From Roseibium sediminis (GTDB taxonomy: Bacteria; Pseudomonadota; Alphaproteobacteria; Rhizobiales; Stappiaceae), in NCBI RefSeq assembly GCF_008711325.1, contig NZ_VXDB01000009.1:124001-188000 (forward strand): a stretch of DNA of 64,000 nt, given 5' to 3'. Each line of letters begins with the position of its first letter. Positions within the stretch are counted from its first letter, which is position 1. The notes under the pieces are model-generated. The model worked only from the letters and a program-made list of their open reading frames with translations, ran no database searches and was not told the DNA's origin. Positions 1-64,000 of this stretch are shown here, in pieces. The translations under genes and the position numbers were made by a program.

Positions 1-247
1 ATTGTATCTGCGAACCACAGAACCGAACATTATTCTTCTCCTTGCAATGACTAGAAGCGCTGCCGGAGCGCTGTGTCATTGATGCGATGCACCTTATTTA
101 GTTGATGCTGCTAACCGATTGAAGTGCCAATGATGCATGCCAGACATGCATTTGGTGCAATGCACCAAATTGACGTTGGAGAAACCGCAAAATGCCGTTT
201 GTGACACGTCATAAATGACAGTTTTCTGCGTTTTGTGCGATGCGATA
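1..247. other. Intergenic region 3' of uvrA, no gene seen
   Basis: I see no credible coding sequence in this stretch. It holds several inverted repeats: AGCGCT arms at 56-61 and 67-72, ATGCATG/CATGCAT at 133-139 and 145-151, and a strong one at 150-159 and 161-170 (ATTTGGTGCA, one central base, TGCACCAAAT). None is followed by a clear T-tract on either strand, so none is a convincing terminator for uvrA. The 21-base palindrome could equally be a protein-binding site for a gene outside the window. Confidence 0.4.
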
Positions 248-3181
248 TCACTCCGCAGCGGTACTGGTTGCCTGTGGACGACGCTCAAGGAGCTCCTTCA
301 GGAACTGCCCGGTATAGCTCTCCGATACGTTGGCAACATCTTCCGGGCGGCCTGTTGCGACAATCGTTCCGCCGCCATCGCCCCCTTCTGGACCAAGGTC
401 AACAATCCAGTCAGCGGTCTTGATGACTTCCAGATTATGTTCAATCACCAGAACCGTATTTCCCTGATCGACCAGCTCATGCAGGACTTCCAGCAACTTG
501 GCCACATCATGGAAATGCAGGCCCGTTGTTGGCTCATCCAGAATGTAGAGTGTGCGCCCCGTAGAGCGGCGGGACAGTTCCTTGGCCAGCTTGACGCGCT
601 GCGCTTCGCCACCTGAAAGCGTCGTTGCCTGCTGACCGACCTTGATATAACCGAGGCCGACGCGGGCGAGGGTTTCCATCTTGTCGCGAACGGCAGGGAC
701 GGCGGAGAAGAACTCGGCTGCTTCTTCAACGGTCATGTCGAGCACGTCGGCAATCGACTTGCCCTTGAACAGGACTTCCAGCGTCTCGCGATTGTAGCGT
801 TTGCCCTTACAGACGTCGCAGGTCACGTAGACATCCGGCAGGAAGTGCATCTCGATCTTGATGACGCCGTCGCCCTGACAGGCTTCACAGCGGCCCCCCT
901 TGACGTTGAACGAGAAACGCCCGGGCGCATAACCGCGGGCCTTGGCTTCCGGCATGCTGGCGAACCATTCACGAATGGGCGTGAAGGCTCCGGTATAGGT
1001 GGCCGGGTTGGACCTGGGTGTTCTGCCAATTGGCGACTGGTCGATGTCGATCACCTTGTCGAGGCGTTCCAGGCCATCAATCCGGTCATGCGGGGCGGGG
1101 TTGTCCCGTGCGCCATTCAACCTGCGGGCAGCGGCCTTGAACAGGGTGTCGATCAGGAAGGTGGACTTGCCCCCGCCAGAAACACCCGTCACGCAGGTAA
1201 AGGTGCCGAGCGGAATATCGACGGACACATCCTTCAGATTGTTGCCGCGTGCTCCGACGACAGACAGCTTGTGCGTCTTCTTCGGTTTGCGACGTTCCGC
1301 AGGCTGAGGGATCATCATCGCCCCGGAAAGATACTGACCGGTCAGGGATTTCGGGTTGGCCATGATTTCAGCCGGCGTACCCCGGGCAACAATCTGGCCG
1401 CCATGGACACCGGCGCCGGGGCCGACATCAACGACATAATCTGCCGTCAGGACCGCGTCTTCGTCATGCTCCACGACAATCACCGTGTTGCCGAGATCCC
1501 GCAGGTGTTTCAGCGTGTCGAGCAGGCGCGCATTGTCGCGTTGATGCAGGCCTATGGATGGTTCGTCCAATACATAAAGCACGCCCGTCAGGCCGGACCC
1601 AATTTGGGATGCAAGGCGAATACGCTGGCTTTCGCCGCCCGACAGAGTGCCGGATCCGCGTGACAGAGTGAGATACTCAAGCCCCACATCGTTCAGGAAT
1701 TTCAGGCGCTCACGGATTTCCTTGAGAATCCGGCCTGCAATTTCCTGTTGCTTTTCGCTGAGCTTGGCTGGAAGGCTGTCAAACCACGCACCGGCCTCGC
1801 GGATGCTGAGCTGGGAGGCATGGCCGATATGACGGTCTGCAATACGAACGGCGAGTGCCTCGGGCTTCAGGCGATAACCCTGGCAGGCCGGGCAGGCGTG
1901 GTCCGACTGGAACCGCGACAATTCCTCACGAACCCAGGTGGATTCTGTCTCCCGCCAGCGGCGTTCGATATTGCCAATCACGCCTTCAAAGGTCTTTTCC
2001 GTGCGATAGCTGCGCACCCCGTCGTCATAGATAAACTCGATCTTGTCCTTGCCGGTGCCGTGAAGAATGGCGGTCTTGACCTCATCCGGCAGCTCTTTCC
2101 ACGGTGTCGACATGGAGACATCGAAATGCCGGGAGATGGCTTCCAGAGTTTGCGCATAATAGGGGGACGTCGACCCGGTTTTGGCCCAGGGTAGAACGGC
2201 GCCTTCGCGCAGGGACAGGGAGTGATCGGGCACGACAAGGTCGTCCTCGAAGGCGAGGGTTGTGCCAAGGCCATCGCAGGTCGGGCAAGCGCCGAAGGGA
2301 TTGTTGAACGAAAACAGGCGCGGCTCGATTTCCGAGATGGTGAAGCCGGAGACCGGGCAGGCAAATTTCTCGGAAAACACGAGGCGTTCCGGATTGCCCT
2401 TTTCGTCCTTCTTGTCGGCAAATTCCGCAAAGGCGATACCGTCTGCAAGCTGCAGGGCGGTTTCAAGGGAATCTGCCAATCTGCCTGCAATATCATCGCG
2501 CACGACAATACGGTCCACGACCACGTCAATGTCGTGCTTGAATTTCTTGTCGAGAGCAGGGGCGTCCGCAATTTCGTGGAACTCGCCGTCAATCTTGACG
2601 CGCTGGAAGCCCTTTTTCATCAGCTCGGCAAGTTCCTTGCGATACTCGCCCTTGCGCCCACGCACGATCGGGGCCAGCAGATACAGGCGGCTGCCGTCTT
2701 CGAGCGCCATGATGCGGTCGACCATCTGGCTGACTGTCTGGCTTTCGATCGGCAGGCCGGTTGCCGGAGAATAGGGAATGCCGACACGCGCGAACAAAAG
2801 GCGCATGTAGTCGTAGATTTCTGTCACCGTTCCAACGGTGGAGCGCGGGTTGCGGGAGGTGGTCTTCTGCTCGATGGAGATCGCAGGCGAGAGGCCGTCA
2901 ATCTGGTCCACGTCGGGCTTTTGCATCATCTCCAGGAACTGGCGGGCATAGGCGGACAGGCTTTCCACATAGCGGCGCTGCCCTTCGGCATAAATCGTGT
3001 CGAAGGCGAGAGAGGACTTGCCCGAGCCGGACAGGCCCGTCATCACGATAAGCTTGTCGCGGGGCAGGTCGAGGTCGACGCCCTTGAGATTGTGTTCCCG
3101 TGCACCGCGCACGGAAATGACACGTGTCGGATCAGCTTCCGGCTTTGCCATCGAAGCAATGTCTGACGTCTTCTGTGTCAT
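248..3181 (-). CDS. uvrA: UvrA, excinuclease ABC subunit A
   Basis: This is the damage-recognition ATPase of nucleotide excision repair. It works as a dimer with UvrB in the cytoplasm to find bulky DNA lesions. The 977-residue product has the expected family length. It shows two ABC modules: Walker [10 protein letters not shown] at residues 49-57 and a second Walker [10 protein letters not shown], in the C-terminal half. It also has two LSGGE-type signatures ([20 protein letters not shown]) and Cys-rich zinc modules (CPVSG, CPTCDG, CEACQG, CDVCKG). I place the start at 3181 because a GGAGAA ribosome-binding site lies just upstream; a longer open frame reaches 3367 but lacks such a site and has no family similarity. 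It diverges from ssb, as in many bacteria, with a LexA box between them. Confidence 0.97.
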
Positions 3182-3350
3182 TGGGTGACTTTCTCCGCCC
3201 GTTGATAGCCTGTTCTTCAGGACCAGCTGAGGTGCCATTGCAGTTTCCGGCTGGGTCTGATGGTCGATATAGCATTGCGATCGCGAAGTGCCAGTCGCCG
3301 AATGCGACTCATCTACGCTTTTTGCCCGAAGCACGGTAAATTGACAAAAC

Positions 3351-3365
3351 GAACATAACAAGAAC
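3351..3365 (-). promoter_or_regulatory. LexA (SOS) box between uvrA and ssb
   Basis: The minus strand reads GTTC-TTGTTAT-GTTC, a perfect match to the alphaproteobacterial LexA direct repeat GTTC-N7-GTTC. It lies 170 bases upstream of the uvrA start and about 280 bases upstream of ssb. It could therefore repress either gene or both during normal growth and release them after DNA damage. Confidence 0.8.
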
Positions 3366-3645
3366 AAAGTACTGGTGTGACCATGTCACGCTTGCCGTTG
3401 GTGGGCTTGTATGTCAGATTTGGTACAAATAGGGAACATGAGTTGTTGCGTGTGGCGCGCCTTTTCTGCCTGCTTTTGGGCGGGGATTGTGGAAAAGCAG
3501 GAGGACGGTAGGAAAAGGGTCGGTCTTTCCCTGCGAAAGCGCTAGGTTCGGCGAAATTCGTTCGGGTCTACGTCTTGGCCCGGCTTTATAAATGTGCCGG
3601 ATGGAGCGCGGCAGCGTCGGTTCGGATGTAAAACGGGAGCGCAGG

Positions 3646-4224
3646 ATGGCGGGAAGCGTCAACAAAGTAATTCTAGTCGGCAACCTTGGTGCCGATCCGG
3701 AAATCCGCCGGACCCAGGACGGGCGTCCGATTGCCAATCTCAGCATTGCGACTTCCGAAAGCTGGCGTGATCGCGGGTCGGGTGAGCGTCGGGAGCGGAC
3801 CGAATGGCACCGCGTGGTGATCTTCTCGGAAGGTCTGTGCAAGGTTGCCGAGCAGTTTCTGCGCAAGGGATCGAAGGTGTATCTGGAAGGCCAGTTGCAG
3901 ACACGCAAGTGGCAGGATCAAAACGGCCAGGACCGCTACTCGACAGAAATCGTCCTTCAGGGCTTCAACTCAAACCTGACCATGCTTGACGGTCGCGGCG
4001 AAGGCGGCGGCGGTGGTGGCGGTGGCAATCTGCCCGACTATGGCGGCGGCCAATCCGGTGGTGGCTTTGGAGGCGGCAGCGGTGGCGGTGGCTATGGCGG
4101 CGGTTCACAAGGCGGCAGCTTTGGCGGTGGCTCGCAAGGGGGCGGCTTTGGCGGTGGCAGCGGCGGCTTCGGCGGTGGATCGCAGGGCGGCGGCGGCCCG
4201 ATGGACGATGAAATTCCGTTCTGA
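3646..4224 (+). CDS. ssb: Single-stranded DNA-binding protein
   Basis: SSB coats single-stranded DNA during replication, recombination and repair and recruits partner proteins through its C-terminal tip. The 192-residue product has an N-terminal OB fold ([20 protein letters not shown]..., with the EWHRVVIF motif). A long Gly/Ser/Gln-rich linker made of [11 protein letters not shown]-like units follows, and then the invariant acidic tip MDDEIPF. I place the start at the ATG at 3646 (MAGSVNKV), preceded by GGGAG; an upstream in-frame ATG at 3592 would add 18 residues with no family similarity. It diverges from uvrA and may share its SOS control. Confidence 0.97.
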
Positions 4225-4565
4225 TGGGCCGGAAGTGACCTCCTGAACAAGGCGGTCAGGACCTTGAATGGAAACGGTGGTCCGGCGCCAGATGCCGGAC
4301 CTGAGTATGTTGGAAGTGGTTTCGATCCGGCTGCTCAACTATAGGTGATTGTACGCAGCCGACCAGAATCGTACTATTAACCACTCGGCGAAACCATTGC
4401 CGTATGGTATCGCTGGGTAAGAACGGTTTCTGCGGGCAGGGCGCGGGGACCGGGCTGAGCCAACTTCGTGCCGATAGAATGACCGGGTACCGGACTGTTT
4501 ATGTGCCGTCTACCGAGTTGCGTCCCTCCGGTCTTCACCAGATAGAACTCGATGAGCCTGACTTG
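4225..4565. other. Intergenic region between ssb and the L,D-transpeptidase gene
   Basis: I see no gene here. The open frame runs in from 4404 but lacks family similarity before 4566. An 8-bp perfect inverted repeat (GGTCCGGC at 4279-4286, GCCGGACC at 4294-4301) sits 55 bases after the ssb stop. It has no T-run behind it, so it is a hairpin of uncertain role rather than a clear intrinsic terminator. Confidence 0.4.
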
Positions 4566-6575
4566 ATGACCGTATCCACAAATTTGCCGTTCTCCATCTC
4601 CTGCAAACCGAACCGGGCGACGGGAAGGCGTCGTGCCTCCGTTGCGGCGCTTCTGATGATGAGCGTCTTTTCCGGTGCCTTTTTGACCGGTTCCGCGACC
4701 GACGCCTCAGCGCAGAACTTTCTGCAGCGCATCTTCACGCCGAAGGAAAAGCGGCTTCAGGAGGTGCAGGCCAAGCAGGAAGCCGAACAGCGGAAGAAGG
4801 CGACGAGCTACAAGGTCGCTCCGCCCAAGATTTACACCTACAAGCCGGATGTCTGGAAAACGGTATCGCTGGCGTCGCTTGCCAAGCTGAACACGGCGGC
4901 AGTCCAGCCGACAACAGAGACGTCCGGCACTGACGGCGGCACGAGTGTAGCCACTGAAATTCCGGCGCCTGTGCTGACCGAATTCGACAAGGCACGCCCG
5001 GCTCTCAAATCGCTGTCTTTCAAGGCTCTGCCGGAAGTTGGCGAGGCACTGGAAGCCTATTATCGTGAGCATCCCGACTACATTTGGGCGACAGATGGTG
5101 AGCTGAACTCGAAGGCTCTGGCAGCCATCGAGGTGCTTGGTGCTGCAGATGAGTTTGCGCTTGATCCCAAGGACTATGTCGTCGGCATGCTCAAGCCTGC
5201 TGCGCAGGCGCAAGTCGCCAATGTCGAAGCCGTCGATGACAGTGAGATTGTCGATGCGCGTGCAGCTGCCGTTATGGCATTCGAGATGGAGCTCTCAGCT
5301 GCGGTCCTGACTTATGTGCTGGATGCCAAGCGTGGCCGTGTCGATCCCAATCGCTTGTCCGAATATCATGACCTGCCACGCCACGACGTTGATCTGGTTG
5401 CCGCTCTTCGGGCGATCCAGTCCGGTGGTGATGTCGCTGGTATTCTTGAGGGACAACATCCCCAGGACGGCAATTTCGCGAAGCTCAAGGCGCGCCTTGC
5501 GGAACTGAGGGCCGAGGACGAAGCCGAAGACCCGATCGTGATTGCGCCGGGCACGTTCCTCAAGGAAGGGCGCACCAGCCCGGAAGTGAAGAATATCGTT
5601 GCCGCGATCCGCAAGAACGGGTCTGCGGAGCTGAAGGAAAAGCACGCCGAGACCCTTGCCGCTTATGCCGGTGAAGAGGATTACAACACCGCAATCTCGG
5701 CAATGGTTCGTTCCTATCAGAAGGAGCACGGACTGGCGCCGGACGGCATCGTTGGCAAGAACACGATCCGCGCCCTTGTCGGCGAAACGAACGCGGCCAA
5801 GATCGCGAAACTTGAATTGGCTATGGAGCGTCGTCGCTGGTTGCCGGAGGATCTCGGCGAGCGGCGTGTCTTCATCAACCAGCCGGCGTTCATGGCGACC
5901 TACTATGAAGGGCAGTCTGAACCGCTTTCCATGCGGGTGGTGGTTGGCAAGAAGTCCAACCAGACAAACTTCTTTTATGACAATATCGAGATCGTTGAGT
6001 ACAACCCGTATTGGGGTGTGCCTTACTCGATCATCGTCAATGAAATGATCCCGAAACTGGCGCGTGATCCCAGCTATCTGGATCGCTCCGGTTATGAGGT
6101 CAGCACGGCTTCCGGCAAGCGCGTCTCTTCTTCCTCGGTGAACTGGTACGCGGTTGCCTCCAAGCAGCAGAGTGTGAATGTGCGCCAGCGTCCGGGCAGT
6201 GCGAACGCGCTTGGAGAGGTCAAGATCCTCTTCCCCAACAAGCACCATATCTACATGCACGACACCCCGGCAAAGAGCCTGTTCAACAAGGACAGCCGCG
6301 CCTTCAGCCATGGCTGCGTGCGCCTGCATGATCCGAAGGCAATGGCCGCTGCGGTTCTTGGAAAGTCCAAGGACTATGTGTCGGGTCAGATCGCCAGGGG
6401 CAAGAACCAGCAGGAGCGCGTTCAGGGCAATCTCCCTGTCTACGTGTCCTACTTCACCGCCTGGCCGAGCGATGCTGGCGAGATCGAGTTCTTTGATGAT
6501 GTCTATGATCGTGACCGGCACCTGCTGAAGGCGCTGGAAATGACCGATGAAAGCCGGGCTGCAGCACGCAGCTGA
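4566..6575 (+). CDS. Exported L,D-transpeptidase (YcbB/LdtD-like)
   Basis: This is probably a periplasmic peptidoglycan L,D-transpeptidase that forms 3-3 cross-links between meso-diaminopimelate residues. The 669-residue protein starts with a signal peptide (Arg-rich GRRRASVAALLMM..., cleavage likely after ASA of TDASAQN). An N-terminal scaffold segment follows, then a PG_binding_1 repeat (YNTAISAMVRSYQKEHGLAPDG...GKNTIRAL). The C-terminal YkuD domain carries the catalytic SHGCVRLH motif, with His582 and Cys584. I chose the ATG at 4566 because it gives a plausible signal peptide; an upstream frame to 4404 adds nothing recognisable. It stands alone and ends in a strong terminator. Confidence 0.9.
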   Translation: MTVSTNLPFSISCKPNRATGRRRASVAALLMMSVFSGAFLTGSATDASAQNFLQRIFTPKEKRLQEVQAKQEAEQRKKATSYKVAPPKIYTYKPDVWKTVSLASLAKLNTAAVQPTTETSGTDGGTSVATEIPAPVLTEFDKARPALKSLSFKALPEVGEALEAYYREHPDYIWATDGELNSKALAAIEVLGAADEFALDPKDYVVGMLKPAAQAQVANVEAVDDSEIVDARAAAVMAFEMELSAAVLTYVLDAKRGRVDPNRLSEYHDLPRHDVDLVAALRAIQSGGDVAGILEGQHPQDGNFAKLKARLAELRAEDEAEDPIVIAPGTFLKEGRTSPEVKNIVAAIRKNGSAELKEKHAETLAAYAGEEDYNTAISAMVRSYQKEHGLAPDGIVGKNTIRALVGETNAAKIAKLELAMERRRWLPEDLGERRVFINQPAFMATYYEGQSEPLSMRVVVGKKSNQTNFFYDNIEIVEYNPYWGVPYSIIVNEMIPKLARDPSYLDRSGYEVSTASGKRVSSSSVNWYAVASKQQSVNVRQRPGSANALGEVKILFPNKHHIYMHDTPAKSLFNKDSRAFSHGCVRLHDPKAMAAAVLGKSKDYVSGQIARGKNQQERVQGNLPVYVSYFTAWPSDAGEIEFFDDVYDRDRHLLKALEMTDESRAAARS

Positions 6576-6601
6576 CCATCGGCATTTGCCAAATTAAATC
6601 A

Positions 6602-6633
6602 GGCGCTGTGGGGCAATCCACAGCGCCTTTTTT
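6602..6633 (+). terminator. Rho-independent terminator after the L,D-transpeptidase gene
   Basis: A perfect 10-bp stem (GGCGCTGTGG at 6602-6611, CCACAGCGCC at 6618-6627) with a 6-base loop is followed directly by TTTTTTC. It lies 26 bases after the stop of the plus-strand gene and between convergent genes. On the minus strand it could also help end znuA transcripts, although the T-run is only on the plus side. Confidence 0.9.
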
Positions 6634-6673
6634 CTTGGTTTTGCCAACTCGGCCCCACTCAGCTCGACCTCTG

Positions 6674-7708
6674 TCAGCTTGGAGAGGCGAGGCAACCAGT
6701 CAGGTTCTTGGCGAGATTGGCAATCAGCTGCGGGTAGAGGTCCGGTCCGTTGGCAAGGCCTGCTCCCAGTGGATCGAGTGTGGCTGTCTTTGTGCCTGTG
6801 CCCTCGATGACCGTTGCGACGATCTTCGGTTCAAACTGCGGTTCGGAAAAGACGCAGCGAGCGCCCGATTCTGCAATCTTCGTCCGGATTTCCATCACAC
6901 GTTCAGCACTTGGAGCGGTTTCCGGCGAGAGGGTAATGGCGCCGGTTGCTTCAACTCCATAGCGGTGTTCGAAATGATGGTAGGCATCGTGGAAGACGAT
7001 GAAGCCGGGATTTTCGAAGTTGCTCAGCGATGCCTCGATTCCGCCCGACAAGGTGTCGATCACGCCCTCCATGGCTTCAGCGTTCTTGTCGTAAAGAGCT
7101 GCATTTTCAGGGTCAGCAGCACCGAGAGCTGCGCTGATTGCAGCCAGCATCGCCTTGCCGTTTTCCGGGTTCAGCCAGATATGCGGGTCCTGCGCACCAT
7201 GGGCGTGTTCGTCATGGTCTTTGTGTTCATGCTCATGCTCATGCTCTTGTTCCTTATGGGCATGCTCATCATGGTCCTTTTCGCCGTGAGCATGGTCATC
7301 GTGCCCATGTTCATGCTTGTCGCCGTCATCGTGCTCATGGGCCTCAAAGGTTGTCCCTTGGCGGAATGGCAGATGCGATATGCCGTCTGCGTCCATGAGG
7401 GTGATGACCTTGGCATTGGATGCAAGAGTGTCTATCGGCTTCTTGAGGGACGGGGCGAGCTCCTCGCCGATCCAGAAGACGATGTCCGCGTCCTGCAGGG
7501 CGCCTGCCTGTGACGGTTTGAGAGCATAGCCATGCGGCGAGTTGGCACCGTCGATCAGCAGGGTCGGCTCACCGACGCCCTGCATGACGGCAGTCACAAG
7601 GGAATGGACCGGCTTGATTGACGTCACAACCTTCGGCGCATCGGCAAAGGCCGCTGAAGGAAGCGTTGCCGCAAGGCAGGTGAGGGCCAGAGCGGTGGTG
7701 GATTTCAT
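6674..7708 (-). CDS. znuA: ZnuA, zinc ABC transporter substrate-binding protein
   Basis: ZnuA binds zinc in the periplasm and delivers it to the ZnuBC permease/ATPase. The 344-residue product has a signal peptide (LPSAAFADA), metal-ligand regions typical of cluster A-I proteins (SPHGYALKPS, QDPHIWLNP, FHDAYHHFEHRYG) and a very His/Asp/Glu-rich loop at residues 124-170. Such loops are known in ZnuA as zinc-collecting segments. I chose the start at 7708 because the signal peptide begins there. No znuB, znuC or zur is next to it: the gene sits alone between a convergent transpeptidase gene and divergent paaX. An inverted-repeat region upstream may be its Zur operator. Confidence 0.93.
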   Translation of the reverse strand: MKSTTALALTCLAATLPSAAFADAPKVVTSIKPVHSLVTAVMQGVGEPTLLIDGANSPHGYALKPSQAGALQDADIVFWIGEELAPSLKKPIDTLASNAKVITLMDADGISHLPFRQGTTFEAHEHDDGDKHEHGHDDHAHGEKDHDEHAHKEQEHEHEHEHKDHDEHAHGAQDPHIWLNPENGKAMLAAISAALGAADPENAALYDKNAEAMEGVIDTLSGGIEASLSNFENPGFIVFHDAYHHFEHRYGVEATGAITLSPETAPSAERVMEIRTKIAESGARCVFSEPQFEPKIVATVIEGTGTKTATLDPLGAGLANGPDLYPQLIANLAKNLTGCLASPS

Positions 7709-7775
7709 CAGCAATGATTTGGAAGAACGGGGCGACACAGGCAAGAAAGCGGGCACGGCAAACTCCGAGGCGTGT

Positions 7776-7804
7776 AATGTTGTTACGTGTAACTGTATAA
7801 CATT
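7776..7804. promoter_or_regulatory. Candidate Zur operator upstream of znuA
   Basis: About 70 bases upstream of the znuA start, AATGTT (7776-7781) is mirrored by AACATT (7799-7804), enclosing a second inverted repeat GTTAC-GT-GTAAC. Alphaproteobacterial Zur sites are AT-rich palindromes containing ATGTTATA/TATAACAT-like halves, and TATAACATT is present here. The assignment rests on position and resemblance only. Confidence 0.45.
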
Positions 7805-7980
7805 TAATTTCCGCGCATCAAGCCGGTTCCTGATGCAATATGTGTGAAACTTGGCCACAGGTGGGGATGGAGGAGTTGCGTTTGAACTGTGAGAGAAATT
7901 GTTGTGGTTGAAGTTGGGAAGCTGGCGAGGATAGAAAGGGCCACCTGCGGACCTCATTTGAAATAGGGCTTGCGCTGCAC

Positions 7981-8844
7981 GTGAACAAACAATTCGATCC
8001 GTCTTCCATTATTGGCGAAACGCCCCCAAAGGCCGCCAGCTTCATCGTCACGATTTATGGCGATGCGGTGGAGCCAAGGGGCGGTGTCCTTGGAATGGCA
8101 AATCTGATCGAAGTGTGCGCGCGGTTTCAAATCAGCGAATCCCTGGTTCGAACCGCTGTCTCACGGCTTGTCAGTGCTGGTCAGTTGGTCGGGGAGCGAG
8201 AAGGACGCCGCAGCTATTACCGCCTGACGGATGCCGCCCGGCGCGAGTACACGGCTGCATCCCGCATCCTGTTCGCCGAAGAGCCGGAAGCGACAAGCTT
8301 TCGGTTTGTCTTTTCGGTCAGTGAAGAGAGCGAGAGCCTTCTGCGTGAAAGCGGGTACACGCCATTCGGGCAGGGGGGCTGGATCGGGCCCGACAGAGGG
8401 GCAGTGGTCTCGGATGGTATCGTTTTTGTTGCCAGTCACGAGGTCGGCTCTGGAGCGGAGAGTTCGCCAGCGTTTTTTGGCGATCTTTGGGATTTGCCGT
8501 ACTACGCCGAGCAATATGAGGCGTTCGAGCGCCGGTTTCTTCCCTTGGCGGAGCACCTAGCGGCAGAGCGGCTCTTGGATGGGGCCGACGCGCTAAGTCT
8601 TCGCTTTTCACTCGTTCACGCCTATCGTGCGATTCTCCTGAGAGACCCGCGCCTTCCATCCTCCGTTTTGCCGGAGAATTGGCCTGGAACCAGAGCGCGC
8701 CGACTGTTTGCAAGGCTTTACATCAGCCTCTCGGATGTCGCCGATGCCTATGTAGGGCGCGTTTTTCAGGACGCGTTCGGGCTGTTGCCTGCAGAAAGTG
8801 ACGCGGTTCACAATCGCCTGAACCGGTTGCGGCAGCATCTGTGA
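7981..8844 (+). CDS. paaX: PaaX, phenylacetate-degradation repressor
   Basis: PaaX is a transcriptional repressor of paa genes that is released by phenylacetyl-CoA. The 287-residue product has the N-terminal winged helix (FQISESLVRTAVSRLVSAGQ, with GEREGRRSYYRLTD as the wing) followed by the PaaX-specific middle and C-terminal domains. The start codon is a GTG at 7981. It stands upstream of the paaABCDE operon on the same strand but is separated from it by about 390 bases that hold a hairpin and probable promoter elements, so it is likely transcribed separately. A second repressor of another family (paaR) is encoded in the same locus. Confidence 0.9.
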   Translation: MNKQFDPSSIIGETPPKAASFIVTIYGDAVEPRGGVLGMANLIEVCARFQISESLVRTAVSRLVSAGQLVGEREGRRSYYRLTDAARREYTAASRILFAEEPEATSFRFVFSVSEESESLLRESGYTPFGQGGWIGPDRGAVVSDGIVFVASHEVGSGAESSPAFFGDLWDLPYYAEQYEAFERRFLPLAEHLAAERLLDGADALSLRFSLVHAYRAILLRDPRLPSSVLPENWPGTRARRLFARLYISLSDVADAYVGRVFQDAFGLLPAESDAVHNRLNRLRQHL

Positions 8845-8896
8845 AGGCTTGAAAAGCTCAATCCGACAAAGGTTTGGACCCTTTATTGTATCTTGA

Positions 8897-8914
8897 GGGG
8901 TGAGCGGGCACCCC
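8897..8914 (+). terminator. Hairpin after paaX
   Basis: GGGGTG at 8897-8902 pairs perfectly with CACCCC at 8909-8914 around a 6-base loop, 50 bases after the paaX stop. No T-tract follows, so it may act as a weak or Rho-assisted terminator or as a 3'-end stabiliser. Confidence 0.35.
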
Positions 8915-8980
8915 GCCAGACGCCTGAATTCTGCCGTTTTGGTTGAAAGCATCACGAAAACGTCGTTAATTTGTCTTTTC

Positions 8981-9019
8981 TTGTGATGTGTTGTGATGTA
9001 TAAAGTGACCAATCGGTCA
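8981..9019. promoter_or_regulatory. Control region of paaA: tandem repeat and PaaR-like box
   Basis: Two tandem near-identical 10-mers (TTGTGATGTG, TTGTGATGTA) lie at 8981-9000. They are followed by the palindrome TGACC-AATC-GGTCA at 9006-9019. The palindrome and its flanks match the site at 19502-19513 upstream of paaG (shared pattern GACC-N-A-N-CGGTCAG), so both are probably bound by the TetR-type PaaR encoded at 16179-16778. The tandem repeat is a possible PaaX or activator site, but I cannot match it to a consensus. Confidence 0.6.
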
Positions 9020-9082
9020 GCGAATGATCGAGATGCTCGCCCTCTTAGCGGGGCTACCGAACGTCATCAGGGCGCTGTGGGA

Positions 9083-9195
9083 CCTTGCAGACCTATCTCA
9101 CTTGCAAGGTGCGTCCGTGTTCGGAGCGTGCGAAAGCACGGAGCGTTTCTCATTCGCGACCGAAAGGTTTTTGATCTCGGGCGCACCTGTGGTGC
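9083..9195 (+). promoter_or_regulatory. Structured 5' leader of paaA
   Basis: Between the PaaR-like box and the paaA start lie about 200 non-coding bases with three perfect stems. They are CCTTGCA/TGCAAGG (9083-9089 and 9103-9109), CGTGC-GAAA-GCACG (9127-9140, a GNRA tetraloop hairpin) and GCACC-TGT-GGTGC (9183-9195). A promoter near 8990 would place all of them in the transcript. This is compatible with post-transcriptional control of paaA, but I recognise no known riboswitch class. Confidence 0.4.
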
Positions 9196-9237
9196 ACTTG
9201 GGGCGATTGAGGGCCGGACGGCTGAGGAGGATCGCGA

Positions 9238-10230
9238 ATGTACGCACAGATGGTGACATCTACCGGCAAGGGTGTTCAGTCCCTTGAGGATATGAGCCCC
9301 GAGGAGCGCGCCTTTCAGGAGCGCATCAACCGCGGCGAAAAGATCGAGCCGAAGGAGTGGATGCCGGACGGGTATCGCAAGAACCTCATTCGTCAGATCG
9401 GTCAGCACGCCCATTCCGAAATTGTAGGTCAGCTGCCGGAAGGCAATTGGATCACGCGCGCCCCGACGCTTGAGCGCAAGGCTATCTTGCTGGCAAAGGT
9501 TCAGGATGAGGCCGGGCATGGCCTCTATCTCTATTGTGCTGCCGAGACCCTCGGCGTCAGCCGCGACGAGCTTCTCGACAAGCTTCATTCCGGCGACATG
9601 AAATACTCTTCCATCTTCAACTATCCGACGCTGAACTGGGCCGATATCGGTGCGGTTGGCTGGCTGGTTGATGGTGCGGCGATCATGAACCAGGTGCCGC
9701 TGCAGCGGACATCCTATGGCCCATACAGCCGCGCGATGATCCGCATCTGCAAGGAAGAAAGCTTCCACCAGCGCCAAGGCTACGACATCATGATGAAGAT
9801 GGCCTTCGGTACGGAAGCGCAGAAGGAAATGGCTCAGGATGCCCTGAACCGCTTCTGGTATCCGTCATTGATGATGTTCGGCCCGTCAGACAAAGACTCT
9901 GTGCATTCTGCCCAGTCCATGGCTTGGAAGATCAAGATCAATACCAATGACGAGCTGCGCCAGAAATTCGTCGACCAGACTGTGCCACAGGCCAAATATC
10001 TTGGTCTGACCATTCCGGATGAAAACCTGAAATGGAATGAGGAGAAGGGCGGTTACGACTTCTCCGAGCCGGACTGGACCGAGTTTTTCGAAGTGATCAA
10101 GGGCAATGGCCCGTGCAACAAGGAACGGCTCGGTGCCCGCGTGAAGGCGTGGGACGATGGGGCATGGTTCCGGGACGGGCTGATGGCCCATGCAGAGAAA
10201 CAATCCGCAGCAAAGCTGGCCGCGGAATAG
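9238..10230 (+). CDS. paaA: PaaA, phenylacetyl-CoA 1,2-epoxidase catalytic subunit
   Basis: PaaA is the di-iron catalytic subunit of the multicomponent monooxygenase that converts phenylacetyl-CoA to the 1,2-epoxide. The 330-residue product is full length. Carboxylate/His ligand motifs of the ferritin-like fold are visible ([26 protein letters not shown]), along with the N-terminal [13 protein letters not shown] segment typical of PaaA. The start at 9238 has GAGGAGGAT upstream. It opens a collinear operon paaA-paaB-paaC-paaD-paaE-paaZ. Confidence 0.97.
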
Positions 10231-10315
10231 GACCACTGACGCCGGGCCCCATCGACACAACGATAACAACACACTGTGCAAAAGGCCCGGCGGCGGTGAC
10301 TTTGGGAGAGAACCG

Positions 10316-10600
10316 ATGAAAAAAGAATGGCCCCTTTGGGAAGTTTTCATCCGCGGACAGCATGGGCTGAACCACCGTCACGTGGGCAGCCTGCATGCAC
10401 CGGATGCGGAAATGGCGATCAAGAATGCCCGCGACGTCTACACCCGTCGCAATGAAGGCGTGTCGATCTGGGTGGTGGAAGCCAACAACATCACTGCTTC
10501 CAGTCCGTCGGACAAGGGGCCGCTGTTTGAGCCGTCCAATTCCAAGGTCTATCGGCATCCGACCTTCTTCGATATTCCCGAAGAAGTGGGGCACATGTAA
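10316..10600 (+). CDS. paaB: PaaB, phenylacetyl-CoA epoxidase subunit B
   Basis: PaaB is a small structural subunit of the phenylacetyl-CoA epoxidase complex, thought to help organise the PaaA-PaaC core. The 94-residue product begins MKKEWPLWEVFIRGQHGLNH and contains HVGSLHAPDAEMAIKNARD and the IWVV core, as expected for the family. The start at 10316 is preceded by GGGAGAG. Its stop codon overlaps the paaC start by one base, which suggests translational coupling. Confidence 0.95.
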   Translation: MKKEWPLWEVFIRGQHGLNHRHVGSLHAPDAEMAIKNARDVYTRRNEGVSIWVVEANNITASSPSDKGPLFEPSNSKVYRHPTFFDIPEEVGHM

Positions 10601-11376
10601 TGACAGCGGCCTCCACCACACTTGATCCGGCGGTTTATGCCGACTGGCTGATGAGGCTCGGTGACAACACGCTGATCCTCGGCCATCGCCTGTCTGAATG
10701 GTGCGGTCATTCTCCGGTGCTGGAGGAAGACATTGCCATGGCGAATACCGCGCTTGATCTGATCGGTCAGACGCAGCTGTGGCTCGGTCTTGCCGGCGAA
10801 GTCGAGGGCAAGGGCCGCACGGCAGACAATCTGGCGTATTTGCGTGATGCATCGAGGTTCCGCAACGTTTTGCTGCTGGAGCGCCCGAATGGCGACTTTG
10901 GCCAGACCTTGATGCGCCAGTTCCTGTTCGATGCCTTCCATCTTGAGCTTTTGAAGTCCCTGCAGACTTCCGGCGATCCGCGCGTTGCCGAAATCGCGGG
11001 CAAGGCGATCAAGGAAGTTGCCTATCATCTGGAGCGGTCAGCTGACCTGGTTATCCGTCTTGGCGATGGAACCGAGGAGAGCCACAGCCGCATGCAGACG
11101 GCGCTCGACGATCTGTGGCCCTATGTGGGCGAATTCTTCGTCAGCGACGATATCGACAAGGCAGTTGCCGATGCCGGTATTGGCCCCGATCCTGCAGACC
11201 TGAAGGCGGCTTGGCGGCAGACAGTGGACGAGGTTCTGCGGGCTGCCACCCTGAACGTGCCCGGTGAAGGCTATGTTCACAAGGGCGGCAAGCGCGGCAT
11301 CCACACGGAGCATCTGGGTTTCATTCTGGCGGAAATGCAGTTCCTGCAGCGCGCCTATCCGGGCGCAACCTGGTAG
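10600..11376 (+). CDS. paaC: PaaC, phenylacetyl-CoA epoxidase subunit C
   Basis: PaaC is the non-catalytic ferritin-like partner of PaaA in the epoxidase. The 258-residue product shows the family pattern (LGDNTLILGHRLSEWCGHSPVLEEDIAMANTALD split over the first helices, IKEVAYHLERSADLVIRLGDGTEES, and HTEHLGFILAEMQFLQRAYPG at the C-terminus). The start overlaps the paaB stop by one base. The product would act in the cytoplasm within the PaaABCDE complex. Confidence 0.95.
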   Translation: MTAASTTLDPAVYADWLMRLGDNTLILGHRLSEWCGHSPVLEEDIAMANTALDLIGQTQLWLGLAGEVEGKGRTADNLAYLRDASRFRNVLLLERPNGDFGQTLMRQFLFDAFHLELLKSLQTSGDPRVAEIAGKAIKEVAYHLERSADLVIRLGDGTEESHSRMQTALDDLWPYVGEFFVSDDIDKAVADAGIGPDPADLKAAWRQTVDEVLRAATLNVPGEGYVHKGGKRGIHTEHLGFILAEMQFLQRAYPGATW

Positions 11377-11382
11377 GCGGGG

Positions 11383-11895
11383 ATGCAGGTCGCGCTCGAT
11401 ACAGTCTGGGATTGGCTTGGCGAGGTGCCTGATCCGGAAATTCCGGTGATTTCGCTGACCGATCTCGGGATCATACGCGATGTTGCGTGGGATCGGGAGA
11501 CGTTGGTGGTGACTGTCACGCCGACCTATTCCGGCTGCCCGGCAACCACGCTGATCAATCTGGAAATCGAGTCGGCCTTGCGGGGCCACGGCGTGGAACA
11601 CATTCGGCTGGAACGTCAGCTCTCTCCAGCCTGGACCACAGACTGGATCAGCGCTGAAGGGCGGGAAAAACTGAAGGCCTATGGCATTGCCCCGCCTGTC
11701 GACGGAACAGCTGCGGACGGCAAGACCGTCGCGCTTGCTGCTCGCCTTCTGGGGCAGGGCAATCTGGTGATTGAGTGCCCCCGCTGCGGATCACATGAGA
11801 CGGAGAAGGTGAGCCAGTTCGGCTCCACTCCCTGCAAGGCGGCCTATCGCTGCAAAAGCTGCCTTGAACCCTTTGACTATTTCAAATGCATCTGA
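11383..11895 (+). CDS. paaD: PaaD, epoxidase maturation factor
   Basis: PaaD is needed for epoxidase activity, probably for iron-sulfur or di-iron centre maturation. The 170-residue product has an N-terminal MIP18/DUF59 domain (WLGEVPDPEIPVISLTDLGI; the TPTYSGCPA motif contains the conserved Cys). A C-terminal zinc-ribbon-like tail has four cysteine positions (CPRCGS ... CKSC ... FKC). It starts 6 bases after paaC and lies 19 bases before paaE. Confidence 0.93.
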   Translation: MQVALDTVWDWLGEVPDPEIPVISLTDLGIIRDVAWDRETLVVTVTPTYSGCPATTLINLEIESALRGHGVEHIRLERQLSPAWTTDWISAEGREKLKAYGIAPPVDGTAADGKTVALAARLLGQGNLVIECPRCGSHETEKVSQFGSTPCKAAYRCKSCLEPFDYFKCI

Positions 11896-11914
11896 TGCAC
11901 CGGAGTGATCTGGC

Positions 11915-12991
11915 ATGGCACGTTTTCATCCGCTTGAAGTAACTGACGTAAAACACGACACGCGGGACGCTGTTGTCGTGACGTTGAAGCCACGTGACGA
12001 GGACAAGGGCGCCTTCGACTTCGTTCAGGGCCAGTACCTGACCTTTCGGCGCGAGTTTGACGGCGAGGAACTGCGTCGGTCCTATTCCATTTGCGCCGGC
12101 AAGGATGACGGCATCCTGAGGGTTGGCATCAAGCGCGTTGACGGCGGTGCCTTTTCGACCTGGGCCAATGAGAACCTTGCTCCCGGCGATGTTCTGGAAG
12201 CCATGTCGCCAATGGGACGCTTTCATACTGACCTCGATTCCGCGACCGAGCGACACTATGTCGGCTTTGCAGCAGGATCGGGTATCACGCCGATCCTCTC
12301 GATCATCAAGACGACGCTGGCACGCGAACCCGGTTCCCGCTTCACGCTGGTCTATGCCAACCGGCAGATCAACACGATCATGTTCCGGGAAGAGTTGGAA
12401 GATCTGAAGAACCAGTATCTTGGCAGGTTCTCGGTCCTGCATATCCTTGGCAAGGAAGCGCAGGACATTGATCTCTTCACGGGCCGGATCGATGCAGAGA
12501 AGCTGCGCCAGCTGTTCAAGATGTGGATAGATCCGTCGTCCATCGACATGGCCTTCATCTGCGGTCCGGAAGAGCTGATGCACACGATTTCCGATAGCTT
12601 GAAAGAACACGGTCTTTCAGCTGACCAGATCAAGTTCGAGCTGTTTGCTTCCAGCCAGCCGGGCAGGGCAAAGACCCGCGCAGTCAGCAAGGAAGCAGAC
12701 ACGGCCGTCGGACAGGCGGAGGTCTCCATCACGCTTGATGGCGCAACGCGCACGATCACGATGGATAAGGGAGACATGAGCCTTGTCGATGCGGCGCATG
12801 CCAACAAGATCGACGTGCCTTATTCCTGCAAGGCGGGCGTATGCTCCACCTGCCGCTGCAAGGTGATTGAAGGTGAAGTCGAGATGGCGGTGAACCACGC
12901 GCTGGAGGACTACGAAGTGCGACAGGGTTACGTCCTGTCCTGCCAGTCCACGCCAATCACCGACAAGGTCGTCGTCTCCTACGACCACTAA
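11915..12991 (+). CDS. paaE: PaaE, phenylacetyl-CoA epoxidase reductase
   Basis: PaaE transfers electrons from NADPH through FAD and a 2Fe-2S cluster to the PaaA di-iron centre. The 358-residue protein has an FAD-binding ferredoxin-reductase domain (RRSYSICAG), an NAD(P)-binding domain (AAGSGITPILSIIK) and a C-terminal plant-type ferredoxin domain with cluster cysteines in SCKAGVCSTCRCKV. The start at 11915 has a GGAG-type site upstream. It is the fifth gene of the operon. Confidence 0.95.
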   Translation: MARFHPLEVTDVKHDTRDAVVVTLKPRDEDKGAFDFVQGQYLTFRREFDGEELRRSYSICAGKDDGILRVGIKRVDGGAFSTWANENLAPGDVLEAMSPMGRFHTDLDSATERHYVGFAAGSGITPILSIIKTTLAREPGSRFTLVYANRQINTIMFREELEDLKNQYLGRFSVLHILGKEAQDIDLFTGRIDAEKLRQLFKMWIDPSSIDMAFICGPEELMHTISDSLKEHGLSADQIKFELFASSQPGRAKTRAVSKEADTAVGQAEVSITLDGATRTITMDKGDMSLVDAAHANKIDVPYSCKAGVCSTCRCKVIEGEVEMAVNHALEDYEVRQGYVLSCQSTPITDKVVVSYDH

Positions 12992-13061
12992 CCTGTTTCA
13001 GGACAGATGCCCGGTGCAGGAGGGTTTGCAGCGGGCCAAGAACAAGCAAGGATATTTCAGC

Positions 13062-15140
13062 ATGACTTTATCGGCCCAAACGCCGCGCCGCCTCGAAAGC
13101 TTTGTCTCTGGCCATTGGACTGCGGGTCAGCGGGACGGCAAGCCGCTGCTCAATGCGGCAACCGGCCAGACTGTCGCGCTGATCGATGCCTCAGGTCTTG
13201 ATTATGGCGCTGCGCTTGATTGGGGCCGGAAGGTCGGCGGCAGGAACCTGCGCAAATATTCCTTCCATGAGCGGGCGGCCATGCTGAAGGCGCTGGCACA
13301 GGCCTTGATGGATCAAAAGGAAGAGTTCTATGCCGAGAGCTTCCTGACCGGGGCGACCCGGACCGATGGCTGGATCGACATTGAGGGTGGCATCGGTACT
13401 CTCTTTGCCTATTCCTCCAAGGCGCGACGGGAGCTGCCGAACACGCGCATCCTGACAGATGGGGACGTCGAGGTTCTGTCCCGCGACAACACCTTCTCCG
13501 CACAGCATATTTTCACGCCAATGGAAGGCGTTGCCGTTCACATCAACGCCTTCAACTTTCCGGTCTGGGGCATGCTGGAAAAGATCGCACCAACGCTGAT
13601 CGCCGGGATGCCGTGCCTTGTGAAACCGGCCAGCCAGACGGCTTATCTGACGGAACTGGTTGTCCGCCGCATTCTGGAGACCGGCATCTTGCCGGAAGGT
13701 GCCCTGCAGCTGGTTTCCGGCTCTGCGGGCGACATGCTGGATCATCTGACCGGTCAGGACGTTCTGACGTTCACGGGCTCTGCCTCCACGGGCCAGATGC
13801 TGCGCGGTCATCCGAAGGTCGTCTCGGAATCTGTTCGTTTCACCATGGAAGCCGACAGCCTGAATTCTTCCGTTCTTGGCACGGATGCAGCTCCGGGAAC
13901 ACCGGAATTCGATCTTTTCGTGAAGGAAGTCGCACGGGAGATGACCACGAAGGCGGGCCAGAAGTGTACGGCTATCCGCCGCGTTATCGCGCCGCGTGCC
14001 CACACCGATGCCCTGATCGAGGCCCTGTCTGCACGTCTCGGCAAGACGGTAGTCGGCGATCCGTCCTCGGAAGACACCCGCATGGGGCCGCTTGCCTCGC
14101 TTGATCAGCGCGATGAAGTTCGTGCCCGGATCAAGGAACTAAGTGCTGAAGCTGAAATCGTTGCCGGGAACCCGGACGAAGTCTCCGTCGCCTCCGGAGA
14201 CGCAGACAAGGGTGCCTTCATCAACCCCGTCCTGCTCCATTGCGCCAAGCCGCTGGATGGCACCGCCATCCACGATGTGGAAGCCTTTGGTCCCGTGGCC
14301 ACCGTCATGCCTTACCAGGATATCGAAGAGGCTGTTGAGCTGGCAAAGCGCGGCAAGGGATCGCTGGTCGCCTCTGTCTTCACCAATGATCCAAAGGTCG
14401 CGGAGGAGGTGGTCATCGGCATGGCACCGCTTCATGGCCGTGTGTTGATCGGCAACCGCGACAGCGCCAAGACCTCCACAGGTCATGGCTCTCCGCTGCC
14501 GATGCTGGTTCATGGCGGTCCGGGCCGTGCTGGCGGCGGCGAGGAAATGGGCGGTATGCGTGGGGTTAAGCACTACATGCAGCGCACCGCCGTTCAGGGC
14601 ACACCACGTCTTCTTTCTGCGGTCACAGGTCGCTGGATTGCTGGCGCAAATGGCCTCACTACGCCGGTGCATCCGTTCCGCAAGTCACTGGCAGAACTCA
14701 ATATTGGCGACCAGCTGATCACCAAGTCGCGAGAAGTGACGCTTGCCGATATCGAGCATTTTGCGACCTTCACCGGCGACACATTCTATGCCCACATGGA
14801 CGAGGAAAGCGCCCGTGCCAATCCGTTCTTCGAAGGCCGTGTCGCGCATGGCTATCTGATCGTGTCCTTTGCTGCCGGTCTCTTTGTTGATCCGGCTCCG
14901 GGGCCTGTCCTTGCCAATTACGGCGTCGACAACCTGCGTTTCCTCACACCGGTCAATCCGGGTGACGAACTGAAAGTTCAGCTGACCGCCAAGGAAATCA
15001 ACCCGCGCATCACCGCCGATTACGGCGAAGTCCGCTGGGATTGCTGCGTCACCAACCAGAACGATGAAGTCGTCGCGCAATACGATGTCCTCACCATGGT
15101 TGCCAAGACCTGGCCGCAAGTTGCACAGGCCGCTGAGTAA
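13062..15140 (+). CDS. paaZ: PaaZ, oxepin-CoA hydrolase / semialdehyde dehydrogenase
   Basis: PaaZ is a bifunctional enzyme. A C-terminal MaoC-type hydratase opens the oxepin-CoA ring, and an N-terminal aldehyde dehydrogenase oxidises the resulting semialdehyde to 3-oxo-5,6-didehydrosuberyl-CoA. The 692-residue product shows the ALDH region with the catalytic Cys in GQKCTAIRR and, from about residue 545, the hot-dog hydratase part (FATFTGDTFYAHMDEES, GRVAHGYLIVS). I chose the start at 13062 (AAGGA upstream); a longer frame opens at 13014 without family similarity. It closes the paaABCDE operon and is followed by a terminator-like hairpin. Confidence 0.95.
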   Translation: MTLSAQTPRRLESFVSGHWTAGQRDGKPLLNAATGQTVALIDASGLDYGAALDWGRKVGGRNLRKYSFHERAAMLKALAQALMDQKEEFYAESFLTGATRTDGWIDIEGGIGTLFAYSSKARRELPNTRILTDGDVEVLSRDNTFSAQHIFTPMEGVAVHINAFNFPVWGMLEKIAPTLIAGMPCLVKPASQTAYLTELVVRRILETGILPEGALQLVSGSAGDMLDHLTGQDVLTFTGSASTGQMLRGHPKVVSESVRFTMEADSLNSSVLGTDAAPGTPEFDLFVKEVAREMTTKAGQKCTAIRRVIAPRAHTDALIEALSARLGKTVVGDPSSEDTRMGPLASLDQRDEVRARIKELSAEAEIVAGNPDEVSVASGDADKGAFINPVLLHCAKPLDGTAIHDVEAFGPVATVMPYQDIEEAVELAKRGKGSLVASVFTNDPKVAEEVVIGMAPLHGRVLIGNRDSAKTSTGHGSPLPMLVHGGPGRAGGGEEMGGMRGVKHYMQRTAVQGTPRLLSAVTGRWIAGANGLTTPVHPFRKSLAELNIGDQLITKSREVTLADIEHFATFTGDTFYAHMDEESARANPFFEGRVAHGYLIVSFAAGLFVDPAPGPVLANYGVDNLRFLTPVNPGDELKVQLTAKEINPRITADYGEVRWDCCVTNQNDEVVAQYDVLTMVAKTWPQVAQAAE

Positions 15141-15167
15141 GGTTAGCGCGATTTTTGAGAAGCTGCC

Positions 15168-15192
15168 GTCCCGGCCCCGCGCCGGGACCTTT
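15168..15192 (+). terminator. Probable terminator of the paaABCDEZ operon
   Basis: GTCCCGGC (15168-15175) pairs perfectly with GCCGGGAC (15181-15188) around a 5-base loop and is followed by CTTTT, 28 bases after the paaZ stop. A second stem (CCCCGGA/TCCGGGG, 15204-15210 and 15217-15223) lies just downstream. Confidence 0.65.
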
Positions 15193-15296
15193 TGCATACA
15201 AGGCCCCGGATCGGTGTCCGGGGCAGCGCGAGCGGACGGATTGTCGCCCGGCCAACCATCGTTCGAGCTGTGCCAAATTTTGCATCTCGCACGATT

Positions 15297-15432
15297 GTCA
15301 TCCCCGACTTGATCGGGGATCCAATGAATTCCAGAGACGTTTATGTTCTGCTGCTTTGCGAACCTGTTCGCCCAACAAACGGCTCTGCCAGCCGGATGGT
15401 GGCAATGGATCCCCGATCAAGTCGGGGATGAC
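15297..15432. repeat. Intergenic repeat with 27-bp perfect inverted ends
   Basis: The arms at 15297-15323 and 15406-15432 are exact reverse complements (GTCATCCCCGACTTGATCGG..., 27 bases each) separated by 82 bases. Each arm is itself a small palindrome (ATCCCCGA/TCGGGGAT). The left arm plus its AATGAATTCCAGAG continuation resembles the segment at 35080-35118, so this is a dispersed family. Its role is unknown; such alphaproteobacterial elements are commonly found 3' of genes. Confidence 0.75.
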
Positions 15433-15506
15433 TATTGACCGTTTTGAAAGTTTAACTCTCCATTTGAAGAATGCAATGATTGGCAATGACCGGGCAAAGC
15501 CAAAGT

Positions 15507-16157
15507 ATGGATGATATTTGCGTAATTTTTGATCTTGATGGAACGCTTGTTGATAGCGAGCTGCTCTGTAATCAGGCATTCGTCGACCTGCTACCTGACT
15601 TGACTGTTTCTGCGGAAATATTATTGCGAGAATACAGAGGGAGAAAGCTATCTTGCATTTTTCGAGATCTTGAGGAGCGGATAGGCCGACCACTTGGGGA
15701 AGACTTTGAGCGGGTCTATAGGCACAGGGTTGCGGAGCTTTTTGGAACCGATCTCAAGCCAGTGCGCGGCGTTCGTAAAACTCTCGAACGTCTGGATAGA
15801 CCAAAATGCGTTGCGTCTAGTGGACCTCGATCGAAGATAGAGTTGGCGATGAGAATAAGCGGGTTGGCGACCTTCTTTGGTTCAAACGTTTTTAGTTCTT
15901 ACGAAATCAAAAGTTGGAAACCTGAACCAGGCCTGTTCCTCCATGCCGCCGCCGCTATGGGTTTTAGCCCGAACAACTGCGTTGTGGTCGAAGACAGCGC
16001 CGTTGGTATCGAAGCTGCGCTTGCAGCCGGAATGACAGCGGTTCACTTTTGTCCGACCTCTGAGACAAGAGTGGGCAATGCGACTTTGGTTATTGAAGAA
16101 ATGGCTCAGTTGCCAGAATTGATAGAGGGTTTTGCTAAAGCTAGGTACAATGTTTGA
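15507..16157 (+). CDS. HAD-family phosphatase (YieH/beta-phosphoglucomutase-like)
   Basis: This is a cytoplasmic HAD-superfamily hydrolase, probably a phosphatase for a small phosphorylated metabolite. Motif I is FDLDGTLVDSE near the N-terminus, followed by an alpha-helical cap. Motif II is VASSGPRSK, motif III lies around the SWKPEPGLF segment, and motif IV is VVEDSAVGIEAALAAGM. The start is uncertain: in-frame ATGs exist at 15486 and 15507 and a TTG at 15480. I prefer 15507 because motif I then falls at the usual distance from the N-terminus. Its base composition looks more AT-rich than the flanking paa genes and repeats lie upstream, so it may be an insertion into the locus. It is convergent with paaR and has no evident link to phenylacetate. 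Confidence 0.8.
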   Translation: MDDICVIFDLDGTLVDSELLCNQAFVDLLPDLTVSAEILLREYRGRKLSCIFRDLEERIGRPLGEDFERVYRHRVAELFGTDLKPVRGVRKTLERLDRPKCVASSGPRSKIELAMRISGLATFFGSNVFSSYEIKSWKPEPGLFLHAAAAMGFSPNNCVVVEDSAVGIEAALAAGMTAVHFCPTSETRVGNATLVIEEMAQLPELIEGFAKARYNV

Positions 16158-16178
16158 AAACTTGTACCACCAACCCTC

Positions 16179-16778
16179 TCACTTCACCGACTTTGCACCT
16201 TCCAGAATGAGTTGGGTGGCGAGGTCGGCGTAGTTTTCGCGGGTGACCGGGCCGCCGTCGCGGAACCACATGTAGACCCAGTTCATCATGCCGAAAAGGC
16301 TCATGGTGACGGGCATCAGGAGAGGCTTTTCCGGGTTTTCGAGGTTCGGATTGATCTCTTTCAGGATAGTCGAAAAGCGGCGGACGATCCGGCGTTCCAG
16401 TGCCGTGATCTCGCTTTTCTGCTCGTCGCTGAGGAGCGGGCCAGCGTTCAACTGCACCTTGTGCAGGTCGTCGGCGTCCTTGTAGTTTTCCAGAACCGCG
16501 CGAACGAGGTGCTTCAGCCGATTTTCGGTGTCGAGATCCGGCTGATCAGCTTTTTCAATATCCCGGTCAAGGTCTTCCAGATGGCTGCGAATGATCTCGA
16601 AGATCAAGGCGTCCTTGTTCGGGTAGTAGTGGTAGAGAAGCGACTTGGAGACCCCCGACGCCGTGGCGATTGCGGACATGGACGCCTTTTCCATGCCCTG
16701 TTCCGCAAAGACGGATGCAGCCTGGATCAGGATATGCCGTTGTTTGTCCTCAAAATCATCGGCGCGGGTGCGAGCCAT
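16179..16778 (-). CDS. paaR: PaaR-like TetR family regulator
   Basis: This is a TetR/AcrR-type transcriptional repressor. Its place at the end of the paaG-paaI-paaK unit suggests it senses phenylacetyl-CoA. The 199-residue product has the N-terminal helix-turn-helix (ASMSAIATASGVSKSLLYHYYPNKDAL) and a ligand domain resembling proteins annotated PaaR (FGMMNWVYMWFRDGGP). It starts 60 bases after the paaK stop, so it is probably cotranscribed. Palindromes at 9006-9019 and 19502-19513 (GACC-N4-GGTC) are its likely operators. Confidence 0.75.
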   Translation of the reverse strand: MARTRADDFEDKQRHILIQAASVFAEQGMEKASMSAIATASGVSKSLLYHYYPNKDALIFEIIRSHLEDLDRDIEKADQPDLDTENRLKHLVRAVLENYKDADDLHKVQLNAGPLLSDEQKSEITALERRIVRRFSTILKEINPNLENPEKPLLMPVTMSLFGMMNWVYMWFRDGGPVTRENYADLATQLILEGAKSVK

Positions 16779-16838
16779 CTTTATCTCTTCTGTTACAGTA
16801 TCTTGTGATCGCTAGCTAATTGCATGCATTAGCCTCGA

Positions 16839-18152
16839 TCACGCCTCCTTCGGTCGATTGTCGACCACACGCTTTGCCTTGCCTTCCGAGCGGGCAACTT
16901 TGCCGGGCTCCCTTACATCAATTTTCGTGGAAACGCCAACCACGCTCTTGATGTGATGGGAAAGCTCCTTGGCTGACGCGGCGCGGGCCTCGGACGAGGA
17001 CCTCGCCTCGGTCGCCTCGACAAGAACCGTCATGGTGTCCATGCGGCCCTCGCGGGTGAGTTCGATCTGGAAGTGCGGGGCAAGTCCGGCGCATTTCAGG
17101 ATCTGCTCTTCGATCTGGGTCGGGAAAACATTGACACCGCGCAAGATGATCATGTCGTCGGACCGACCTGTGACCTTTTCCATCCGGCGCATGGAACGGG
17201 CCGTGCCGGGCAGAAGGCGGGTAAGATCGCGGGTCCGGTAGCGGACCATCGGCAGGCCTTCCTTGGTCAGGGTCGTAAAGACCAGCTCGCCAATTTCACC
17301 GTCAGGCAGCACTTCACCGGTCTCAGGATTGATCACTTCCGGATAGAAATGGTCTTCCCAGATATGCAGCCCATCCTTGGTTTCCACACATTCATTGGCA
17401 ACACCGGGGCCCATGATTTCCGAGAGCCCATAGATGTCTACGGCGTGCATGTCGAAGGCTTGTTCGATTTCCCGGCGCATGGAGTTGGTCCAGGGTTCAG
17501 CCCCGAAAATGCCAACTTGCAGCGAGCTTTCGCGCGGGTCGATGCCCTGACGGTGGAACTCGTCCAGAATGGACAGCATGTAGGACGGCGTGACCATGAT
17601 GATCTTTGGTTTGAAATCCGTGATCAGGGTCACCTGACGTTCGGTCATGCCGCCGGAAACAGGAACGACGGTGCAGCCGAGTCGCTCTGCACCATAATGT
17701 GCGCCGAGGCCGCCGGTGAAAAGGCCATAGCCATAGGCGATGTGCACGATGTCACCAGCCCGACCACCGGAAGCGCGGATGGAGCGGGCGACAAGGTCCG
17801 CCCATGTTTCGATGTCCTTTTGGGTGTAGCCGACAACCGTCGGCTTTCCGGTTGTGCCGGAAGACGCGTGGATGCGAGCGATCTTGTCCTGCGGAGCTGC
17901 AAACATTCCAAAGGGGTATGTATCGCGGAGATCTGTCTTCACTGTGAAAGGGAATTTCGCCAGATCGGCAAGGGTCTTGAAGTCGTCCGGGTGACAGCCG
18001 TGCTCGTCAAACCGCTTCTTGTAGAAAGGTGAGTTCTCGTAGGCATGGCGCAACGACCATGCCATGCGCTCTTGCTGCAGGGTCGCTATTTCATCGCGCG
18101 AGGCGGTTTCAATCGGCTCCAGATCGCCCTGGCGCGGTGAAAGATCTTTCAT
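16839..18152 (-). CDS. paaK: PaaK, phenylacetate-CoA ligase
   Basis: PaaK activates phenylacetate to phenylacetyl-CoA with ATP and CoA, the entry step of the pathway. The 437-residue product has the adenylate-forming motif SSGTTGKPTVVGYT, the GAEPW motif, YGLSEIMGPGVANEC, and the C-terminal RSDDMIILRGVNVFPTQIE segment typical of PaaK. I chose the start at 18152 because of the strong GGGAGGAG site; the frame remains open to 18374 over the paaI gene. It lies 38 bases downstream of paaI on the same strand. Confidence 0.96.
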   Translation of the reverse strand: MKDLSPRQGDLEPIETASRDEIATLQQERMAWSLRHAYENSPFYKKRFDEHGCHPDDFKTLADLAKFPFTVKTDLRDTYPFGMFAAPQDKIARIHASSGTTGKPTVVGYTQKDIETWADLVARSIRASGGRAGDIVHIAYGYGLFTGGLGAHYGAERLGCTVVPVSGGMTERQVTLITDFKPKIIMVTPSYMLSILDEFHRQGIDPRESSLQVGIFGAEPWTNSMRREIEQAFDMHAVDIYGLSEIMGPGVANECVETKDGLHIWEDHFYPEVINPETGEVLPDGEIGELVFTTLTKEGLPMVRYRTRDLTRLLPGTARSMRRMEKVTGRSDDMIILRGVNVFPTQIEEQILKCAGLAPHFQIELTREGRMDTMTVLVEATEARSSSEARAASAKELSHHIKSVVGVSTKIDVREPGKVARSEGKAKRVVDNRPKEA

Positions 18153-18190
18153 ACGTCTCCTCCCAAAGACTTGGATTTCGGATCCGGGAC

Positions 18191-18646
18191 TTACTCGGGC
18201 AGGTGGGTTCCCTTGACCGTGCGAGAATGTCCGCGGAATTCGGCGATCAACTCGCCGGACTGATTGGTGATCGAAATGTCGTAGATGCCGGAGCGGCCCT
18301 GACGGGTCACTTCCTTCGCTGTGGCGGTCAGCCGGTCGCCGATACGGCCCGGCCTCAGATAGGTCACCGAGCAATGCTGGGCGACGGTCAGCTGGTTGTA
18401 GGTGTTACAGGCAAAGGCAAAGGCACTGTCGCCAAGCGTGAACAGATAACCGCCGTGGCAGTTGCCGTGCCCGTTGGCCATGATTTGAGTGAGTTCCATG
18501 GACAGGACCGCGTGCCCCGGAGAGACCTGCTCGATCTTCATGCCAAGGTTCTGTGACGCATGGTCGGTGGACCACATGGCCGCAGCACAGGCTTCGGCCA
18601 GCTGTTGCGGGGAAAGCTCCGATGCCTTCAAACCGGTTTCGCTCAT
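18191..18646 (-). CDS. paaI: PaaI, hydroxyphenylacetyl-CoA thioesterase
   Basis: PaaI is a hot-dog-fold thioesterase that hydrolyses dead-end hydroxyphenylacetyl-CoA esters and recovers CoA. The 151-residue product contains the characteristic NCHGGYLFTLGDSAFAFACN active-site segment (with Asp in GDSA) and the VTYLRPGRIGDRL strand. Its start overlaps the paaG stop by four bases (ATGA). Confidence 0.93.
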   Translation of the reverse strand: MSETGLKASELSPQQLAEACAAAMWSTDHASQNLGMKIEQVSPGHAVLSMELTQIMANGHGNCHGGYLFTLGDSAFAFACNTYNQLTVAQHCSVTYLRPGRIGDRLTATAKEVTRQGRSGIYDISITNQSGELIAEFRGHSRTVKGTHLPE

Positions 18647-19434
18647 TTGCCTGAAAACTCCGGTGCGCGCTTTTCCAGGAACGCGGTTACGCCTTCGGCA
18701 TAGTCCGCGCTGTATCCGGCCTCGCGCTGCAGATCGCGCTCCAGATCCAGCTGTTGGTCAAGCGTCTGGTTGGCGGCTTTCTGGATGGCCCGCTTTGTCA
18801 GGCCGTAACCCTTGGTCGGGCCGACCGCAAACTTCGCAGCCTGGCCGCGAGCTGCCTCCATCAAGCCGTCATCCTCGACAGCTTTCCAGATCAGGCCCCA
18901 GTTTTCGGCCTGCTCTGCAAAAACGGGCTCGCCGGTCAGGGCAAGGGCCTTGGCACGGGCCTCACCAATCAGACGGGCAAGGTGCCAGCTGCCGCCTGCG
19001 TCCGGCACAAGGCCAAGCTTGCAAAAGGCCTGAATGAAGCGGGCAGACTTGGCGGCAAACACCATGTCGCAGGCGAAGGCCACGTTGGCTCCAGCACCGG
19101 CTGCAACACCATTGACCGCGCAGACAATCGGCTTCTCAATGGAGCGGATCAGGCGAACGGTTGGATTATAGAAGGTGTCGAGCGTATGGCCGAGATCAGG
19201 TGCGCCACCCTTGCGAGGGTCGCGGTCGCCAAGGTCCTGACCTGCGCAAAAGGCGCGGCCAGCGCCGGTCAGAAGAACCGAGCGTACAGCGTTGTCATCG
19301 CGGGCACGTTCAAAAGCCGCGCGCAGCGCAAGATGCATCTCGTCATTGAAAGAATTCAGCTTGTCCGGGCGGTTGAGGGTGATGGTGAGGACGCCTCCGT
19401 CAAGCTCCGTCAGGACGGTGTTTGAAGCGCTCAT
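18643..19434 (-). CDS. paaG: PaaG, ring-1,2-epoxyphenylacetyl-CoA isomerase
   Basis: PaaG is a crotonase-fold isomerase that converts the 1,2-epoxide to oxepin-CoA (and acts on later double-bond isomers). The 263-residue product has the oxyanion-hole segments AGRAFCAGQDLGDRDPR and NGVAAGAGANVAFACD and the catalytic-Asp segment KLGLVPDAGGSWHL, diagnostic for PaaG. I chose the start at 19434 (MSASNTVL). It is the first gene of paaG-paaI-paaK-paaR and has a PaaR-like operator 68 bases upstream. Confidence 0.94.
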   Translation of the reverse strand: MSASNTVLTELDGGVLTITLNRPDKLNSFNDEMHLALRAAFERARDDNAVRSVLLTGAGRAFCAGQDLGDRDPRKGGAPDLGHTLDTFYNPTVRLIRSIEKPIVCAVNGVAAGAGANVAFACDMVFAAKSARFIQAFCKLGLVPDAGGSWHLARLIGEARAKALALTGEPVFAEQAENWGLIWKAVEDDGLMEAARGQAAKFAVGPTKGYGLTKRAIQKAANQTLDQQLDLERDLQREAGYSADYAEGVTAFLEKRAPEFSGK

Positions 19435-19501
19435 GAAAGTCTCCCGGCTGGCTGCGGGCCAGCATGAAGCCAACCCGTTTGTTTTGACGATTATTTGCAT
19501 A

Positions 19502-19513
19502 GACCGAACGGTC
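19502..19513. promoter_or_regulatory. PaaR-like operator upstream of paaG
   Basis: The palindrome GACCG-AA-CGGTC lies 68 bases upstream of the paaG start. Its flanks resemble the box at 9006-9019 before paaA (both end CGGTCAG and share GACC-N-A). Bacterial PaaR proteins bind ACCG/CGGT palindromes of this kind. Confidence 0.65.
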
Positions 19514-19571
19514 AGTCAATTCTTTAGGTGGGTGAAAACAGGTGGCGAGTGACGTAAGGAGAGAAGGGGCG

Positions 19572-20393
19572 TCAGACCCGCCAGCGCAGAAGCCGCGTTT
19601 CAAGTTTGCCAACCCCGAAACTCACCACAACACCGAGGAGGGAGAGGATTACGACCCCGGCAAAGAGGCGGTCGAGATCATAGAGCGAACCGGCCTGAAG
19701 GATATAGGCGCCAATGCCATATTCCGCGCCCAGCATTTCGGCAGCCACAAGCAGAATGATTGCGATTGCGAGGCTGATCCGAAGCCCCGACAGGATGCCC
19801 GGCATGGCTCCTGGAAGCACGATCTTGCGGACGATGGACATCCACGACAGGCCGAAGCTTTGCCCCATTCGGATCAAGGTGCGGTCCACATTGTCGACCG
19901 CACCGTAGGTGGCAACAACCGTCGGGGTGAACGTGCCAAAGGCGATCAATGCGTATTTGGACCCTTCATCAATGCCGAACCAGATCACGAACAGCGGCAA
20001 AAGCGCGATCTTTGGAATGGGAAAGATCGCTGCGACGAGTGGCACAAAGCCTGCGCGGGCAGCAGAGAACAGCCCGATCATCAGGCCTGTTCCAATCCCT
20101 GCGAGGGTTCCAAGGAATGCACCAACGACAAGCCGGGTGAGCGAGGGAAAAAGGTTCTGTGTCAGCCGACCGGATTGCCAGAACTCCACCAGCGTCCAGA
20201 AGACATCACTTGGCTTGGGCAATGTGAGCGCCGAAATCCAGCCTTGCCGGGTTCCAAGTTCAGCAATGGCGATCAGTATAGCAAAGACAATCAGCCCGAC
20301 GCCTCGTTTATGTCTTGGCCGAAATCCGCCCCCCCGATAAGGCACGGGCCGGGCAGGTGTGTCGTTATCATGTGCGGACGTCTCAAGCGCCAT
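19572..20393 (-). CDS. ABC transporter permease, NitT/TauT (SsuC) type
   Basis: This inner-membrane permease belongs to a nitrate/sulfonate/taurine/hydroxymethylpyrimidine-type importer. The 273-residue product has about six hydrophobic segments and the binding-protein-dependent loop (FGLSWMSIVRKIVLPGAMPGILSGLRIS), which docks on the ATPase. I chose the start at 20393 (GCGGAG upstream), which overlaps the preceding ATPase gene by 11 bases. It is the last gene of the operon SBP-ATPase-permease. The substrate cannot be read from the sequence; lying between phenylacetate and tryptophan degradation genes, an aromatic acid or its precursor is possible. Confidence 0.88.
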   Translation of the reverse strand: MALETSAHDNDTPARPVPYRGGGFRPRHKRGVGLIVFAILIAIAELGTRQGWISALTLPKPSDVFWTLVEFWQSGRLTQNLFPSLTRLVVGAFLGTLAGIGTGLMIGLFSAARAGFVPLVAAIFPIPKIALLPLFVIWFGIDEGSKYALIAFGTFTPTVVATYGAVDNVDRTLIRMGQSFGLSWMSIVRKIVLPGAMPGILSGLRISLAIAIILLVAAEMLGAEYGIGAYILQAGSLYDLDRLFAGVVILSLLGVVVSFGVGKLETRLLRWRV

Positions 20394-21153
20394 GGACAAG
20401 CTCCGCATCTGCTGCGCGGGCTTCGTCGCGCATCAAGTGCCACAAATGATCATGCTTCTGCTGAAGGTCAGGGTCTGCTGTGCGCCTTTGATCCAGAGGC
20501 GCGTCTATCGTCACCACCTCATGAATGCGACCGGGACGGCGGGACAGAACAACGATCTGGTGTCCCAGTCGAACGGCTTCCTGAAGATTGTGGGTCACAT
20601 AAACGGCGGTGAATGGCGTGCGGCTCCACAAGGAGACTAGGTCTTCCATCAAAAGATCACGGGTCTGACTGTCGAGTGCTGACAGCGGTTCATCCATCAA
20701 CAGCACGGCAGGATTGACGGCAAGGGCACGGGCAATGGCTACCCGTTGCTTCATGCCGCCGGAAAGCTGCTTGGGCAGGGCGTTTGCGAAGTCGCTCAGG
20801 TTGGTGCGGGCGAGAACGTCGGTGATGACGCTGTCGATCCGGTCTTTCGGTAGACCGTGATCTTCAAGCACCAGCGAAATGTTCCCGGCCACCGTTCTCC
20901 ATGGCAGAAGGGCGAAGTCCTGAAAGATGTAGGTGAGGGCGTTGAGGCAACCGTCCGGCTGTTCGCCAACCTGAAACACATTGCCAAGGGTCGGCTGTTC
21001 CAATCCGCCGATAAAGCGCAGCAGAGTGGATTTCCCGCATCCCGAGGGGCCGATGATGCAGGTGATCTTGCCGGCTGGAATTGTGAGCGAAATGTCGCGC
21101 AGAACCTCCACCGCATCATAGCGATGGCCGACCGCGTCAAGGCGGATTTCCAT
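20383..21153 (-). CDS. ABC transporter ATP-binding protein, NitT/TauT (SsuB) type
   Basis: This is the cytoplasmic ATPase of the importer formed with the neighbouring permease and substrate-binding protein. The 256-residue product shows Walker A (GPSGCGKST), Q-loop (IFQDFALLPW), the signature LSGGMKQRVAIARAL, Walker B (AVLLMDEPLSALD) and the switch His (YVTHNLQEA). I chose the start at 21153 (MEIRLDAV), where similarity begins. Its 3' end overlaps the permease start. Confidence 0.92.
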   Translation of the reverse strand: MEIRLDAVGHRYDAVEVLRDISLTIPAGKITCIIGPSGCGKSTLLRFIGGLEQPTLGNVFQVGEQPDGCLNALTYIFQDFALLPWRTVAGNISLVLEDHGLPKDRIDSVITDVLARTNLSDFANALPKQLSGGMKQRVAIARALAVNPAVLLMDEPLSALDSQTRDLLMEDLVSLWSRTPFTAVYVTHNLQEAVRLGHQIVVLSRRPGRIHEVVTIDAPLDQRRTADPDLQQKHDHLWHLMRDEARAADAELVHGA

Positions 21154-21213
21154 GTCAGGATCCCGTTCCGGGCGGGATGTTGCTCCCGCCCTGTCATGTT
21201 CCAACCGATGAGG

Positions 21214-22233
21214 TTAGCCGCGCGTTTCCACGTAGCTGCCATCAACGAGCGTCTCCAGGGTGATGTCCTTGCTGACTAGGTCTTCCGCCTGGAACCACTC
21301 CAGCTGGTCCTTCACCGAGGCGAGGTTCAGTGCTGCTCCTTCATTGAGGCGCATCGTTCCGTTGACGATGGACGGCGCGGCCTTTTCGCGAGGCTGATCG
21401 TTGTAGACATGCTTGTGCAGCAGGTCGACCATCGCGTTCAAGGCTTCGTCGCCGCCGGTCTGGGCAATCATGGCTGCGTTGTAGTCGGCGGCACCCTTGG
21501 AATAGGCGGACAGGAAGCTCTTGGTGAGATCCCGCTCGTTGCCAGCGTTTTTCTCCGAAGTGAAGAGCGTTGTCACCTGATAATCCGGAACATAGTCGGC
21601 CACATTGCCGATGATGTGAACGGCGCCGGATCCTGCCAGTGGCTTGGCAATGTGCGGTACAATCGACCAGGCGTCGATCTGGCCCGACTTCAAGGCACCG
21701 ATAACCGCGCCGACTTTCTGCAGCGGCTTGAACTTCAGCTCGATCCCTTCCTTTGCAGCGATTTTGGAGCCCATGTAATGGAAGGAAGACCCGGCCGTTG
21801 TCATGCCGAAGGTCTTGCCGTTCAGGGCGGCAGGAGACGTCACACCGGCCTGAAAGGCTGCATCGGAGACGAGGATCTTCTGGCCATCGATGCCGGCTTC
21901 CTCGGAGAGGCCGCCGCCGATTACCTTGACTGCACCCTTTTGGGCAAGGGAGATCAGGCCACCGGAAATGGCAGTCACACCAAAATCAACGTCGCCGGAG
22001 GCAATCGCGACGGCCATCGGCTGGGCAGCCTGAAAGAATTTCAGCTCAACATCGAGACCGGCTTCGGCAAAGTAGCCGCGCTCATAGGCAACAAAGCTGC
22101 CTGCGTGACTGGTAAAGCGCAGCGCTCCGAGAACGACCTTCCGGTTCTGCGCAATGGCCGGCATTGGCAGCGTGGCAAGAGCAGCAGCTCCGCCCATAAG
22201 GCCAAGGGCCTGGCGGCGATTGAAAACGGACAT
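21214..22233 (-). CDS. ABC transporter substrate-binding protein, NitT/TauT type
   Basis: This is a periplasmic binding protein of the NMT1/SsuA-like superfamily. The 339-residue product begins with a twin-arginine-type signal (FNRRQALGLMGGAAALATL, cleavage after AIA), so it is probably exported folded. The mature part has the family features (FVAYERGYFAEAGLDVELKF and GDVDFGVTAISGGL). A strong GGGAGG site fixes the start at 22233. It is the first gene of the transporter operon, 60 bases before the ATPase gene. Confidence 0.9.
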   Translation of the reverse strand: MSVFNRRQALGLMGGAAALATLPMPAIAQNRKVVLGALRFTSHAGSFVAYERGYFAEAGLDVELKFFQAAQPMAVAIASGDVDFGVTAISGGLISLAQKGAVKVIGGGLSEEAGIDGQKILVSDAAFQAGVTSPAALNGKTFGMTTAGSSFHYMGSKIAAKEGIELKFKPLQKVGAVIGALKSGQIDAWSIVPHIAKPLAGSGAVHIIGNVADYVPDYQVTTLFTSEKNAGNERDLTKSFLSAYSKGAADYNAAMIAQTGGDEALNAMVDLLHKHVYNDQPREKAAPSIVNGTMRLNEGAALNLASVKDQLEWFQAEDLVSKDITLETLVDGSYVETRG

Positions 22234-22276
22234 GAAACCTCCCAAAACTTTTTTACAGCCGAGCCGTCACCGCAAA

Positions 22277-22298
22277 TAGTGAGGTCACCCGGTCACTA
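22277..22298. promoter_or_regulatory. Inverted repeat upstream of the NitT/TauT-type operon
   Basis: TAGTGA (22277-22282) is mirrored by TCACTA (22293-22298) with a 10-base spacer, 44 bases before the binding-protein start. It may be an operator. I cannot assign a regulator, and it does not match the PaaR-like boxes. Confidence 0.3.
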
Positions 22299-22398
22299 TA
22301 ATTAGACGCTGCATGTTGGGAGAAAGCGAGGGCAGGTTGCAAGGCCTGCAGAGGCAAAAGCTGTTCAATACGGTCTGCGACCTTGGTCGCGGAGGTTC

Positions 22399-22420
22399 CG
22401 GCAGACAACGCGGTCTGCCG
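22399..22420 (-). terminator. Hairpin after the lytic transglycosylase gene
   Basis: CGGCAGAC (22399-22406) pairs perfectly with GTCTGCCG (22413-22420) 26 bases beyond the transglycosylase stop on the minus strand. No T-tract follows, so this is a hairpin consistent with, but not proof of, termination. Confidence 0.4.
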
Positions 22421-22445
22421 AAATCTCAGGTGCGACAAGCGAAAA

Positions 22446-23258
22446 TCACTTGGCGGAGATCTTGTCAGCCATCACGGAAATGGTCTGAACGTAGACGCTG
22501 GCCTTGTTCCATTGCCGCAGAACGCCGTAATTGGCAGTGCCCGGACCCCAAGGCTGACCGGCCCGCCAGCCTTTTTGCTTCAGATAGTTGGCGGTCGAAG
22601 CAAGAACGTCAGGCACCGAGCGGATGAGGTCGCGGCGACCATCGCGGTCATAATCGACAGCGTATTTCATATAGGATGAGGCCAGAAACTGTGTCTGACC
22701 GATCTCGCCAGCCCAGGCTCCGCGCATTTGCTCCGGAGCCATGTCGCGGCGCTTGATGATCTGGAGGGCATTGACCAGCTCATTGGTGAAAAAGTCCGAC
22801 CGGCGGCAATCATAGGCCAGCGTGGACAGTGAGCGGATGATCGACATGTTGCCGACATAGCCGCCAAAGTTTGTTTCTAGTCCCCAGATGGACAAGAGGA
22901 TCGGTGCGGGAACGCCGTATTTCTTTTCTAGCTTGTTGAACAGGCGCGCATATTGCTGTTCAAGGCGTTTCGCCTTGTTGATCATCGCGTTGTTCACACG
23001 CTTGGCGTAGAACTGCTCGAACGACAGCTTGAAGGATTTCTGGTTCCGGTCCAGCCGGATCACCTTCTGGTCGTAGGAAACGCCCTTCAAAGTGGACGAC
23101 ACCAGACCAGAACTCAGTCCGTATTTCGATGCATTTTGGGTGAAGTCGGCTTTCCAGGCTTCAAAGCCCTTGGCATCGTTGCCGCATTTGGCACTTGCAG
23201 TGCCTGCCTGAAGCACTGCCAGCGAAAAACAAAAAGCAAAAACACTGCGCAAAATCAT
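22446..23258 (-). CDS. Lytic murein transglycosylase, MltB family
   Basis: This is an exported GH103-type lytic transglycosylase that cleaves peptidoglycan glycan strands to 1,6-anhydromuropeptides. The 270-residue product has a signal peptide (LQAGTASAKCG; a Cys lies two residues after the apparent ASA cleavage site, but this is not a clear lipobox). It also has the SLT_2 domain with the catalytic Glu in IWGLETNFGGYVG and the AGEIGQTQFLASSYMKYAVD segment. It lacks the C-terminal peptidoglycan-binding domain of longer MltB relatives. A good ribosome-binding site (AGAGG) precedes 23258. Confidence 0.9.
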   Translation of the reverse strand: MILRSVFAFCFSLAVLQAGTASAKCGNDAKGFEAWKADFTQNASKYGLSSGLVSSTLKGVSYDQKVIRLDRNQKSFKLSFEQFYAKRVNNAMINKAKRLEQQYARLFNKLEKKYGVPAPILLSIWGLETNFGGYVGNMSIIRSLSTLAYDCRRSDFFTNELVNALQIIKRRDMAPEQMRGAWAGEIGQTQFLASSYMKYAVDYDRDGRRDLIRSVPDVLASTANYLKQKGWRAGQPWGPGTANYGVLRQWNKASVYVQTISVMADKISAK

Positions 23259-23273
23259 GGGGAACCTCTATCC

Positions 23274-23544
23274 CTAGGCTGTGTGGACGGATTGGAGATG
23301 CATTTCGCCGGGAAATGCAGTGTCCAAGACAAGGCGAAACTGGCGAAGGCGATGTGGTACATCGTTGAGCCAGATTTGCGTTGGCATTGGGCAGTGCAGG
23401 CCCGGCCCTTTGGGTGGATCAAACGGCTACAATCTGAAGGAAACGCGCCTTTGAACGTATGTTCAATACGTTCAAAGTCTCCTTTCCACCAGCCTTTGCC
23501 GTTTGATCCACGAAATACGTCTCCAATCCGTCCACACAGCCTAG
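23274..23544. mobile_element. MITE-like non-autonomous element, 271 bp
   Basis: The outer arms (23274-23298 and 23520-23544) are a perfect 25-bp inverted repeat starting CTAGGCTGTGTGGACGG. CTAG at both edges can be read as a 4-bp target duplication of the YTAR type used by IS5-like elements. Inside are three further perfect stems: TGCATTTC/GAAATGCA near 23298-23318, a 13-bp stem (23415-23427 with 23498-23510) and a 12-bp stem (23449-23460 with 23466-23477). There is no transposase. It sits at the 3' end of the kynurenine operon beside the transglycosylase start. Confidence 0.75.
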
Positions 23545-23619
23545 TATTACCTTTGGGAAGATTGCTACCCCATGATCCTCCGATAGTCACGACCTATTGA
23601 AACAACAGGTGAGGCTTTT

Positions 23620-24018
23620 TCAGCGGGAAATGACAGCCGTTGCCTCGATTTCCACGAGAGCTTCGTCTTCGACCAGTTCCGAGACGACGAGCATTGACAT
23701 GGCGGGGAAGTGTTTTCCGAAATACTTCTGGTAGGCCTTGCCGACGTCCCGCTGGTGGCTGACATAGGTTTTCTTGTCCGTCACGAACCATGTCAGGCGA
23801 ACCACGTCACTCGGCTTGCCGCCTGCTGCTTCCACGATGGCAACAATATTGGCAAGTGCCTGTTCCATCTGGCCGATGAAATCATGGCTTTCGAATTTCT
23901 GCTCGGCTGTCCAGCCGATCTGTCCGCCGATATAGAGCGTTCCGTCTGGTGTGAGCATGCCGTTGGCATAGCCTTTGGCAGGGGCCCAGCCTTCGGGCTG
24001 AATGACTTTATGAGACAT
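23620..24018 (-). CDS. RidA/YjgF-family protein (non-canonical)
   Basis: Rid proteins hydrolyse enamines or imines released by PLP and other enzymes, or have related deaminase roles. The 132-residue product has the family fold markers (YIGGQIGWTA, QALANIVAIVEAAGG, VEIEATAV). Where archetypal RidA has the catalytic Arg in a PARS-like motif, this protein reads FPAMSMLVV, so the canonical arginine is missing. This places it with Rid4-7-type relatives rather than housekeeping RidA. As the last gene of the tryptophan/anthranilate operon it may deaminate an enamine intermediate of that route; this is inference. Confidence 0.85.
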   Translation of the reverse strand: MSHKVIQPEGWAPAKGYANGMLTPDGTLYIGGQIGWTAEQKFESHDFIGQMEQALANIVAIVEAAGGKPSDVVRLTWFVTDKKTYVSHQRDVGKAYQKYFGKHFPAMSMLVVSELVEDEALVEIEATAVISR

Positions 24019-24070
24019 GCGGTTTCTTTCGTTTTTTCAGCAAAACACGTGCCTTGAAAATTCGGCGGGC

Positions 24071-25282
24071 TCAGGTGACGCGGGAGCGTACGGCGTATTT
24101 CGGGTCCTTCCACGCTCCGGTCGACATGATGTCTTCCAGAATCTCGGCTGCGGCGAAAACGTCTGCCTCATCGAGATAAAGCGGCGTGAAGCCGAAACGC
24201 ATGATGTTCGGCGCACGGAAGTCACCGATCACGCCGCGCTCAATCAGGGCCTGCATCGCCTCATAACCCTTCTCGAAACGGAAGGAGACCTGAGAGCCAC
24301 GCGCTTGCGGGTCCCGTGGGGATGCCAGTTCCAGCATCGGGCAGCGGCGTTCGACTTCAGCAATGAAACGCTCCGACAGAACGATGGAGGCCTTTCGGAT
24401 ATCCTCCATCGTGACGCCTTCAAAGGCGTTCAGGGCTTCGTCCAGAATGGACAGCTGAACAATCGCCGGTGTGCCGATGCGAAGTCGCTCCGTGCTCATT
24501 GCGGGGCGGTAACCCAGCTCCATCGCAAAGGGCGCATCGTGACCGAGCCAACCGGCAAGGGCAGGCTGGATTGTTTCGACAATATCCGGGCGGGCATAGA
24601 TGAAGGCTGGCGCGCCGGGGCCGCCATTCAGATATTTGTAGGTGCAGCCAACCGCAAACTCGGTGTTGCATCCGGTCAGGTCAACCGGAACCGCACCTGC
24701 CGAGTGGGCGAGATCCCAGATCATGACTGCGCCAGCTGCATGAGCCTTGTCAGTGATGGCTTTCATGTCGTGCATGCGTCCGGTGCGATAGTCGACCTGG
24801 GTCAGCATGACCACGGCAATGCTCTCGTCGATGGCGTCCACGACGGATTCCGGATCCACGACTTTCAACTCGTGGTTCTTGCCGATCGTGTCGATCAGGC
24901 CTTTGGCCATATAGAGATCGGTCGGGAAATTGCCGTTGTCGGAGAGAACCACCTTCCGGTCCGGGCGCATTTGAAGGGCTGCGGCAACGGCCTGATAGAC
25001 CTTGATCGACAGCGTATCACCGGTCGCGACCGTGCCTTGTGCTGCGCCGATCAGAGGCGCGATCCGATCGCCCACGGTTTTCGGCAGGTGCATCCAGTTT
25101 GCCGTGTTCCAGGCCTTGATCAGATCCTGCCCCCATTCGGAGGTGATTGTTCTGGCAGCGCGCTCGGCGGCCCCTTTGGGCAGCACACCGAGCGAATTGC
25201 CGTCGAGATAGAGAATCCCGTCCGGGAGCTCGAAGCGATCCTTGCGCGGCAGTAGTCGCGCCTGAGCGATTGGGGCGTTCAT
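24071..25282 (-). CDS. kynU: Kynureninase
   Basis: Kynureninase is a PLP enzyme that cleaves L-kynurenine to anthranilate and L-alanine. The 403-residue product shows LDGNSLGVLPKG near the N-terminus, the DLAHSAGAVPVDL region, the PLP-binding Lys in GCTYKYLNGGPGAPAF, and the C-terminal RAPNIMRFGFTPLY segment, all typical of KynU. It starts 3 bases after the tryptophan dioxygenase stop and is followed by the RidA-like gene after 52 bases. Confidence 0.95.
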   Translation of the reverse strand: MNAPIAQARLLPRKDRFELPDGILYLDGNSLGVLPKGAAERAARTITSEWGQDLIKAWNTANWMHLPKTVGDRIAPLIGAAQGTVATGDTLSIKVYQAVAAALQMRPDRKVVLSDNGNFPTDLYMAKGLIDTIGKNHELKVVDPESVVDAIDESIAVVMLTQVDYRTGRMHDMKAITDKAHAAGAVMIWDLAHSAGAVPVDLTGCNTEFAVGCTYKYLNGGPGAPAFIYARPDIVETIQPALAGWLGHDAPFAMELGYRPAMSTERLRIGTPAIVQLSILDEALNAFEGVTMEDIRKASIVLSERFIAEVERRCPMLELASPRDPQARGSQVSFRFEKGYEAMQALIERGVIGDFRAPNIMRFGFTPLYLDEADVFAAAEILEDIMSTGAWKDPKYAVRSRVT

Positions 25283-25285
25283 GGC

Positions 25286-26125
25286 TTACAGGTCTCCACG
25301 TACATGCCAGAGTTCGGGGAAGAGCTGGACGTCCAGCATTTTTTTCAGATAGCTCACACCGGGCGTCCCGCCGGTGCCGCGCTTGAAGCCGATGACGCGC
25401 TCGACTGTCGTGACGTGGTTGAAACGCCAGCGACGGAAATAGTCCTCCAGATCGACCAGCTTTTCCGCAAGTTCATACAGCTCCCAATAGTCCGCGACAT
25501 TCTCGTAGACGATCTTCCAACGCTTGCGGATTTCGTCATTTGCCTCATGCGGTTGGGTCAACTGGGGAGCGGGCGGTGTGGCATCCGGTCCATCCAGTGT
25601 CTTGAAGAGCAACGTCACCGCATCATCGTAGAAACTCGGGCGTGCAAGTTCTGCTTCCAGCTTGCCAAGGATTTCCGGGTGATGCGCATGTGGCTTGAGC
25701 ATGTTCGGATTTCGATTGCCGAGCACGAATTCGATCATCCGGTATTGCCACGACTGGAACCCGGAAGAAGGGCCAAGGGCATGGCGGAATTCGGTATATT
25801 CGCTCGGCGTCATGGTCCGAAGAACGTCCCAAGCTCCATTCAGCTGATCAAAGATGCGCGAAACGCGGGTCAGCATCTTGAATGTCGAAGGCATCTTGCC
25901 TGCATTCATTTTCTCGCGGGCGCTGGCAAGCTCGTGGATGGCGAGTTTCATCCAGAGCTCACTGGTCTGGTGCTGGATGATGAACAGCATCTCGTCATGC
26001 GCATCGGAAAGGGGATGCTGCGCCGAGGTGACCGGGTCCAGATGCAGATAGTCGCCATAGGACATGGCGTCCTTGAAATCCATCTTCGCTCCGGCTTCGC
26101 CGGGATCGTAAGCAGACGAACTCAT
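25286..26125 (-). CDS. kynA: Tryptophan 2,3-dioxygenase
   Basis: This cytoplasmic heme enzyme opens the indole ring of L-tryptophan to N-formylkynurenine. The 279-residue product has the family segments [29 protein letters not shown] (substrate/heme pocket), [18 protein letters not shown] and [21 protein letters not shown] take the ATG at 26125, which overlaps the ligase stop by one base (TGATG); a TTG one codon earlier is possible. Clustering with kynU supports a catabolic role. Confidence 0.96.
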
Positions 26126-27750
26126 CAATTTTGGTCCTTCAGGCGGAAGCGCTGGATCTTGCCCGTGGCTGTTTTGGGAAGTGTGTCGGTGAAGATGACC
26201 GAGCGCGGATATTTGTAGGGAGCAATCGTTGCCTTCACATGGTCCTGCAGAGCCTTGACCAAGGCATCGCTTGCCTCGACACCTGCCATCAGCACGACAT
26301 GCGCCTGAACGATCGAGCCGCGATTTTCATCTGCAACGCCAATGACGGCACATTCAGCCACAGCGTCGTGAGACAACAGGGCCGCTTCCACTTCAGGTCC
26401 GGCGATGTTGTAACCGGCCGAAATGATCATGTCGTCGTTGCGGGCGGCAAAATGGAAGTAGCCGTTTTCATCGCGTACGAATGTATCGCCCGTGATGTTC
26501 CAGCCGTTCTGGACATACTCGCTCTGGCGCTCGCCGCGCAGGTATCGACATCCGGTCGGGCCACGAACGGCAAGACGACCGATTTCGCCGTCGGCAAGAT
26601 CCTCGCCATCCAGCCCGATGACCTTGGCCTCATAGCCTGACACGGGTTTACCGGTGCAAGCCGGGCGGTGGTCGCTGAACCGGTTGGAAATGAAGATGTG
26701 CAGGAGTTCGGTGGCGCCGATGCCGTCCAGCATGGGTTTGCCGGTCTTTTGCATCCACTCGTCATAGACCGGGGCAGGAAGGGTTTCGCCCGCAGACACG
26801 GCTGCACGCAGGGAGGAAAGATCCGCGCCTTCGTCCATCGCCTTCATCATCGCGCGATAGGCGGTCGGGGCGGTAAAGCAGACGGTTGCCTTGTACTTCT
26901 GAATGATCTCGATCATGTTCGGCGGCGTTGCCTGTTCCAGCAAGGTGGCGGCCGCCCCGAAGCGAAGCGGAAAGATCGCCAGCCCGCCCAGTCCGAAAGT
27001 GAAGGCAAGCGGCGGGGACCCGACAAAGACGTCATCCGGCTGAACCGAAAGGACTTCCCGTGCATAACCGTCCGCAATAATCAGAAGATCACGGTGAAAA
27101 TGCATCGTTGCCTTCGGGATACCGGTGGAACCGGACGTGAAGCCCAGAAGCGCAACATCGTCCTGAGACGTCTGGACGGCATCGAAACGAACCGGCTTTT
27201 CGAGGGCGAGGCGATCAAGCTCAGCATCATGATTGGACGTGCCGTCAAAGCCGACGACCGTATTCAGGAAGGGGCTGTCCTTGGCGCAGGCGGCCATTTC
27301 GTCCATCAGCCGCGTGTCGCACAGTGCATGTGTGATTTCGGCTTTTTCGACATACTTCTTCAGCTCGGCAGCGCGAAGCATCGGCATGGTGTTGACGACC
27401 ACAGCTCCGGCCTTCGTTGCGGCAAGCCAGCAGGCGACCATGGCAGGATTGTTCGCGGACCGGATCAGGATCCGGTTTCCCGGCTTGATGACGAGATCTT
27501 CCACCAGCGCATGGGCGAGACGGTTCGTCCAGTCAGCCAGTTCCTTGTAGGTTCGACGACGGCCATTGCCGATCAGGGCGGTGTGGTCGCCAAAGCCCTT
27601 TTCGACCATGGTGTCGGTCAGTTCGACCGCGGCATTCAGCGTGTCGGGATAGTCAAAGCCGTCGAGTCGCAACTCCGGCCAGGTGTCGAATGGCGGAAGG
27701 TTGTCGCGGGCAAATGTATCGGTATGGGCTGATGGCTTGAGCATGCTCAT
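26125..27750 (-). CDS. abmG: 2-aminobenzoate-CoA (anthranilate-CoA) ligase
   Basis: This adenylate-forming ligase of the benzoate-CoA-ligase type is predicted to convert anthranilate, ATP and CoA to 2-aminobenzoyl-CoA. The 541-residue product has the P-loop-like [15 protein letters not shown] motif, [13 protein letters not shown], the [10 protein letters not shown] motif and the C-terminal [13 protein letters not shown] lysine motif. The specificity call rests on context: it lies between tryptophan dioxygenase/kynureninase genes and an anthraniloyl-CoA monooxygenase. Benzoate or salicylate activation cannot be excluded from sequence alone. It overlaps its neighbours at both ends. Confidence 0.85.
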
Positions 27751-28910
27751 TCTCCCTCAAACGCGTTGAGCGTCTGCCTTGCTATGACGACTTTCTGAAC
27801 GTCCGTGGCACCCTCGTAGATGCGAAGGGCACGGATTTCGCGGTAGAGCTTTTCAACTGTTACGCCGGAGCGCACGCCGTCGCCGCCATGCAGCTGGACC
27901 GCCTTGTCGATGACGATCTGGGCCTGCTCGGTCGCAAAGAGCTTGGCCATGGCCGCTTCCCGCGAGACCCGCGGCGCTCCGCTGTCCTTGGTCCAGGCTG
28001 CGCGATAGACGAGCAGGGCCGCGGCATCGATGTCGAGCGCCATGTCTGCAATATGGCCTTGAACCATCTGCAGGTTATAAAGCGGCTTTTCGCGGATTTG
28101 CCGGGTTGTTACCCGGAGCAACGCCTCATCAAGAGCCCGTCTCGCAAAGCCGAGGGCAGCAGCTGCCACGGTTGAGCGAAAGACGTCCAAAACGGACATT
28201 GCTATCTTGAAGCCCGCGCCGCGCCTTCCAATCAAGGATGAGGCCGGTATCCGGCAATCGCTGAAGCGCAAGGTTGCCAGCGGATGCGGGGCGATTGTTT
28301 CCAGCCGCTCCACAACCTCCAGCCCCGGCGTGTTAGCTGGAACGATGAAGGCGGACAGGCCGCGCGCGCCGGGTTCTTCGCCGGTACGTGCAAAGACCGT
28401 ATAAACGTCGGCAATCCCGCCATTTGAAATCCATGTCTTTTCGCCGTTCAGGACGAAATGCGCGCCGTCAGCGGTCGCTGTCATGGTCGAGTTGGCGACA
28501 TCCGATCCGGACTGGGGTTCGGTCAGGGCAAAGGCGGAGATCGCCTTGCCATTGCGGGTGAGGGGAAGCCAGTCGGCTTTTTGGGACACGGAACCGAAGA
28601 GTGAAATGGCCCCTGTTCCGAGCCCCTGCATGGCAAAGGCGAAGTCGGCAAGACCATCGTGGCGAGCCAGTGTTTCGCGGATCAGGCACAGGGATCGGAC
28701 ATCCAGTGGGAAGGAGCTGGTCGGCTCCACGCCCGAATGGGTCAGGAAACCTGCGCGACCAAGCATGGCGACGAGCGTCTTGCAGGCTTCATCCGTGTTT
28801 GAATGATCAACAGACGCAAGATTTTCCGTTGCCCAGGCGTCGAGATCTTCCTGAAGCCGGCGGTGACGGTCTTCGAAGAACGGCCAGTCGAGAAAGCTTC
28901 TGTCAGCCAT
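27747..28910 (-). CDS. Acyl-CoA dehydrogenase
   Basis: This is a FAD-dependent acyl-CoA dehydrogenase of 387 residues. Visible motifs are [14 protein letters not shown] (FAD/substrate contact), [19 protein letters not shown], and the C-terminal [17 protein letters not shown], in which the Glu of IYEG is the likely catalytic base. In this operon it probably oxidises a saturated or ring-derived CoA thioester formed after anthraniloyl-CoA dearomatisation. The exact substrate is unknown. It overlaps the ligase gene by four bases and the hydratase gene by one. Confidence 0.88.
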
Positions 28911-29716
28911 CAGTTGCCCTCGAAAACCGGTTTCTGCTTGGCGACAAAGGCTTCGTATGCCCTGTTGAAGTCCTCTGTCTGCATGCAGATGGCCTGCGCC
29001 TGTGCTTCGGCCTCAATCGCCTGTTCAAGCGACATTGACCATTCCTGATTGAGCATGGTCTTGGTCATCATGTTGGCAAAGGCCGGGCCTTCGGAAATGC
29101 GAAGTGCAAGTTCTGTGGCAACGCCTTCCAGTTCGCCGGCTTCCACCATCCGGTTGAAAAAGCCCCAGTTCAAGCCTTCCGTGGCGGACATGGACCGGCC
29201 CAGATAAAGCAGTTCGGCAGCGCGGCCCTGACCGATGATACGCGGGAGGATGGCACAGGCTCCCATGTCGCAGCCGGCAAGGCCGACGCGATTGAACAGG
29301 AACGCCACCTTGGCATCGGGCGCGGCGATGCGCAGGTCCGAGGCCATGGCAATGATCGCACCGGCACCGGCACACACACCCTCGACGGCGGCGATGATCG
29401 GCTTGCCGCAATTGATCATGGCTTTCACCAAGTCGCCGGTCATGCGCGTGAAGCGAAGAAGTTCCTTGGTGTTCATCTTCACCAGCGGCCCGATAATATC
29501 GTGCACATCTCCGCCGGAGCAGAAGTTGCCGCCGTTGGGGCCGAACACCACGACCTTTACGTCATCGGCATAGTGCAGGTCGCGAAACCAGTCGCGCAGC
29601 TCCGCATAGCTGTCGAAAGTCAGCGGGTTTTTCCGCTCGGGGCGGTTGAGGGAAATCCTCGCAATGCCGCCGGAAATCTCGCAATTGAAATGCTTTACAT
29701 CAGAACGCATGGTCAT
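28910..29716 (-). CDS. Enoyl-CoA hydratase/isomerase family protein
   Basis: This is a crotonase-fold protein of 268 residues. It has an oxyanion-hole segment [19 protein letters not shown] and the second segment [19 protein letters not shown]. At the position of the usual catalytic Glu/Asp the sequence reads [19 protein letters not shown]. It probably hydrates, isomerises or opens a ring CoA intermediate in the 2-aminobenzoyl-CoA route. The start at 29716 overlaps the MarR stop; an ATG two codons later is also possible. Confidence 0.85.
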
Positions 29717-30183
29717 CCCCGTTTGCCCTCAAGCTTTTCGGTGAGTGTATCGAGCCGCTTGATCATGCCGAGCGTGTCGTCCTCGGTCAGGTCTGCCAGC
29801 AGCGAGTCAATCCAGGATTCGTGAGCGGCCGCATGTTCGGCAAAGGTGGTGCGACCATTGTCCGTCAGCTTGACCAGCGAAGCACGACGGTCGCCGGGAA
29901 CAGCGGTGCGCTCGGCGAGACCTTCCTGCGCCAGCCGGTCGACGATGCCGGTGATATTGCCGTTCGATACGCGCAACAGCTCCGAAATCTCGCTCATCTT
30001 GAGGCCGTCCGGATAGCGATAGAGCGAGGACATCACGTCGAAGCGGGGCAGGGTAGAGCTGAACTCCTCCCGCAGCTTGCGCCGCAATTCGTCTTCAATC
30101 CGGCTGCTGGCCTTGAGCAGCTTCAGCCACAGGCGCAAGCGGGTTTTGGAGAGCGCGTCTTTTTCCGAAGTCGGCTTGTCCAT
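29713..30183 (-). CDS. MarR family transcriptional regulator
   Basis: This winged-helix regulator of 156 residues contains the MarR core ([44 protein letters not shown], with [13 protein letters not shown] as the wing). It lies inside the operon, two bases after the dehydrogenase stop and overlapping the hydratase gene. Its likely ligand is an aromatic CoA ester or acid of the pathway, as for BadR/FerR-type MarR proteins, and its likely target is the palindromic region at 33272-33306. A GGAGGAGAG site fixes the start. Confidence 0.9.
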
Positions 30184-30185
30184 GA

Positions 30186-30926
30186 TCAAATCTCTCCTCC
30201 GGACAGGGAAAGGGTGTGGCCGTTGACCGAGCGGGCTGCGTCCGAACAAAGCCACAAGGCTGTTCCGGCAACTTCGTCGGTCTGGATGAACCGGTTCTGC
30301 GGGTTGTTCTTCTTCAAGGCAGCTTCCGCGTATTCAGGGCTCATTCCGGTTTTAGAAACGATGTTTTGAACCGACCGCTCCAGCATCGGTGTTTCGATGA
30401 AGCCGGGGCATATGGCGTTGGCGGTAATGCCGCTGGTGCCGAGTTCCAGCGCCAGTGCGCGGGTGAGACCGACGACGCCATGCTTTGCAGCCACATATCC
30501 GGAGACATAAGGATAGCCCTTCAGGCCCGCCGTGGACGCGACAGCGATGAGGCGGCCCCAGCCATTTTGCTTCATGTCTGCCAGCGCGGCTTTCCACAGC
30601 GTGAACACGCCGACAAGATTGACCGACAGCATGGAGTTCAGATCATCTGCCGTCATCTTTGCGAAGGGAACGCTCTCTGCAGCCCCGGCATTGGCGATGG
30701 CAATGTGAACGGGGCCGCGTTTTTCGCGGGCTCTTTGCAGTGCCTGTTCCACCTGCGTGGCATCCGTCACGTCGCAGGTTTCATAGGGCAGGCCTTGCGC
30801 CTTCAGTCGGGTCTCATTGCGGCCGAGAATGGTGACACGTGCGCCGGATTGCGCGAACTCGCGCGCGATCTCGGCGCCAACACCTGATCCTCCTCCGGAA
30901 ATGACAACGTGCTTGTCGGCGACCAT
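30186..30926 (-). CDS. Short-chain dehydrogenase/reductase (probable 3-hydroxyacyl-CoA type)
   Basis: This is a classical SDR of 246 residues with an N-terminal Rossmann fold (VVISGGGSGVGAEIAREF), the NAG motif (IANAGAAES) and the catalytic YxxxK (SGYVAAKHGVVGLT) after a Ser in AVASTAGL. In this operon it likely oxidises a hydroxyacyl-CoA or reduces a ring oxo-CoA intermediate of anthraniloyl-CoA degradation. It overlaps the monooxygenase stop by one base. Confidence 0.88.
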   Translation of the reverse strand: MVADKHVVISGGGSGVGAEIAREFAQSGARVTILGRNETRLKAQGLPYETCDVTDATQVEQALQRAREKRGPVHIAIANAGAAESVPFAKMTADDLNSMLSVNLVGVFTLWKAALADMKQNGWGRLIAVASTAGLKGYPYVSGYVAAKHGVVGLTRALALELGTSGITANAICPGFIETPMLERSVQNIVSKTGMSPEYAEAALKKNNPQNRFIQTDEVAGTALWLCSDAARSVNGHTLSLSGGEI

Positions 30927-33223
30927 CAGACCTTCACCACCGTTTCGGCTTCGCGGTCAGCAAGGCGCCATGCCTGATCCCGACCTGCCATGTAGGGCAG
31001 CGGCCAGCTTTCGTGACGATCTCCGATCTTGGCTCCCTCGTGCATGGTCCAATAGGGATTTGCAAGGTGAGGGCGGCCCACGCACACAAGGTCCGCACGG
31101 CCAGCCATCAGGATCGAGTTGGCGTGGTCTGCCTCATAGATGTTGCCGACGGCCATTGTCTTGATCCGGGCTTCGTTGCGAATGCGATCGGAGAACGGCG
31201 TCTGGAACATGCGGCCATAGACGGGCTTCGCCTTGATCGTCGTCTGACCCGCTGACACGTCGATGATGTCTGCCCCGGCAGCCTCGAAAAGTTCCGCAAT
31301 TCGAACCGCTTCATCCGGGGTTACACCCTCGTCGCCAACCCAGTCATTGGCCGAGATGCGGACCGACATCGGCTTGTGTGACGGCCAGGCGGCCCGCATG
31401 GCCTCGAACACTTCCAGCGGATAGCGCATGCGGTTTTCGAGCGATCCGCCGTATTCGTCGTTACGGGTGTTGGAAACCGGCGTGATAAAGGAGGAAATCA
31501 GGTAGCCATGGGCTGCGTGCAGCTCGATCATGTCGAAACCGGCGCGGTCGGCCATTTCGGCAGATGCCACGAACTGCGCCTTGATTGTATCCATCTCGGC
31601 TCTTGAAAGTTCGTGCGGCACGGCATTGTCGGAAGACCACGCAATCGGCGAGGCGGAGACGAGATCCCAGTTTCCGTCGGCCAGGGGTTTGTCCATGCCT
31701 TCCCAGCCGATATTGGTGGAGCCCTTGCGACCGGAATGGCCGATCTGGCAGCAGATCCGCGCATCGGTTTCCGCATGGACGAAATCTGTCAGGCGTTTCC
31801 ACGCGGCCTCGTGTTCAGTAGCATAAAGCCCCGGACAGCCCGGCGTGATGCGACCGGTTGGCGAAACGCAGGTCATTTCCGTATAGACGAGACCCGCACC
31901 GCCCTTTGCCCGTTCGCCGTAGTGGATCAAATGCCAGTCCGTCGGGCACCCGTCGACCGCCTTGTACTGGGCCATGGGAGAGACCACAATGCGGTTCTTC
32001 AGCTCCATGTCACGCAGCTTGAAGGGGGCGAACATCGGCGCTCTGGTTGGCCCGTTGGTCGGTGCTCCCGCCGTTTCCTGAAACCACTTTTCTGCCGAAG
32101 ACAGCCAGATGGGATCGCGCAGGCGCAGGTTTTCGTGACTGATGCGCTGCGAGCGGGTGAGCAGCGAATAGTTGAATTGCACCGGATCGAGATCGAGATA
32201 ACGCTCGACTTCCTCAAACCACTCCAGAGAGTTGCGAGCCGCTGATTGCAGACGCAGCACTTCCAGACGCCGCTCTTCCTGATAGCGCTCGAAGGCAGCT
32301 TCCAGCGTCGCTTCGGAATGAAGGTAATCGGCAAGGGCGATGGCGCTGTCGAAGGCGAGACGCGAGCCTGAGCCGATGGAAAAATGCGCGGTCGCCGACG
32401 CATCCCCCAGCAGCACGACATTCTCGTGATACCAGCGCTGGCAGAGAACACGCGGAAAGTTCATCCATACAGCAGAGCCGCGAAGATGCGCGGCGTTGGA
32501 CATCAGCGCATGGCCACCAAGGTGGTTGGCAAAGACCTTTTCGCAGGTGGCGATGGTCTCTTCCTTGGACATGGTCTCAAAGCCGACCTTGTCCCAGGTT
32601 TCCTGAGAGCATTCCACGATGAACGTCGCCGTATCGGCGTCGAACTGGTAGACATGCGCCCAGATCCAGCCGTGCTCGGTCTTTTCAAAGATGAAGGTGA
32701 AGGCGTCGTCGAATTTCTGGTGCGTGCCGAGCCAGACGAACTTGCACTTGCGCACATCGACTTCCGGCTTGAAATGCTCCGCGTAGTGCGAGCGAACACG
32801 CGAGTTGATGCCATCGCAGGCAATCACGAGATCGTAGTCGGCGCGGTAGGCTTCCACGTCTTCAAATTCTGTCTCGAAGCGCAGGTCGACACCCAGTTCG
32901 CGGGCGCGTTCCTGCAGGAGAATCAGCATCTGCTTGCGGCCGATGCCGGCAAAGCCATGCCCGCCGGAAACCGTGCGCACGCCGTTATGCACCACCGCGA
33001 TATCGTCCCAATAGGCGAAATGGCTGCGAATGGCCTCGGCGCTTTTCGGATCGTTTTTCTGCAGGTTTTCCAAGGCGTCGTCGGAGAGGACAACCCCCCA
33101 GCCAAATGTGTCATTGGCCCGGTTGCGCTCGATCACGACAATCTCGTGGTTCGGATCGCGCAGCTTCATGGAAATTGCAAAATAGAGACCGGCAGGGCCT
33201 CCACCCAAACAGGCAATGCGCAT
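30926..33223 (-). CDS. abmA: Anthraniloyl-CoA monooxygenase/reductase (2-aminobenzoyl-CoA type)
   Basis: This 765-residue two-domain flavoenzyme matches the design of 2-aminobenzoyl-CoA monooxygenase/reductase. It has an N-terminal aromatic hydroxylase half (FAD motif [50 protein letters not shown]). The C-terminal half is an old-yellow-enzyme/FMN reductase ([47 protein letters not shown]). The known reaction uses O2 and NADH to hydroxylate and reduce the ring of the CoA ester, breaking aromaticity without ring-cleavage dioxygenase. The start at 33223 has AGAGGAG upstream; the frame stays open to 33646 over the divergent hydrolase gene. It is the first gene of the operon. Salicyl-CoA 5-hydroxylase is the main alternative for the first half, but the fused reductase argues against it. 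Confidence 0.9.
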
Positions 33224-33271
33224 GGTCCGTTCTCCTCTTGGTCGATTTTCCCTTGAGACCATGATCAGTGT

Positions 33272-33306
33272 ATATTTCATATTTAAATGTTTCAAGATTG
33301 AAATAT
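33272..33306. promoter_or_regulatory. Palindromic operator region between abmA and the formamidase gene
   Basis: This AT-rich stretch in the 135-base divergent gap contains TTTCAA-GA-TTGAAA (33290-33303) and a wider pair ATATTTCA (33272-33279) / TGAAATAT (33299-33306). Such symmetric AT-rich sites suit the MarR regulator encoded in the operon and would control both divergent units. Confidence 0.5.
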
Positions 33307-33358
33307 CGCAACTGCGCGCATAATCTCCTATCCCTGTGCAAAGCGTGAGGGAGGAACC

Positions 33359-34177
33359 ATGACCGACGCGACCGGAATTGACTGGGAAGATGCCTTCGCC
33401 AATGGCGCCTATATCGAAAATGCCATGGCGTACCCGGATCGCTGGGCCGCTCTGGCCGAGGCTTTCCGAATGGCGCATCCGCAAAAGGAACTGGATGTTT
33501 CCTATGGTCTTCATGCACGCAATCGGCTGGATCTCTTTTATCCGCAGGGTGATCCGAAGGGTCTCGCCGTGTTCGTCCATGGCGGTTACTGGCTGAAATT
33601 TGACAAATCCTGGTGGTCGCATCTGGCAACGGGCGCATTGGCTCACGGGTGGGCGGTTGCCTTGCCTTCATATGTGTTGGCGCCCGAGGCACGCATTTCC
33701 GACATGACCAGCCAGATCGGGGCGGCAATTGAAAAAGCTGCCAGCCTCGTCAAGGGATCAATTCACATATCCGGCCATTCTGCCGGCGGTCATCTGGTCA
33801 GCCGCATGGCGTCGTCAACGCCACCGCTTTCGCCGGATGTCTTGCAGCGGCTGAAGCGTGTCGTGTCCATCAGCGGTCTGCATCATCTGGAGCCGCTGCA
33901 ATTCACCGACATGAACAAGGATCTGCGCCTTGATGGTGATGAAGCGCGCGCTGAAAGCGCCGCGCTCCTTGATCCGGTTGCGGGTGTTGAAACCATCTGC
34001 TGGGTAGGCGCACAGGAGCGCCCCGAATTCTTGCGCCAGAACCGGCTTCTGGAAGAACGCTGGTCACGAAAAGGCGCAACCATTTCCGCTGTCTATGATC
34101 CCGGAAAGCACCATTTCAATGTTATCGACGGACTGGCTGATCCGGACAGCGCATTGACACGGGCATTTGTGGGGTGA
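33359..34177 (+). CDS. Alpha/beta hydrolase, probable kynurenine formamidase
   Basis: The predicted role is hydrolysis of N-formylkynurenine to kynurenine and formate, the step between the tryptophan dioxygenase and kynureninase encoded nearby. The 272-residue protein has the AFMID-type oxyanion motif [10 protein letters not shown], the nucleophile elbow [13 protein letters not shown] and a C-terminal catalytic His in [10 protein letters not shown]. This is the alpha/beta-hydrolase formamidase type, unlike the metal-dependent KynB of many bacteria. GGGAGG precedes the start. It is divergent from the catabolic operon and shares its control region. Confidence 0.8.
33719..33742 (+). repeat. 24-bp exact direct repeat, copy 1 (inside the formamidase gene)
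   Basis: This segment, starting GGGGCGGCAATTGAAAAAGC, recurs identically at 35021-35044 in non-coding DNA beyond the immunity-like gene. Here it codes for part of the sequence GAAIEKAA. Confidence 0.8.
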
Positions 34178-34337
34178 CGTAGCTGCCTACTGTCAAAACT
34201 TGCAATCTTTAGGGTTTGGTAAATTGAAATTTGTTTTAACTGCCTCTGGCAAATAACTATGTCGCAGGCAAGGGGCGGGATTCTTCTTGCTTGTTTGATT
34301 TAACATTTTTGATTTTGTTCCAGAAAGCAAGAAGCAC

Positions 34338-34988
34338 GTGGCAGTTTATGGAATTTTCTATGATAGGATCGGCGATCCAACGTTGGGTGAAGAAACATTT
34401 GCTGACGAAGTTTTGGATGGAGATTTCAAAAGCGCCTTTCCAGTTGGGGTAGAGTTTGATCCGAGTGTCAAGGCTGCCTTCGCAAGCGATGGCGGTCTGA
34501 TACAGCAAGATGCACAATATCAAGGTTTGCCCGTAGATATGTCAGGATTACCTAAACGTGTCCGGTTGGGGGGCGCGCACAAGTTTCCGCTTCCTGACCT
34601 TCTAAAAGCAACGGGGCATTTTCTAGTCAGCGAAAAGTTGCGGGATGCGATTGAGGTGCTTGAGCCTGACGTTCATCAGTTCCAGCCTGTTGAACTGATC
34701 TGGCAAGACGGCAGTCCTGTGGCCACCTATTTCTGGTTTAATGTCTGCAATCGCCGGGATGCAATGGACCGCGAACACACAACATATTCCTTTAATGATC
34801 GCATCAAGATTTGGAATTTAGCTTCGAATGGCAAGTTCGTAGTGAATACTTCACAGTCCAACGGAGCTCACGTTTGGGTGGATAGCAGACTGACCAACCG
34901 AACCATTTTTGTTTCAGAGAGTTTTAAGGACGCAATGACGGCGGCCGGTATTACCGGGATTGGTTATAGCGAATACCAAACCGTCTGA
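34338..34988 (+). CDS. Imm11/DUF1629-like putative immunity protein
   Basis: The 216-residue protein resembles the Imm11 (MXAN_0049/DUF1629) family seen beside polymorphic toxins. It has the pattern HFLVSEKLRDAIE, FQPVELIWQDG, YFWFNVCNRRDAMD and a terminal FVSESFKDAMTAAGITGI block. It starts with GTG at 34338 behind a weak AAGAAG site. Its composition is clearly more AT-rich than the flanking genes and the preceding 160 bases are AT-rich as well, which suggests acquisition by transfer. No toxin gene lies next to it, so it would be an orphan immunity gene; a toxin-independent role is equally possible. Confidence 0.65.
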   Translation: MAVYGIFYDRIGDPTLGEETFADEVLDGDFKSAFPVGVEFDPSVKAAFASDGGLIQQDAQYQGLPVDMSGLPKRVRLGGAHKFPLPDLLKATGHFLVSEKLRDAIEVLEPDVHQFQPVELIWQDGSPVATYFWFNVCNRRDAMDREHTTYSFNDRIKIWNLASNGKFVVNTSQSNGAHVWVDSRLTNRTIFVSESFKDAMTAAGITGIGYSEYQTV

Positions 34989-35020
34989 GTGAAGTGACGG
35001 CCTTTGGCGCAGAGGTTTGT

Positions 35021-35044
35021 GGGGCGGCAATTGAAAAAGCTGCC
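35021..35044 (+). repeat. 24-bp exact direct repeat, copy 2 (intergenic)
   Basis: This is identical to 33719-33742 inside the formamidase gene. The pair brackets the 3' part of that gene and the immunity-like gene and may be a scar of the event that inserted the latter. Confidence 0.8.
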
Positions 35045-35079
35045 CTGAAGTTGATGACAAACTCATGCCCCTCAGCCGT

Positions 35080-35150
35080 CATCCTCGGTCTTGTGCCGAG
35101 GATCTAATGAATTCAGAGGTTTGCAGATGCTCGGGACAGGCCCGAGCATG
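35080..35150. repeat. Intergenic palindromic repeat, second family member
   Basis: Two perfect stems lie in tandem: ATCCTCGG/CCGAGGAT (35081-35088 and 35096-35103) and ATGCTCGGG/CCCGAGCAT (35127-35135 and 35141-35149). The first stem plus TAATGAATTCAGAG resembles the left arm and continuation of the repeat at 15297 (CCAATGAATTCCAGAG). It lies 3' of both flanking genes. Confidence 0.65.
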
Positions 35151-35187
35151 ACGAAAGCAGAAACATCCAACATTGTCAGCAGTCTCA

Positions 35188-35206
35188 GGGCAGCAAAAAG
35201 CTGCCC
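35188..35206 (-). terminator. Hairpin at the 3' end of the sulfatase operon
   Basis: GGGCAGC (35188-35194) pairs with GCTGCCC (35200-35206), 7 bases past the sulfatase stop on the minus strand, with an all-T loop in that strand. No T-run follows the stem, so efficiency is uncertain. Confidence 0.5.
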
Positions 35207-35212
35207 CAAATT

Positions 35213-36862
35213 CTAGTCCACAAACTTCTGCTTCACCTTGCCGCGGAATTTGGCGGTGAGGTCTTCCGGCACTTCGCTTCCGTCATAGAGGAAGGGCAGG
35301 ATGCCGCGGCGGCCTGAGGCGTTGCGCATCTTCGCCAGATCCTCGTCCGACACCGTCACTCGCTGGGACATGCGCCGTCCCCATTCGGCAAGGCAGTCAT
35401 AGAGCCGATCGATCTCGTCCTTGTGGTCGGGACTTGAGCCGAGGTCGCGATATTCCTTCGGGTCTTCTTGCAAGTCGAACAGCATCGGGCGGAAGCCGCC
35501 TTCGGCGTGGATCATCTTGTAGCGACCGTCAAAAATCATGAAGAGCCGCGCATCGCGGATGGAAACGCACAATTCCTGCCGCTGGGAAGTCTGGGAATAG
35601 TTGTATTCGCTGATGGCATAGTCACGCCATTCGGGCGTCTTGCCATGGAGCCAGGGCAGGAGGGAGCGGCCCTCAATGATGTGGTCCGGCACCTTGCCGC
35701 CCGTTGCTTCCACGAAGGTTGCGGCCAGATCGATGGCTTCCATCAGCGCATCGCATGTTTTGCCCCGCGTTGCGTCGGCTTCCTTTCGCGGGTCGTAGAC
35801 AATCATCGGGATCTTCACCGACGGGTCGTGGAACATGTCCTTTTCGCCCAGCCAGTGATCGCCGAGATAGTCGCCATGATCTGAGGTGACCACGATCATG
35901 GTGTTCTTCAGCTCGCCAGTCGCCTCCAGATGATCCAGCAGGCGGCCCAGTTGATCGTCGCATTGCTTGATCAGGCCCATATAGGCCGGGATCACCTTTT
36001 CCCGCACCTCATCGCGCTGGAACGCTGATGCCACCTTGCCCTTCATATAGGCGGCAAAAACGGGATGGGGATTGTCGCGCTCGGATGGGTCGCGCGCGAC
36101 ATCGATCATGTCGGCGGTGGAATACATGTCGTGATAAGGGGCGGGGACGATGTAGGGCCAATGTGGCTTGATATAGCTGACATGGGCGCACCAGGGGCGA
36201 GCGCCCTTGGCCTTTTGCTCGTCCATGAAGCGGATGGTTTCGCTCGTCAGCCACGGGGTTTCGCTGTCCTCCTCGCGAATGTTCGCCGGTTTGTCGGCGT
36301 TCTTGAACATCCACCCGGAGGCGACTTCATCGCCTTCAATCCCGGCATTGGCGTGATCCGACCACGGGTTTTCGGCCTCGTAGCCCCTTGATTTCAGATA
36401 CTCGTTATAGGGCGAGCGTTTTTCATCGTAAAAGCCGTCCGGGCCTTCGCCCCACAGGCCGTCATCGCGAATGATCGCGTCAAAGCCGCATTCGGTCTGC
36501 CGCGCGCCGATCATCGTGTCAGGTGACAGGCCGAGGCGTTCCATACCCTTCTTGTCGACCTTCATGTGGGTCTTGCCGATCAGGAAGCAGTCCATGCCGT
36601 TGTCGCGAAGGTGATCGCCAAGGGTCATTTCACCGACACGCAGGGGAAAGCCGTTCCACATGGCCCCGTGGCTGGACGTGTAGCGCCCGGTGTAAAAGCT
36701 CATGCGCGATGCACCGCAGATCGGCGACTGGCAATAGGCGTTGGTGAAGCGGACGCCCATCTTTGCGACGCGGTCGAAATTGGGGGTCTGCAATGTCGGG
36801 TGACCAGCGCAGCTGAGATAGTCGAAGCGCAGCTGGTCGTACATGATGAAAAGAATGTTCAA
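35213..36862 (-). CDS. Sulfatase / phosphonate monoester hydrolase-like enzyme
   Basis: This is a formylglycine-dependent hydrolase of the alkaline-phosphatase superfamily, 549 residues long. The activation motif CGASR is at residues 49-53, with Cys49 predicted to become formylglycine. Metal-ligand segments are visible (YDQLRFD, VVTSDHGDYLGDHWLGEKDMF). The context of the motif (SPICGASRMSFYTGRY) and the C-terminal part resemble phosphonate/phosphodiester monoester hydrolases as well as choline-sulfatase-like enzymes, so the ester type is open. No signal peptide is seen, so it is probably cytoplasmic. Translation starts at a TTG (36862) five bases after GGAGG. No formylglycine-generating enzyme lies in the window. 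It is the last gene of a three-gene unit. Confidence 0.85.
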   Translation of the reverse strand: MNILFIMYDQLRFDYLSCAGHPTLQTPNFDRVAKMGVRFTNAYCQSPICGASRMSFYTGRYTSSHGAMWNGFPLRVGEMTLGDHLRDNGMDCFLIGKTHMKVDKKGMERLGLSPDTMIGARQTECGFDAIIRDDGLWGEGPDGFYDEKRSPYNEYLKSRGYEAENPWSDHANAGIEGDEVASGWMFKNADKPANIREEDSETPWLTSETIRFMDEQKAKGARPWCAHVSYIKPHWPYIVPAPYHDMYSTADMIDVARDPSERDNPHPVFAAYMKGKVASAFQRDEVREKVIPAYMGLIKQCDDQLGRLLDHLEATGELKNTMIVVTSDHGDYLGDHWLGEKDMFHDPSVKIPMIVYDPRKEADATRGKTCDALMEAIDLAATFVEATGGKVPDHIIEGRSLLPWLHGKTPEWRDYAISEYNYSQTSQRQELCVSIRDARLFMIFDGRYKMIHAEGGFRPMLFDLQEDPKEYRDLGSSPDHKDEIDRLYDCLAEWGRRMSQRVTVSDEDLAKMRNASGRRGILPFLYDGSEVPEDLTAKFRGKVKQKFVD

Positions 36863-36908
36863 ATGATCCTCCCGCGCCGACTTCTGCCGGTCTTGCCCGT
36901 TTGATCAA

Positions 36909-36930
36909 GGCTGTGTGGACGAATTGAGAT
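36909..36930 (+). repeat. Relic of the MITE terminal repeat
   Basis: GGCTGTGTGGACG-A-ATTG-AGAT matches the end of the 271-bp element at 23277-23299 with one substitution and one deletion. I find no partner end nearby, so it is a solo or decayed terminus in the gap between the isomerase and sulfatase genes. Confidence 0.55.
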
Positions 36931-37025
36931 TCGGCTGCGGGAGAATAGCCGGAATTCATTCACCGTGGCGAAAAACACCGGCTTATCCAGAGAGGGCGCG
37001 GCAACAGGGTTACAGCCCTTGTCAG

Positions 37026-37889
37026 CTATCCGAATATCTTCTTGAAGCGATCGATCCCGAGCCGGAAACCATCCTCGAAATTGCCGTTACCAGGGTGGTA
37101 GACACTCTCAAAGGAGATCACCCCGTCATAGCCATCAGCCCTCAGCGCATCTGCCATAGGTTGGAAAAGCGGAGCCAGCTGGCCTTCGCCCATGCGCCGG
37201 ACTTCCAGTGTGGCGCGGGGCGTGTCGACCTGCACATCCTTGATGTGGACATGGCCGAGATAGCCGCTGCGAACCTCGTCATAGCCTTCGGGATAGGCGC
37301 GCTCGTGGCACCAGCAATTGTTGGCCGGGTCCCACAGGACCTTAAGCGTGTCCTTGGCGTCGAGGTCATCGATCAGCTTTCTGGCCGTGTAGTTGGAATT
37401 GACCATCGTGCCGTTTCCGGTCTCAACCACCAGAATGACGCCTTCCTTCCTGGCCAGTTCCACGGCAGGGGCGATCATCGGCGGCATGGTGTCCCAAGCT
37501 CCCTTGGCGACGTTCCATTGTTCGGCGCCATTGTGGCCCCACAGGATCTGCTCCTTTTTCTGGGTCATGATGCGCACCAGCGGCGAGCCGACTATGTGGG
37601 CCATGTCGATGACCCGTTTCAGGGCATCCATGTGTTTTGTGTGAAGCTCATCGCCCGGACGATTGGCCGTTGTCATGCCGGCAAAGATATGGCGGGAGAG
37701 GCAGGACACGGGCTTGCCACGGTCCCGCAGAAGTCTGTCGATCTCGCGGATTTCCTCGGCGGAGTGGTCGCCGACTTCCTTGTCACCAACAAACTGGAGT
37801 TCGGCATAGTCGAGGCCAAACTCATCCATCACATCGACTGCGTGTTTCAGATCGCGGCTGATGCCGTCGCAAATGACACCGAGTTTCAT
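37026..37889 (-). CDS. Xylose isomerase-like TIM-barrel sugar isomerase/epimerase
   Basis: This 287-residue AP_endonuc_2/xylose-isomerase-like TIM-barrel protein probably isomerises or epimerises a small sugar or hydroxy-keto acid. Metal-ligand candidates appear in VVETGNGTMVNSNYTA, VLWDPANNCWCHE, GHVHIKDVQ and GVISFESVYHPG. It starts three bases after the preceding dehydrogenase stop (GGGAAA site) and lies upstream of the sulfatase gene, so the three are likely one transcript. Confidence 0.85.
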   Translation of the reverse strand: MKLGVICDGISRDLKHAVDVMDEFGLDYAELQFVGDKEVGDHSAEEIREIDRLLRDRGKPVSCLSRHIFAGMTTANRPGDELHTKHMDALKRVIDMAHIVGSPLVRIMTQKKEQILWGHNGAEQWNVAKGAWDTMPPMIAPAVELARKEGVILVVETGNGTMVNSNYTARKLIDDLDAKDTLKVLWDPANNCWCHERAYPEGYDEVRSGYLGHVHIKDVQVDTPRATLEVRRMGEGQLAPLFQPMADALRADGYDGVISFESVYHPGNGNFEDGFRLGIDRFKKIFG

Positions 37890-37892
37890 GGC

Positions 37893-38807
37893 TCATTTCC
37901 CCCCGGTCTTGCGGGCACCGTCCCGGTGTAGTTCCGCACCGACGATGTCCTCGATGACACGGGTGCAGACCCAGTTGTCGCCATTTGGATATTTCGTGCG
38001 CCCAGCGTGGAAAATCTGCATGGCAGAACCTGCGGTATGCAAGGGGACGCCCAGCTCCTCTCCAAGGTTCATGGAGATCGTGAGGTCCTTGTGCATCGTG
38101 TTGATGTGGCTGCCGGTGCCTTCAAACTGGCGGTCGATGATCTTCTGCAAGGCGTTGTTGACCACACCGCAGCCGGCAGAGGAGGTGGAGAAGACCTTCA
38201 GCAGCACATCGCCCGAAACTCCGGCCTTGGCGGCGAGGGCCGCCGCCTCGAAAGTGGCGGAGAACTGCGCGCCGATGAGGGACTGGAGGCAGGCCTTCAC
38301 GGTCTGTCCGTCTCCCGGCTTGTCTCCAACCCGGTGAATGTTTGCGGACACGGCTTCCATTACCGGGGCAAACCGGTCCAGAACCGCATCCGGCGCAGCG
38401 GCCATCATGGTCAGTGTGCCGCCCTGAGCGCCCGGAAAGCCGCCAGACACCGGACTGTCGATGAGATGGATGCCCGAGCCATCCATCGCAGCGCCGATCT
38501 CACGGGCTTCGCGGGGTTTGATTGTGGCTGTGAGAATGACGGCGCTGCCGGGTTTGAGCGAAGAGGTCAAACCGCCTTCACCAAGGATCACGGCCTTGGC
38601 CTGATCCCCATTCATGACCATGACATAGACCGCATCGGAATTGGCTCCGACATCGGCCACCGATGTCGCGGGCCGTCCGCCCATGTCCTCAAAGGCGCTC
38701 ATACGTTGCGGGGACAGGTCGAGCCCCGTTGTTTCAAATCCGTTCGCTATCAGATTTTTAGCGAGGCCACTGCCCATATCGCCGAGGCCGATCACTCCAG
38801 CTTTCAT
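37893..38807 (-). CDS. Beta-hydroxyacid dehydrogenase (3-hydroxyisobutyrate/threonate dehydrogenase family)
   Basis: This is an NAD(P)-dependent oxidoreductase of 304 residues with Rossmann motif GVIGLGDMGSGLAKNL, the substrate motif DSPVSGGFPGAQGG and the catalytic Lys in GQTVKACLQSLIG. Related enzymes oxidise tartronate semialdehyde-type acids or L-threonate. I chose the ATG at 38807, preceded by GGGAGGAA, over a TTG at 38825. It opens the minus-strand unit. An operator-like palindrome (38932-38948) lies about 125 bases upstream. Confidence 0.88.
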   Translation of the reverse strand: MKAGVIGLGDMGSGLAKNLIANGFETTGLDLSPQRMSAFEDMGGRPATSVADVGANSDAVYVMVMNGDQAKAVILGEGGLTSSLKPGSAVILTATIKPREAREIGAAMDGSGIHLIDSPVSGGFPGAQGGTLTMMAAAPDAVLDRFAPVMEAVSANIHRVGDKPGDGQTVKACLQSLIGAQFSATFEAAALAAKAGVSGDVLLKVFSTSSAGCGVVNNALQKIIDRQFEGTGSHINTMHKDLTISMNLGEELGVPLHTAGSAMQIFHAGRTKYPNGDNWVCTRVIEDIVGAELHRDGARKTGGK

Positions 38808-38931
38808 CTTTGCTGTTCCTCCCAAGGTGAGCGGATCGGTGGTCAGTCACTCGATTCTTTGAGGCAGGATGCCGGACTGCCCGATGCGCCTTCCGTCTTG
38901 AACGCTATAACGGGAATTAGGGTGACGCAAG

Positions 38932-38948
38932 GAAACATATGATGTTTC
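38932..38948. promoter_or_regulatory. Operator 1, GAAACAT-ATG-ATGTTTC
   Basis: This is a perfect 7-bp inverted repeat with a 3-base spacer, upstream of the minus-strand dehydrogenase-isomerase-sulfatase unit. Two further copies lie at 39180-39196 and 39210-39226 before the gntR gene, so one regulator probably controls both divergent units. Confidence 0.7.
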
Positions 38949-39057
38949 AATTGGAAGTACTGGACATTTTGGCTTCAGGCCCTGATTGTGAGATTTGTCA
39001 GGGGCTTCAATCGATTTAAACTGCTTGACATGCCGTAGCGTCGCTGGTTCAAATCTG

Positions 39058-39074
39058 TTTTGGTCGGACCAAAA
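39058..39074. promoter_or_regulatory. FadR/GntR-type palindrome TTTTGGTC-G-GACCAAAA
   Basis: This is a perfect 8-bp inverted repeat with one central base in the middle of the divergent intergenic region. The core TGGTC-N-GACCA fits the general operator form TNGTNNNACNA of the FadR subgroup of GntR regulators, the same subgroup as the product of the adjacent gene. Confidence 0.5.
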
Positions 39075-39179
39075 TAGTCCGTTTGGTTGCGTATCAGGGA
39101 TCGATCTCAGATCCGCGAATGGCGTCGCGCATTGGGGGGGCCGAATTCAATATGACCGGTGTGTTCGGGTCAGGTCGTC

Positions 39180-39226
39180 GAAACATATGATGTTCCGGAT
39201 TGACCAAGGGTAACATAAGATGTTTC
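39180..39226. promoter_or_regulatory. Operators 2 and 3 upstream of gntR
   Basis: GAAACAT-ATG-ATGTTCC (39180-39196) and GTAACAT-AAG-ATGTTTC (39210-39226) each differ from the perfect site at 38932 by one base in an arm. They are spaced 30 bases centre to centre, about three helical turns, and end 15 bases before the likely gntR start, which suggests autorepression. Confidence 0.65.
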
Positions 39227-39241
39227 ACTCAGTGGATGGAT

Positions 39242-40021
39242 ATGAGCTACTACGATCTTAAACTTGCTCAGTTTGCTGCTCCCAGCCTCGCGTTGGAGAT
39301 CGCATCCGATCTCGGCAAGCAGATCGTTGCCCATCACTACAAGCCTGGAGATCTTGTCGAGGACGAAGGGTCCTTGGCGGGAAAGTATCAGGTCAGCCGA
39401 TCCGTTATCCGCGATGCAGTGAAGATACTGGTTGGAAAGGGGCTCCTTGAGGTCCGCCGGGGGATCGGAACAAGGGTCCGTCCGACGAGCCAGTGGGGAC
39501 TTCTTGATCATGATGTCATGGCCTGGAGCCAGACCGCAGCCGATACCGACAAGCGTCTCTTCAAGCTTCTGGAACTGAGGCAGGCGATCGAGCCGAAGGC
39601 CGCCGCACTTGCTGCACGTCATGCCAATGAGGAATCCGTCTCGGAAATCCGTCACTGGCTGGAAGAGATGGAGGCAAACGCGGGAAGCGGTGAGGGGTTT
39701 GTCAAGGCGGACGCCCAGTTTCACCGCTCGATCCTGCGCGCGACCGAGAACGAGTTCTTCGTGGCGCTTGAAGGGATCATCCTGTCGACTTTGATCAGCA
39801 GTATGCGGCTGACCAACTATCCGCCGGGGCACCGTTTCAAGGATGTGCCGACGCACCGTGCCATTTACGAACATATCAAACAGGGCGATGCGGAAGCGGC
39901 CGAAAAGGCCATGATTGCATCGCTGGAGGATGCCGAGGCAAACCTTATGCGTTGTCTGGCTGAACGCAGTTGCGACACACCGTCTACGGGGCAGGAAGGA
40001 AAATCGACCTTGGCCCGGTAA
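39242..40021 (+). CDS. GntR family regulator, FadR/FCD subgroup
   Basis: This 259-residue regulator has an N-terminal winged helix (DLVEDEGSLAGKYQVSRSVIRDAVKILVGKGLLEVRRGIGT) and a C-terminal FCD ligand domain (LLELRQAIEPKAAALAARH, ADAQFHRSILRATENEFF, HRAIYEHIKQGDAEAAEKAM) of the type that binds small acids through metal-coordinating His/Asp residues. The start could be the ATG at 39236 or 39242. Three operator copies upstream point to control of itself, of the downstream TRAP operon and of the divergent unit. Confidence 0.88.
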   Translation: MSYYDLKLAQFAAPSLALEIASDLGKQIVAHHYKPGDLVEDEGSLAGKYQVSRSVIRDAVKILVGKGLLEVRRGIGTRVRPTSQWGLLDHDVMAWSQTAADTDKRLFKLLELRQAIEPKAAALAARHANEESVSEIRHWLEEMEANAGSGEGFVKADAQFHRSILRATENEFFVALEGIILSTLISSMRLTNYPPGHRFKDVPTHRAIYEHIKQGDAEAAEKAMIASLEDAEANLMRCLAERSCDTPSTGQEGKSTLAR

Positions 40022-40108
40022 CTGCACATGAGTGATCTGGTCGGCAAACAGGCTGGGAGGCCTGGATGACGACAGACTGGAATTGAAGCAACCTAGGGAG
40101 GAAGAAGG

Positions 40109-41128
40109 ATGCTGAATAATATTTCCAAGGGCCTGTTGGCTGGAGCTGCAATGGTCGCGCTTTCGGGTGTTGCCGATGCTGCGTCAACCAATCTCCGGAT
40201 CCAGACGCACTATGCACCGGAAACTGTTTCGGGAAAGCTGGCGGCGCGGTATGTCGATAATGTTCAGACCATGTCGAATGGCGAAATCTCAATCGAGATG
40301 TTCTACTCTTCGTCCGTCGTGAAGTCCGTTGAAACCTTTGATGCTGCGGCAACAGGTATCCTTGATTGCGATATGACCGGTGGTGGTTACCAGACCGGCA
40401 AAAACCCGGCTTTCCAGTTTGTCGGCGACATCATGGGTGGGTATTCCACGCCGTATCAGCAGTTGAGCTGGCTCTACTACGGTGGCGGTCTAGATGCGGC
40501 CCAGAAGCTTTACAACAAGTATGACATGCAGCTCGTTGGCTGGTGGGTTTACGGTCAGGAAAGCCTTGCGTCCACCAAGCCGATTGCAGGTCCTGCCGAC
40601 CTGAAGGACTGGAAATTCCGTTCGCCTCCGGGCATGGAAACCAAGATCTTCGAAAAGCTGGGTGCCAAGCCGATCGTGATGGATTTTACCGAAATCTTCA
40701 CCGCGCTTGAAACCGGCATCATTGATGGTGCCGATGCGTCGGGTATCGCCAACAACGTTGGTCTGGGCCTGTATGATATCGGCAAGCACACCAACTTCCC
40801 GGGCTTCCACTCCATGCCTTCCGACCACCTTGCCTGCAACAAGGCAGTGTGGGACGCAATGCCGGAAGCTCATCGCCGCATCATGTCTGTTGCCATGGAG
40901 TCCCTAGCGCTTCAGACCGCTCTGACCTTTGAAAAGGCGAATGCGGAAGCCGTTGCCAAGCTCCGGGCTGATGGTGTGAACATCTACGAATGGTCTCCTG
41001 CAGATCTGCAGGCCTTCCGTGATGCGGCTCAGGCCACATGGCCGGAGTTTGCGACAACGCCGGAAGCCGAAGCCCTTGTTGCAAGCCATCTGGAATACCT
41101 CGGGCAGCTTGGCCTTGTGTCCAAGTAA
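40109..41128 (+). CDS. TRAP transporter substrate-binding protein (DctP family)
   Basis: This is a periplasmic binding protein of a TRAP transporter, typically for organic or sugar acids. The 339-residue product has a signal peptide (GLLAGAAMVALSGVADAAS) and a DctP fold. The segment LKDWKFRSPPGMETKIF contains the conserved Arg expected to bind a carboxylate, and TALETGIIDGADASGIANNV is also typical. GGGAGGAAGAAGG lies before the start. A hairpin follows the gene before the membrane components. Confidence 0.92.
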   Translation: MLNNISKGLLAGAAMVALSGVADAASTNLRIQTHYAPETVSGKLAARYVDNVQTMSNGEISIEMFYSSSVVKSVETFDAAATGILDCDMTGGGYQTGKNPAFQFVGDIMGGYSTPYQQLSWLYYGGGLDAAQKLYNKYDMQLVGWWVYGQESLASTKPIAGPADLKDWKFRSPPGMETKIFEKLGAKPIVMDFTEIFTALETGIIDGADASGIANNVGLGLYDIGKHTNFPGFHSMPSDHLACNKAVWDAMPEAHRRIMSVAMESLALQTALTFEKANAEAVAKLRADGVNIYEWSPADLQAFRDAAQATWPEFATTPEAEALVASHLEYLGQLGLVSK

Positions 41129-41160
41129 GCTGCGTCCTTGGTGATGTCGTAAGACAGTTG

Positions 41161-41180
41161 GGCCCCGTTTTGGCGGGGCC
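41161..41180 (+). terminator. Intra-operon hairpin between TRAP binding protein and permease
   Basis: GGCCCCG (41161-41167) pairs with CGGGGCC (41174-41180) around a TTTTGG loop and no T-run follows. Such hairpins between binding-protein and permease genes often stabilise the upstream message or attenuate transcription, giving excess binding protein. Confidence 0.55.
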
Positions 41181-41207
41181 TGACACACTCAACGCTTTTC
41201 AGGGAAA

Positions 41208-42068
41208 ATGGGTATGGAACACCGGACACACAGCGTCCTGGAGTGGCTGGTTCCGCTCGCCTTCATTATCAGTGCAGGGTGGGTGATCTGGAATGGCCCG
41301 GGCTACATCATGGCATTCGGCTGGGGAGACCAGTTTGATGCGCTTGCAGCCCGTTATCCGGCTGCAAATGCGCTCGACTGGATTGCTCTGGTCGCCTTGC
41401 CCATTTTTCTGGTTCTGGGCACCATGACAGTGCGACGTGCTTCCATGGAGTTTATGGACTGGGGCGTCTTTGATCGCCTGTCCGTGTTTATTGGCCGCGT
41501 CACGATGTTGCTGATCGTGCTGCTGGTGACGGTCATGGTCTATGAGGTGGTTCTTCGCTATGCCTTTGAAAGACCAACGCTTTGGGCGAACGAGATGTCG
41601 CTCTGGATGGCCGGTTTCATTTTTGTGCTGGCGGGCCTTTATGCCATGCAGCAGCGCAGCCATATCCGGATCTTCCTGCTTTATGACCTGATGCCGCGCT
41701 GGCTGCAGCGGACCTGTGATACAATTTCTACCATTTTGATCATGGTGTTTGCCTTTGCGCTCGTATGGGGCGGCTTTGGCGAGGCGCAGGCGAAGTTTCT
41801 GCGTTGGGAAACCTTTGGAACAGCGTTTGATCCGCCCATTCCGGCTACGGAAAAACCGCTCATTCTGATCGTGGTCATGTTGGTTGCTGTGCAAGCCGTC
41901 GCGAACCTCATCCGGGACTGGGATGCAGAACCCGAAATTCACACTGCTGCAGACGATATTGATGCCGATGAACTTGCACGGCTGAGGGCTGCGGTCGGCA
42001 GCGACGGGATCGACGATCAGGACGTGACCCGTAGTTCAATTCAATCAACCGGTTCGAGGCAAGCCTGA
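41208..42068 (+). CDS. TRAP transporter small permease (DctQ family), extended
   Basis: This is the small membrane subunit of the TRAP transporter. At 286 residues it is much longer than the usual 160-200. I count about six hydrophobic segments: two extra ones at the N-terminus (VLEWLVPLAFIISAGWVIW and ALDWIALVALPIFLVLGTM), then the four-helix DctQ core with the EVVLRYAF and ANEMSLWMAGFIFVLAG motifs. It ends in a hydrophilic tail of about 45 residues. The stop overlaps the DctM start (TGATG). Confidence 0.88.
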   Translation: MGMEHRTHSVLEWLVPLAFIISAGWVIWNGPGYIMAFGWGDQFDALAARYPAANALDWIALVALPIFLVLGTMTVRRASMEFMDWGVFDRLSVFIGRVTMLLIVLLVTVMVYEVVLRYAFERPTLWANEMSLWMAGFIFVLAGLYAMQQRSHIRIFLLYDLMPRWLQRTCDTISTILIMVFAFALVWGGFGEAQAKFLRWETFGTAFDPPIPATEKPLILIVVMLVAVQAVANLIRDWDAEPEIHTAADDIDADELARLRAAVGSDGIDDQDVTRSSIQSTGSRQA

Positions 42069-43693
42069 TGGATATTGGTACGATTTCCCTGGTCCTGCTG
42101 TTGGGGCTGATGTTCCTCTTGGCCATCGGCATGCCGCTCGGCATGGCATCTGCAATTCTGGCCGTCCTCGTGCTGGTCATGAAGTTCGAACCGTCCCTGC
42201 TGACAGACCCGCTGAGCTTTGGGGAGGGGCTCCTGACCCGACGCTTCGGAACAGGGCCACTGAACATTCTTGCCCAGAAGATATACGGGCTTTTGACGGA
42301 CTATGTCCTGATATCCATTCCACTCTTCATATTCATGGCCTCCTTGCTGGAACGCTCCGGCATCGCCAAGGACATGTACTCGTCGCTGAATATCTGGCTC
42401 TCCAGCGTTCGTGGCGGCATCGCTATTGTGACGTCCGTCATGGCCGTCATCATGGCTGCAATGTCCGGCATTATCGGCGGTGAAGTTGTTCTGCTTGGCC
42501 TGATCGCGCTGCCGCAAATGCTGCGTCTTGGCTACAACCAGAACCTCGCCATCGGAACGATCTGCGCCTCCGGTTCGCTCGGAACCATGATCCCGCCATC
42601 GATCGTGCTGATCATCTATGGCCTGATCACGGAAACCTCGATCAAGGCCCTCTTCACGGGCGCGTTCATTCCCGGTTTCATGTTGGCCAGCTTCATCATC
42701 ATCTACATCATCGTGCGCACGCAGATGAACCCGGAGTTGGCTCCCTTGCCCGAGAAGAAGGAGGGCGATCCGGAAGGGGCGGAAAAATGGGCCCTGTTCG
42801 GGGCGTTCCTCTCGGTTCTTTGGGCCGGGTTTGCCGGTGCGCTGTTCCTCAGGGCTCTGTTCTTCACTGTGACCGGCCAAAATGCTGTCGTTGAAGGTGT
42901 GGACCCGATTACTCTGGGAACGGTCGAATATCTTCCCTGGCTGGGGGGGCAAGTCGTCATTGCCCTTGCTCTCATCTTCTTTGCCTTTGGCCGTGATCGC
43001 ACGAAAATAGCCTGGGGCATGGGCAAGGGGCTGGTGGCGCCGATCATCGTTATCGGGGTAGTGCTCGGCTCGATTTATGGCGGCATTTCCGGCATCACGG
43101 AAGCGGCCGGCATGGGTGTTGTCGCGGTCTTTGTTCTCTCCGTCATTCGCGGTGAAGCCAGCTTCGATCTGGTGTGGGACAGCCTGATGCGGACGCTCAA
43201 ATCCACCGGCACAATCATCTGGGTCACCATTGGTGCGGCAACGCTTGCCGGGGCCTACACGATTGCAGGGGGACCTCAGTATGTTGCGGACCTCATTGTT
43301 GGCTCAAACATGCCGACAATGGTGGTTCTGTTGACCATGATGCTGATCCTGCTCTTCATGGGCGCGTTCATGGACTGGGTCGGGATTGTTCTGCTGATCA
43401 TTCCGGTGTTCCTGCCAATTGTTCAGCGTCTTCCCATCGAAGAGATCGGCCTGATCGGCACGCTTGATCCGAAATATCTTTCGGTGTGGTTCGGCGTTCT
43501 CTTCTGCATGAACATGCAGGTCAGCTTCCTGTCGCCACCCTTTGGTCCGGCTGCGTTCTACCTGAAGTCCGTGGCGCCTGCGCATATTTCGCTCACGGAT
43601 ATCTTCAAGGGGTTCCTGCCGTTCATCTGCATTCAGCTGTTGGCTTTGACGGTTCTGCTGATCTGGCCAAACATCATCACCATTCTGCTCTGA
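42068..43693 (+). CDS. TRAP transporter large permease (DctM family)
   Basis: This 541-residue integral membrane protein drives Na+- or H+-coupled uptake by the TRAP system. It shows many transmembrane segments and DctM signatures (LLERSGIAKDMYSSL, GSLGTMIPPSIVLIIYGLITE, GITEAAGMGVVAVFVLSV, MGAFMDWVGIVLLIIPVFLPI). A hydrophilic loop with PEKKEGDPEGAEKW is near the middle. It overlaps the small-permease gene and is followed after 12 bases by the dioxygenase gene. Confidence 0.94.
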   Translation: MDIGTISLVLLLGLMFLLAIGMPLGMASAILAVLVLVMKFEPSLLTDPLSFGEGLLTRRFGTGPLNILAQKIYGLLTDYVLISIPLFIFMASLLERSGIAKDMYSSLNIWLSSVRGGIAIVTSVMAVIMAAMSGIIGGEVVLLGLIALPQMLRLGYNQNLAIGTICASGSLGTMIPPSIVLIIYGLITETSIKALFTGAFIPGFMLASFIIIYIIVRTQMNPELAPLPEKKEGDPEGAEKWALFGAFLSVLWAGFAGALFLRALFFTVTGQNAVVEGVDPITLGTVEYLPWLGGQVVIALALIFFAFGRDRTKIAWGMGKGLVAPIIVIGVVLGSIYGGISGITEAAGMGVVAVFVLSVIRGEASFDLVWDSLMRTLKSTGTIIWVTIGAATLAGAYTIAGGPQYVADLIVGSNMPTMVVLLTMMLILLFMGAFMDWVGIVLLIIPVFLPIVQRLPIEEIGLIGTLDPKYLSVWFGVLFCMNMQVSFLSPPFGPAAFYLKSVAPAHISLTDIFKGFLPFICIQLLALTVLLIWPNIITILL

Positions 43694-43705
43694 GGAGGGC
43701 AGGCC

Positions 43706-44653
43706 ATGTTGACACAGGATCAGGTCGAATTTTTCACGCGGGAAGGATACCTCGTCGTTGAAAACCTGGTGGACCCACGAACCCTTGAGGGGGTGAAGCG
43801 TGAATACTCCGCGCTCATGGATGATCTCTATGAGCGGTGGGTGGACGAGGGTAAGGTCAAACCGGCCCATGCCGGGATGACCTTCTGGGACAAGCTCGAT
43901 ATTGCCTACAAGGGCGGGTTTGACTGGTATCAGCCCTTTGATATCAGCCTGCCACAAGGCAACTTTACCGCGGAGACACCGATGCATTTCGGACCGGGGG
44001 TTTTCGATCTCGTGACCAACCGGGGCATTCTGGACGCGGTGGAGAGCCTCATTGGGCCGGAAATCACCTCCAATCCGATCCAGCATGTGCGGATAAAGCC
44101 GCCTCAGCGTGCCGTGGCGGCGTCCGAAAGCCGGGCCCACGTGATTGCGACCGACTGGCATCAGGACAAGGGCGTCACCTTGCCCGAGGCTGATGACACA
44201 ACCTTTGTCACGGTTTGGCTCGCAATAACCGATGCGACCATCGAAAATGGGTGCCTGCAGGTCGCCAGCGGTTCCTATACGGAAATGCTGCCGCATTGCA
44301 CGAAAACGCAGGTCGGGATCGCCGATCCGTTTCTGCCAAAGGACAATGCCGTTCCGCTGCCGGTGAAGGCGGGCGGGGCCGTTATCTTCCACCCATTGAC
44401 CCCGCACGGGTCGCTTTCAAACCAGTCCGACGGTTACCGCTGGTCGTTTGATCTTCGCTACAATGTGACCGGCCAGCCGACCGGCCGCAGCCATTTTCCG
44501 GACTTTGTTGCCCGGTCCAGGTCCAATCCTGGCTCAGAACTGAAGGATTGGCGGGAGTGGAAACGCATGTGGGAAGACACGCGTGACCGGCTCGCCGCTG
44601 CCCCGTTCATTGCCCAACACCGCTGGGATGCCAGTGGCCCTTATTGCGCCTGA
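43706..44653 (+). CDS. Phytanoyl-CoA dioxygenase (PhyH) family protein
   Basis: This is a predicted Fe(II)/2-oxoglutarate-dependent oxygenase, 315 residues long. The metal-binding facial triad is visible: His152 and Asp154 in DWHQDKG and His234 in TPHGSLSN, with Arg245 in GYRWSFDLR as the likely 2-oxoglutarate ligand. Family members hydroxylate varied small molecules, including ectoine and phosphonates, not only phytanoyl-CoA. Here it sits between a TRAP transporter and a sugar-acid lyase, so it may prepare the imported substrate, for example by oxidative demethylation or desulfation. That role is inference. GAGGAGG precedes the start. Confidence 0.88.
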   Translation: MLTQDQVEFFTREGYLVVENLVDPRTLEGVKREYSALMDDLYERWVDEGKVKPAHAGMTFWDKLDIAYKGGFDWYQPFDISLPQGNFTAETPMHFGPGVFDLVTNRGILDAVESLIGPEITSNPIQHVRIKPPQRAVAASESRAHVIATDWHQDKGVTLPEADDTTFVTVWLAITDATIENGCLQVASGSYTEMLPHCTKTQVGIADPFLPKDNAVPLPVKAGGAVIFHPLTPHGSLSNQSDGYRWSFDLRYNVTGQPTGRSHFPDFVARSRSNPGSELKDWREWKRMWEDTRDRLAAAPFIAQHRWDASGPYCA

Positions 44654-44659
44654 GACATC

Positions 44660-46168
44660 ATGAAAACAATACAACTTGATCCCAGTGACAATGTTGCAGT
44701 CGCGCGGGAGCGGCTGGAAGTTGGCGAAGCCTTGGGCGGGGGAGCTACGCTTGAGCCGATCCCGTCCGGACACAAGGTCGCCCTTTCTCGGATAGCCCGC
44801 GGGGAGGCGGTGCGAAAATACGCTCAGGTGATCGGTTTTGCGGCTGAGGACATTGAAGCCGGCGCTCATGTTCACACGCATAATGTCGAGTTCCGCAATG
44901 TCTCCGGGTCATACGAGTTCTCAACGAACCTTCGTCCGGTTGCCATGGTTCCGGACACAAGCCGTGACAGTTTCATGGGATATCGGCGGAGCAATGGCAG
45001 GGTCGGGACGCGCAACTACATTGCGATCCTGACCTCCGTGAACTGTTCTGCCACCGCTGCCCGCATGATTGCAGCAGCCTTTGGCCCTGAAGAAATGGCG
45101 GCCTATCCCAATGTGGATGGGGTCGTGGCCTTTGTGCATGGAACCGGCTGCGGCATGGCCGGGTCGGGTGACGGGTTCTCGGCGCTTCAACGGGTCATGT
45201 GGGGCTATGCACGTCACCCCAATCATGGCGGGGTCGTCATGGTCGGGCTTGGCTGCGAGATGAACCAGATCGACTGGCTTCTGGAAGCCTATGGCATCGA
45301 AAAGGGCCCGCTGTTTCAGACCATGAACATTCAGGACGTTGCGGGCCTTCGAAAGACTGTTGAACTGGGCATCGAAAAGGTTCGGGCGATGCTGCCGTTG
45401 GTCAATGAAGCCCGGCGTGAACCCTGTCCGGCATCCGAGCTTATGGTCGCCCTTCAGTGCGGCGGGTCAGATGCGTGGTCTGGCGTTACGGCCAATCCGG
45501 CTCTTGGCTACGCGTGTGACCTTCTCGTTGCGCAGGGCGGGACCGGAGTTCTGGCGGAAACGCCGGAAATTTATGGTGCCGAGCACCTCCTGACCCAACG
45601 GGCCATGGATCGGAAGACCGGTGACAAGCTGATCGAGCTGATCCGCTGGTGGGAGGATTACACCGCGCGCAACAAGGGCTCGATGGACAACAATCCGAGC
45701 CCCGGCAACAAGAAGGGTGGGTTGACGACGATCCTCGAAAAGTCCCTTGGAGCTGCCGCCAAAGGGGGTACAACTCCGCTTACCGGGGTCTACAAGTATG
45801 GCGAACCGGTCACCGCAAAGGGCTTCACTTTCATGGATTCGCCGGGATATGACCCGGCTTCGGTAACCGGGCAGATTGCTTCCGGGTGCAATCTGGTCGC
45901 CTTCACTACGGGGCGCGGGTCTGCTTTCGGGTCCAAACCGTCTCCCTGCATCAAGATTTCCACCAACACTGCCATGTATGACCGCATGGTCGAGGACATG
46001 GATGTGAATGCCGGTGCGATGCTGACGGACGGGGTCAGCCTGGAGGAAAAGGGCCGCGAGATTTATGAGCTCCTGTTGCGGGTTGCTTCCGGTGAACAGT
46101 CGAAATCGGAAGCGCAGGGGCTCGGCGACTTCGAGTTCGTTCCCTGGCAAATCGGAGCGGTGATGTGA
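44660..46168 (+). CDS. UxaA/GarD-family dehydratase (altronate dehydratase-like)
   Basis: This is a lyase that removes water from a 2,3-dihydroxy (sugar) acid, giving a 2-keto-3-deoxy acid. The 502-residue product has an N-terminal SAF domain (IPSGHKVALSRIARGEAVRKY, HVHTHNVEF) and the UxaA core (GYRRSNGRVGTRNYIAIL, MVGLGCEMNQ, LQCGGSDAWSGVTANPALG, GSKPSPCIKISTN). Cys, His and Glu residues expected to bind iron are present. Altronate is the family namesake, but galactarate- and other acid-specific members exist. It lies 6 bases after the dioxygenase gene. Confidence 0.88.
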   Translation: MKTIQLDPSDNVAVARERLEVGEALGGGATLEPIPSGHKVALSRIARGEAVRKYAQVIGFAAEDIEAGAHVHTHNVEFRNVSGSYEFSTNLRPVAMVPDTSRDSFMGYRRSNGRVGTRNYIAILTSVNCSATAARMIAAAFGPEEMAAYPNVDGVVAFVHGTGCGMAGSGDGFSALQRVMWGYARHPNHGGVVMVGLGCEMNQIDWLLEAYGIEKGPLFQTMNIQDVAGLRKTVELGIEKVRAMLPLVNEARREPCPASELMVALQCGGSDAWSGVTANPALGYACDLLVAQGGTGVLAETPEIYGAEHLLTQRAMDRKTGDKLIELIRWWEDYTARNKGSMDNNPSPGNKKGGLTTILEKSLGAAAKGGTTPLTGVYKYGEPVTAKGFTFMDSPGYDPASVTGQIASGCNLVAFTTGRGSAFGSKPSPCIKISTNTAMYDRMVEDMDVNAGAMLTDGVSLEEKGREIYELLLRVASGEQSKSEAQGLGDFEFVPWQIGAVM

Positions 46169-47214
46169 GTGAAGGCCGAAAGCTGCGGCTTGCCGTCATC
46201 GGCGCCGGGCTCATCGGAGAGCGGCATGCGCGACTAGCCGCCAAACACGATCGCTGGACACTTGCTGCCCTAGTCGATCCTGATCCTCGCCGGGAGGCAC
46301 TGGCGGCTGAACTTGGTTGCCAGTGGGTGCGCACCATAGACGAGCTGCAGTCTGGCGATATTGACGCGGCAATTGTCGCAACGCCCAACGGGCTGCACCT
46401 GAGCGGCGGACTGGCCTGCGCGGAGCGTGGATGGCCATGCCTGATTGAAAAGCCGATAGCCGATACGGTGGAGCAGGGGCAATCCTTGGTGGATGCCTTC
46501 GAGGCTGCAGGTGTTCCGCTGCTCATCGGCCATCATCGTCGATACCATCCTTTTGTCGCCAAGGCGCGGGAGATCCTCGACAAGGCCACATATGGCGTCC
46601 CGGTGATGGCATCGCTGATCTGGGCTGTCTGCAAGCCGCTGGAATACTTTCAGCAGGGAGATTGGCGGCTGCGCTCCGATGGCGGCCCGATCCTGATCAA
46701 TCTCATCCATGAAATGGATCTGGCTTTGCATCTTCTGGGGCCTGTCCGGCACGTACAGGCCATGACATCCAATGCGCAGCGGGGGGCGGCAGTCGAGGAC
46801 ACGGCAGGCGTGCTCCTGCGGTTCGAAAGCGGCGTGATCGCGACTATCTGCCTGTCCGATGCAGCCCTCAGCCCCTGGAGTTTTGAAGGGGCTTGCGGCG
46901 AGAACCCGCATATTGCCGAAACCGGGGTTTCATCGTGGAGGATCGGGTGTTCCAACGGCTCCATTGAATTTCCCGGACTGGAAGTCTGGCAGGATGCTGA
47001 GCACGGGCAAGGCAACTGGTCACGCCCGCTTGTCCAGACACGTCTTTCCGTGCCCAAGGTCGCGCCACTTGAAGAGCAACTGACCCATTTCGCCGATCTG
47101 GCCGAAGGGCTTTGTAATGAGCCGAAAGTCAGCGGACGAGACGGTCTTGCCGCTCTCAAAGCCATTGTTGCCATTCAAAAGGCGTCGCGAACCGGCGAGA
47201 TCGTTAATCCTTGA
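46165..47214 (+). CDS. Gfo/Idh/MocA family oxidoreductase
   Basis: This NAD(P)-dependent sugar or polyol dehydrogenase has 349 residues. It has an N-terminal Rossmann motif VIGAGLIGERHARLA, the conserved EKPIADTVEQG motif containing the catalytic-region Lys-Pro, and a C-terminal alpha/beta domain with GGPILINLIHEMDLALHLLG. The start is a GTG overlapping the previous stop by four bases. It probably oxidises a cyclic polyol or sugar-acid intermediate of the pathway encoded here. Confidence 0.88.
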   Translation: MSEGRKLRLAVIGAGLIGERHARLAAKHDRWTLAALVDPDPRREALAAELGCQWVRTIDELQSGDIDAAIVATPNGLHLSGGLACAERGWPCLIEKPIADTVEQGQSLVDAFEAAGVPLLIGHHRRYHPFVAKAREILDKATYGVPVMASLIWAVCKPLEYFQQGDWRLRSDGGPILINLIHEMDLALHLLGPVRHVQAMTSNAQRGAAVEDTAGVLLRFESGVIATICLSDAALSPWSFEGACGENPHIAETGVSSWRIGCSNGSIEFPGLEVWQDAEHGQGNWSRPLVQTRLSVPKVAPLEEQLTHFADLAEGLCNEPKVSGRDGLAALKAIVAIQKASRTGEIVNP

Positions 47215-47238
47215 ATTGAAAGCTTGAAAGGCAGTTAC

Positions 47239-48147
47239 ATGAGCAAACCTTCAATCGGATTCATCGGCCTCGGGCTCATGGGAACGGCCATGTGCAACCG
47301 TCTGGTCGATCAGGGATATGCGTTGAGCGTTGTTGCGAACCGGTCGCGGACGAATGTCGAGAAACTGGTTGCCCGCGGGGCGTGTGAGGTCAAGACTGCC
47401 CGGGATTTGGCTGCTGGCAGCGATATCGTGATGATCTGTGTCGATACATCTGCGTCCGTGGAAGCTCGGGTTTATGGAGAGAATGGGGTTCTGGCCGGGG
47501 TTCGGCCGGGCGCAACAGTCATCGATTTTGGAACCTCCTTGCCCGGATCAACCAAGAGCATCGCACACGACATGGCCGCGGTCGGTGTGACCTATCTTGA
47601 CGCACCACTCGGGCGCACGCCGTCGCACGCTCTTGAAGGCAAGCTCAATATCATGTGTTCGGGTGACGAAGCAGGGTTCCATCGTATGGAGCCGGTGCTC
47701 AAGGATCTCGGCGAGAACGTCTTTCATCTTGGCGAGGTGGGGACGGGTCATACGATCAAGCTGATCAATAACTTTTTCGCCATGACCACGGCCAATGCCA
47801 TGTCGGAAGCTTTCGCAATGGCAGACAAGGCCGGCGTAGATCGCCAAAAGCTGTACGATGTTATGGCTGCCGGGCCGCTTCGTTCTGGCATGATGGATTT
47901 CATCAAGGCCTATGCCATTGACGGTAACCGCGACATGCTGGCCTTTTCCGTTCGCAACGCTCGCAAGGATGTTGGCTACTATGCCAAGATGGCAGAGGAC
48001 CTTGAGGTTGAAAGCGTAATGGTGGCCGGGCCCCGACAGGCGCTTGGTCTTGCAATTTCTGCAGGACGTGGAGACACCTATGTCACGGAACAGGCTGATT
48101 TCTTTTCGCAGCTTTTTGGCAGCAAGCGGGATGAAAGTTCGACCTGA
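47239..48147 (+). CDS. Beta-hydroxyacid dehydrogenase, second copy in locus
   Basis: This 302-residue NAD(P)-dependent dehydrogenase of the 3-hydroxyisobutyrate family has Rossmann motif GFIGLGLMGTAMCNRL, substrate motif DAPLGRTPSHALEGKL and the catalytic Lys in GTGHTIKLINNFFAM. The usual DAPVSGG sequence is replaced by DAPLGRT, so substrate binding probably differs from the paralogue at 37893-38807. I chose the ATG at 47239 (MSKPSIGF). Its stop overlaps the start of the transporter gene. Confidence 0.86.
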   Translation: MSKPSIGFIGLGLMGTAMCNRLVDQGYALSVVANRSRTNVEKLVARGACEVKTARDLAAGSDIVMICVDTSASVEARVYGENGVLAGVRPGATVIDFGTSLPGSTKSIAHDMAAVGVTYLDAPLGRTPSHALEGKLNIMCSGDEAGFHRMEPVLKDLGENVFHLGEVGTGHTIKLINNFFAMTTANAMSEAFAMADKAGVDRQKLYDVMAAGPLRSGMMDFIKAYAIDGNRDMLAFSVRNARKDVGYYAKMAEDLEVESVMVAGPRQALGLAISAGRGDTYVTEQADFFSQLFGSKRDESST

Positions 48148-49088
48148 TGTCTGACGGCGCATCAGGAGGCTCGGACGACAAGGTTCTGACAGGTATTGTC
48201 CTGATGCTGGTGGCTTATCTGGTGTTCTCGTGCATCGACACCAGTTCCAAGTGGCTGACCCTTGCGGGTCTCTCTCCGCTGCAGGTCGCCTTCATGCGAT
48301 ATTTCGGGCACTTCACAGTGTCCCTTGGCTATCTTGGCCGGGGCAAGGTCGCCCTGAAATGCCCGACGCCGTGGCTGACTTTTCTTGTTCTCTTGCGGGG
48401 TGTTTTCCTCGCCGGATCGACGATCTTCAACTTCATTGCGATCCAGTACCTCCAACTCTCGCTGACGGCCTCGATCCTGTTCACTGCGCCGATCCTGATC
48501 TGTGCGCTGTCATGGCCCTTGCTGCGGGAGCCGGTTGGCATCTATCGCTGGTCGGCAATTGCTTTCGGGTTTTGCGGCGTTCTGATTGCCATTCGCCCGT
48601 TCGGGCAGGATTTTCACTGGGCGATCTTCCTGTCTCTCGGTGCGGCACTCAGCTTTGCGTTTTATTCGATCCTGACGCGTATGTTGGCCGATACCGTCGC
48701 GACGGACACGATGCAGTTCTATTCTGGACTGGTGGGAACAGTGGGCCTGCTGCCGTCCGCCATCCTGCTCTGGCAAATGCCGGAAACGGCCGTCCAATGG
48801 GCCTTGTTGCTGGCAATCGGCCTCTTTGGATGGGGTGGGCACCAGATGCTGACAACGGCCATGCGATATGCGCCTGCCAATGTGTTGATGCCCTATGGCT
48901 ATTCCCTGATCCTCTACATGACCTTCTGGGGCTATGTCGTCTTTGGCAATGTGCCTGATGCGTGGGCCGTCGTCGGCGCGATCATCATCGTTGCTGCCGG
49001 ACTGATCATCTGGTTTCGCGAGCGCAAACTGGCAGCCGAGCGGCGCAAGCAGATGCCGATTTCACTCGCTGAACCACCGCCTCAATGA
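48147..49088 (+). CDS. EamA/DMT superfamily transporter
   Basis: This inner-membrane protein has 313 residues and about ten hydrophobic segments arranged as two EamA repeats (first: VLMLVAYLVFSCIDTSSKWL; second begins near AIFLSLGAALSFAFYSILTRML). Members export or import metabolites such as amino acids, sugars or nucleotides. As the last gene of the TRAP operon it may expel an accumulating intermediate or provide a second uptake route. A charged C-terminal tail follows the last helix. Confidence 0.85.
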   Translation: MSDGASGGSDDKVLTGIVLMLVAYLVFSCIDTSSKWLTLAGLSPLQVAFMRYFGHFTVSLGYLGRGKVALKCPTPWLTFLVLLRGVFLAGSTIFNFIAIQYLQLSLTASILFTAPILICALSWPLLREPVGIYRWSAIAFGFCGVLIAIRPFGQDFHWAIFLSLGAALSFAFYSILTRMLADTVATDTMQFYSGLVGTVGLLPSAILLWQMPETAVQWALLLAIGLFGWGGHQMLTTAMRYAPANVLMPYGYSLILYMTFWGYVVFGNVPDAWAVVGAIIIVAAGLIIWFRERKLAAERRKQMPISLAEPPPQ

Positions 49089-49112
49089 AGCTGGCAGCAC
49101 CTGTTCAAAAAC

Positions 49113-50072
49113 TCAGTCTGCCATCACTGCAGCGCAGCCGGACAGGGCTGCATAGTCGTCGTTCAACAGCCAGACCGGAATTGCGGAAACGAGTTCCGAC
49201 TGGCGGCCCTTTGCCGAATAGGCGTTCGCGAAAACCGGGCTCTTGATGAAATCCCGCAAGCTGCGACTTACGCCGCCGCAAAGGACAATACCGCCTGTTG
49301 CCATGAAGACCAGCGCAAGGTCGCCGACAACACGGCCGAGCAAAGTGGTCCAGGTTGTTGCAGCTGCAACGCAGAGCCTGTCCGTCCGTGTGCTTGCCGA
49401 TGCAGATATATCGGCGGGGGAATAAGGGACTGCAGTTTCTCCCGCTTCAAGGCAACACCACTCATAGATTTCCCGAAGACCGGCTCCCGACAAGGCGCGT
49501 TCGTTGGAGGCGCGGGCTCGGTTGCGGGACAGATACTGCCAGAGGCGCAGTTCTTCTTCGTTGATGACCGGAAGCGTGCTGTGCCCGCATTCGCCGACGC
49601 CTACATGTCGATGATCTCCTGCAGGATACACCGCGGCGGCGTTGAAACCTGTTCCAGCCCCAACTACGAGGCGGGTTTGGCGGGGCAAGGGCTTGTGATC
49701 CGGGCCATGGATCTTGATCAGGCGCTCCGGGGTCAACCTGTCCATAGAGTGGGCGAGAGCTTCAAAGTCATTCAGGAACCGAACTTTCGCTCCTCCAAGG
49801 GTGCGTGTCAGGCTGTCGGCGTCAAACGTCCAGTCGTGGTTTGTCAGCCGGACGACTGTTCCCTGAACAGGGGCGGCAATTGCCAGTACAGCCCAGTGGC
49901 AGCTCGGATTTCCATGTTCGCTGAGATAAGCGCTGATTACATCATCTGGCGAGGCGAAGTCGGCATTGCGAAAACGAAGGATTGTGTCCTCGCAGACCTT
50001 GCCATCTTCAACGAGAGCAAGGCGTGTGTTGGTTCCGCCAATGTCCGCAGCCAGACCCTGACAGGCGTTCAT
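49113..50072 (-). CDS. glk: Glucokinase
   Basis: Glucokinase phosphorylates glucose to glucose-6-phosphate with ATP in the cytoplasm. The 319-residue product belongs to the bacterial Glk family (not ROK): N-terminal phosphate motif LAADIGGTNTRLAL, the catalytic-Asp segment RFLNDFEALAHS, VVGAGTGFNAA and GECGHSTLPV. It is the last gene of a sugar ABC transporter operon and overlaps the ATPase gene by four bases, which suggests that the imported sugar is glucose or yields glucose. Confidence 0.92.
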   Translation of the reverse strand: MNACQGLAADIGGTNTRLALVEDGKVCEDTILRFRNADFASPDDVISAYLSEHGNPSCHWAVLAIAAPVQGTVVRLTNHDWTFDADSLTRTLGGAKVRFLNDFEALAHSMDRLTPERLIKIHGPDHKPLPRQTRLVVGAGTGFNAAAVYPAGDHRHVGVGECGHSTLPVINEEELRLWQYLSRNRARASNERALSGAGLREIYEWCCLEAGETAVPYSPADISASASTRTDRLCVAAATTWTTLLGRVVGDLALVFMATGGIVLCGGVSRSLRDFIKSPVFANAYSAKGRQSELVSAIPVWLLNDDYAALSGCAAVMAD

Positions 50073-51184
50073 AGGCGCGCTCCGCTATCGACGTCAAAAT
50101 AGGAGACTTTGGAGAGGTCAAACCGGATGGGAACCGTCTGGCCAGCTTGAACATTCGCATCTGCAGAGAGACGAGCAATGGTCTCGGTTCCTCCCAGATT
50201 GATCACCGCATAGGTGTCGGCACCCGCAGGTTCCACCACATCAAGAATGCAGTCTGCGATCTGGCCCGGATCTCTTGACCCAGAGAGGGTGTCGGTCATC
50301 GCTTCAGGGCGCAGGCCGATGAGAATATCGCGTTTTTCCTCCGAGATTGCGGAGGAATCCGTCCGCATATCTTCCAGTTCCAGAACGGATCCACCTGGGG
50401 TCGGTATGGAGAGGCGAATTTTCCCGTCCTGCCGAACAGCAGTGCCGCGCATCAGGTTCATGGAGGGAGAGCCCATGAAATCGGCCACGAAGGCATTGAC
50501 CGGGGTGTTGTAGATTTCCTGCGGTGTGCCGATCTGCTGGATTATGCCATCCCTGAGCACGACAATCCGCGTCGCCAATGTCATCGCCTCGATCTGATCG
50601 TGCGTGACATAAACGATAGAGGCGCCCGTTGTCTGGTGAATGCGCTTGATCTCTGTGCGCATGGTCACCCGCAGCTTTGCGTCGAGATTGGACAGCGGTT
50701 CGTCGAAGAGAAACAGGGCTGGATCGCGTACAAGGGCACGGCCCATGGCAACGCGCTGGCGCTGGCCACCGGAAAGTTCGGCAGGTCTGCGATGCAGCAA
50801 GTGACCAATCTTCAAGAGCTCCGCGACTTCCGCCACCTTTTGCTTCCGTATTGCTTCCGGCACCTTGCGAACCTCAAGCCCGAAGCCGATGTTGCGCTCG
50901 ACGCTCATGTTCGGAAAAAGCGCGTAGGACTGGAAGACCATCGCGATATCCCGGTCAGCCGGTTCGCAATGGGTTCTGTCCTTTCCGGCGATATGGATCG
51001 AACCGGACGAGATTTCCGTCAGTCCGGAAATACAGCTCAAGAGCGTGGACTTGCCGCAACCGGATGGACCGACAAGAACCAGAAACTCGCCCTTGTCCAT
51101 GGCGATATTGATGTCTTTGAGAACATGGGTTTCGCCATAGAGTTTTTGCAGATTGTTGATCGAGAGAATGTGTTGATCCGACAT
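50069..51184 (-). CDS. Sugar ABC transporter ATP-binding protein (MalK/UgpC type)
   Basis: This is the ATPase of a CUT1-type carbohydrate importer, 371 residues long. It has Walker [13 protein letters not shown]-loop [13 protein letters not shown], signature [15 protein letters not shown], Walker [17 protein letters not shown] and switch [14 protein letters not shown]-terminal TOBE/regulatory domain follows (LIGLRPEAM near residue 280). I chose the start at 51184 (MSDQHILS). It is 40 bases downstream of the second permease gene and overlaps glk. Confidence 0.93.
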
Positions 51185-51224
51185 GGGTTTGTCAGGTCCT
51201 CTTTGAATATGCACGGCTGCTGGG

Positions 51225-52064
51225 TCAGCCTTTGACAGATCCGGCCACGAGGCCTGAAACGATGAATTTCTGGAAGCAGATCGCAAGGATCGCAGGCGGC
51301 AGGGTTGCCATCACGCCGACTGTTGCGATGACGCCATAATCAGTCACCCGACCTGCCGAGAAGTCGGCAATGGCGACGGGCAGGGTCTTTGCGCTGAGGT
51401 CATTGGTGAAGATGAGCGCGTAGAAGAACTCGTCCCATGCGACCAGAAAGGACAGCATTGCCGTTGCCGCGATGGCTGGAAGCGCGAGCGGCAGCACCAC
51501 TTCGCGGATGGTGTAGGCAGTCGACGCGCCTTCCATGAACGCAGCCTGTTCCACTTCGATCGGCAAGACGTCGATATTCGACTTCATCAACCAGGTGGCG
51601 AAGGGCAGCAACATGGCGGTGTAGACCACGATCAGCGTCAGCGTCTTGTTGAGCATGCCAAGGCTGGAGAAAGTGGAATAGAGCGGCAGGATATAGGTGA
51701 TCGGCGGCATCATGATCGTTGCCAGAAAGGCAAAGAGCAGGACCATCGAAGCATTTCGGCGGGAAAAGGAATAGGCGGCGGGGACAGCCAGCAACAGGGC
51801 CAGAAGGGTTGCGCCACCTGCGGTCAGGATCGAATTCCGCAGGGCACTCAGGAAGCGCTCGCCGCTGCCATCGTTCAGATCAAGAAGGGTCTGGTAGCGG
51901 CTGAAGTCAACCTCGGACGGGATCCAGCGCAGCGGCACTTCGGTCAAGTCCGTGGGGGCGCTGATACTCATGGTGACCAGCCAGAGCAGGGGACCGGCGG
52001 TAAAGAGGGCGACAAGGACCACGCAGGCATAGAGCAGGACAGATTGCAGGAGCGAACGTCTCAT
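51225..52064 (-). CDS. Sugar ABC transporter permease (MalG type)
   Basis: This inner-membrane permease of a CUT1 importer has 279 residues and six predicted helices. The EAA loop is QAAFMEGASTAYTIREVVLPLALP, and the C-terminus ends FIVSGLVAGSVKG, typical of MalG-like partners. Its start overlaps the first permease gene by four bases. Confidence 0.92.
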   Translation of the reverse strand: MRRSLLQSVLLYACVVLVALFTAGPLLWLVTMSISAPTDLTEVPLRWIPSEVDFSRYQTLLDLNDGSGERFLSALRNSILTAGGATLLALLLAVPAAYSFSRRNASMVLLFAFLATIMMPPITYILPLYSTFSSLGMLNKTLTLIVVYTAMLLPFATWLMKSNIDVLPIEVEQAAFMEGASTAYTIREVVLPLALPAIAATAMLSFLVAWDEFFYALIFTNDLSAKTLPVAIADFSAGRVTDYGVIATVGVMATLPPAILAICFQKFIVSGLVAGSVKG

Positions 52065-52954
52065 GCTGCGCCTCCCTGAGACTGCCGACGGGCGGCGGCA
52101 TAGTAGCCGAGGATCATCACTGCGCTGATGCCGGCGACAAGCACCGCATAGGACGCGCCGCTGCCGCTTCGCAGATAGTTGAAGTATTCCTGATAGACAT
52201 AGAAGCTGGCGGTCTTGGTGGAATCTGCCGGGCCTCCACCGGTCATGACATAGACAATGTCAAAGACCCGGAAGGCTTCGATTGTTCTTAGCACCATGAC
52301 AACCATCAGCGGGCCTGCGATCCAGGGCAGGGTGATGGACCAGAAGCGCTTCCACGGGCTGGCCCCTTCCACGGCGGCAGCCTTCAGCAGGTCGCCGGGT
52401 ACTGTCTGCAGGGCGGCAAGTGCCACATAGGCAACCAGCGGGAAATTCTTCCACATATCTGCGAGGATGACCATATGCATTGCGGTCATCGGGTCGCCGA
52501 TCCAGCTGCGATAATCGCTGATGAAACCGAGCTGATAGAGCATCGAATTCAGCGCGCCATAGTCCGGGTGATAGATCAGCCGCCACGCCACTGCATTGAC
52601 GATGGTGGGGACGGCCCAAGGCAGGATGATCAGCGCGCGAAGGAGCGTGCGTCCCTTGAACTGCTGGTTCAACAAAACCGCGATGGCGACCCCTATCACG
52701 CCTTCCAACCCGACGGAGACGACGGTGAAATAAAGCGTGCGGAACAGGGCGTCCTGAAAATCGGGATCGGTCAGGGCATAGATGTAGTTTTCAAGGCCGA
52801 TGAAATGTGTCGGCGTTGGAAGCGCGGATATCCTTGTGTCGGTAAAACTCAGCCAAAACGTATTGGCGAGCGGCATCAGGGTTATCAGCGCCAGGACGGC
52901 CATGGCCGGCGCCAGCAGGAACCATTTTTCTCGTAACTGGCGTCGGCCAAGCAT
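52061..52954 (-). CDS. Sugar ABC transporter permease (MalF type)
   Basis: This is the partner permease of 297 residues with about six helices. The ATPase-docking EAA loop is KAAAVEGASPWKRFWSITLPWIAGPL. It lacks the large periplasmic insertion seen in MalF or in the permease at 60236-61477. AAGGAGGAG lies before the start. It is second in the operon, 30 bases after the binding-protein gene. Confidence 0.92.
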   Translation of the reverse strand: MLGRRQLREKWFLLAPAMAVLALITLMPLANTFWLSFTDTRISALPTPTHFIGLENYIYALTDPDFQDALFRTLYFTVVSVGLEGVIGVAIAVLLNQQFKGRTLLRALIILPWAVPTIVNAVAWRLIYHPDYGALNSMLYQLGFISDYRSWIGDPMTAMHMVILADMWKNFPLVAYVALAALQTVPGDLLKAAAVEGASPWKRFWSITLPWIAGPLMVVMVLRTIEAFRVFDIVYVMTGGGPADSTKTASFYVYQEYFNYLRSGSGASYAVLVAGISAVMILGYYAAARRQSQGGAA

Positions 52955-52984
52955 GTTCGTTCTCCTCCTTCCGAACCGTGTGAC

Positions 52985-54229
52985 TTAGCGGATACGCTTC
53001 ACGCGGTCGGATGCAGCAGCAAGGGCTGCGTCTACGTCGGCCTGACCGAGAAGAACTTCATGGATGTTCTTCTGCAGGATGTCAGACACTTCGGTGTAGG
53101 AAGGGACCAGCGGGCGCGGATACATGACGGAGATTGACTGCTTGGCAGCGGCAATCAGGTCTTCCTGGCCTTCGGTGACTTTCGGGTTGTCATAGGACGC
53201 CTTCCAGATCGGCAGGCTGAGCTTGGAATAGTCCTCCTGGATTTCCTTCTGGGTCAGGAAGGAGATGTAGGCCCAGGCTTCGTCGGCATGCGGGCTGTTG
53301 GACGGGATGCCCAGACCCATGGAACCGTTGACGCTGGAGGCAACGGACTTGCCATCAACGCCGGGGGCAGGGGCGACCTTCACCTTGCCTGCGACCTTGC
53401 TCTCTGCCGGATCGTTGGCGAGAGCGTTCATGTAGGTCCAGTTGAGGGCAAAAGCGGCTTCGCCGTTGGAGAAGACGCGGCGGACATCTTCCTCGAAATA
53501 TTCACGCGATGCCGGGTTGGTGAGACCTTCGTCGAGCGTTGCCTTCATGAAGGAAACTGCGTCCTTGGCACCGCCCACGGTGAAGACCGGTGCGCCTTCC
53601 TCGAAGAACTTGCCGTTGTTGGCCGCCGTCAGCGTGGTGAAGTCGCAGATCATGGCTTCGGACTGGGACCAACTCCAGACCAGCGGATATTCCAGAACGC
53701 CCTTGGCCTTGATGGTGCGGGCCTGATCAGCCAGTTCGTTCCATGTCTTCGGCGGGGCGGAGATGCCCGCCTTGGAGAGAATTTCCTCGTTATAGAAGAG
53801 ATACTTCGTGTCGAGAATCCACGGCATGCCATAGCGCTTTCCGCCATACTCAACCGTCGTCCATGCGCCGTCGAATACCTGTTCGGTATAGTCAGCGGGA
53901 ATGCGATCGGTGACGTCGGTCAGGAAGCCACGGGTTGCGAATTCCGCCGGCCAGATCACGTCGAAAAGGACGACGTCATAGCCATCATCGCCAGCGCCAG
54001 AAGCGGCCACGATCTTGTCGTGCAGGGCTTCATAAGGCACGAACTCCAGATCAACGCTCACGCCCGGGTTGGCGGCTTCAAACTTCTCCGTCATGGCCTT
54101 GATGTCAGCTTCGCTGTAAGCGGCCTGGCTCATGAAAAGTGCATTTAGCTTTGTCTCTGCAGACGCTGCCTGAGCCATGGCCAAGGTTGCCATGGCGGAA
54201 CCGAACAAAAGTCTTCCCAACGATGTCAT
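52985..54229 (-). CDS. Sugar ABC transporter substrate-binding protein
   Basis: This periplasmic solute-binding protein of family 1 has 414 residues and a signal peptide (AMAQAASAETK). Markers are DVVLFDVIWPAEFATRG, the hinge region YGGKRYGMPWILDTKYLFYN and GSMGLGIPSNSPHADEAWAYISFL. Aromatic residues in the pocket region suit a sugar ligand; the presence of glk in the operon points to a glucose-containing substrate. A GGAGGG site fixes the start. It heads the operon and is divergent from a ROK repressor gene. Confidence 0.92.
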   Translation of the reverse strand: MTSLGRLLFGSAMATLAMAQAASAETKLNALFMSQAAYSEADIKAMTEKFEAANPGVSVDLEFVPYEALHDKIVAASGAGDDGYDVVLFDVIWPAEFATRGFLTDVTDRIPADYTEQVFDGAWTTVEYGGKRYGMPWILDTKYLFYNEEILSKAGISAPPKTWNELADQARTIKAKGVLEYPLVWSWSQSEAMICDFTTLTAANNGKFFEEGAPVFTVGGAKDAVSFMKATLDEGLTNPASREYFEEDVRRVFSNGEAAFALNWTYMNALANDPAESKVAGKVKVAPAPGVDGKSVASSVNGSMGLGIPSNSPHADEAWAYISFLTQKEIQEDYSKLSLPIWKASYDNPKVTEGQEDLIAAAKQSISVMYPRPLVPSYTEVSDILQKNIHEVLLGQADVDAALAAASDRVKRIR

Positions 54230-54273
54230 ATCGCCCTCCGGTTTTGATTTTTACGAGAGCAACCTATGCGTAA

Positions 54274-54306
54274 TTATTTTATTTTGTCAAATTGATATAA
54301 AAATAA
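54274..54306. promoter_or_regulatory. Candidate ROK operator in the divergent gap
   Basis: The 97-base gap between the binding-protein gene and the ROK gene is very AT-rich. It contains TTATTTT (54274-54280) mirrored by AAAATAA (54300-54306). NagC/Mlc-type ROK repressors bind AT-rich palindromes with TTT/AAA ends, so this is a plausible but unproven site. Confidence 0.4.
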
Positions 54307-54326
54307 ATTTCTGCTGTAGTGACCTC

Positions 54327-55544
54327 ATGACAGAGGCACCGAATATCACCCCGTCGTTTCGAACCAGCGGCACCAATCTCAAGCGCGCCAAAACACACAA
54401 TCACCGTGTGGTTATGGAAATCATACGCACAAGAGGGCCGATTGGGCGGACGGAAATATCTGAAATCACGTCTCTTTCCCGACAGACGGTGCAGAATATC
54501 GTGGCCGAGCTTCATCGGGGCGGCATGGTCGAAATGTCGGCTGGCAAGGCGGTCGGACGGGGGCATCCGGGCATGAACGTCCGGATCAGGGCGGACCATG
54601 CCTACAGTCTGGGATTTCACGTTGACCGGTTATCGGTAACGGCGGTGGCGTGTGACCTCATGGGCGATATCGTCTGGGAAGGGTCCGAATCGCTTCAGCA
54701 GTCTTCCTGCGAGAATGCAAATGCCTGCGTTTTGAAACTGATGGGGGAGTTCCGTCAGGCGCATGCCGATATCGGGCCAAAACTGTTTGGTGTCGGGCTT
54801 GCCGCGCCCGGGCCGTTTGAAGTGGAAAAGACAGCCACGACACATACGGACGCCGCCACTTTCAGCGAGTTCGGATCGGCGGATAATCTCTCCCGGCTTG
54901 AAGAGGCCTTGTCCCTTCCGGTCGTTCTGCAAAACGACGCATCGGCTGCGGCCCTCGGTGAGCACGTCTATGGACGGGGCAGGAACTATTCCTCCTTTGC
55001 CTTTGTGCAATTCGGAATTGGCCTTGGCGCCGGGTTTGTGCTGAATGGCGGTCTCTACGGCGGAGCGGCGAGAAATGCGGGGGAAATCGGGCACGTTTCA
55101 ATCGCGCACGATGGACCGAAATGCTTTTGCGGAAACCGGGGATGTTTGGAGCGCTATCTATCGCTTTACGCGCTTTGTGAAACTTTGGGGATTGATCCGG
55201 CTTCTCCGGAGTCCGTCCGGCAAACTGAAAAATTGTTTGACCAGAACGATCCTGCTGTTGAACGCTGGATGGAAGAGGTCGCGCCGCACATGCGGCAGAT
55301 GATCAACATGATCGAGATGATGCTGGACCCGGAAGTGATTTTTCTGGGTGGAATTATCGGAGCAGGCTTCCTTAAGGCCTTGCTGGACAAGGCGTTACCG
55401 CTTGGTTTGCGTCTTGATGGCAAGAGCGATCGGGCAGACAGGGTTCTCATCGGGACAGCGGGAGCCAAGGCAGTGGCGCTTGGGGCAACAGCCGCCGCCG
55501 TAGAGGCGCTTTACGCGCCTTCCGTATCCCAGCTGGTTCTATGA
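54327..55544 (+). CDS. ROK family transcriptional regulator
   Basis: This sugar-responsive repressor has 405 residues: an N-terminal winged helix (GPIGRTEISEITSLSRQTVQNIVAELHRGG) and a ROK domain. It has PVVLQNDASAAALGEHVYG, the glycine-rich GIGLGAGFVLNGGLYGGA and the zinc-binding motif GPKCFCGNRGCLERYLS. It is divergent from the sugar ABC operon, its likely target. The start at 54327 is behind a weak ribosome-binding site; an upstream frame from 54177 overlaps the divergent gene and is unlikely. Confidence 0.9.
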   Translation: MTEAPNITPSFRTSGTNLKRAKTHNHRVVMEIIRTRGPIGRTEISEITSLSRQTVQNIVAELHRGGMVEMSAGKAVGRGHPGMNVRIRADHAYSLGFHVDRLSVTAVACDLMGDIVWEGSESLQQSSCENANACVLKLMGEFRQAHADIGPKLFGVGLAAPGPFEVEKTATTHTDAATFSEFGSADNLSRLEEALSLPVVLQNDASAAALGEHVYGRGRNYSSFAFVQFGIGLGAGFVLNGGLYGGAARNAGEIGHVSIAHDGPKCFCGNRGCLERYLSLYALCETLGIDPASPESVRQTEKLFDQNDPAVERWMEEVAPHMRQMINMIEMMLDPEVIFLGGIIGAGFLKALLDKALPLGLRLDGKSDRADRVLIGTAGAKAVALGATAAAVEALYAPSVSQLVL

Positions 55545-55554
55545 GGTTGGTATC

Positions 55555-56034
55555 GTGACAAGAGATGACATTCGTCCCGGAGAAGTGGTTGCAGACGTGC
55601 AGCCGAAACAGGACGCTCACGTCCGCTTCATCGGCAAGATCCATACGCCGTTCTTCACCAGAGGAGAGTGCCCAAGGCAGGGGACGCAAGATGGGCCCGA
55701 GTGCATTCTTGAACTTGACGAGGAGTGGGTGCCGGCTCTGAAAGGGGTAGAGGCTTATGACCAGCTTGAGGTGCTATACTGGCTTGATCAGGCTGCGCGG
55801 GACTTTCTTTTGCAAACGCCCAAGGGCAAGGGCAAGCCTTATGGCACATTTGCCCTAAGATCGCCCAACAGGCCTAACCCGATTGGCACATCCATCGTGC
55901 GTCTTGAGCGCATAAGCGGTCGGAAGGTGCATGTCCGGGGGCTTGATTGCATCGATGGCACCCCTCTGCTTGATATCAAGCCTTATCGGGGTGAAAGCCT
56001 GCCCAAAATCCCGCATCTGGATTTTGGGACTTAG
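55555..56034 (+). CDS. trmO: TrmO-like tRNA (N6-threonylcarbamoyl-A37) N6-methyltransferase
   Basis: This is a TsaA/TrmO-family SAM-dependent enzyme that methylates t6A37 in certain tRNAs. The 159-residue product is a single beta-barrel domain with RFIGKIHTPF, the ECPRQG segment, FALRSPNRPNPIG and the LDCIDGTPLLDIKPY signature. It is shorter than E. coli TrmO, lacking its C-terminal domain, as in many bacteria. It starts with GTG 10 bases after the ROK gene and is convergent with fumC. Confidence 0.85.
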   Translation: MTRDDIRPGEVVADVQPKQDAHVRFIGKIHTPFFTRGECPRQGTQDGPECILELDEEWVPALKGVEAYDQLEVLYWLDQAARDFLLQTPKGKGKPYGTFALRSPNRPNPIGTSIVRLERISGRKVHVRGLDCIDGTPLLDIKPYRGESLPKIPHLDFGT

Positions 56035-56048
56035 GGCATTTCCGGGCT

Positions 56049-57440
56049 CTAGTCAGACGGACTGATCATCTGTCGCGGCTGGACCAGCCGGTCAAACTCT
56101 TCGTTGGTTACATATCCAAGGCGCAGCGCCTCTTCACGCAAGGACGTGCCGTTCTTGTGTGCCGTTTTCGCGATTTCCGTTGCCTTGTCATAGCCGATTG
56201 CCGGAGCGAGCGCCGTGACAAGCATCAGCGAGCGCTCCATCAAATTGGTGATATTGGCTTCATTCGCCACAATTCCGGCAACGCAGCGATCCGCAAAACT
56301 GCGTGAGGCATCAGCCAGCAGGCGGATCGATTGCAGCATGGCATTTACCATGACCGGCTTGTAGACATTCAGTTCAAAATGCCCCTGACTTCCCGCAAAG
56401 CCTATCGTGGCATTGTTGCCGTGAACTTGCGTGCAGACCATGGTCAACGCCTCGCACTGTGTCGGGTTGACCTTTCCGGGCATGATCGAGGACCCCGGCT
56501 CGTTTTCCGGCAAGGAGAGTTCTCCAAGGCCGGACCTTGGACCTGACCCCAGCAGGCGGATGTCATTGGCAATCTTGAACAGGGACATGGCAACCGTGTT
56601 CAGCGCTCCATGTGCATGGACATAGGCATCATGGGCGGCCAGTGCCTCGAATTTGTTGGGAGCGGTGCGAAACGGCAAGCCGGTTATGTTCGAAACTTCT
56701 TCGGCAAACTTTTCGGCAAAGCCCGTCTTTGTATTCAGGCCGGTGCCGACTGCGGTTCCCCCTTGCGCCAGTTCAAGAAGGCCTTCAAGCGTGGTTTTGA
56801 TGCGGCCTATTCCGTTCTCGACCTGCGCGGCATAACCACCGAACTCCTGTCCAAGGGTCAGGGGCGTTGCATCCTGCGTATGCGTCCGGCCAATCTTCAC
56901 GATGTGAGACCACGTATCGGACTTCTGCTTGAGCGTGGTCTTCAGATGTGTGAGGGCAGGGAGCAGCTTTTCGACAATTTCCCGCGCCGCGGCAATGTGC
57001 ATCGCGGTTGGAAACGTATCGTTGGAAGACTGGCTCATGTTGCAGTGATCATTGGGATGAACGGGCGACTTGCTGCCGATCTTGCCGCCCAGAATTTCTA
57101 TTGCCCGATTGGCAATTACCTCATTGGCGTTCATGTTTGACTGGGTGCCGGACCCAGTCTGCCAGACTGAGAGTGGAAAGTTGTCGTCAAATCGTCCTTC
57201 GGCGACTTCGTTGGCCGCTTCTTCGATGGCGTCGGCAAGCCTGGGATCGAGTTTGCCTTGCGCCTTGTTGGTTCTCGCGGCCGCCTGTTTGATGATGCCG
57301 AGTGCATGCACCAGTGGTGTCGGCATCTTCTCATCGCCAATCGGGAAGTTGATCAGGGAACGCGCTGTCTGTGCGCCGAAATACTTGTCTTCCGGTATTT
57401 CCAGCGCTCCGAAGGAATCTGTCTCGGTTCTTGTTTTCAC
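56049..57440 (-). CDS. fumC: Fumarase, class II
   Basis: This is the iron-independent fumarate hydratase of the TCA cycle, which interconverts fumarate and malate. The 463-residue product has family length and shows the signature [15 protein letters not shown], the [22 protein letters not shown] active-site region and [18 protein letters not shown]. Translation starts at a GTG (57440) behind GGAAGG. It stands as a single gene, convergent with trmO and divergent from the LacI regulator gene. Confidence 0.96.
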
Positions 57441-57669
57441 AGTTCTGTCCTTCCACTGAAATCCGCCTGTTCAGCCAATAGGTATGCGTAAAATTCTCAA
57501 GCGTCTACAGACGTTTGCGTGAACAACTCTCGCGAATTGGAGGGCTGTGAACCACTTTACCGAATGGCTATTTGTCTTCGAAGACGTGACGCAGAGATCG
57601 ATCGGTGAATGCTGCCGTTTGTCCGGGTAGTTCAAACAGTCATCAGCGACAGTGTGAAAATACCACTTG

Positions 57670-57685
57670 CCGAAACCGGTTTCGG
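57670..57685. promoter_or_regulatory. LacI-family operator CCGAAACCGGTTTCGG
   Basis: This perfect 16-bp palindrome with the central CG dyad typical of LacI-family operators lies 36 bases before the lacI-type gene and could mediate autoregulation of the whole operon. The rest of the 280-base gap to fumC shows no gene. Confidence 0.7.
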
Positions 57686-57720
57686 AACCTTGAATAATCT
57701 TCATTGGGAGGAAAGCTGTC

Positions 57721-58842
57721 TTGGAAACACGGGTTCACAAGGTCAGGTCTGATGTTCGGCGGCATCGGGTGACAATAAATGATGTTGCTCGTGAGCTCGG
57801 CATGACCAAGAGCACGGTCAGCCGGGCGCTCAACGGTTATCCCGATATATCCGAAAGCACCCAATTGCGTGTTCGAGAGGCGGCGCAGTCGCTCGGGTAT
57901 CGGCCACTTGCCAATGCGCAGGCGATCCGAACCGGTCGGCTCCGGGCAATCGGTCTGGTCCTGCAGCTGAACGAGCACGATCGTCATCGTCCGTTTCTGG
58001 CAGACTTTCTGGCCGGTATTTCGGAAGCTGCCTCTGCAGCGGACTGGACGATCACCGTGGCGACGGCAACCAGTGATGAGGACACACTGCGGCTGTTGTG
58101 CAAACTTGCCGACGAGCACAAGGCTGATGGTTTCATCGTTCCCCGTACGCTTTGGGATGACCGCCGCGTCACGTTCCTTCGCGAAGCGCATGTTCCCTTT
58201 GTGCTGTATGGCCGTACCGGCAACTCCGATGGCTGCGCCTGGTTTGATATTGCGAGTGAAACGGCGACCCAGAATGCGGTGGAGCTTCTGCATGATCTTG
58301 GCCATCGGCGGATCGGGTTCATTCCGGGTGGACGCCAATACACCTATTCGCGGCTGCGGCTTGAGGGGTACAAGGCGGGCCTGAAGCGGGTCGGTATTCC
58401 ATTTGATCCGGACATGGTGTCACGGTCGGCGCTGAATCCGGACGAGGGAGGCGAGGCGGTTGTTCAGCTTTTGTCTCTTAAGCAACCGCCCACTGCCATT
58501 GTCAGTTCGATAGATCGTGCGGCCCTTGGGGCCTATGCAGCAGCGCGCAAGTGCGGGCTTCAGATCGGTTCTGACATTTCCCTGATTTCTTATGACGGGA
58601 TCGAGGAGGGTGAGTTGATGACACCCGCCCTGACAACGTTTTCTGCAGATGTGCATTTGGCAGGTGTCCGACTGACGGAACTGCTCATCAAACGGATCAA
58701 TGGTGTTCCGCCGGAAGCCCTTCGCGAACTCAGACCGGCGACTTTTGTTGCCCGTCAATCGCATGGGCCGATGACGCGGACGCCGGAGGAGATCGCCGCG
58801 ATCGTTTCGCGGGCGAAGAATAAAGTGGAGGAAAAACAATGA
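57721..58842 (+). CDS. LacI family transcriptional regulator
   Basis: This sugar-responsive repressor of 373 residues has an N-terminal helix-turn-helix and hinge (VTINDVARELGMTKSTVSRALNGYPDISE, then LGYRPLANAQAIRTGR) and a periplasmic-binding-protein-like sensor (ELLHDLGHRRIGFIPGG, SLISYDGIEEGELMTPALTT). It resembles AglR-type regulators of alpha-glucoside uptake. Translation starts with TTG at 57721, 6 bases after GGGAGGAAA. The stop overlaps the binding-protein start by four bases, so it leads the ABC operon. Confidence 0.9.
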   Translation: METRVHKVRSDVRRHRVTINDVARELGMTKSTVSRALNGYPDISESTQLRVREAAQSLGYRPLANAQAIRTGRLRAIGLVLQLNEHDRHRPFLADFLAGISEAASAADWTITVATATSDEDTLRLLCKLADEHKADGFIVPRTLWDDRRVTFLREAHVPFVLYGRTGNSDGCAWFDIASETATQNAVELLHDLGHRRIGFIPGGRQYTYSRLRLEGYKAGLKRVGIPFDPDMVSRSALNPDEGGEAVVQLLSLKQPPTAIVSSIDRAALGAYAAARKCGLQIGSDISLISYDGIEEGELMTPALTTFSADVHLAGVRLTELLIKRINGVPPEALRELRPATFVARQSHGPMTRTPEEIAAIVSRAKNKVEEKQ

Positions 58843-60185
58843 CCTATTTCAGCAAGTTGCTGGCATCGACCGCTCTGGTCCTGCCATTGACACTCGCCAT
58901 GGCCCAGGCGGATACAATCCGCTTCTGGACCACCGAAGAACAACCCGAACGCCTTGCCAAGCAGCAGGAAATGGCTGCGGACTTTGAAAAGAAAACCGGT
59001 ACGGCTGTTGAAGTTATCCCGGTTAGCGAGAGTGATCTTGGCACCCGGACAACAGCCGCCTTCGCTGCAGGCGATCTGCCGGACGTGATCTATCACACCT
59101 TGCAATATGCACTGCCTTGGGCTGAGGCAGGCATTCTGGACACCGAAGCTGCCACGGAAGTTGTCGCCGCTCTTGGCAAGGACACGTTTGCTCAGGGCGC
59201 TCTGGCGATGGCAACCTTTGAAGGCGATTATGCTTCGGTTCCGGTCGATGGCTGGACGCAGATGATCGTCTATCGGAAGGACCTATTCGACGCCAATGGT
59301 CTTGCTGCGCCGACCTCATACGCTGCAGTGGAAGCTGCGCTGGAGAAACTTCACAACCCGCCTGAAATGTTCGGTTTTGTTGCCGCAACCAAGGTGGATG
59401 AGAATTTCATGAGCCAGGTTCTGGAGCATGTGTTCCTTGCCAATGGCGTGTCGCCGGTAGCCAGTGGCGGATTTGCGCCGCTTGATGAAGCCAAGACCAT
59501 CGAGGTTCTGGACTTCTACAAGAAGCTGGCCAAGGCCTCGCCTCCCGGTGATCTCTACTGGAAGCAGTCGCGCGAGCTTTATTTTGCAGGCGATGCCGCC
59601 ATGATCATCTGGTCACCGTTCATTCTGGACGAACTGGCCGGTCTTCGCGACAGCGCGCCGCCGACAATCAACGATGATCCGACCTCAACGGAACTTGCGT
59701 CCAAGACCGGCATCGTGACGAACTTCTCCGGTCCGTCCAACGAGGCTGGTGCGGCCTGGGGCGACATTCGCTATTTCGGCATTACGTCCGATGCGGATAC
59801 GGATGCTGCGATGGAGTTCGTCAAATACTCCATGGACGAAGGCTACACCCAAACACTCTCCATCGCGCCTGAGGGCAAGTTCCCGGTCCGTCGCGGCACC
59901 AGCGACAACCCGACTGCGTTCACCGAAGCCTGGTCGAAATTGCCGGTTGGCGTGGATCGCAAGGCACCGCTTGGCGATCTCTATGCACAGGAGATGATCG
60001 ACGAGATTGTTGGCGGGCTTGATGTTGCCCAGCGCTGGGGCGTTGCCGATGGTCAGCTGAGCCTTGCGTCCAAGATCATCAACAGCCAGGTGATCAACCG
60101 TGTGGTTCGCCAATATATTGATGGTGAACTGGATGGTCCTGCAGCGGTCGCAGCCATGAACGACCAGCTTTCCAAGGTCGAGTAA
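58839..60185 (+). CDS. ABC transporter substrate-binding protein (glycoside type)
   Basis: This periplasmic family-1 solute-binding protein has 448 residues and a signal peptide (LPLTLAMAQADT). Markers include KTGTAVEVIPV, AFAAGDLPDVIYHTLQYALPW, VDGWTQMIVYRKDLFDANGL and a domain with YFAGDAAMIIWSPFILDELAG. It belongs to the operon lacI-SBP-permease-permease-GH63-ATPase, so the ligand is probably the glycoside cleaved by the downstream hydrolase. A hairpin separates it from the permease genes. Confidence 0.9.
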   Translation: MTYFSKLLASTALVLPLTLAMAQADTIRFWTTEEQPERLAKQQEMAADFEKKTGTAVEVIPVSESDLGTRTTAAFAAGDLPDVIYHTLQYALPWAEAGILDTEAATEVVAALGKDTFAQGALAMATFEGDYASVPVDGWTQMIVYRKDLFDANGLAAPTSYAAVEAALEKLHNPPEMFGFVAATKVDENFMSQVLEHVFLANGVSPVASGGFAPLDEAKTIEVLDFYKKLAKASPPGDLYWKQSRELYFAGDAAMIIWSPFILDELAGLRDSAPPTINDDPTSTELASKTGIVTNFSGPSNEAGAAWGDIRYFGITSDADTDAAMEFVKYSMDEGYTQTLSIAPEGKFPVRRGTSDNPTAFTEAWSKLPVGVDRKAPLGDLYAQEMIDEIVGGLDVAQRWGVADGQLSLASKIINSQVINRVVRQYIDGELDGPAAVAAMNDQLSKVE

Positions 60186-60194
60186 GCCCATATG

Positions 60195-60223
60195 GTTCCC
60201 TCGGGTGTTTGCCCGGGGGGAAC
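60195..60223 (+). terminator. Intra-operon hairpin after the binding-protein gene
   Basis: GTTCCC (60195-60200) pairs with GGGAAC (60218-60223) and an inner CGGG pairs with CCCG. The structure sits 9 bases after the stop and just before the permease start. It probably limits expression of the membrane components relative to the binding protein. Confidence 0.5.
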
Positions 60224-60235
60224 TCGCTACGGATC

Positions 60236-61477
60236 ATGCTCATGTCTGTTTCATCTCTTCCGCCAGTCGGGACCACCCCACTGGCGCGGCGAGAGGCACG
60301 TCTGGCGTGGGGGCTTCTTGCACCTACAATCATCAGCGTGGCGCTTGTCGTTGTTCTGCCTTTGCTTGCGATCTTCTGGATCAGCGTCAAACCCATTGGT
60401 CTGGCTGACCTTCGCCCGCCGCAGCCGCTCCTGAAGGAAGCGCTTCGCGGGAGTGGGGAAGATCTGCGCATTGAGTATCGTCTCAGGAATTCCAGTCAGG
60501 ACAAACCCATTCGCGATGTGGTGCTGACTGATACGATCCCGGACAGTGTCACCATTTCTGGCGACTTGCCGGATGGCTGTACCGTCTCGGGGCAGACCTT
60601 GCGCTGTGTGTTTGAGGAACTGGAAGGCGGCTATAACGAGCGCATCCGGATATCCGTTTCAACCACGGACAAGGACGCAGCGGAACAGGCGCTTGAAGCC
60701 AGCGAGCCGAGGGTGAGCGGAGACGCGGACAGCATCCTGACCAATGCGACTTTTACTTTCGACAATTTCATTCGGGTTTTTGATGGCGAAGAATTCAGTC
60801 AGGTTCTCGGGGTCACCCTGTTCTACACTGTCTTCGGCACAATCGGCGCGCTTGTCGTTGGTCTCTTTGCCGCTCTGCTCTTGAACAAGTCCTTCAAGGG
60901 GTAGGGGATTTTGCGGGGGCTCTACCTCTTTCCCTATGTCGCCCCGGTCATCGCGGTCGCCTTTTCATGGCTCATTCTTTTCGATCCGTTTTCGGGCAGC
61001 GCCAATGCGCTTCTTGTGCAAATGGGTATGACGGACAGCGCGATCAATTTCTTCGGCGAACGGCCGCTTGCGCTCATCATGGTCACGGTTTTCGAAATCT
61101 GGCGTTATTTCCCGCTGTCCTTCCTGTTCATTCTTGCGCGCATGCAAAGCATCGACAGCGACATGTACGAGGCTGCCGACATGGATGGCGCTAGTCCGTT
61201 CCAGAAGTTCTGGTATCTCAGCCTGCCGCAGCTTTTGGGTATCCTGTCGGTCCTGTTCCTGCTGCGCTTCATCTGGACGTTCAACAAGTTTGACGACATT
61301 TTCCTGCTGACCGGTGGAAATGCCGGGACGCGGACCTTGACCGTCGACGTCTATGAGCAGGCCTTCGCGATTTCCAATATCGGTGCAGGGGCGGCAGTTG
61401 CGGTCATCATCTTCAGCTGCCTGCTGTTCTTCTCGTTTTTCTTCCTGAAATACGTCAGCCGGGAGGAAGGGCTATGA
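60236..61477 (+). pseudogene. Sugar ABC permease with DUF11-like insertion, split by an in-frame TAG
   Basis: One reading frame of about 414 codons encodes a MalF-type permease but is interrupted by TAG at 60902-60904. The upstream part (to 60904) has the first transmembrane helix (LLAPTIISVALVVVLPLLAIFW), then an exported insertion of roughly 110 residues resembling DUF11/Ig-like domains (LRIEYRLRNSSQDKPIRDV, DTIPDSVTISGDLPDGC, TLRCVFEELEGGYNERIRI), then a second helix ending LLLNKSFKG. After the stop the same frame continues GILRGLYLFPYVAPVIAVAF through four more helices and the EAA loop YEAADMDGASPFQKFWYLS to 61477. A single base change (for example CAG or GAG to TAG) explains the break. 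If real it should disable the transporter unless read through; a sequencing error or re-initiation at the TTG/GTG-like codons after the stop are alternatives. The start could be 60236 or 60242. Confidence 0.85.
60902..60904 (+). other. In-frame amber codon inside the permease frame
   Basis: TAG lies between AAG-GGG and GGG-ATT-TTG-CGG in the frame shared by both halves of the permease. The adjacent second-permease gene still overlaps the end of this frame by four bases, so operon structure is otherwise intact. Confidence 0.9.
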
Positions 61478-62676
61478 GACTTTTTCGGCAAGGATATGTA
61501 ACTGCGCCCGTTCTCGGTGCCCTCTGGTTTGTCGTCATTTCCACGACCGTTGCCATTGTCATGAGCTTTGCCACCGGTGCGGCATTCAGGCCGTCCGTGG
61601 GGCTGTCTCTGCTTTGGGGTGTTCTGGCGGGTGTGGCTGTCATCCACGGCCGGATGATTGCCAGAGGATTCGGCATGATGGTCGGTGCAATCGGATATCT
61701 TGGCTATGGTCCGATGGTGTCCGGAGAGGTCGGGCTGCTGCCGGCCATACTCGGCCACGGGGCCGTCGCCGGATTTGGTGTTCTGGGTCTGATGGTGATC
61801 CTTGATGGCGTGGGTAGAGCTGCGCTCACACGTCATGTTTTTGAAGAGGCGGTCATCCGCTTCCTGACCGGTTTCGGCTACATTTTCTTCACTGCGATTG
61901 TCCTGATCCCGTTCTACGTCATGGTCATGACCAGTCTGAAAAACCAGTCGGAGCTGTTGCAGAACCCGCTGGATTTCTCGATCGACCTGTCCAAGGGCTT
62001 TGGATTGCTGCGGTCCTATCAGGAGCTGTTTCAGGACTTCAACTTCGGGACCTACCTCGTCAACTCCTTCGCCATTTCAGTAATCACCGTTTTCGTGACG
62101 CTGCTCTTCAGCGTACCGGGTGCCTATGCGGTGGCGCGGCTGCGCTTTCGGGGAAGGGCGGCGTTTTCCCGCTCGATCCTGTTGATCTACATGGTGCCAA
62201 TGATCGTTCTGGCGCTGCCGATCTACATCGCCTTTTCCATGACGGGTCTGCGCAATTCCATCCTTGGCATTGTCCTGATCTATCCGGTGACAACCATTCC
62301 TGTCGCGCTCTACATGTTGCAGGGCTATTTCCGTGGCCTGCCCAGCGAGGTGGAGGAAGCCGGGCTGATGGATGGGCTGTCGCGCCTTGCGGTGATCTGG
62401 AAGATCACCTTGCCACTGGCCTTGCCGGCGCTCGCCTCGGTCTCTCTCTACGTTTTCATGATTGCCTGGAACGAGTTTCTGCTCGCGTTCATGCTGCTTG
62501 ACGATCCCTCGAAATTCACGCTGACACGCGGAATTTCGAGCCTCAACTCATCTGAAATTCCCAGACAACACCTCATGGCGGGTGCGGTGATCGCCACCGT
62601 TCCGATCATGGCGCTGTTCCTGGGCCTTGAACGTTTCATGACCAAGGGCCTGACTGCAGGTTCCGTCAAAGGATAG
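61474..62676 (+). CDS. Sugar ABC transporter permease (MalG type) with extra N-terminal membrane region
   Basis: This partner permease has 400 residues against about 280 for the family. The C-terminal 270 residues form a normal MalG-like unit (FGYIFFTAIVLIPFYVMVMTSL, EAA loop EEAGLMDGLSRLAVIWKITLPLALP, C-terminal FMTKGLTAGSVKG). The first 130 residues add about three or four hydrophobic segments (LGALWFVVISTTVAIVMSF, SLLWGVLAGVAVIHGRM, GMMVGAIGYLGYGPMV, GAVAGFGVLGLMVILDGVG) that I do not recognise. It overlaps the preceding frame by four bases. Confidence 0.88.
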   Translation: MRLFRQGYVTAPVLGALWFVVISTTVAIVMSFATGAAFRPSVGLSLLWGVLAGVAVIHGRMIARGFGMMVGAIGYLGYGPMVSGEVGLLPAILGHGAVAGFGVLGLMVILDGVGRAALTRHVFEEAVIRFLTGFGYIFFTAIVLIPFYVMVMTSLKNQSELLQNPLDFSIDLSKGFGLLRSYQELFQDFNFGTYLVNSFAISVITVFVTLLFSVPGAYAVARLRFRGRAAFSRSILLIYMVPMIVLALPIYIAFSMTGLRNSILGIVLIYPVTTIPVALYMLQGYFRGLPSEVEEAGLMDGLSRLAVIWKITLPLALPALASVSLYVFMIAWNEFLLAFMLLDDPSKFTLTRGISSLNSSEIPRQHLMAGAVIATVPIMALFLGLERFMTKGLTAGSVKG

Positions 62677-62680
62677 TCAC

Positions 62681-63937
62681 ATGTTGTCTCACGTTAACCG
62701 CACCGAGGAAGCGCGAAACATCCTCGTCCAGAACGATCGTGGCGGGTACACGATCCCGACAGCTGGCCTTTATCCCTATCAGTGGAACTGGGACAGTGCC
62801 ATCGCCGCCATGGGCTTTGCAGAGTTCGATATTGACCGCGCATGGCAGGAGCTGGAAACCCTCTTCACCGGCCAGTGGCCGGACGGAATGGTGCCGCATA
62901 TCCTGTTTCACAAGCCGGACCCCGGCTATTTTCCTGGTCCTGATGTGTGGGGCGGTGTTGGACCGATCCCGTCATCCGGCATCACGCAGCCGCCGGTTGC
63001 TGCCACTATGGCCCGTCTCGTTTGGGAGAAGGACATGCAAGCCGGTGAAGAGCGCCTTCGGGCGCTTTGGCCGAAGCTGCGGGCATGGCACGAGTGGTTC
63101 CTGAAATGGCGCCTTGATGAAGGCGCGGTCTGCGTCACCCACCCTTGGGAAGCCGGGCGTGACAATGCGCCGGACTGGGATGATGTCATGGCGCGCATCG
63201 ATCCGGTTGGCGTTGGGGAATACACCCGCCGCGACACATCGCATGTCGACAGCTCCATGCGACCGACAAAATACGATTATGACCGTTATATCTGGCTGGT
63301 TCAGATGGGCCGGCGGTTCGGTTGGAATCAGGCCGCGCTTCTGGAGGAAAATCCCTTCCGGGTTGCCGATCCGACCATGACCTTCCTGCTTTTGCGAGCG
63401 CATCGGGACCTGCTTTTGATGGGCGTTCGTCTCGGGCTGGATACAACCGGAATTGCCGATGAAATCGCTCTGTTGGAAGCCGGTGCCCGAACCCTTTGGA
63501 ATGAAGATCTGGGCAGCTACGATTCCCGCGACACCAAGACCGGTGCATGGACCGGAAGCATCACGAACGCTTCCTATCTTTGCTGGTTGGCTGGCATCGA
63601 GTCCGCAAGACAGGCAGAACATCTGGACCGCTCTCTTGCTGCTGTACCCTATGGCGCTGCGAGCCTTGATCCCTCCAGCGAGAAGTTCGATGCAAAACGC
63701 TATTGGCGCGGCCCGACATGGGCCTTCATGAATTTCCTGATTGGACTGGGGCTGGAGGACTTCAATCACCCGCTGGCGGGTCGCTTGCGACAAGTCACCC
63801 ATGACCTTCTGAACGACCATGGCTTTGCCGAATATTTCGACCCCACCGACGGATCGCCCGCAGGAGGGAAGTCCTTCACATGGACTGCTGCGGTTTGGCT
63901 GGGCTGGGCATCCAAACAGGACAGGGGAGAGAGCTGA
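62681..63937 (+). CDS. GH63-type glycosidase (mannosyl-/glucosylglycerate hydrolase-like)
   Basis: This is an (alpha/alpha)6-barrel glycoside hydrolase of the MGH1-like/GH63 group, 418 residues long. Conserved stretches are YPYQWNWDSAIAAMG, WPDGMVPHILFHKP, HPWEAGRDNAPDWDD (acidic catalytic candidates Glu and Asp), DPTMTFLLLRAHRDLL and RYWRGPTWAFMNFLIGLG. Characterised small relatives hydrolyse mannosylglycerate or glucosylglycerate. There is no signal peptide, so it acts in the cytoplasm on the imported glycoside. AAAGGATAG precedes the start. Its stop overlaps the ATPase start. Trehalase-like or debranching activity is an alternative. Confidence 0.8.
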   Translation: MLSHVNRTEEARNILVQNDRGGYTIPTAGLYPYQWNWDSAIAAMGFAEFDIDRAWQELETLFTGQWPDGMVPHILFHKPDPGYFPGPDVWGGVGPIPSSGITQPPVAATMARLVWEKDMQAGEERLRALWPKLRAWHEWFLKWRLDEGAVCVTHPWEAGRDNAPDWDDVMARIDPVGVGEYTRRDTSHVDSSMRPTKYDYDRYIWLVQMGRRFGWNQAALLEENPFRVADPTMTFLLLRAHRDLLLMGVRLGLDTTGIADEIALLEAGARTLWNEDLGSYDSRDTKTGAWTGSITNASYLCWLAGIESARQAEHLDRSLAAVPYGAASLDPSSEKFDAKRYWRGPTWAFMNFLIGLGLEDFNHPLAGRLRQVTHDLLNDHGFAEYFDPTDGSPAGGKSFTWTAAVWLGWASKQDRGES

Positions 63938-64000
63938 TGGGGGCGATCGAACTTCAGGCCATCGAGAAATGGTACGGGCAGGCTCAGGTCATCAAGGGCG
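63937..64000 (+). CDS. Sugar ABC transporter ATP-binding protein, partial at window end
   Basis: Only the first 21 residues are present (MGAIELQAIEKWYGQAQVIK...), matching the N-terminal strand pattern of MalK/UgpC-type ATPases. It starts within the stop of the GH63 gene (TGATG) and completes the importer encoded upstream. Confidence 0.8.
   Translation, partial: MGAIELQAIEKWYGQAQVIKG

Follow-up and report, generated by a model that had tools for sequence, protein, structure and literature searches.

Ten genes lie at positions 23620-34177 of the window (the whole 64-kb stretch of DNA that was analysed), each at the place given in a first-pass annotation of the sequence (Table 1). Nine of them follow one another on the minus strand, from 33223 to 23620, in the order ABMR-SDR-MarR-ECH-ACAD-ligase-kynA-kynU-RidA; the tenth, a formamidase-like hydrolase gene, is divergent from this run, as had been noted, with 135 bp in between. 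The junctions, in bases, are -1 (ABMR/SDR), +2 (SDR/MarR), -4 (MarR/ECH), -1 (ECH/ACAD), -4 (ACAD/ligase), +3 (kynA/kynU) and +52 (kynU/RidA), and that of ligase/kynA is -4 with a TTG start of kynA or -1 with the ATG. The earlier statement that most junctions are overlaps of 1-4 bases holds for five of the eight, but two are gaps of 2-3 bases and one is a gap of 52. ABMR likely starts at 33223, with GGAG upstream, rather than at the start of the 906-aa ORF. Based on their junctions, the nine minus-strand genes look like one tight co-transcribed operon, which supports the proposal of a single coordinated transcript joining tryptophan, kynurenine and CoA-ester genes.

Table 1. Genes and predicted regulatory features of the locus (window coordinates).
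Feature	Positions	Strand	Basis or remark
ABMR, 2-aminobenzoyl-CoA monooxygenase/reductase-type fusion, operon gene 1	30926..33223	-	NF006101; FAD_binding_3 + Oxidored_FMN; RBS + ATG
SDR family oxidoreductase	30186..30926	-	adh_short/adh_short_C2; overlaps ABMR by 1 base
MarR-family regulator, candidate repressor for both divergent promoters	29713..30183	-	PF01047
Enoyl-CoA hydratase family (ECH)	28910..29716	-	NF006107 above cut-off
Acyl-CoA dehydrogenase family (ACAD)	27747..28910	-	PF00441 / PF02770
AMP-forming aryl-CoA ligase, probable anthranilate-CoA ligase	26125..27750	-	nearest solved relative 4wv3
kynA, tryptophan 2,3-dioxygenase	25286..26125	-	TIGR03036; ATG 26125, TTG 26128 possible
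kynU, kynureninase	24071..25282	-	TIGR01814
RidA-family protein, possible enamine/imine hydrolase on dearomatised product	23620..24018	-	PF01042
Alpha/beta hydrolase with a probable role as N-formylkynurenine formamidase (AFMID type rather than classical KynB)	33359..34177	+	divergent from operon
Palindromic operator (candidate), TTTCAAGATTGAAA / TTTCAATCTTGAAA	33290..33303	.	genome's only exact TTTYAANNTTRAAA
Sigma-70-like promoter, TTGAAA-17-TACACT	33267..33295	-	consensus match; -35 = operator right arm

The enzymes are of known kinds. ABMR matched its NCBIfam model over the full length (1305 bits; cut-off, 1078) and, with both Pfam domains recognized, is a bifunctional polypeptide composed of a VioD-like FAD monooxygenase and an old-yellow-enzyme domain. 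ECH scored 478.5 bits against a cut-off of 330. kynA and kynU, both intact, exceeded the cut-offs of their family models (393.4 vs 390.7 bits for kynA, the sole TIGR03036 match in the genome; 280.6 vs 246.4 bits for kynU), and the RidA, MarR, SDR and ACAD domains were all above Pfam cut-offs. The ligase gene (1626 bp) encodes an AMP-binding protein that fell 0.05 bits short of TIGR02262, the benzoate-CoA-ligase family (375.2 vs 375.25 bits); among solved structures its best match was an anthranilate-CoA ligase, 4wv3 (286.8 bits, compared to 258.3 bits for the best benzoate-CoA ligase). Judging from this likeness and from its place in the operon of ABMR, with a 4-base overlap with ACAD, it is probably an anthranilate-CoA ligase, and the two enzymes would act on anthranilate and anthraniloyl-CoA.

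The divergent hydrolase

The hydrolase has an alpha/beta-hydrolase fold with a GxSxG nucleophile and an HGGYW-like motif, as in the AFMID type. Its NCBIfam name is 'hormone-sensitive lipase'. Drosophila kynurenine formamidase (4e11/4e14/4e15; 20-21% identity) is among its three solved sequence relatives; the fold alignment covers the nearest folds, and families beyond these may still match. After removal of one duplicate genome (L081 = L047), the family was found near kynA in 9/30 loci with ABMR and kynA and in 17/105 kynA-only loci, but in 0/52 ABMR-only loci (p = 5e-5 for ABMR+kynA against ABMR-only). This count required at least 45% identity, which excluded L166 (29%), L034 (30%) and L208, L209 and L212 (32-38%). 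The hydrolase is missing from 21/30 ABMR+kynA loci, and none was found alongside the operon in the fused congeners L043, L044 and L046, which have kynA-kynU within it. Because the hydrolase tracks kynA rather than ABMR and has the Drosophila enzyme among its solved relatives, it is probably an N-formylkynurenine formamidase, with the bacterial activity only predicted.

An ordinary esterase or lipase at this place, with formylkynurenine deformylated spontaneously or by another enzyme, is unlikely though worth keeping in mind. Apart from the association with kynA, two observations speak against it. In Bradyrhizobium-type genomes the hydrolase opens same-strand hydrolase-kynA-kynU runs, mostly behind the same operator. 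A genome search with PF04199, the family of classical KynB, recovered one protein only, a relative of isatin hydrolase B (551.6 bits to 4j0n) and not KynB. The classical KynB is probably replaced here by an alpha/beta hydrolase of the animal kynurenine-formamidase type, and a probable function is gained for a conserved family labelled 'lipase/thioesterase', of which a structure is solved but unassigned (2pbl).

A palindrome in the divergent promoter region

At the divergent promoter there is the one exact copy of TTTYAANNTTRAAA in the 4.99-Mb genome. Palindromes of such size are typical of MarR operators. One of the operator searches drew on DNA matches to ABMR. With at most one mismatch, the site was found upstream of ABMR in 33/52 loci without kyn genes and 22/30 kyn-linked loci (missing from 19/52 and 8/30). 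In some lineages it also precedes unlinked kyn and ligase operons; one 8-Mb genome has only three sites of near-identical pattern, and these lie upstream of kyn, ligase and ABMR. The first-pass annotation had overlooked this MarR-type operator. In the class sample, 3/40 unfused kynA loci have it (L203, L213 and L236; that of L213 is at the ORF start, outside the upstream stretch used in the locus counts), so the unlinked co-regulation is lineage-limited.

A genome-wide excess of the operator was considered and rejected: genomes have 0-5 sites, often no more than with the reversed-pattern control (in G474, 10 and 9 control sites vs 5 and 4 true ones). As no such excess was found, the regulon argument is one of site location. 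Of the permuted arms, YTTTAA nearly equals the true arm (14/105, 30/52 and 8/30 loci), and when 0 mismatches are allowed it is ahead in the kyn set (8 vs 3). In our view this arm is no independent control but another version of this site, namely that of Bradyrhizobium. Two further permuted arms reach 8/105 and 25/52. The promoter itself agrees with the consensus at 9/12 positions, and two such sites occur in the region compared to 3.3 in shuffles; it is a consensus match only.

The palindrome overlaps the -35 hexamer, and 6/19 ABMR loci with no MarR gene found in the stretch still have the site. Both points would fit an operator that serves another regulator than the MarR of the operon, or a mere promoter element. 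We regard this as quite improbable, since the operator is associated with a MarR gene downstream of ABMR (46/53 vs 9/29; p = 8e-7, kinship among loci ignored), and in G108, with no ABMR listed, a MarR relative (62%) is the first gene of a MarR-kynA-kynU run that is preceded by the site. The operon promoter has a conserved palindrome that is associated with the MarR gene and that MarR is predicted to bind. Because the same palindrome precedes ABMR and, in some lineages, unlinked kyn and ligase operons, the data suggest that kyn, ligase and ABMR are under one MarR regulon.

Recurrence of the kyn-ABMR linkage

The distance between kynA and ABMR is at most 12 kb in 6/70 family genomes listed with both genes and at most 10 kb in 7/385 sampled Alphaproteobacteria, and ABMR was found near 17/80 named kynA loci. 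The 70 are genomes with a long ABMR match and TDO, excluding G001, which lacks TDO, and two genomes that have TDO, namely G017, with its ABMR in two pieces, and G038, without a long ABMR; in G066 both genes are at contig ends and linkage cannot be judged. The gene maps excluded ABMR matches of <500 aligned residues and those covering <35% of the query, and the fetched loci comprise 40 of 74 listed ABMR places, each of the 40 lacking a close kynA, and 40 of 63 kynA places. At the genome level, ABMR is present in 44/58 genomes with kynA but in 27/327 others (p = 6e-27, kinship ignored), or in 43/57 vs 27/327 without the genome of the window. A RidA relative was found in 22/26 ABMR loci of one set and 16/40 ABMR stretches of another.

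Plasmids of Sagittula stellata and Thalassospira marina carry the same gene set, and the linkage is seen in several alphaproteobacterial families. Because the set recurs in other organisms, chance neighbourhood is argued against. The operon had been called unusual for Alphaproteobacteria, which is only partly borne out and, in the form stated, not supported, given this recurrence across families and among the named kynA loci; the survey ruled out that the fusion is unique. The gene order varies too, with kynA-kynU, kynU-kynA and kynA-only loci. A single origin of the fusion was likewise rejected: on the kynA tree, 20 changes of the linkage label are required, of which starred branches force at least 11. 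This tree (136 rows, quick search, our own sampling) left out kynA rows with stops, of <220 aa or identical to others, has 44/133 inner branches open, treats loci truncated at contig ends as unfused and does not distinguish gain from loss. On balance we lean towards a history in which rearrangement repeatedly fuses and splits the kyn and abm modules and the operator holds them together, with the window as a fully fused form that has a single exact operator.

From tryptophan to a dearomatised CoA ester

We propose that the locus is a MarR-controlled catabolic operon leading from tryptophan to a dearomatised CoA ester (probability about 0.85). KynA would open the indole ring of tryptophan, the divergent hydrolase would take off the formyl group, KynU would yield anthranilate and alanine, and the ligase would convert anthranilate into anthraniloyl-CoA. 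After ABMR, in an order that we infer, RidA, SDR, ECH and ACAD would carry out enamine hydrolysis and a beta-oxidation-like ring opening. A MarR dimer would repress both divergent promoters from the one palindrome overlapping the operon -35, to be released probably by an aryl-CoA (anthraniloyl-CoA) or anthranilate. The earlier route via anthranilate and 2-aminobenzoyl-CoA is the coherent reading.

It had also been put forward as a complete alternative to the catechol and 3-hydroxyanthranilate routes, in line with searches in which two family models recognised neither. In the 99.99%-complete genome, anthranilate 1,2-dioxygenase (TIGR03228) had no match above cut-off (2 weak ones, the best at 25.6 bits vs 671.9), and 3-hydroxyanthranilate 3,4-dioxygenase (TIGR03037) had 0 matches at E 0.001; these two models made up the search.

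The NCBIfam name of the ABMR family, 'salicylyl-CoA 5-hydroxylase/oxidoreductase', and the TIGR02262 score of the ligase would suit a pathway for benzoate or for salicylate (from salicyloyl-CoA to gentisoyl-CoA), with the kyn genes as chance or loosely related neighbours. This is very unlikely, given that kynA and kynU lie between ligase and RidA with a 1-4-base overlap with the ligase, that kyn linkage or strong co-occurrence was found repeatedly, that the ligase is closest to a solved anthranilate-CoA ligase and that Bradyrhizobium-type genomes have one operator at kyn, ligase and ABMR; by annotation names, 0 of eight annotated plasmid stretches has a gentisate gene. Anthraniloyl-CoA as a building block for quinolone- or aurachin-like biosynthesis, which the name of 4wv3 (presumably AuaEII from aurachin biosynthesis) could suggest, is hardly credible with the ligase in one unit with ABMR, ECH, ACAD, SDR and RidA, no polyketide-synthase family among ten scanned proteins, and thioesterase, HADH, thiolase and Liv-type transporter genes beside some relatives.

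The abm pathway of Azoarcus evansii was reportedly described by Schuhle et al. in 2001 and the classical bacterial kynurenine pathway by Kurnasov et al. in 2003, and work of Perez-Pantoja et al. from 2008 and 2012 on Cupriavidus and Burkholderiales is said to be such that it may already connect the kyn and abm pathways. The classical kynurenine pathway shares kynA, kynU and the product anthranilate with our locus, which differs in having no KynB (bar the isatin hydrolase relative) and in activating anthranilate to its CoA ester; kynABU is found in P. xenovorans LB400, according to excerpts of PMC11676955. In excerpts of a review (PMC4539516), the aerobic 2-aminobenzoyl-CoA pathway of Azoarcus (Aromatoleum) evansii, with anthranilate as substrate, shares an AMP-forming anthranilate-CoA ligase, a bifunctional monooxygenase/reductase and beta-oxidation-type enzymes; kynurenine genes are not described there ('kynuren', 0 occurrences), whereas the present locus includes kynA, kynU and a formamidase-like gene. 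Arthrobacter sp. Rue61a, as portrayed in parts of PMC3534580, likewise has anthranilate-CoA ligation (two anthranilate-active CoA ligases) and putative ABMR genes, and anthranilate-grown cells contain anthraniloyl-CoA, but the route is fed from quinaldine ('kynuren' in the main text, 0 occurrences). Both kyn and abm genes are catalogued for Cupriavidus metallidurans CH34 (PMC8879955, excerpts), and abm is listed for C. necator JMP134 (PMC2842291, excerpts); these are Betaproteobacteria, and in the same excerpts neither a fused operon nor a common operator is described. CH34 is reported there without growth on anthranilate despite having both gene sets, which counts against our proposal. The open-access library that was searched yielded no paper with both kynureninase and 2-aminobenzoyl-CoA, and literature listings, with subscription papers outside their scope, none on the operon, operator or regulon. 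New here are the MarR-type operator with the suggested shared regulon and the hydrolase as a probable formamidase.

The names that databases give to these branches, 'salicylyl-CoA 5-hydroxylase' and 'hormone-sensitive lipase', may be misleading. Many aerobic Alphaproteobacteria may clear tryptophan by CoA-ester dearomatisation rather than via catechol or 3-hydroxyanthranilate, and a regulator, an operator and a likely inducer class can now be named as candidates. Tryptophan and anthranilate are signals and plant-growth compounds; for marine and rhizosphere ecology, it matters which organisms remove them, and on which cue.

Operon layout and the divergent promoter

The first-pass annotation had placed the genes at 23620..34177, in agreement with the annotation of the window, and had described most junctions within the operon as overlaps of 1-4 bases. 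Five of the eight junctions overlap to this extent and two are gaps of 2-3 bases; kynU/RidA, at 52 bases, is the longest and the sole one beyond 2-3. The gene for the 2-aminobenzoyl-CoA monooxygenase/reductase-type fusion (ABMR) is preceded by a GGAG ribosome site, and the probable start codon of kynA, encoding tryptophan 2,3-dioxygenase (TDO), is ATG 26125, which lies one base inside the ligase stop. The window lies within contig 117 of an assembly of 4.99 Mb (117 contigs, 99.99% complete). An immunity protein gene lies directly past the hydrolase gene. The ABC transporter and lytic transglycosylase genes 3' of RidA are apparently unrelated to the operon.

Coordinates of features in the window and in fetched loci (L numbers)
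Feature	Position	Strand	Remark
ABMR, SDR, MarR, enoyl-CoA hydratase (ECH), acyl-CoA dehydrogenase (ACAD), AMP-forming ligase, kynA, kynU, RidA, in that order	33223->23620	minus	ABMR start 33223
Alpha/beta hydrolase	33359-34177	plus	Divergent from operon
Palindrome TTTCAA-TC-TTGAAA	33290-33303		Perfect
Imm11-family immunity protein	34338-34988	plus	PF07791, 118.7 bits
ABC transporter genes, NMT1-type binding protein	19572-22245	minus	3' of RidA
Lytic transglycosylase	22446-23258		3' of RidA
Isatin hydrolase B relative	L041:1306-2253	minus	Own genome, contig 23
MarR-like ORF	L041:762-1256		By eye; adjoins the preceding
Ruegeria lacuscaerulensis ABMR	L066:2590-4884		47% identical to window's
Small cupin	L033:15538-15990; L045 near 8279; L061 near 11212		Between ACAD and ligase

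The palindrome in the 135-bp divergent promoter, a candidate site of the operon's MarR (the operator), is positioned 66 nt from the start codon of ABMR and 55 nt from that of the hydrolase, as calculated from coordinates. Its right arm forms the -35 element of a sigma-70-like promoter (TTGAAA-17-TACACT), by consensus match only. At zero mismatches, TTTYAANNTTRAAA occurred once in the whole genome, at this promoter, and the reversed-pattern control gave 0. Of 13 family genomes searched likewise, 12 showed a match, each having one just upstream of ABMR, and G037 showed none; the other matches fetched from these genomes had none of the query genes beside them.

Allowing up to one mismatch at 20-160 nt upstream, we found the operator before ABMR at 33 of the 52 kynA-less loci and at 22 of the 30 that carry kynA, against means of 1.69 and 0.58 loci for 59 permuted palindromes. 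The best permuted arm, YTTTAA (30/52 and 8/30), is in our reading the same operator in a Bradyrhizobium-like form. A MarR gene downstream of ABMR tracks the operator (46/53 vs 9/29, p 8e-7, locus kinship ignored). The operator is doubled, exactly 14 bp apart, in 10 loci (L035, L037, L053, L055, L060, L133, L136, L171, L179 and L180), which suggests two MarR dimers side by side.

Linkage of kynA and ABMR, and its origin

The first-pass annotation had considered the joining of both pathways in a single alphaproteobacterial operon unusual. The fused set (kynA beside 2-aminobenzoyl-CoA pathway, or abm, genes) does exist, but it recurs. Among 87 family genomes, ABMR was above cut-off in 69 and TDO was found in 72; the two lay within 12 kb in 6 of the 70 genomes that combine a long ABMR match with a TDO (the window's own, G037, G044, G045, G058 and G069). 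The class sample of 385 genomes (E up to 1e-200 for ABMR and 1e-40 for TDO) contained 71 with ABMR, 58 with TDO and 44 with both; in seven (the window's own, G353, G437, G264, G115, G246 and G338), they lay within 10 kb, and further linked cases may be hidden by contig ends. Co-occurrence in this sample was far above independence: ABMR was present in 44/58 TDO genomes versus 27/327 others (p 6e-27), and in 43/57 with the window's genome removed (p 2e-26), kinship of genomes being ignored. ABMR was also present in 17 of the 80 named kynA loci closest to the window's, among the matches listed.

On a plasmid of Sagittula stellata E-37 the order is ABMR-SDR-MarR-ECH-ACAD-ligase-kynA-kynU-thioesterase-RidA. 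A Thalassospira marina plasmid has the order kynU-kynA and the divergent hydrolase, and the Ruegeria pomeroyi megaplasmid has the divergent hydrolase and kynA, with no kynU within the stretch. Plasmid stretches of Leisingera, Paracoccus, Phyllobacterium and Comamonas carry abm genes without kynA or kynU; in that of Ensifer, kynU lies some genes away. The Ruegeria lacuscaerulensis ABMR may have been replaced, as ECH, ACAD and ligase of its cluster are 79-85% identical to the window's. The small cupin of some abm clusters had no NCBIfam match and is not in the window's operon.

A quick-method tree built from 136 kynA rows requires the label 'fused' to change 20 times, at least 11 of them forced by starred branches. 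The window's kynA clusters with that of L042 and L045, fused loci from two congeners, and unfused kynA of two other congeners and Roseibium marinum (L057, L058, L129) sit elsewhere, outside a starred branch. Within the genus, the fused copies are thus not simple descendants of the unfused ones; the tree suggests that kynA in fused loci of the genus was likely acquired horizontally or by replacement.

The operator at unlinked kynurenine operons

The operator also lies upstream of 17/105 kynurenine-pathway (kyn) operons unlinked to ABMR (permuted arms, mean 0.54; close variants, 14, 8 and 8). The named loci had been selected by resemblance to the window's kynA, and seven of these 17 operons are hydrolase-kynA-kynU runs of Bradyrhizobium type. 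Class-sample kynA loci carried the operator in 3 of 40 cases. These positions suggest that ABMR and unlinked kyn operons are under one regulon in some lineages.

Nine genomes, all picked for a kyn operon carrying the operator, contained 31 distinct sites for YTTYAARCYTRAAR. Judged by the flanking genes, 21 (66%) precede the pathway's kyn, ligase or ABMR genes or a relative of RidA; four stand ahead of Liv-type transporter or enoyl-CoA hydratase genes of a generic kind (one at ~350 nt), and six had no pathway gene. Removal of the eight selection kyn sites left 13/23 firm pathway sites; the ninth (G297) fails the stricter YTTYAARCYTRAAR pattern. G447 (8.0 Mb) and G472 (9.1 Mb) each had only three sites, before hydrolase-kynA(-kynU), ligase and ABMR. 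The reversed control pattern was as frequent as the operator in some of the nine genomes, and the evidence for the regulon is location, not count. In G108, with no ABMR found in the class-sample search, the operator precedes a MarR-kynA-kynU run whose first gene encodes a MarR relative (62%; L236/L254); there the pair may serve kyn genes alone.

Pathway chemistry and other anthranilate routes

The best solved relative of the ligase is anthranilate-CoA ligase 4wv3 (286.8 bits; benzoate-CoA ligases, at most 258.3 bits). At one aligned position, which we take to line the pocket, the window's ligase and 4wv3 have Phe (FTFG) and benzoate-CoA ligase 4rm3 has Tyr (FAYG), a hint of an anthranilate-type ligase.

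Searches with TIGR03228 and TIGR03037 asked whether the operon is the genome's ANTHRANILATE route. Anthranilate 1,2-dioxygenase (TIGR03228) gave two weak genome matches below cut-off (best 25.6 bits vs 671.9) and 3-hydroxyanthranilate 3,4-dioxygenase (TIGR03037) gave zero; the two family searches thus revealed no further anthranilate route. The sole PF04199 protein of the genome is a relative of isatin hydrolase B (551.6 bits to 4j0n across 259 residues) and could possibly be a second feed into anthranilate via isatinate. Isatin hydrolase B is described from Labrenzia aggregata in PMC6117287, so the window probably comes from the genus Roseibium/Labrenzia.

As far as the dearomatised CoA ester, the chemistry would follow the route known from Azoarcus evansii (PMC4539516), and anthranilate-CoA ligase activity was shown for two ligases of Arthrobacter sp. 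Rue61a (PMC3534580). We infer the reactions that follow ABMR, as well as the inducer and the binding of DNA. Neither the enzymes nor the two half-pathways are new; kyn and abm genes are both catalogued in the genome of C. metallidurans CH34 (PMC8879955), yet this strain is reported unable to grow on anthranilate, a counter-example to a simple reading. In the open literature searched we found no paper containing kynureninase and 2-aminobenzoyl-CoA together, nor one on the operon described here, its operator or its regulon. The enzyme set is a known one; its arrangement recurs and has apparently been little described, and it brings a candidate regulon and, in the divergent hydrolase, a candidate formamidase, both new.
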